Shown: positions 1 to 20,129 of the stretch, in pieces
Numbering within the stretch: position 1 is the stretch's first letter
How the letters are laid out: every line of letters begins with the position of its first letter
Source: a virus
Reading direction: 5' to 3' (one strand)
Virus record (IMG/VR): IMGVR_UViG_3300030103_001640
Coordinates: 1,733-21,861 of that record
DNA length: 20,129 nt
Notes under the pieces: model-generated
What the model was told of the DNA's origin: nothing
The model's input: only the letters and a program-made list of their open reading frames with translations
The model's database searches: none
Translations under genes and position numbers: made by a program

Positions 1-1077
1 AGTTTCGTCGCTTCCTCTACCCGACGGGTCAACGCTGCAAATTGTTTCTTGGTAATCTCCCCAGTCTCCAGTAAGTTGCATTGGAGAGTAAAAATAATCT
101 CCCGGGAGACCGACTGTGGGTAAATCTTTGATGACGTTAGCTGGGTCTGAGCACCAAACGACGGATTCAGGAGCTTTAGTTGGGTTAACGGAAGTAACAA
201 CAAGATCAGCCATTTTAAGTGGGAACTTCTCAGCATCACTGAGGGAAGTATCCAACATAAACTGAAGCATGAAGTTAGAACGTCCCATGGACGCTTCACG
301 TTCAAGTAAGTTGTCGTCATTAAATCTATCTGGATCTGTTGTATTCCATGGTTCAACACCTTTATCAATATCTTCTTGAAGTTGAGGAGCTATTAGCCCT
401 TCATAATTAGCCAAAGAACGAGGATAACGAGCTGGCCATACAAAGGGTCTGTAGTTACGTTCAGCAAGTTTTCTATAGACGGTAAAAGTGGTTTGTGGGG
501 TTCCGAGGAAAATAATTCTACTATCATCATGAGGAGTAAGGATTGATTCAGCTTCAGTACAAAGTTGTAAAAGTTTCTCTCTCATAAATTCTGTCATTGA
601 GTTACCGGGAACTTCTATGTCGTCTAAGATCATTAGATCTGCACGGCTTCCGGTTAACTGACCAGTAATACCAACACTCTTGACTGATGGAGCTTGGTGA
701 GGAGAACAATTTACGTCGAAGGAAATTCTTGACCATCTTGCGTCGTCGCTCTTTGGCTGTAGATGTTTCAGCCATTTTGTTTCAATGATAAGTTTTTGTA
801 AAAAGATAGACATGTTATCTGCACGTTCTTTAGACGCAGAGATAACCATTATTTTCTTTTCTGGATTATTGAATAATGTCCACAGCACGAATGCTCCAGT
901 AATCCAAGATTTACCGACTCCTCGGAAAGCTTGAATCTGTAGACGTTTAGGACCGTGCTGTAGATAATCTGCTATTGCATATTGTGCTCTTGTAGGTGGT
1001 GGTAGATCAAGCTGCTCCCATAAAGCAGTCAGAAACAGCTTGAAATCGTCCTGTAAGGCACTTAAAACGTCTTCCAT
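1..1077 (-). CDS. terL: Terminase large subunit (T7 gp19-like DNA maturase B), partial at 3' end
   Basis: This is the ATPase/nuclease motor that packages phage DNA into the prohead. Reading the minus strand from the ATG at 1077 gives 359 open codons with no stop before the window edge; T7 gp19 is about 586 residues, so roughly the last 40% is missing. Visible motifs are a Walker A-type loop FRGVGKSW (residues 51-58), a Walker B motif LMILDDIE (148-155), a coupling motif IIFLGTPQT (188-196), and the first aspartate of the RNase H-like nuclease domain in SVDPSGRGSDET (348-359), right at the edge. The start lies 31 nt downstream of the 430-residue gene. Its place at the end of the late region matches T7 gene 19. 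The identification is firm; only the C-terminal nuclease half cannot be judged. Confidence 0.95.
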   Translation of the reverse strand, partial: MEDVLSALQDDFKLFLTALWEQLDLPPPTRAQYAIADYLQHGPKRLQIQAFRGVGKSWITGAFVLWTLFNNPEKKIMVISASKERADNMSIFLQKLIIETKWLKHLQPKSDDARWSRISFDVNCSPHQAPSVKSVGITGQLTGSRADLMILDDIEVPGNSMTEFMREKLLQLCTEAESILTPHDDSRIIFLGTPQTTFTVYRKLAERNYRPFVWPARYPRSLANYEGLIAPQLQEDIDKGVEPWNTTDPDRFNDDNLLEREASMGRSNFMLQFMLDTSLSDAEKFPLKMADLVVTSVNPTKAPESVVWCSDPANVIKDLPTVGLPGDYFYSPMQLTGDWGDYQETICSVDPSGRGSDET

Positions 1078-1108
1078 GTATGTTTAAGTGTACAAGTAGT
1101 TTAGAGGG

Positions 1109-2401
1109 CTAGAAAAAGGGATTACCGACGTATCCGTATTTAGCTCCAGTTTCATATGCCCTATATAAATTTTCAGAATTTTTTACTACGTCAATGCCCT
1201 GATTTAATAAATTGGCAGCAACTCCTGTTGGTTCTGTTACTAAGGATTGAGGACCCGGTACTAACCCAGCTTGATCTGCTCTAAGTTCAGCTTCTGAAAG
1301 TTTGTGTTGAATTTTATTTAAAAGAGTTGGGTTGTTTTCATATTCTTCTGCTCTTGCATCGATATCACTAAGCAGAATACTTGCACCTCCCAAAACACCA
1401 GAGGGAAGAACAAGTCTTGCTAGGTTTTTATTTGCCTTAAGTATATCCATGGCTTTAGATTTAAGAGGTATTTTAGACAGCCATTCAGCTTTCATTTCTA
1501 AAAGACTTTGCCCTGTATCTACTACTCTTTCAGAAAATAAATATCTCCATTTTTTATATAGTTCTTCTAGACCGTTTTTCCCATTTACACCGTTTACACC
1601 GTTTACACCATTCTTTATTCCGTTCGTTACACCGTTTGCTTTCTTATGATAACTTTTTTCTAATTGATCAAGGAAATCTTTTGACTGTGGAGTTTTTATA
1701 AACTGTTTAAACTTAGCAAACTCGCCTTGACTTAAAGCGATACCTTTACTAAATGGATCAAAATTATTAAAGTCACTAGCATTTACAGCCCAAAGCTTGT
1801 CAGCGTGTTGACCTAAATCACTTTGTTGTACTTTAAAAGCCCACGGTGCTTTATAAATATCACCACTTCCCATTTGTTTGGAAAATTGTTCTGCTAGATC
1901 TTTATCAGTTTTTAGCCAATCAAGTTCTCTAAATATGACATTACCTATATCATCAGAGCCAATACTGTCAGCACCAAATCTTTTGTAAAACTCTAAAGAT
2001 GTATCGTGCTCTTCGTAAAACTGTAAACCATACTTAGCACCTTCTTTTGCTGTATTTTTAAAATTTGTTCTAGCTTTGTTTACTTCTTTAAATGAATCTA
2101 GATTTTTATACCATTTGTTATTTGTTCTTTTTAATTCAGAACTCTTTTGGGTTAGTACGTTATTAAATTTCCAGTTACCATCATTACCAGATTTAAAAAA
2201 ACCTGAGTGCATATAGTTGCCTTGATCATCAGTAAAATTTACCGTTGATTTCCAGTCCCCTAAGCCTTTTTTTGACCAGTTACCTGTATCTGTTTTTAGT
2301 CCACTTTCTTCTAATCTTGTTATAAACTGATTTTTTAAATTATCTTGTTGGCTATAGGGAACTGTAAATACACCTTTATCATCTGGCGTAAATGTTTCCA
2401 T
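1109..2401 (-). CDS. Orphan 430-residue protein with Asn-Gly repeats, between HNH gene and terminase
   Basis: I do not recognise a function. The N-terminal part (1-130) is polar and rich in Asn, Lys, Trp and aromatic residues. Residues 256-277 form a low-complexity linker of repeated NG units (NGVNGVNGVNG), encoded by a near-perfect 9-nt tandem repeat. A hydrophobic stretch lies at about 329-345 (LVLPSGVLGGASILL). It is followed by an acidic, Ala-rich tail (346-405) containing EYENNPTLLNKIQ and ending near GIDVV, which resembles C-terminal modules I associate with cyanophage late proteins; that is recollection, not proof. There is no signal peptide and no nuclease motif that I can see. The ATG at 2401 directly follows the seven-U tract of a strong terminator, and the only Shine-Dalgarno-like sequence (GAAAGGG) sits inside the terminator hairpin, so expression is probably low or conditional. 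It could be a minor virion protein or an accessory (moron) gene. Confidence 0.8.
   Translation of the reverse strand: METFTPDDKGVFTVPYSQQDNLKNQFITRLEESGLKTDTGNWSKKGLGDWKSTVNFTDDQGNYMHSGFFKSGNDGNWKFNNVLTQKSSELKRTNNKWYKNLDSFKEVNKARTNFKNTAKEGAKYGLQFYEEHDTSLEFYKRFGADSIGSDDIGNVIFRELDWLKTDKDLAEQFSKQMGSGDIYKAPWAFKVQQSDLGQHADKLWAVNASDFNNFDPFSKGIALSQGEFAKFKQFIKTPQSKDFLDQLEKSYHKKANGVTNGIKNGVNGVNGVNGKNGLEELYKKWRYLFSERVVDTGQSLLEMKAEWLSKIPLKSKAMDILKANKNLARLVLPSGVLGGASILLSDIDARAEEYENNPTLLNKIQHKLSEAELRADQAGLVPGPQSLVTEPTGVAANLLNQGIDVVKNSENLYRAYETGAKYGYVGNPFF
1571..1636 (-). repeat. 9-nt tandem repeat coding an Asn-Gly linker
   Basis: Within the 430-residue orphan gene the minus strand repeats the 9-nt unit GGTGTAAAC, with degenerate copies on both sides, producing NGVNGVNGVNG inside residues 256-277. 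The copies are nearly identical in DNA, so the tract is likely to vary in length by slippage in whole codons. Confidence 0.8.
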
Positions 2402-2426
2402 AAAAAAAGCCGCCCTTTCGGACGGC
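2402..2426 (-). terminator. Rho-independent terminator after the HNH gene
   Basis: On the minus strand the sequence reads GCCGTCC, loop GAAA, GGGCGGC, then seven T. This is a 7-bp GC-rich stem (one G-T wobble) closed by a GNRA-type tetraloop and followed by a U-tract, a textbook intrinsic terminator. It starts 23 nt past the HNH stop codon. The last U is immediately followed by the ATG of the 430-residue gene. A 14-nt palindrome (2429-2442) lies just upstream on the transcript. Confidence 0.9.
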
Positions 2427-2428
2427 GT

Positions 2429-2442
2429 GAAATATCTATTTC
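2429..2442. other. 14-nt palindrome upstream of the terminator
   Basis: GAAATA, spacer TC, TATTTC is a perfect inverted repeat between the HNH stop codon and the terminator stem. It may be a protein-binding half-site pair or only a weak RNA hairpin; nothing else supports a role. Confidence 0.4.
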
Positions 2443-2448
2443 GGGTGG

Positions 2449-2778
2449 TTAATTAATGTGGCTATGTATTAGCCGTTCTCTATGAGGGATATGACCAAAA
2501 GTTGATCTCATCCAACTCAACCAGTAAGTACTACCTTTGTCCTGATTACATCTTCTGCAAGCGGGTACGACGTTACTTGTAAGGTCTTCACCGCCATAAC
2601 ATTTAGGTTTGACATGATCGATAGTGAGTTGATGTAGTTCATAATTGTTTCCGCAATAAACACATGTGCAATCGAAGTGCTCTTTCACAGCACGTCGCCA
2701 TAATCTCTTTGATTCAGAGCTGGTCATGGTTATTAGGTTATAAAGGTAATGTTTAGGACTAGGTAGTAAGGGGGTCAT
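2449..2778 (-). CDS. HNH endonuclease
   Basis: A small metal-dependent nuclease of the classical HNH type. The zinc-binding cysteines CVYC (39-42) and CRRC (74-77) bracket the catalytic core: TIDHVKP with D54-H55, then N69 in LTSNVVPAC and N78 after the second Cys pair. At 109 residues it is little more than the HNH fold. The ATG at 2778 overlaps the TGA of the upstream basic-protein gene as ATGA, which suggests translational coupling. A second ATG at 2727 (MTSSESKRL) would remove 17 residues of unremarkable sequence and is an equally good start. The gene lies between the small and large terminase genes, a position where HNH proteins assist packaging in some tailed phages; a homing-type or host-DNA-degrading role is also possible. 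The family call is certain, the role is inference. Confidence 0.93.
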   Translation of the reverse strand: MTPLLPSPKHYLYNLITMTSSESKRLWRRAVKEHFDCTCVYCGNNYELHQLTIDHVKPKCYGGEDLTSNVVPACRRCNQDKGSTYWLSWMRSTFGHIPHRERLIHSHIN

Positions 2779-3029
2779 TTACGAATTTTCAGTCTGCTAC
2801 GTCTATTTATTGAGGGAGATTGAAGTCTGCCTTTAGTGGTACTGCCTTTAAAGTGAGCAGCATCTTTGCCATCACCATTTCCGTAGGTACCAAGTTTTCT
2901 ATTTAAACGATTAGCGTTAGTTCTGATACGTAGACCCTTAGCTGTTTTGTTATATCTTCTTTGTTGTTTTAATCTTCGTTTTCTAGCTTTAGTATTATTT
3001 CTGTAATAGCTAGCGGTACGACTTGCCAT
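2775..3029 (-). CDS. Small highly basic conserved phage protein
   Basis: An 84-residue protein starting MASRTASYYRNN, very rich in Arg and Lys, with a conserved-looking core GTYGNGDGKDAAH and a C-terminal NRRSRLKIRK. Similar basic proteins with a (G)NG.GKD.(S/A)H core occur near terminase genes in cyanophages as I recall; their function is not established. The composition suggests nucleic acid binding. I prefer the ATG at 3029 over an in-frame start 15 nt upstream (3044) because GGAGAG lies 5 nt upstream of the 3029 ATG. It overlaps the 3' end of the putative small terminase by 20 nt and ends in the ATGA that starts the HNH gene, so the three genes are probably translated together. Confidence 0.8.
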   Translation of the reverse strand: MASRTASYYRNNTKARKRRLKQQRRYNKTAKGLRIRTNANRLNRKLGTYGNGDGKDAAHFKGSTTKGRLQSPSINRRSRLKIRK

Positions 3030-3255
3030 GTACTCTCTCCGCAATAATTTCGGGGTCTATTTTTGGCATTACTGCTGCTAGTTTTGATAGTGGACTACCT
3101 TCAAAAGCAACGCCAGATATGTCATTTGTTTTCAGCCAATCACAGGCTGCTTTTAAATCTTGAGTTGTTGCCTCGCCACTTCGGACTCTTTTTAAGAATT
3201 CATCAGTAACGAGATTATGTAATTCATTGAATTGGTCTTCAGTTGCTTTCTTCAT
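3010..3255 (-). CDS. Putative terminase small subunit (T7 gp18-like DNA maturase A)
   Basis: An 81-residue protein (MKKATEDQFNELHNLVTDEF...) with the core RSGEATTQDLKAACDWLKTN at about residues 25-44, followed by DISGVAF. This sequence pattern and size fit the small DNA-packaging proteins of T7-like cyanophages, which recognise concatemer DNA and load the large terminase. T7 gp18 is 89 residues and lies between the fibre/holin region and gp19, as here. The ATG at 3255 overlaps the TGA of the preceding gene as TGATG; a TTG three bases upstream is in frame but less likely. The name rests on motif resemblance and synteny, since small terminases diverge strongly. Confidence 0.72.
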   Translation of the reverse strand: MKKATEDQFNELHNLVTDEFLKRVRSGEATTQDLKAACDWLKTNDISGVAFEGSPLSKLAAVMPKIDPEIIAERVHGKSYR

Positions 3256-3446
3256 CAAGATTTTTTCCCTTTATTAATTTTTAGTTGGCTCTTGTTTGAC
3301 GAACCTTTCGCTTGTATGAAATCAATCGCAAAAGTAGGTCGTTCATAATCTCTGATACATTTATCTTGGAATTTCTGAGCAGCTTTTAAATTGCTAAAAG
3401 TCCCCATTGTTTTACCAGTTTTTGTATCAACTACACTGCATTTCAT
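3255..3446 (-). CDS. Hypothetical 63-residue protein
   Basis: Not recognised. The protein begins MKCSVVDTKTGKTMGTFSNLKAAQKFQDKCIRDY and ends in a Lys/Ser/Asn-rich tail. The first half reads like a short beta hairpin plus helix, as in small KTG.xG..xF.....A......C proteins that relate a parameter to a sequence fragment, but no function can be named. The ATG at 3446 follows the TAA of the upstream 55-residue gene with no spacer, and its stop overlaps the start of the putative small terminase (TGATG). This tight linkage, plus GGAAGAA upstream, supports it as a real gene. Confidence 0.72.
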   Translation of the reverse strand: MKCSVVDTKTGKTMGTFSNLKAAQKFQDKCIRDYERPTFAIDFIQAKGSSNKSQLKINKGKKS

Positions 3447-3614
3447 TTATTCTTCCTTTAATCCGGGAAATAAGTTTTTCTTAATTAGCTTTACAGCTTG
3501 GTCATCAATCGTATTATCAGTACTTTCGGCATATGCCTCTAATAATGAGATCACTAGTTCCTTGACTGCGTTTGAAGTAAGGAATGCCATTAGGATGGGT
3601 TTGATAATAATCAT
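3447..3614 (-). CDS. Small 55-residue conserved phage protein (TDNTIDDQAVK type)
   Basis: An open frame of 55 codons from ATG 3614 to TAA 3447, beginning MIIIKPILMAFLTSNAVKEL and containing TDNTIDDQAVKLIKKNLF. The hydrophobic N-terminal helix followed by a TDNT(I/L)DD motif matches a small protein that I recall from many cyanophage genomes, of unknown function. It fills exactly the space between its neighbours: its ATG directly follows the TAA of the upstream gene and its TAA directly precedes the ATG of the next. Such perfect tiling makes it a real gene despite its length. The hydrophobic helix might be membrane-active, but there is no direct support for a lysis role. Confidence 0.82.
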   Translation of the reverse strand: MIIIKPILMAFLTSNAVKELVISLLEAYAESTDNTIDDQAVKLIKKNLFPGLKEE

Positions 3615-4151
3615 TTAAAATAATCCGAATTTCTTTTTAGGTTTTTTAGGTTGTAAGGCTGATATTGGTACGACGTCGTGGCACATCACATATAGCTTGG
3701 ATTTAGGATGCAGGGTAAAGCCCTTTTGCATAATTTCTGCACATTTGATTGCACGAGTCAACTCGTAGTCCAGCCTCATTTTTTCTTCTACTCTTTTGGC
3801 AATACGTTTGCATTGCTTTAAAGCTTCTCTATCTAGGGGAACCATAAAATTTAATTGCATCCCCCAGTTCTCTCCCTTGGTATAAGAGTCTTGTCTTAAA
3901 GAACCAGTATCCTCATTGAATGATCTAGGTTCTGTATGATTACCCATATAGAAAGGTGAGAACGTCATTGTGCTGCCATTACAGCTCACATTAGGACCAA
4001 AATATTGTCTACTTTGTGATCCGTTATTCTGGAATTGCACTGCTGAATTGGTGACATTTCCGGTCGCTGCCGCTATTGGATTCGAGGTGTTATTTACCTC
4101 TGGCTCATTAGCCAACACCGGGCTTCCTATTGCGAGAAGACAGAGAGCGAT
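3615..4151 (-). CDS. Exported-looking virion-associated protein, start codon unresolved
   Basis: The mature part is clear: from ANEPEVNNTSNP through NVTNSAVQFQNNG, a glycine/asparagine-rich segment with CNG and FSPFYMGN, then a charged helical region (NFMVPLDREALKQCKRIAKR) with further cysteines, ending KPKKKFGLF. It resembles a family of cyanophage late proteins of unknown function. Just upstream in frame is a typical signal sequence (YYIALCLLAIGSPVLA, cleavage before N), but no ATG, GTG or TTG precedes it; the coordinate given uses the ATC at 4151. A GTG at 4118, preceded by AGGA at good spacing, would give a protein without the signal peptide. The frame stays open further upstream only as a shadow of the preceding gene, whose last codons it overlaps. 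The family call is fairly good, the start is not. Confidence 0.7.
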   Translation of the reverse strand: MALCLLAIGSPVLANEPEVNNTSNPIAAATGNVTNSAVQFQNNGSQSRQYFGPNVSCNGSTMTFSPFYMGNHTEPRSFNEDTGSLRQDSYTKGENWGMQLNFMVPLDREALKQCKRIAKRVEEKMRLDYELTRAIKCAEIMQKGFTLHPKSKLYVMCHDVVPISALQPKKPKKKFGLF

Positions 4152-4495
4152 GTAGTAGTTGCGTTTGTTGTTACATTTCTTGTAACGTCGATCTGCTCGA
4201 TCACCCCTGCAGCTCTGGTCACTGTTTCTAGTTGAAATGCGTTGCCAGCTGTGTGAATATCGAAGACTGTATCTGTAGCAGATATTCCTCCAGATGTTGC
4301 TGAGGTTGCAGTAACGTTGGATCCTGTCCAACTTTGCAGAGCACCACCGAACACCTGTGTTTGCAATGTCTCCGTCACTGTCTGAGTTGTGGTGGTCGTC
4401 GAATTCATCGATCCTTGGGTGAACTGGGGAGTAATAGTGTTTGCTCTCGCTACCGTGGGTGACAACAGAGCTAAGAGTATTAGCCATTTCTTCAT
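4127..4495 (-). CDS. Secreted or periplasmic phage protein with signal peptide
   Basis: A 122-residue protein beginning MKKWLILLALLSPTVARAN, a canonical Sec signal peptide (two lysines, hydrophobic core, ARA before the mature Asn). The mature part contains TPQFTQGSMNSTTTTTQTV and ends NATTTSLSVFSQ; Thr/Ser content is very high. This TPQFTxGSM pattern is familiar from cyanophage late genes of unknown function. The start at 4495 overlaps the stop of the upstream gene as ATGA and gives the signal peptide; an in-frame start at 4522 would add nine charged residues and is less likely. A role in the envelope during late infection or on the virion is inferred only from the signal peptide and position. 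The 3' end overlaps the signal-peptide-like region of the next gene. Confidence 0.8.
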   Translation of the reverse strand: MKKWLILLALLSPTVARANTITPQFTQGSMNSTTTTTQTVTETLQTQVFGGALQSWTGSNVTATSATSGGISATDTVFDIHTAGNAFQLETVTRAAGVIEQIDVTRNVTTNATTTSLSVFSQ

Positions 4496-4692
4496 GTTTC
4501 TTTTTTCTTTGCCATTGGACAATCAACAGTTTTACCGTTGTTTCTATTTCCGTTATTTGTCTGTAAACCAAAAGAATAAAGGGCACTGCCAAAGATACTT
4601 GCCACGAAGGTTATATCTGTGTTTTGTGTCTTCTTAATCATTGGTATTTCGACATAATTCAGAGTTATGACTCTCAAATAAAGCCCGACCAA
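4492..4692 (-). CDS. C-terminal part of a frameshifted two-helix membrane protein (holin candidate)
   Basis: This open frame carries ...RVITLNYVEIPMIKKTQNTD, then a second membrane helix ITFVASIFGSALYSFGL, and a hydrophilic tail ending CPMAKKKET. The frame begins at a TTG (4692) without a ribosome binding site; an internal ATG (MIKKTQ) is also unsupported. It is best read as the second half of the gene that starts at 4811: adding a single T to the TTT at 4675-4678 (minus strand ATTTGAGAG) joins the two frames into one protein of about 106 residues with two membrane helices. Position after the tail fibre and before the small terminase matches T7 gene 17.5, the class II holin. The holin role is inference from topology and synteny. 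Confidence 0.65.
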   Translation of the reverse strand: MVGLYLRVITLNYVEIPMIKKTQNTDITFVASIFGSALYSFGLQTNNGNRNNGKTVDCPMAKKKET

Positions 4693-4811
4693 ACCACAAC
4701 ACCAAGACGTACGAAAGTACCAAGCACTTGAATATGATGCTCAGTATCTTCAGCGGCGTCTTTTATTTTGGTGAGTAAGTTCTTTTTCGGGCTTTCCTCT
4801 TTTCCTTCCAT
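4674..4811 (-). CDS. N-terminal part of the frameshifted membrane protein (holin candidate)
   Basis: From ATG 4811 the frame encodes 45 residues, MEGKEESPKKNLL then KDAAEDTEHHIQVLGTFVRL and a membrane segment LGVVVWSGFI, stopping at TGA 4676..4674. The sequence DTEHHIQVLGTFVRLGV reads as a genuine protein N-terminus of a small cyanophage membrane-protein family. The natural continuation, including the second membrane helix, lies in the next frame (to 4492). The ATG sits within the last 49 nt of the proline-rich gene. The gene is either broken by a 1-nt deletion in a T run, affected by a sequencing error there, or expressed by frameshifting; the sequence alone cannot separate these. Confidence 0.6.
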   Translation of the reverse strand: MEGKEESPKKNLLTKIKDAAEDTEHHIQVLGTFVRLGVVVWSGFI

Positions 4812-5173
4812 TTATCAATTTTACCTTGAATAAATTTCTGTAGTTTCTTTTTTATTTGGTCAAAAAAAGGTGTAGCTAACGTGGTTGTTGCTACTGCAGC
4901 TACAGCCGCATAAGTTGCTGTTGCCACTACCTCTGTTGTGGGTAATGGCATCTTTATATCTATGACAGGTATTTGTAGACTTGGTGGTTCTGGTTGTTCT
5001 GCTTTCTGTTCTGCCTTAACACCCTCTGGTCTTTCCAAATCGCTTGGAGGTACCACCATTGGTTTATATGATGGTATCTCAGCGGTTGGTATAAGTAATG
5101 TAGGTGTTTCTATAGGTTGTGCAGAAGGCAGACTTATATAAGGTAAACCACTAGGTTGGTTTGGGATTGTCAC
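4763..5173 (-). CDS. Proline-rich protein with one membrane segment and basic tail
   Basis: A 136-residue protein with three regions. Residues 1-80 are proline-rich and extended (LPSAQP, LLIPTAEIPSY, SLQIPVIDIKMPLP); 81-102 form one Ala/Val/Thr-rich hydrophobic helix; 103-136 are an amphipathic, strongly basic tail (KKKLQKFIQGKIDKWKEKRKARKR). Similar P-rich/TM/basic proteins lie near tail fibre genes in marine cyanophages as I recall, annotated only as hypothetical or structural. The start is a GTG at 5173, overlapping the upstream gene by 23 nt, with only a weak purine stretch ahead. It could span the inner membrane with the basic tail in the cytoplasm (spanin-like reach) or be a minor virion protein; neither is shown. 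Confidence 0.75.
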   Translation of the reverse strand: MTIPNQPSGLPYISLPSAQPIETPTLLIPTAEIPSYKPMVVPPSDLERPEGVKAEQKAEQPEPPSLQIPVIDIKMPLPTTEVVATATYAAVAAVATTTLATPFFDQIKKKLQKFIQGKIDKWKEKRKARKRTYSPK

Positions 5174-5471
5174 TCTTTACTTTTTCACAAGCTGCGTAAT
5201 AGGCGGTAAGTTTACTAGCATCTCCCTTTGAGTTCCAGTACATAGCATCAGCAAAATCTGCTAGATGTGGATATAAAGGTTGACGATCTCTTTGGTATTT
5301 TTTGTTATTGTAAGCAGTCTTTAATTCATCAAGTTTAGTTGTAATTTGAGAGTCAGTGGGCTTTGTATCGCCGTTAGCTATCAGCCAATTTAAAGTTGAG
5401 TTATCAACGACTTGAAACTCTGCATTTGGAGCAAGAGCTTTAACAGCATCATAAAAAGTAGGTTCCATCAT
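5151..5471 (-). CDS. Small fibre-associated protein (YP..ADFxDAMYW family)
   Basis: A 106-residue soluble protein. The N-terminal half (EPTFYDAVKALAPNAEFQVVD) precedes a helical segment (TKLDELKTAYNNKKYQRDR) and the motif YPHLADFADAMYWNSKGD at about 66-83, followed by a helix ending KSDNPKPT. This pattern (R...YP...D..D.xYW...K...P) is widespread in phage proteins encoded directly after tail fibre genes and is often annotated as fibre or tail-associated, possibly a fibre chaperone or a small structural component. The start overlaps the fibre stop as ATGATG, so either of two ATGs (5471 or 5468) serves, and translation is probably coupled to the fibre gene. Confidence 0.8.
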   Translation of the reverse strand: MMEPTFYDAVKALAPNAEFQVVDNSTLNWLIANGDTKPTDSQITTKLDELKTAYNNKKYQRDRQPLYPHLADFADAMYWNSKGDASKLTAYYAACEKVKSDNPKPT

Positions 5472-7666
5472 GTTGCAATCTCCAATACAAAAATACTTGA
5501 TTTCTTACCGTTAACATTGATCTGAACATAAGCTGTGCCGTTATTGTCTCTCTTACTCTTCATTTTAATGTTTACTGCACTGGTTCCGGGGGAGTCAAAC
5601 TCTCTTACAAAAGTTTCAGGACCAGTCCAATAAGTTTCATAATTACCAGTAGAGTTTCTACCACGATAAACTCGTATTTCCCCTTCCTCTGTACCATCTA
5701 CATCTATAAAAAGATCAAAATCTGCATAATAACTATTATCAGACGCCATCGAATATACATTTGTAGTAGCTGTAATAATCAATTTACTGCTTGCAGAAAC
5801 AGGGGTATAAGAAAACGAACTTCCCGGGATATCTGTTTTTGCGTAAGTACTGCTTATATTTGTTGTTGTTGTATATTCATGAAAAGCATATTTTAAAACT
5901 TTTCCTCCACCAGCAGCAGCTTCCCATGTCATACCTCCAGTATTACCAGACCTAGCTGTTAGGACATAACCATTGGTAGGTGCATTACTTACTTTTAGAT
6001 TTGCTTCGTCAACTATATCGTCTGCAATAACTGTGGCACCATCAGCTGTAGAAGTTACTTCTCCTGAGTGGTTAGGGTGTACGTAGGCATTAGCTGAAGC
6101 TGCAATACCATTTAATTTAGTATGGTCTGCATCAGTAAATACGTTACTGTCAGTTGCTGCTTCGACTGCTGCTCTAATTTCAGCATCTGTTTGGTCTGCT
6201 GTAGCTGATGCCTCTATACCATTAAGTTTAGTGTGGTCTGCATCAGTAAACACGTTACTATCACTCGCTGCCTCAACAGCTGTTCTAACTTCTGCGTTAG
6301 ATAATTGAGTGTTGGTATCTGTAGTCTGAGCAACCCAATCTAGATTTCCACTACCGTCAGTTTTTAAAACTTCATTTGCAGAGCCATCATCATTTGGAAG
6401 GGTTAATGTATAACTCGCAGCTGCACTATGAGGTGGTCCTTTAATAACTATACCGTGACTATTATTTTCACAATTTAGTTTAAATTGACCAGCACCTTTA
6501 GTTGCATTACCTTTAAAGACAACCTTACCTGAACCATTAGGATCTAAGTCAATATCTCCATTAGATGTAGAGACAATATCTTGTGAGTTAACATCAAGGT
6601 TACCTCCTAGTTGTGGAGTTGTATCTCCTACAACAGCTGATAATCCACTTGATCCTCCAGCCGCATTTATTGTTACTGAATCAGCAGATGCATCAGTTGT
6701 AATCGTGACATTAGTTCCTGCTACAAGTGTTACCGTATCAGTTGTTGAGTCCGCAGCTACGGTAGTTTGACCACTAACCGCTACGTTTGAGAATGCATTT
6801 TGGTTAGCATCACCACCGCTTGCTGCAGCCCATGTAAGACCACCAGCAGCACTTGATTTAGCTGTTAATACATAATCATTAGTTGGACTATTATCAACCT
6901 TTAAATTAGCTTCATCAACGATATTATCAGCGATAACAGTAGCTCCGTCAGCTGTAGATGTCACCTCACCGCTATGGTTAGGGTGTACATAGTTGTTAGC
7001 TGAAGCTGCTACTCCTGATAACTTAGTTTTCTCAGCATCAGTAAATGCATTTGTATCACTATTAGCTTCGTAAGCTGTTTTAATTTCTGAGTTAGATTGA
7101 TTGCCTGTAGCTGTAGCTTCTATCCCTGCAAGTTTTGTTTTCTCTGCATCAGTAAAAGCATTAGTATTAGACTCGCCTTCATAGGCTGTTTTAATCTCAG
7201 CACCTGTTTGATCTGCAGTTGCTGAAGCTTCTATTCCATCAAGTTTAGCTTTATCCGCTGCTGACATATCGCCTTGTATAGCAGATGTAGCGGTAAAAGC
7301 TGGTTGGTTTTGTTCTTCTTGTACAGCATATAAAAGTTGATCTTCGTTGTTATTTAGATCAGTAGCTCTTATAGAAGAACCTGCAGCAAACACAGCTTTA
7401 GCTGTATCTACTTCAGTATCTCTATAAACCCTTACAGTAACTCCTGTTTTAGGAGCACCGCTAGATTCTTGATATGTACTATCAACGTTTGTATTATTGA
7501 AAGTAATTTTAGTAGGCGAGGTGGATACAGTGTATTTAGTTGTTGCTTGCACTACTCCATTGAGTGCAACTTTGACATCTTCAGTTTTTAGGTATGGAAA
7601 GGAAAATGTGTACTCTAAATTAGAGCCATTTACCGCCCCTCCATTCTCTACATAAGTTGTAGCCAT
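5468..7666 (-). CDS. Tail fibre protein (T7 gp17-like N-terminus)
   Basis: Residues 1-120 form the T7-type fibre attachment domain (GSNLEYTFSFPYLKTEDVKVALNG, then FAAGSSIRATDLNNNEDQLLYA), which docks the fibre on the tail tube. The shaft contains repeats of the form FTDAEKTKLxGIEAxATxxQ. A unit of about 114 residues (169-282) recurs without gaps at 471-584, including VHPNHSGEVTSTADGATVIA. Between them lie PQLGGNLDVNSQDI and LPNDDGSANEVLKTDGSG, common in phage tail proteins. The C-terminal domain (590-732), ending SSIFVLEIAT, is probably the receptor-binding tip and resembles the FxDSP.TSAVxxK domain seen at the end of many cyanophage fibres. The ATG at 7666 lies 9 nt past the preceding gene. 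At 732 residues it is longer than T7 gp17 (553). Confidence 0.93.
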   Translation of the reverse strand: MATTYVENGGAVNGSNLEYTFSFPYLKTEDVKVALNGVVQATTKYTVSTSPTKITFNNTNVDSTYQESSGAPKTGVTVRVYRDTEVDTAKAVFAAGSSIRATDLNNNEDQLLYAVQEEQNQPAFTATSAIQGDMSAADKAKLDGIEASATADQTGAEIKTAYEGESNTNAFTDAEKTKLAGIEATATGNQSNSEIKTAYEANSDTNAFTDAEKTKLSGVAASANNYVHPNHSGEVTSTADGATVIADNIVDEANLKVDNSPTNDYVLTAKSSAAGGLTWAAASGGDANQNAFSNVAVSGQTTVAADSTTDTVTLVAGTNVTITTDASADSVTINAAGGSSGLSAVVGDTTPQLGGNLDVNSQDIVSTSNGDIDLDPNGSGKVVFKGNATKGAGQFKLNCENNSHGIVIKGPPHSAAASYTLTLPNDDGSANEVLKTDGSGNLDWVAQTTDTNTQLSNAEVRTAVEAASDSNVFTDADHTKLNGIEASATADQTDAEIRAAVEAATDSNVFTDADHTKLNGIAASANAYVHPNHSGEVTSTADGATVIADDIVDEANLKVSNAPTNGYVLTARSGNTGGMTWEAAAGGGKVLKYAFHEYTTTTNISSTYAKTDIPGSSFSYTPVSASSKLIITATTNVYSMASDNSYYADFDLFIDVDGTEEGEIRVYRGRNSTGNYETYWTGPETFVREFDSPGTSAVNIKMKSKRDNNGTAYVQINVNGKKSSIFVLEIAT
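5915..7162 (-). repeat. Internal duplication in the tail fibre shaft
   Basis: Residues 169-282 of the fibre (7162..6821) align without gaps with residues 471-584 (6256..5915). Identity is strongest in VHPNHSGEVTSTADGATVIAD and IVDEANLKV. Each copy also contains a tandem pair of FTDAxxTKLxG units, and extra units precede the first copy (from about residue 137). Confidence 0.85.
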
Positions 7667-7675
7667 TCTGTATCA

Positions 7676-10600
7676 TTAATTATTTTTTGGTTGTTGAAGC
7701 CTTATTATTTCTTCTACATTTAAAACGCGTTTATTTTTATCGATCCTTTGCTTTGTATTTATTCGACTTCTCATTTCTTGATATAAAGGACTTGATCTTT
7801 CAGCAAATTTCTGTGCCTTACGTAATGCCATATTTAATTTTTTATGTACATTTTTAACTTCTGAGGGATCAACATAAACACCTTTTAACCTAGCCTCTTT
7901 AATCTCTTTCACAAAATTTTTTCCATATTTTGAGTTCATTACTTGTTGTATTGCTTTTTTGTAATGACCCTGTTCACCCATAATTCGAGTGACTTCACTT
8001 CGTTCATCTGGAGTATATTCAACACCAGCTGTTCCCTTTATTAAAGAAGGTCTACCATCAAATTCAATATCAATTAAAAATTGTTTTTCAGGGGATATTT
8101 TCCCAGAAACTCGTCCTGTTGGAGAGTAAGTATTCCAAAGACGTGTAAATAAATTATCAGGTTCTTTTATTTTGCCACCATCAATATAGTCATGCATATC
8201 AGGTAACTGGTCTTTTAAAATAGGGTTTCTATTAGCCCATAACTGACCTAATTCCATTTCAACTTCTTTAAGTTGTGGTGTTATTAAACGACCTAACTCA
8301 TTACGTTGTCCACTTAAAGGAAATAGTGAATTACCAAAACTAGCAGTCCAACGATTTATTGCACCGGGATTACCAGATAACACATCGAATAATGGCTCTA
8401 AGCCAGCAGTAAATGATTTATTAGTTAAGTTTGCACCTAGTAAAAATCCTACTTTTCTTAAATTATTTTCTAATGTTGGTTCATCCATCATGTCATAGTT
8501 ATCCATGATGTCTGCTGTTACAAATAACCAATCAGCAACTGGACCTAAAAATTCAACACTATACCAATTACCATCTAAACCTTTTATCTTACGAGGTTCC
8601 CAACCTACTTCACGTCTCGTTCTTTGTTTAGTTTTATCATAAAGTCCATTCCCATGTAGTCGGTCTTGAGTAAACAATCCAACTGCACCTAATGTTGCAA
8701 TAGTACCAATAGCTTTTCTACCTTTTAATTCAGCTCTTATAGTGTTATATGCATTTTCCATTTGGTCAGGGGGTACATGAACACCTCTTTGTGCTAATAA
8801 CTCTTTCGCTTTATCAAAGGTAATTTCATGAAACTTTCCACCAAACTGATTTAATTCATCAACAAATAAACCTGCTGGGTTATGAGAACCCGTAAACTTC
8901 AGCATATTCATTGAAGTTTTGGGAAACATAAGGAAAGGTTTTAAACCGGGTGCACGTTTGATTAAATCTGATAAAGAATTGACAGCCTTATTATCTAAGT
9001 TCATAGCAATTTCTCTACTAGCGTAGTCAACTGCTTCATCTGTAATTATTCCAGTTTCGTCAAACATTTGCTTATATGTTTCATCTGCATATTTTTTAAA
9101 CTCAGCCTCATCAATAATCTTGCCACCATCATTTAAGAAATCAAATGCCTTACCTCTAGCTTCAATTTGTCCAACAAATGCTTTTGTAAATCCATCAAAT
9201 GCACTCATGGCATTAGCACTAAATCTTAAAGCAGGATGTTCAGATAAATTATTCATCTCTTCGATCATGTTTACCATAATTGAAGGACCAAATTCCCCAT
9301 TTGATTCTTTGGCATTAGCAAATTCTCTTAATAAAATTATTTGATCTTCATTAGCTCTAGCAAAATCTTTTTTCATTATGTAGCCAACTGAACCGGGATC
9401 AGTAGAAGCACGTTTAAATACTTGGCTCATATGTCTAAACGAATTCTGCAAAGTATCTACAAGTCCATAGTTATACATATAACTTGCCCGTCTTAAAATC
9501 TTTTGATCTCCTGAAATCATTGCTCCCGCCCACGTTGCAAGTGGTCTTTCTATCATTAAAGATATGTTAGATAAAGCTGCTTTTGAAGGAGTACCAAATG
9601 AAGATAAAACAGAGTTATAAATATTTGACCATACACCTGTCATAAATGCTGAAGGCAATTCTGGATTAGTATCTACAATTGCTTTCTTAAATACACCTAA
9701 TGAGTTTTTAACATAGTCATTTAAAGCTCCAACAGTTCTGACATTACCATCTGTTAATTCGTAAGCTAACATTAATGGACCAAGCATTTCTGGTTTTTCT
9801 GCTTTTAAAGCTCGAAGTGTATCTATCGTTTCCTTTGACTCAGCAGATATTCGTTGTAGATTTTTAAGAGTAGTATTTCTCTCACCAGCTACAGCCTCAC
9901 GAGCAACCTTAGCACTTACTGTTTTAGAATCTTTACCTAAACGATTCCATAGATTTAACATATTTAAAGCTCGACCTCTTGCATAAGAAGTCTGACCTTT
10001 AATCATCATTAAATATTGAAGACGATCTAATATTTGATCTTGTGCTCTTTGTACTTGTGAAGTATTTACCATTACATCTCTTGAACCTTGAGCCATATCA
10101 GAAACCTGACCAGCTAATGATGTAGATACATACGCTTGTGCACGCGCAATATCCATATTTATAAAATCATCAGTATATTTTTTCATAGCTTCTACTACAG
10201 CTACATATCCTTTAGATGTAAGAACTCGTGCTCCAGAATCCGCATCAGTTCCAAACTGACCTAATTTCTTAAGCATGTTATCCATATCTACTACATCCAT
10301 CCGATATAAATCAGCAGCAAGACTTTTCCCGGCATCAACTATGACATCATGTGATAAATACTTTTTAGCCGTTGCTTGGTAACCATATTTGGAATTAGCT
10401 AAATCATTAGCTAAAGATTTAATGAAAGTAATACCTGCCTCATTTCCTTTAGTGATTAGTTGTAAGGCTCCATCCGAAACAACACTTCCAACTCTTCCAT
10501 CTATTGTATTAATGTTATTAGCTATTTTAACTACATCAACAGAAGCTCCAAAAATACCGTCTTTATCTGTAGATCTTATTCCAGATTCATACCAGTCATA

Positions 10601-11635
10601 AGCATCATGAACACCTAATAACGGTTGATCTAAATCAACTGAGTTAGTGATATTAACAGCACCTAATTCAGTAAATTCATCGTATCTTCTTTTTCTTTGA
10701 TTTAATACTGCATTCTCTATTGGGTCTTCAGATAGAATCTCTTCTTTAGAAAATTTGTCAATAACTTGTTTAGCCTTTTCGTTTTCCGCTACCCATTTAG
10801 TAGCTTTACTTGTACCTCTTAAACCTCGAGCTAATCTAGCAAAACCTAATATTATGTCTGAAGTTATGCCTAGCATTAAACCTTCATTACGATTCTTTAT
10901 TCTTTTTAAATCAGATTCGTCAGCATCTAAAGTTGCAATATCATCAGGTACCCAACCCCAAGTCTGTGGCCAACTTTTTTTAAAGAAGCCAAGCATATTG
11001 TGATCTCGTTCTTGTACTGGAGCTATTGTGTCAGCTAAGACACCACTACCTGCACCGATACCAGTTTTTGCAAACCATTTAAACGCTGCGTCATTACCTA
11101 ATTTCCATTGCTTTGCTTTATGAGCTGTTTTTCCAAGTTTTGTTAATCCTCCTTGCACAAAAAGCATAGGTAAAATAAGAGAACTTAGATCCCTTACTGT
11201 TGTTAAAGTTGTACTTGTATATTGAGGTACTTGTGGAATATTTACTCCCGGTAAAAGATTCAAAAGTCCAGTACCAGAATCAATTAATCCCATACCTGCA
11301 GCAGCGGGTATAGCAGTTGGATTTTTCCAACCAATTTTTTGTTGTTTAAATTCTTGTGCAAATGCTTCCGCAAAAGTTTTATTAGTATCTTCTTGGGTTG
11401 GTTCTACAACTTCCGTAGAAGTTGAATCTTGTTGAGTTGTTGGGGTTTGTGTTACTTGTTCAGGTGAAGAAGCTTGGGGTGGTTCCATTGCTTCTTCCTC
11501 TTCTTTTTCTACTTGTTGTTGAAACGATGTCGCCTCTTTTGTACGAGTATCATTTTCAGTTATCAGGTCATCTAAAGCTTCCTTGTCAAGTATTGGCGTA
11601 CCTCCCAACAATTCATCAATTGAGGGCTGTTCCAT
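7676..11635 (-). CDS. Internal virion protein D (T7 gp16-like ejection protein)
   Basis: At 1319 residues it is essentially the length of T7 gp16 (1318) and occupies the same place, after gp15 and before the fibre. T7 gp16 forms part of the internal core and is ejected to build the channel across the cell envelope. Here residues 1-100 are acidic and Gln/Thr/Pro-rich, unlike the T7 N-terminus, and I see no lytic transglycosylase motif there. A hydrophobic stretch lies at about 150-165 (LSSLILPMLFVQGG), another near 970-985 (IGTIATLGAVGLF); the rest is long and helical with basic residues at the C-terminus (KAQKFAERS). The ATG overlaps the gp15-like stop as TAATG, so the two are coupled. The assignment rests on length, order and the family look of the middle and C-terminal regions. 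Confidence 0.88.
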   Translation of the reverse strand: MEQPSIDELLGGTPILDKEALDDLITENDTRTKEATSFQQQVEKEEEEAMEPPQASSPEQVTQTPTTQQDSTSTEVVEPTQEDTNKTFAEAFAQEFKQQKIGWKNPTAIPAAAGMGLIDSGTGLLNLLPGVNIPQVPQYTSTTLTTVRDLSSLILPMLFVQGGLTKLGKTAHKAKQWKLGNDAAFKWFAKTGIGAGSGVLADTIAPVQERDHNMLGFFKKSWPQTWGWVPDDIATLDADESDLKRIKNRNEGLMLGITSDIILGFARLARGLRGTSKATKWVAENEKAKQVIDKFSKEEILSEDPIENAVLNQRKRRYDEFTELGAVNITNSVDLDQPLLGVHDAYDWYESGIRSTDKDGIFGASVDVVKIANNINTIDGRVGSVVSDGALQLITKGNEAGITFIKSLANDLANSKYGYQATAKKYLSHDVIVDAGKSLAADLYRMDVVDMDNMLKKLGQFGTDADSGARVLTSKGYVAVVEAMKKYTDDFINMDIARAQAYVSTSLAGQVSDMAQGSRDVMVNTSQVQRAQDQILDRLQYLMMIKGQTSYARGRALNMLNLWNRLGKDSKTVSAKVAREAVAGERNTTLKNLQRISAESKETIDTLRALKAEKPEMLGPLMLAYELTDGNVRTVGALNDYVKNSLGVFKKAIVDTNPELPSAFMTGVWSNIYNSVLSSFGTPSKAALSNISLMIERPLATWAGAMISGDQKILRRASYMYNYGLVDTLQNSFRHMSQVFKRASTDPGSVGYIMKKDFARANEDQIILLREFANAKESNGEFGPSIMVNMIEEMNNLSEHPALRFSANAMSAFDGFTKAFVGQIEARGKAFDFLNDGGKIIDEAEFKKYADETYKQMFDETGIITDEAVDYASREIAMNLDNKAVNSLSDLIKRAPGLKPFLMFPKTSMNMLKFTGSHNPAGLFVDELNQFGGKFHEITFDKAKELLAQRGVHVPPDQMENAYNTIRAELKGRKAIGTIATLGAVGLFTQDRLHGNGLYDKTKQRTRREVGWEPRKIKGLDGNWYSVEFLGPVADWLFVTADIMDNYDMMDEPTLENNLRKVGFLLGANLTNKSFTAGLEPLFDVLSGNPGAINRWTASFGNSLFPLSGQRNELGRLITPQLKEVEMELGQLWANRNPILKDQLPDMHDYIDGGKIKEPDNLFTRLWNTYSPTGRVSGKISPEKQFLIDIEFDGRPSLIKGTAGVEYTPDERSEVTRIMGEQGHYKKAIQQVMNSKYGKNFVKEIKEARLKGVYVDPSEVKNVHKKLNMALRKAQKFAERSSPLYQEMRSRINTKQRIDKNKRVLNVEEIIRLQQPKNN

Positions 11636-14472
11636 TAATTACTATCTCCATTAAATACGGGAAATGTCATGTTTTGCAATGCAGTTCTATCTCCAAAACT
11701 AAGTAGTTCTAAATTGAATTGGCGATTATCTTCTTCATCTAATTCTTCTTCACCATTATAAACTGCATCAACAAAATTTATAAGTCTATTAATTAGACCT
11801 GTGCCTTCATCTAATAATATCTCGCCTATTTCACTTTCACCCGGGGTACCTGTAACACTTGCAGTAGCTAAACCTAAACCAGTTTTACCTATCGTTTCAC
11901 CTAACGATGCTAGCTCACCACTGTTGTAGGCATTTCTTGCAGACTCAGCAATTAATTTATTTGCATTATTTTCAGCAGCTGACTGGGAAAAATGGTTATA
12001 AATTTGAGCAATAGACTCCGGTGGGAAAGTATCTGTCATTACTTTCATTAAAGCTTCGCCGGGATCGTTATATATCCTTTGATTACCTAATTTAGTTAAA
12101 AGATCAGTTACTATATTTGTTATTTTACCTAACTCAACTTCTTGTTTATTTACTGTCTTAACAGTATTTACTGTTTCTTCAACTGGCTGTATTTGAACAG
12201 GTTCATCAAAAGACACTTCATACTTTTGTGCAAGTAAGGGTTTATATTTTAAAAAGTTATAAGCACCAAACACAGAAGATTTAGAGATATTGGTACCTTC
12301 CTGTCTTAAATTTTCTGCAGCTTCATTTAATATATCGCCTTTATTATTTGTCACTAAACTTTGATTATTTGGATCCTTTTTAGCTGCGTTAAATAAAGTT
12401 CGAGATTTGCTGTAAGTATTCCTGAAAAGATTTTGTTGGTCTGCCTTAGTAGTGTTGTTATAAACATAGGTACTTGATGGACTTTCAGGTAGTAATGGTA
12501 AACCACGTTGACTTAACATTAAATTTTCTATCTCATGTGGTGAGTAATAACGTGATCCATCAGGTGTTTTTAATACTTTAGATGCCGCTATAGCTCCCCT
12601 TGTATACCTATGATTTGCTTGACCAAATGTACGTTGAGAAAGTTCTAATTCAGTTTTACTAGATAAAGCATTTTCACCTGTCTTACTCAAAGCGTTAACG
12701 CCAAATTTTTTAATAATATCTGAAATCTTTTTTTCATGTACAGCTTTATTCACTACAAAACTAGAAGCTTCTTTGCTCGACATTAAGTCGGGTACGTATG
12801 GATAACCTGTGTTAATGTTAATACTGTCAGCAGGAAACTTTTGATTATATTCAGCTACTGTTTGTTGGTAAGCAGCTTCTGCCGCTTTTTGAGGATCTAT
12901 ACCATCTAGATTTTTTAACTTATCTAAATACGAACGTTTAAAGTAAGCTATAACAAGCCCTGTATTTGGGTGACTTGACATTTCAGGATCATATTCAACT
13001 GGTGCACCAACCAAATCCTGAATAGCTTTTAAATGCGTATCTACAATTTTATTTTTACTAAGACTATCAATATATGTGGCATCATTCATAAATTCATTCC
13101 ACAGCTGTACTGGGAACTCCTCTTTTAAAACTCTAGTAGTTAACTTTTTATTATCTCTTAAAAATTCAGCATTTTCTCTAGCCTTGTCTAACTGTCTAGC
13201 TTCTAAAGTTAAATTATTTTTTATATGTTCTAATTTTGTAAATTTAACACCGGGATATGTCTCTGAAAGTATATCTATTGTTGTTTCTACATCAGACTCA
13301 TTTGGTATACCTTCACTTGTTAAAGCTACAATTGCAGATTCTTCAGCTCCTTTTACTTGTCTCTCTTTTATTTTTTCTTTTCTATCGTAATCTTCGTTAC
13401 CTGCTTGTATAAATGCATCCTGTACCTCGTCAACTAACCCAGCGACCATATTATAGTTAATTCCATATTTCTTTTGATTCTCTGGATCTAGGTAAAAAGC
13501 TTGTATAGATTCTATATGTTCTGGTTCAAGTACTCTCCCTGACGCTAATCCTTTTAAATAAGTTTTTACGGCATCTTTGGCTTTAGTTCTATTTTCCCAA
13601 TGTGTGTGCCCTGTGGTAAGCATTTCAAATACTTTCCTACCAACTGCTTGCTCAGAATCTTTTAGTTGCTCTGGAGTATATTTTTCAATAACTTTTCCGT
13701 CTGCACCTACTTCATTTTCTAAGGGTGAAAAAGTTCCAATAGATAAACCTACTTTATTTAACTCATCTTCTTTCATTGCTTCGTTGTATGCCTTATTTGC
13801 TCTGGCATCAAACGCCGCTTGAGATGTTTTATTCGTTTTATGAATTACATTAAAAGCATATTTATTTAAAATAGCTGGGTTTATACCATTAAAATTTTTA
13901 AAAAAATTACTTTGATAAGTTGATAGTGCTGCTGCTCTTTCAGTATTATTAGCTGCATTAACAATCTCATTAACACTGTCAGGGTTATATTTGGAGACTA
14001 TATCTTGGGTATACATAATCGTATAACCCAAACGTGCAGCTGGACTTAATTTTCTATAACGTTCTTGTATATCAGCTGGCTCACCTCTTAAACGTGATTC
14101 TTTAGCAAGTTGATTAGCTGAAGCTGCTTCACTATCAGAACCAGTAAGTAATGAAGTTTCATACTCTTCATATGCTGATGCTTCATCGTCTGGAAAACCA
14201 TTTTGCATATAAAACTGCATACCTTCAGCTAGCTGCCTTTCTTGTCTTTCTTTTGTTTTTGCAGCTAAAAATTGATTAAATTTACCTGATAACGCTTCAA
14301 GTTGTTTTAATTGTGCAGCAGAAGTGTTAATACGTGTTTGGTCATTCATCCGTTCGATGCTTTCAGCACGTTCAAAACCTCGATTTATACCTTGATATGA
14401 CCCTTGTAATGCAGGAACGTAGTTAGAAAATTCACGGGGATTAAAACTACCTCCTCTAAATGATGTTGTCAT
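11635..14472 (-). CDS. Internal virion protein C (T7 gp15-like ejection protein)
   Basis: A 945-residue, mostly helical, soluble protein between the gp14- and gp16-like genes, as T7 gp15 (747 residues) is. Residues 1-30 (FRGGSFNPREFSNYVPALQG) are followed by a long charged helical region (about 35-85, rich in E, K, R, Q) suited to coiled-coil packing in the core. The C-terminal 150 residues become acidic (NGEEELDEEDNRQFNLELL) after a Gly/Ala/Thr-rich segment. With gp14 and gp16 such proteins form the ejected periplasmic tube through which the genome enters. The start at 14472 has AGGA about 13 nt upstream and follows the gp14-like stop by 6 nt. Identification depends mainly on synteny and size, since gp15 homologues diverge quickly. 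Confidence 0.85.
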   Translation of the reverse strand: MTTSFRGGSFNPREFSNYVPALQGSYQGINRGFERAESIERMNDQTRINTSAAQLKQLEALSGKFNQFLAAKTKERQERQLAEGMQFYMQNGFPDDEASAYEEYETSLLTGSDSEAASANQLAKESRLRGEPADIQERYRKLSPAARLGYTIMYTQDIVSKYNPDSVNEIVNAANNTERAAALSTYQSNFFKNFNGINPAILNKYAFNVIHKTNKTSQAAFDARANKAYNEAMKEDELNKVGLSIGTFSPLENEVGADGKVIEKYTPEQLKDSEQAVGRKVFEMLTTGHTHWENRTKAKDAVKTYLKGLASGRVLEPEHIESIQAFYLDPENQKKYGINYNMVAGLVDEVQDAFIQAGNEDYDRKEKIKERQVKGAEESAIVALTSEGIPNESDVETTIDILSETYPGVKFTKLEHIKNNLTLEARQLDKARENAEFLRDNKKLTTRVLKEEFPVQLWNEFMNDATYIDSLSKNKIVDTHLKAIQDLVGAPVEYDPEMSSHPNTGLVIAYFKRSYLDKLKNLDGIDPQKAAEAAYQQTVAEYNQKFPADSININTGYPYVPDLMSSKEASSFVVNKAVHEKKISDIIKKFGVNALSKTGENALSSKTELELSQRTFGQANHRYTRGAIAASKVLKTPDGSRYYSPHEIENLMLSQRGLPLLPESPSSTYVYNNTTKADQQNLFRNTYSKSRTLFNAAKKDPNNQSLVTNNKGDILNEAAENLRQEGTNISKSSVFGAYNFLKYKPLLAQKYEVSFDEPVQIQPVEETVNTVKTVNKQEVELGKITNIVTDLLTKLGNQRIYNDPGEALMKVMTDTFPPESIAQIYNHFSQSAAENNANKLIAESARNAYNSGELASLGETIGKTGLGLATASVTGTPGESEIGEILLDEGTGLINRLINFVDAVYNGEEELDEEDNRQFNLELLSFGDRTALQNMTFPVFNGDSN

Positions 14473-14478
14473 CTTTTA

Positions 14479-15297
14479 TTAATTCCTAATATTGAATGGT
14501 AGTGGGGTCAGTTTGTCCATATTTATTGATTTATACCCTGCACCAAATGGAGAAAAAGGTTCAGAAGCAGTGTCTGTTATCCAAGCAGGTTGATAGTTAC
14601 TAAAACTTTTCTCATCAAACATGTTCAAACTGTTTTCACTTGGCAACTTATTAAGTCCTTTCACTTTTAATGAAGCACCATAGCCAGCTACAGCACCACC
14701 AATTGCTGAACTTATTAAGCCCATCATTGGTGATGTACTTTCCATTACAGGTTGTGGAGGAGCAACATCTGGTACAGGTTCAAATGCCACTTCAGAAAAT
14801 AATTTGCTTCTTGCACTCTTCTGTTGTCTACTAATATCTTGTACATTTTGATTAAATGATTCAAGAGATTGAGATACAGCATAAGATTGTCTACCAGCAA
14901 ACCTTTCTAATGCACCTATATCTAATGTGTTTATTCGGTTGATTGATCTACCTGTTCTTCCAGACGCAGTTAATCTTCCATGCTTTTGCATAAATTTAAT
15001 TAATGCACCTTCATTAGCTTGTATTGAAGCTGCATACTGAGCATTTAAACCTTGCTGTGCTTGGTCATAACCACGTTGCGCGGCAAGATCATTTTCATTT
15101 AAATCTTTAAAATACTTATTTCGTTTGGCTCCCCAAATGCTAAGTGATTGATACCACTCTCTCTTGCGAGATTCCATTTGAGCTTTCCATTGTCTTTGTC
15201 TAGCGGTATTACGGGCTTTAGCTGCTTTCGATGCTCCGAATGCTCCTATTGCTCCTTGAGCGAATGTCCCGACTCCGACTGCTGTTGGACTGCACAC
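14479..15297 (-). CDS. Internal virion protein B (T7 gp14-like ejection protein)
   Basis: A 272-residue protein (T7 gp14: 196) beginning MCSPTAVGVGTFAQGAIGAFGASKAAKARN; the MC start and small-residue hydrophobic first 25 residues are typical of gp14 proteins, which insert into the outer membrane during ejection. A long Gln/Arg/Lys-rich helix follows (30-90, 130-165), then a proline-rich turn (EPVPDVAPPQPV) and a second glycine-rich hydrophobic segment (MMGLISSAIGGAVAGYG, about 191-207). The start is a GTG at 15297 with no clear ribosome binding site. It lies inside the preceding gp13-like gene, overlapping it by 80 nt in another frame, so it may be reached by coupled translation. The conserved MCSPTA start argues strongly for this GTG. 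Confidence 0.88.
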   Translation of the reverse strand: MCSPTAVGVGTFAQGAIGAFGASKAAKARNTARQRQWKAQMESRKREWYQSLSIWGAKRNKYFKDLNENDLAAQRGYDQAQQGLNAQYAASIQANEGALIKFMQKHGRLTASGRTGRSINRINTLDIGALERFAGRQSYAVSQSLESFNQNVQDISRQQKSARSKLFSEVAFEPVPDVAPPQPVMESTSPMMGLISSAIGGAVAGYGASLKVKGLNKLPSENSLNMFDEKSFSNYQPAWITDTASEPFSPFGAGYKSINMDKLTPLPFNIRN

Positions 15298-15721
15298 GGC
15301 AAAATTCTATAAAGGGTAAGTTGTTAGGTCCATGAGATCTTTCTCCTAGAAATTGAAAATCTAAAAACCTAAGTAGTTTTAAGTGGACTGCATTTCTTTT
15401 ATCAGCTATATTCCACAATTTTTTTTCTTTACGGGTGTTTAAATACCTTTTAAGTCCTCTAGAAAAAGTTAAAGGGTATTTATAAATTACATCTGTACAT
15501 AACATCCATATTTGACCTGTAGGATAAATCCCTGCTACAGCAGCAATTTCACCGTAAAGCTCTATATACTTTGACTCGATATTTGCAGAAGCTAAGGGTA
15601 TAGCCACCATAGGATCATGTCCATGACCCTCTGTAACTTCTTTAAAGTCAGCAGGTAATAAATTGGAGGCGACATGAATAGCCGCCTTATAGGTCAATTT
15701 TTTTAATTTGAAATTAGACAA
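15218..15721 (-). CDS. T7 gp13-like protein
   Basis: A 167-residue protein of the phage gp13 family (T7 gp13, 138 residues, needed for a normal particle but not a stable virion component). Shared features are an N-terminal AxxLLPADFKEV, a central IAAVAGIYPTGQIWMLCTDVI strand-rich region, then TFSRGLKRYL and the most telling motif NIADKRNAVHLKLLRFLDFQFL, which looks like the C-terminal helix of acetyltransferase-like folds. The predicted start is a TTG at 15721, overlapping the tail-tube-B stop by 8 nt; another TTG a few codons on is possible and no ATG lies early enough. The last 24 residues, after FIEFCRV, are almost only Ser, Arg, Asn, Ile, Asp and Glu and lie in the region shared with the gp14-like gene, so this tail is probably a by-product of overlap. 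Confidence 0.8.
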   Translation of the reverse strand: MSNFKLKKLTYKAAIHVASNLLPADFKEVTEGHGHDPMVAIPLASANIESKYIELYGEIAAVAGIYPTGQIWMLCTDVIYKYPLTFSRGLKRYLNTRKEKKLWNIADKRNAVHLKLLRFLDFQFLGERSHGPNNLPFIEFCRVQSNSSRSRDIRSRSNRSIRSIESS

Positions 15722-16943
15722 CTCTATAATTTTTATTAGTTAAGTCTCCCTCCCATGCCAATGAATATAATGTCGTTGGAGAAGGATGAGATGACGATAT
15801 AGTTATAGTTACGTTTGTATTTCGATCATAGATTGGTACATTTTGGACTTTCTCAGGTAAAAAACTTATAGCATTGGCTTGAGTAGTATCAGCAGTTGTA
15901 GATTCATAAGTTTGTTCATAATCAGCTCGACCTGTTCTACTTAATTTAGTTTTAAATAAACCATTAGTACCAAAGAACACTTTAAGTCTATGCAGAATAA
16001 GAGAGTTATTTTGTTGTACACGCTGTTCATTGCCACTGGTAACTTTATAGTAAAAAGTTGGTAGCTTTACTTCCATATCAAATAGATAACCAATCTTAAA
16101 CGTTTCACTTTTCCAGTCACCATCAAGCTCTAAATTACTACCATTTACCGTAGCCGCTCCATACCTAGTAATGTTATTACCAGAATCTATGTCAATAGCA
16201 ACAATTTGATTTGTACTTTCAAACCCGGTTGGTTTAGCAAAAGTAGTTTTATTTGTTGTTGCATTATAGGTATTAGATGCCGTTGTCACAGAAGCTATAT
16301 TGTCTAAATGAATCCTATAAATAATGTCATCATCAACAATTGTATTGGATGAAGTATCAAGTTTTAAATCAATTCTTTGCAGTTGATCTTTACTGTTGTT
16401 TCTGACTACTGCATATAAAGAATCATCTAGTACACAATGATGTTGGATAGTTCCTGTTAGCTCCCATGTAAACCATGCTTGCTGTATACGCTTCTGACCT
16501 ACATCAAAATACTTATAACCATATAAGATATTTTTATTTTTCTCTCCAAACAGAATTAATCCATTCTCTCTAGAGATTGCAACCAACGTTATATTCTTAT
16601 CAAATAATCTACTAACAACTTTTGATTGCTCTATTATTTGTGGCTCACCTTCTCTTTGTGCTCCAGCCATTTCCCAGAATCTGGAGTATTTACCAGCATC
16701 ATCTAAGAAACCAATAGTTGTACCGAGTGAAACTGGATTACTTTTAATATTAAAATTATAAGATGATAAAGAATTTATTTTGGCTGTATTAGATGACAAG
16801 ACATCACTATCTGTTGTCAACATAAACTGTTGATTTTTAGTAAATAAAATTAAACCACTATTAACTTGTATACCATCATAAACAATAGCTGGATATTCAG
16901 AACTACAAGATAAGTCAATCATATCTGAACTTGAGAATGTCAC
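15714..16943 (-). CDS. Tail tubular protein B (T7 gp12-like), C-terminal part
   Basis: This frame carries the C-terminal half of the nozzle protein. In-frame codons just ahead of the GTG at 16943 encode NFWAKTA, and the sequence continues VTFSSSDMIDLSCSSEYPAIVYDG, ILFTKNQQFMLTTDSDVLS and FWEMAGAQREGEPQIIEQSK, all strongly characteristic of gp12 proteins of cyanopodoviruses. It ends in YSLAWEGDLTNKNYRVV. The GTG forms a GTGA overlap with the stop of the upstream ORF, which would allow coupled translation, but the protein family is normally one chain (T7 gp12 has 794 residues; the two pieces here total about 949). The segment that should connect the pieces (NRLxFLSxENVxxSRxGxFF in relatives) is missing. 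The frame is therefore the downstream part of a gene with an internal deletion. Confidence 0.88.
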   Translation of the reverse strand: MTFSSSDMIDLSCSSEYPAIVYDGIQVNSGLILFTKNQQFMLTTDSDVLSSNTAKINSLSSYNFNIKSNPVSLGTTIGFLDDAGKYSRFWEMAGAQREGEPQIIEQSKVVSRLFDKNITLVAISRENGLILFGEKNKNILYGYKYFDVGQKRIQQAWFTWELTGTIQHHCVLDDSLYAVVRNNSKDQLQRIDLKLDTSSNTIVDDDIIYRIHLDNIASVTTASNTYNATTNKTTFAKPTGFESTNQIVAIDIDSGNNITRYGAATVNGSNLELDGDWKSETFKIGYLFDMEVKLPTFYYKVTSGNEQRVQQNNSLILHRLKVFFGTNGLFKTKLSRTGRADYEQTYESTTADTTQANAISFLPEKVQNVPIYDRNTNVTITISSSHPSPTTLYSLAWEGDLTNKNYRVV

Positions 16944-18562
16944 AGCAGTTTTAGCCCAGAAATTCTAAAAAATAAAAGCTTATTTATAGTGGATCCTACA
17001 AAACTTCCACGTGGATTAGTTCCATTTTCTCCAGTAGTACCAACAAGTGCATTAGTCCAAGATATCTGTTCAACTTTAAATGTGCCATCAGCTAACCTTT
17101 GTATTTGAATAGGTAATGTAGCTGCGTCATATTGAATATTTTCTCCGGGTTTTACACATTCTTCCCAAACACCTTCACCATCTCTGTCATTATGACCAAA
17201 GAATTTGACGAAATAATCATCCTCTTCTGCTGTACTGTTAGCAACTTTGACTATCATTCCGTGTTTACATTGCCGTGGTAATTCAGCAACGTCATTAACT
17301 TCTCCAGAGACAACAGTTAATAACTCACTTGCAGAAGAAGCCGCATTAAAGGAACCTGACGCTCTTGTTATATACAAACCATTACCAATAGTTTGAACAT
17401 TAGCATCACTAAAATTACCTGTGGCAATAACATCTTTACGTATACCACCAAGAATTGAATCGGTAGTAACTGTTGTTTGAGTATCGAAAGCTGTTGGTGT
17501 AGGACGTATTAAACCTAAGTTTGCTTTAACAGAAGATTCACTATGATCTTTAACTGTAATTTTATACTTAGCATTCTCCATCCAGACATAGAAGAAATCA
17601 CCAGTTCTCCAACCTTGTCCACCATGTAATAATTCAACTTGTGTTCTATAACGACAAGTATATTTTGGATTTCCTACATCACTTTCGGGTAAAGCTTGTC
17701 CAGTGGTATCAATTCTAAATATTAAATCTTTACGATCACTAGCACTTCCACCATTAGCTGTAACTGAATATGTATGAGCGATATTATTTTTATCGGCTGC
17801 AACTCCAGAATCACCGTTACTTATAGAAAATATACGTACAGCTACATTGGGGCACATCCCATCTTCTTGGGGATTATTTGTGTTGTAACACCAGCTTGTA
17901 TAACTCCCTGTACCGGGTTCTGTTCCAGATGGTGCGAATGTTTGTCCATCACTTGTACAACTATTACCACTATCTACCTCTCTGTCTATATCTATTCTAG
18001 TGGCAGTATAAACAGTTGTTGTACTTGTACTGTCATATAAATCTACTGAATATTGTGAGGCATATGATTTTCTTTTTAATTCTAAAAATACTTCCGGTGG
18101 TCTAGCTGTTTCAACTGTACTTGTCATAGCTACAGTCTTAGTACGATTAGTTACATAAGTAATATCGTTTAAAGTTAGAGTTTGTAGCTGTTCGTCATCT
18201 GTATGAGTTAAATAATTTGTTAACGCACTTGATGTACCAGAATCATAATTGACAGTCATTGATGCACCGTCACTACAACGCCACATATTGACATCACCTG
18301 CCCTAGTGATCTGTCCTATATATTGTTCAGTTTCATCTCTGTAATAACTAAACCATCTTCCATTAGTGGAGGAGTTTAAGGCAGATGTCCCGTTATCACT
18401 TAATGAAGCTATAAATTTACTACCGGGTCTTTTTATCAATCCGAGAGTTACATCAGGCAATACATTTTTAGCTGAAGAAACTTGTCCCGGTAATTTTAAA
18501 TCATCTGGTTGTTGTGAAATACCAGCGGTTAAAGTAGGTATTGTCTGAGTAACACTTGTCAT
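16940..18562 (-). CDS. Tail tubular protein B (T7 gp12-like), N-terminal part
   Basis: The first 540 residues of the tail nozzle protein, beginning TQTIPTLTAGISQQPDDLKLPGQ and continuing with VLPDVTLGLIKRPGSKFIA, a classic gp12 opening that shapes the lower tail tube below gp11. Later segments (YFVKFFGHNDRDGEGVWEECVKPG, LADGTFKVEQISW) are also typical. After STINKLLFFR the frame turns into ISGLKLL and stops at 16940, where homologues continue with a conserved NRLxFLS segment. The other half lies in the next frame (16943..15714). The ATG overlaps the stop of tail tube A as TAATG. Without the missing segment and the C-terminal half this product alone would not be a functional nozzle protein, so the true state of the gene needs checking. 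Confidence 0.92.
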   Translation of the reverse strand: MTSVTQTIPTLTAGISQQPDDLKLPGQVSSAKNVLPDVTLGLIKRPGSKFIASLSDNGTSALNSSTNGRWFSYYRDETEQYIGQITRAGDVNMWRCSDGASMTVNYDSGTSSALTNYLTHTDDEQLQTLTLNDITYVTNRTKTVAMTSTVETARPPEVFLELKRKSYASQYSVDLYDSTSTTTVYTATRIDIDREVDSGNSCTSDGQTFAPSGTEPGTGSYTSWCYNTNNPQEDGMCPNVAVRIFSISNGDSGVAADKNNIAHTYSVTANGGSASDRKDLIFRIDTTGQALPESDVGNPKYTCRYRTQVELLHGGQGWRTGDFFYVWMENAKYKITVKDHSESSVKANLGLIRPTPTAFDTQTTVTTDSILGGIRKDVIATGNFSDANVQTIGNGLYITRASGSFNAASSASELLTVVSGEVNDVAELPRQCKHGMIVKVANSTAEEDDYFVKFFGHNDRDGEGVWEECVKPGENIQYDAATLPIQIQRLADGTFKVEQISWTNALVGTTGENGTNPRGSFVGSTINKLLFFRISGLKLL

Positions 18563-19224
18563 TATCTATGTAAAGCGTGAAATGGCTGATAAGATTTATA
18601 TGCACTTTCATGTGGCAAGCCATAGAAGCTTGCATCACTCATGTTGCATTCATATTCCATACAAGAAGCTCTAGCTTTTGCTTCTTCTATCTGTAGTTGT
18701 TGTACGAGTTGTGGGTTATTAACTAACTGAGTAGCTGCTCTTACGGCTGCAGATTTAATAATGTATCTTTGAAAGACACTTGGTAAATCTGTAAATTTAT
18801 AAAGAGTAACTACATCTATAAATAGATCTTTATCAAACTCGTTTGTATGTTCAACAAGGTCATATAGTTTTCCATCTCTTGTAACAACATCCATTTGCTT
18901 ATCTTGTAAACCTTCATGTAGGTCGTACCTCAAAGCATCAGTTGGTGGCAAGATATTTTTATTTGCATCAGGTGTAACTTTTACATGCTCTTCTGTATTG
19001 AAGTGCCAACCTTCATTTTGAATATCTTTATTGCACTCAGTTAGTAAGTTATATACTAAGGCTATTTCTGGATTGGCATAAGTGTTAGCTATCTCAGTCG
19101 CACTGTTAGTTACATCTGAAGTTACTGTCCCTAATGTTGTAACTGGGGACTGACCGATAGCTCCCAGTATTGAATTAACTGCGGATAGTTCGGTATCGGT
19201 ATCAATAGTAGTGGGAGTCGTCAT
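18562..19224 (-). CDS. Tail tubular protein A (T7 gp11-like)
   Basis: A 220-residue protein (T7 gp11: 196) that forms the gatekeeper ring joining portal and nozzle and gives the fibres their docking site. The N-terminus (LSAVNSILGAIGQSPVTTL) and the later EIALVYNLLTECNKDIQNEGWHFNTE, LPPTDALRYDL and RDGKLYDL are hallmark gp11 sequences; the C-terminal helix (IIKSAAVRAATQLV...EEAKARASCMEYEC) also fits. The ATG at 19224 is the first usable one after the terminator; an earlier ATG at 19236 is followed at once by a stop. No strong ribosome binding site is visible, only A/T-rich leader. The gene lies between the capsid and tail tube B as in all T7-like phages. Confidence 0.95.
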   Translation of the reverse strand: MTTPTTIDTDTELSAVNSILGAIGQSPVTTLGTVTSDVTNSATEIANTYANPEIALVYNLLTECNKDIQNEGWHFNTEEHVKVTPDANKNILPPTDALRYDLHEGLQDKQMDVVTRDGKLYDLVEHTNEFDKDLFIDVVTLYKFTDLPSVFQRYIIKSAAVRAATQLVNNPQLVQQLQIEEAKARASCMEYECNMSDASFYGLPHESAYKSYQPFHALHR

Positions 19225-19236
19225 AATTTATTGCAT

Positions 19237-19261
19237 AAAAAAAGGGGGTACAAAGACCCCC
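19237..19261 (-). terminator. Terminator after the major capsid gene (T-phi position)
   Basis: The minus strand reads GGGGGT, loop CTTTGT, ACCCCC, then seven T: a 6-bp stem with a U-tract, 16 nt past the capsid stop. T7 has its main late terminator T-phi at exactly this place, between gene 10 and gene 11, where it lowers expression of the tail genes relative to capsid. Confidence 0.9.
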
Positions 19262-19277
19262 CGTATAAACACTGAAT

Positions 19278-20129
19278 TTAGAAAGCAGCAGGTTTAGTTG
19301 TAGTACCAGCGAATAGTTCTACAGAAGCTGCAGGGTTTAGATAATCTGCACCCATAGCAAGTCTTCCAAGAATCACATCACCCTGATAGATGACTGAAAC
19401 ATCACCAGAGGTTACTTGTACTTGTGGACCTATTGCTTCGACAACACCAGCGGCTTCACGTTGGAAGATAAGTCCGCATGAGTTGGCGAATGAAGTTGCA
19501 TTACCGTAATCGTTGTTAATACCAGTTACGGAACTGCGAGCATCTTCAGTGGCTTCTCCAACAAATGATCCTGTGTTACCGGGATCTACTGTTGCTGGGT
19601 CAGTACCAGCTGTAGGACTAGATGCTGGAGCATACTTAGTACCATACTTACTGAAGAAAGGTACATTCATAGACTTGAAGATCTTGATACCAGCTATCTC
19701 AATGATGCCGTTACCAGACTGCAAGGCTGTACCTTGTACGTCTCTATTAATGAGACCGTTTGAACCAACGTCTTGGATAAGAGCGTAGTACTGTCTTGGG
19801 TTAAGAACAGCTACTCTGCCGTCACCACTAACTCCTTTTTCATCAAGAGCTGCAGCTGCATCATAGAATGCAGTTACAAGCTTACCTGCGTTAAGAGCGT
19901 CGTCAGCATCAGAACCAGCTCCAACTTGGATCTGAGTTCCGCCGGGTTCTACGAAATTAGATTTCGTGATTGGGCTAGCTACTCTTGCACCGCGAGTTAC
20001 GGCACGTAAGATTAGTCGGTCATATTTCTGAGCAAGTGCATATCCAATCTTCTTAGATATTTCTCCTCTCAACTCATAATGTGCAAGTGTCTCGTCTAGC
20101 TCATACACAAAAGCTGAACTGATAAGGAG
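19278..20129 (-). CDS. Major capsid protein (T7 gp10-like), partial at 5' end
   Basis: The frame is open from the right window edge (codon 1 at 20129..20127, LLISSAFVYELDETL) to TAA at 19278, giving 283 residues of the HK97-fold shell protein; the N-terminal part, probably 80-100 residues, lies outside. A GTG within the frame (20108) is not the true start. Recognisable segments are LAHYELRGEISKKIGYALAQKYD (spine helix region), VAVLNPRQYYALIQDVGSNGLINRD, IAGIKIFKSMNVPFF, and the end VSVIYQGDVILGRLAMGADYLNPAASVEL. These are typical of cyanopodovirus capsid proteins. Codon use appears somewhat richer in G and C than in the neighbouring genes, as expected for a highly expressed protein. The stop codon follows a TTTC slip-prone sequence. 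Confidence 0.95.
   Translation of the reverse strand, partial: LLISSAFVYELDETLAHYELRGEISKKIGYALAQKYDRLILRAVTRGARVASPITKSNFVEPGGTQIQVGAGSDADDALNAGKLVTAFYDAAAALDEKGVSGDGRVAVLNPRQYYALIQDVGSNGLINRDVQGTALQSGNGIIEIAGIKIFKSMNVPFFSKYGTKYAPASSPTAGTDPATVDPGNTGSFVGEATEDARSSVTGINNDYGNATSFANSCGLIFQREAAGVVEAIGPQVQVTSGDVSVIYQGDVILGRLAMGADYLNPAASVELFAGTTTKPAAF

Follow-up and report, generated by a model that had tools for sequence, protein, structure and literature searches.

A 61-bp omission private to one scaffold, and probably an artefact, splits the gp12 nozzle gene of a P-SSP7-like cyanophage

In phage T7, gp12 serves as the nozzle that retains DNA in the particle, and its structure centres on a seven-bladed beta-propeller, which shuts the DNA channel (PMC6702177). 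Two solved nozzles, T7 gp12 (6r21) and cyanophage P-SCSP1u gp23 (8i4m), are sequence homologues of the gene described here in its intact form (E = 2.9e-49 and 8.4e-58, respectively). Closer still are the nearest isolates P-SSP7, P-SSP3 and P-SSP2, with about 70% DNA likeness over gp12 and about 57% protein identity, in which P-SSP7 gp12 (AAX44210.1) and tail tubular protein B of P-SSP3 and P-SSP2 are each encoded by one CDS, about 2.93 kb long, that keeps NRLVFLSDENVIMSRPGEFFNFW whole and follows the same placement between gp11 and the genes for internal virion proteins. We analysed a 20,129-nucleotide stretch (the window) that begins at base 1733 of a virus scaffold of 21,861 bp and runs to its end. 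Its minus-strand late genes are the T7-like cyanophage set of major capsid protein, gp11, gp12, internal virion proteins and tail fibre, and the order major capsid - gp11 - gp12 - internal virion proteins is that of P-SSP7. The source is an otherwise ordinary marine, P-SSP7-like (T7-like) cyanophage, and the other genes of the window are intact. A putative terminase-like ORF was assigned from its own sequence, and an HNH endonuclease gene lies near it (window 2449-2778).

Unlike all of these described genes, gp12, the gene for tail tube B, is read in the window as two minus-strand ORFs. The 5' part (540 aa, 16940-18562) matches positions 1-361 of PHROG 457 and the Pfam family PF25675 (Phage_nozzle), while the 3' part (409 aa from GTG 16943, 15714-16943) matches PHROG 457 at 390-793 and PF25675 at 384-794, so that the two halves adjoin within one family. 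The 5' ORF ends in STINKLLFFR, departs from the family sequence after LFFR, and runs through a seven-residue out-of-frame tail, ISGLKLL, to TGA 16942-16940. The 3' ORF rejoins the family at NFWAKTAV; its homologous frame is open from NFWAKTAVTFSSSD, at 16964 onward, with an in-frame TAG (16967-16965) immediately 5' of NFWAKTAVTFSSSD and a first usable start at GTG 16943, and the stop of the one ORF and the start of the other share a GTGA overlap (16940-16943, minus strand). The single continuous frame is therefore broken at 16962-16965, and 20 residues are absent from the segment FFRNRLxxLSxENVxxSxxxxFxNF, which is present in both single-chain solved nozzles. The first-pass annotation had described gp12 as split by out-of-frame loss of a conserved NRLxFLSxENVxxSRxGxFF segment of about 20 codons, and that description is confirmed here.

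The intact form of the gene was found in a near-identical genome, IMGVR_UViG_3300030376_004869 (43,723 bp), with 100% protein identity over the 409-aa downstream part of gp12. Both ends of this genome carry the same stretch of about 260 bp as a direct terminal repeat (L089 1-260 and L091 13464-13723, judged from matching 60-base starts), and it is therefore probably complete; the scaffold that holds the window begins inside this repeat. Over 21.8 kb, the scaffold and the near-identical genome differ by 13 substitutions, by a 9-bp in-frame change in a tandem repeat, by a scaffold gap of 10 N and by one 61-bp absence (16962-16965). In the near-identical genome, gp12 is one uninterrupted ORF of 969 aa, which covers PF25675 to position 794 and, within a gene order common to both, is identical in protein to both halves of the window's gene except for V254I. 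Between bases 16965 and 16962 (minus strand) the window lacks exactly 61 bp of this gene, although 2 bp of microhomology (AA) make the precise breakpoint uncertain. Since the missing stretch amounts to 20 codons plus one base, the gp12 frame is lost, and the length estimated in the first-pass annotation proved accurate. Read from this gene, the ancestral state of gp12 is settled as a predicted single chain of about 969 aa.

The missing segment matters to gp12. Across its 20 positions the commonest residue averages 89%, compared with 74% over the whole protein, and it aligns without gaps to residues 356-375 of T7 gp12. A predicted structure of the intact protein was of moderate confidence (mean pLDDT 65.7) and was used for local strands only; in this model three successive strands would lie at 528-532, 535-540 and 543-547, of which the deletion would take the last two. 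By its position and strand pattern, the segment would sit in the beta-propeller.

To place the break among relatives, we used the downstream half of gp12 as a query, which ranks split and unsplit genes alike and is thus a fair test, whereas the ranking with a full-length query (80 loci) favours intact genes. Among the 80 loci retrieved with the downstream half, together with three reference phages, no gp12 was split at this site, and every locus covering the site stays in a single frame along FFRNRLxxLSxENV..NF; L065 carries the conserved segment, and L074, which begins inside the segment at a contig edge, does not cover the whole site. The break is thus neither a chance feature nor a product of mistaken homology. 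Natural absence of the segment in gp12 homologues, which would have spoken against a deletion, was rejected, as every relative with sequence across the site carries the segment. When 78 loci of the P-GSP1 branch were added, 160 of the resulting 161 loci had no frame break anywhere in gp12, giving a small base rate (a single further gp12 break in 161 related loci) against which such splits in IMG/VR can be judged. The sole exception, L039 (3300038714_000189), has a frame break near codon 125 (about 2147), away from the window's site, and this is probably a single-base error. A pattern scan of IMG/VR with the junction 25-mer yielded no further contig, while the 31-base flank occurred there only in the intact near-identical genome and in none of the GTDB genomes scanned; scans of this type may skip the record that holds the window.

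These comparisons bear directly on whether a working nozzle could be assembled from the split gene, either as two chains through termination-reinitiation at the GTGA or as a fusion through -1 frameshifting on A AAA C just before the stop, in each case without the 20-residue segment kept by every relative. The GTGA overlap is indeed present, and a ribosome that slipped by -1 between 16964 and 16943 would enter the downstream frame again. The codons at and around the GTG, however, are unchanged internal codons of the intact gene, bar one synonymous substitution; the GTG itself is an ordinary Val codon there (A-V-T), and the overlap is therefore incidental. No purine-rich ribosome site precedes it, although several true genes of this phage also have none. 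With regard to the fusion, because the TAG immediately abuts the homologous codons, a slip could take place only within the 22 bases that follow it, and such a product would still miss 20 highly conserved residues that form two successive strands in the moderate-confidence model; a -1 frameshift was accordingly rejected as a means of restoring the segment. A genuine split would be expected to recur in independent genomes, yet the junction is absent from the rest of IMG/VR and the relatives are unsplit here. We therefore consider a functional two-part nozzle, which the first-pass annotation had kept as one of its options, highly improbable: against it stand the intact gene of the near-identical genome, the unsplit genes of all close relatives and a start that is an unaltered internal codon. 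If it were true, the nozzle core would tolerate a break, and nothing here supports this.

The sequence around the breakpoints indicates how the join could have formed. The exact overlap is 2 bp (AA), but beside the breakpoints TTTTTAGAA and TTTTTATAA are alike at 8 of 9 bases, and 8 of 12 bases agree when twelve are compared, a likeness that just 0.95% of the 40-89 bp deletions possible in the gp12 gene attain. Short similar sequences of the slipped-mispairing kind are thus found at both breakpoints, in the form of two similar T-rich stretches 61 bp apart, and a hairpin may form over the right breakpoint (9 of 200 shuffled sequences fold as well). A repeat search found no long direct repeat. 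The earlier observation that both ends are T-rich held, whereas the TTTTTT it placed before AATTTC did not, the intact copy having TTTTTAT. Likewise, its suggestion of a deletion between T-rich sequences stood, whereas assembly collapse between short repeats did not: the overlap is 2 bp when exact and 8 of 9 when inexact, and both are too short for k-mer collapse, so that collapse on an exact repeat was rejected. Better candidates are a chimeric read, a false inexact overlap made while a gap was being closed, and a true deletion by slippage. The join fits a slipped or misaligned joint, which could form in a cell, in the tube during PCR or whole-genome amplification, or where gap closing accepts inexact overlaps.

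If the joint was made in a cell, the window would carry a real 61-bp deletion that arose when TTTTTAGAA slipped and mispaired with TTTTTATAA as the genome replicated, a recent dead variant whose defective virion gene happened to be sampled in a dead or complemented genome. This is supported by a breakpoint likeness rarer than 1% of possible deletions, by the possible hairpin, and by the intact state of the remaining genes, as expected of a fresh event. Given that gp12 is the DNA-retaining nozzle (PMC6702177), however, a genome with this deletion would not be expected to propagate unaided and ought to be uncommon, and yet the deleted form is the sequence of this scaffold, with a junction absent from every other IMG/VR contig. 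On this evidence we regard a true deletion as unlikely, if by no means negligible.

We judge it likely that the split gp12 is an artefact of library preparation or assembly. As far as IMG/VR sequences go, the 61-bp omission is private to one metagenome-derived scaffold, in keeping with the suggestion of the first-pass annotation that the genome is defective or in error at this spot. The omission would have arisen where the two T-rich stretches look alike, most plausibly through a chimeric or slipped molecule from library preparation or through a false inexact-overlap join made when thinly covered sequence was assembled or its gaps were closed, and we infer that it entered in the laboratory or the computer rather than in a cell. 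Directly before the window, scaffold bases 1723-1732 are 10 N where the complete genome has 3 bases, and such a gap in place of real bases is a sign of imperfect, perhaps low-coverage assembly; together with a substitution about 30 bp from the gp12 junction, it leads us to lean towards poor local data, short of proof. Against an artefact, a k-mer assembler would not normally build such a junction unless at least one read, or an imperfect overlap guided by read pairs, supported it, so some junction-bearing molecule may have existed; moreover, the window is clean outside this site, which speaks against a sequence full of errors throughout. The split was thus correctly read, but the sequence probably does not represent a living virus, which calls for caution, as a convincing split of an essential gene in an uncultivated virus scaffold dissolved once a near-identical genome was found.

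Two further differences from the near-identical genome lie far from gp12. The 9-bp in-frame length difference falls in a tandem repeat of the TACACCGTT type at window 1590-1605 (NGV repeats within a 430-aa ORF, 1109-2401). In the N-terminal part of the same ORF, 6 of the 13 substitutions are gathered within 131 bp (window 2248-2378), four of them changing an amino acid, marking a recombined or fast-changing spot.
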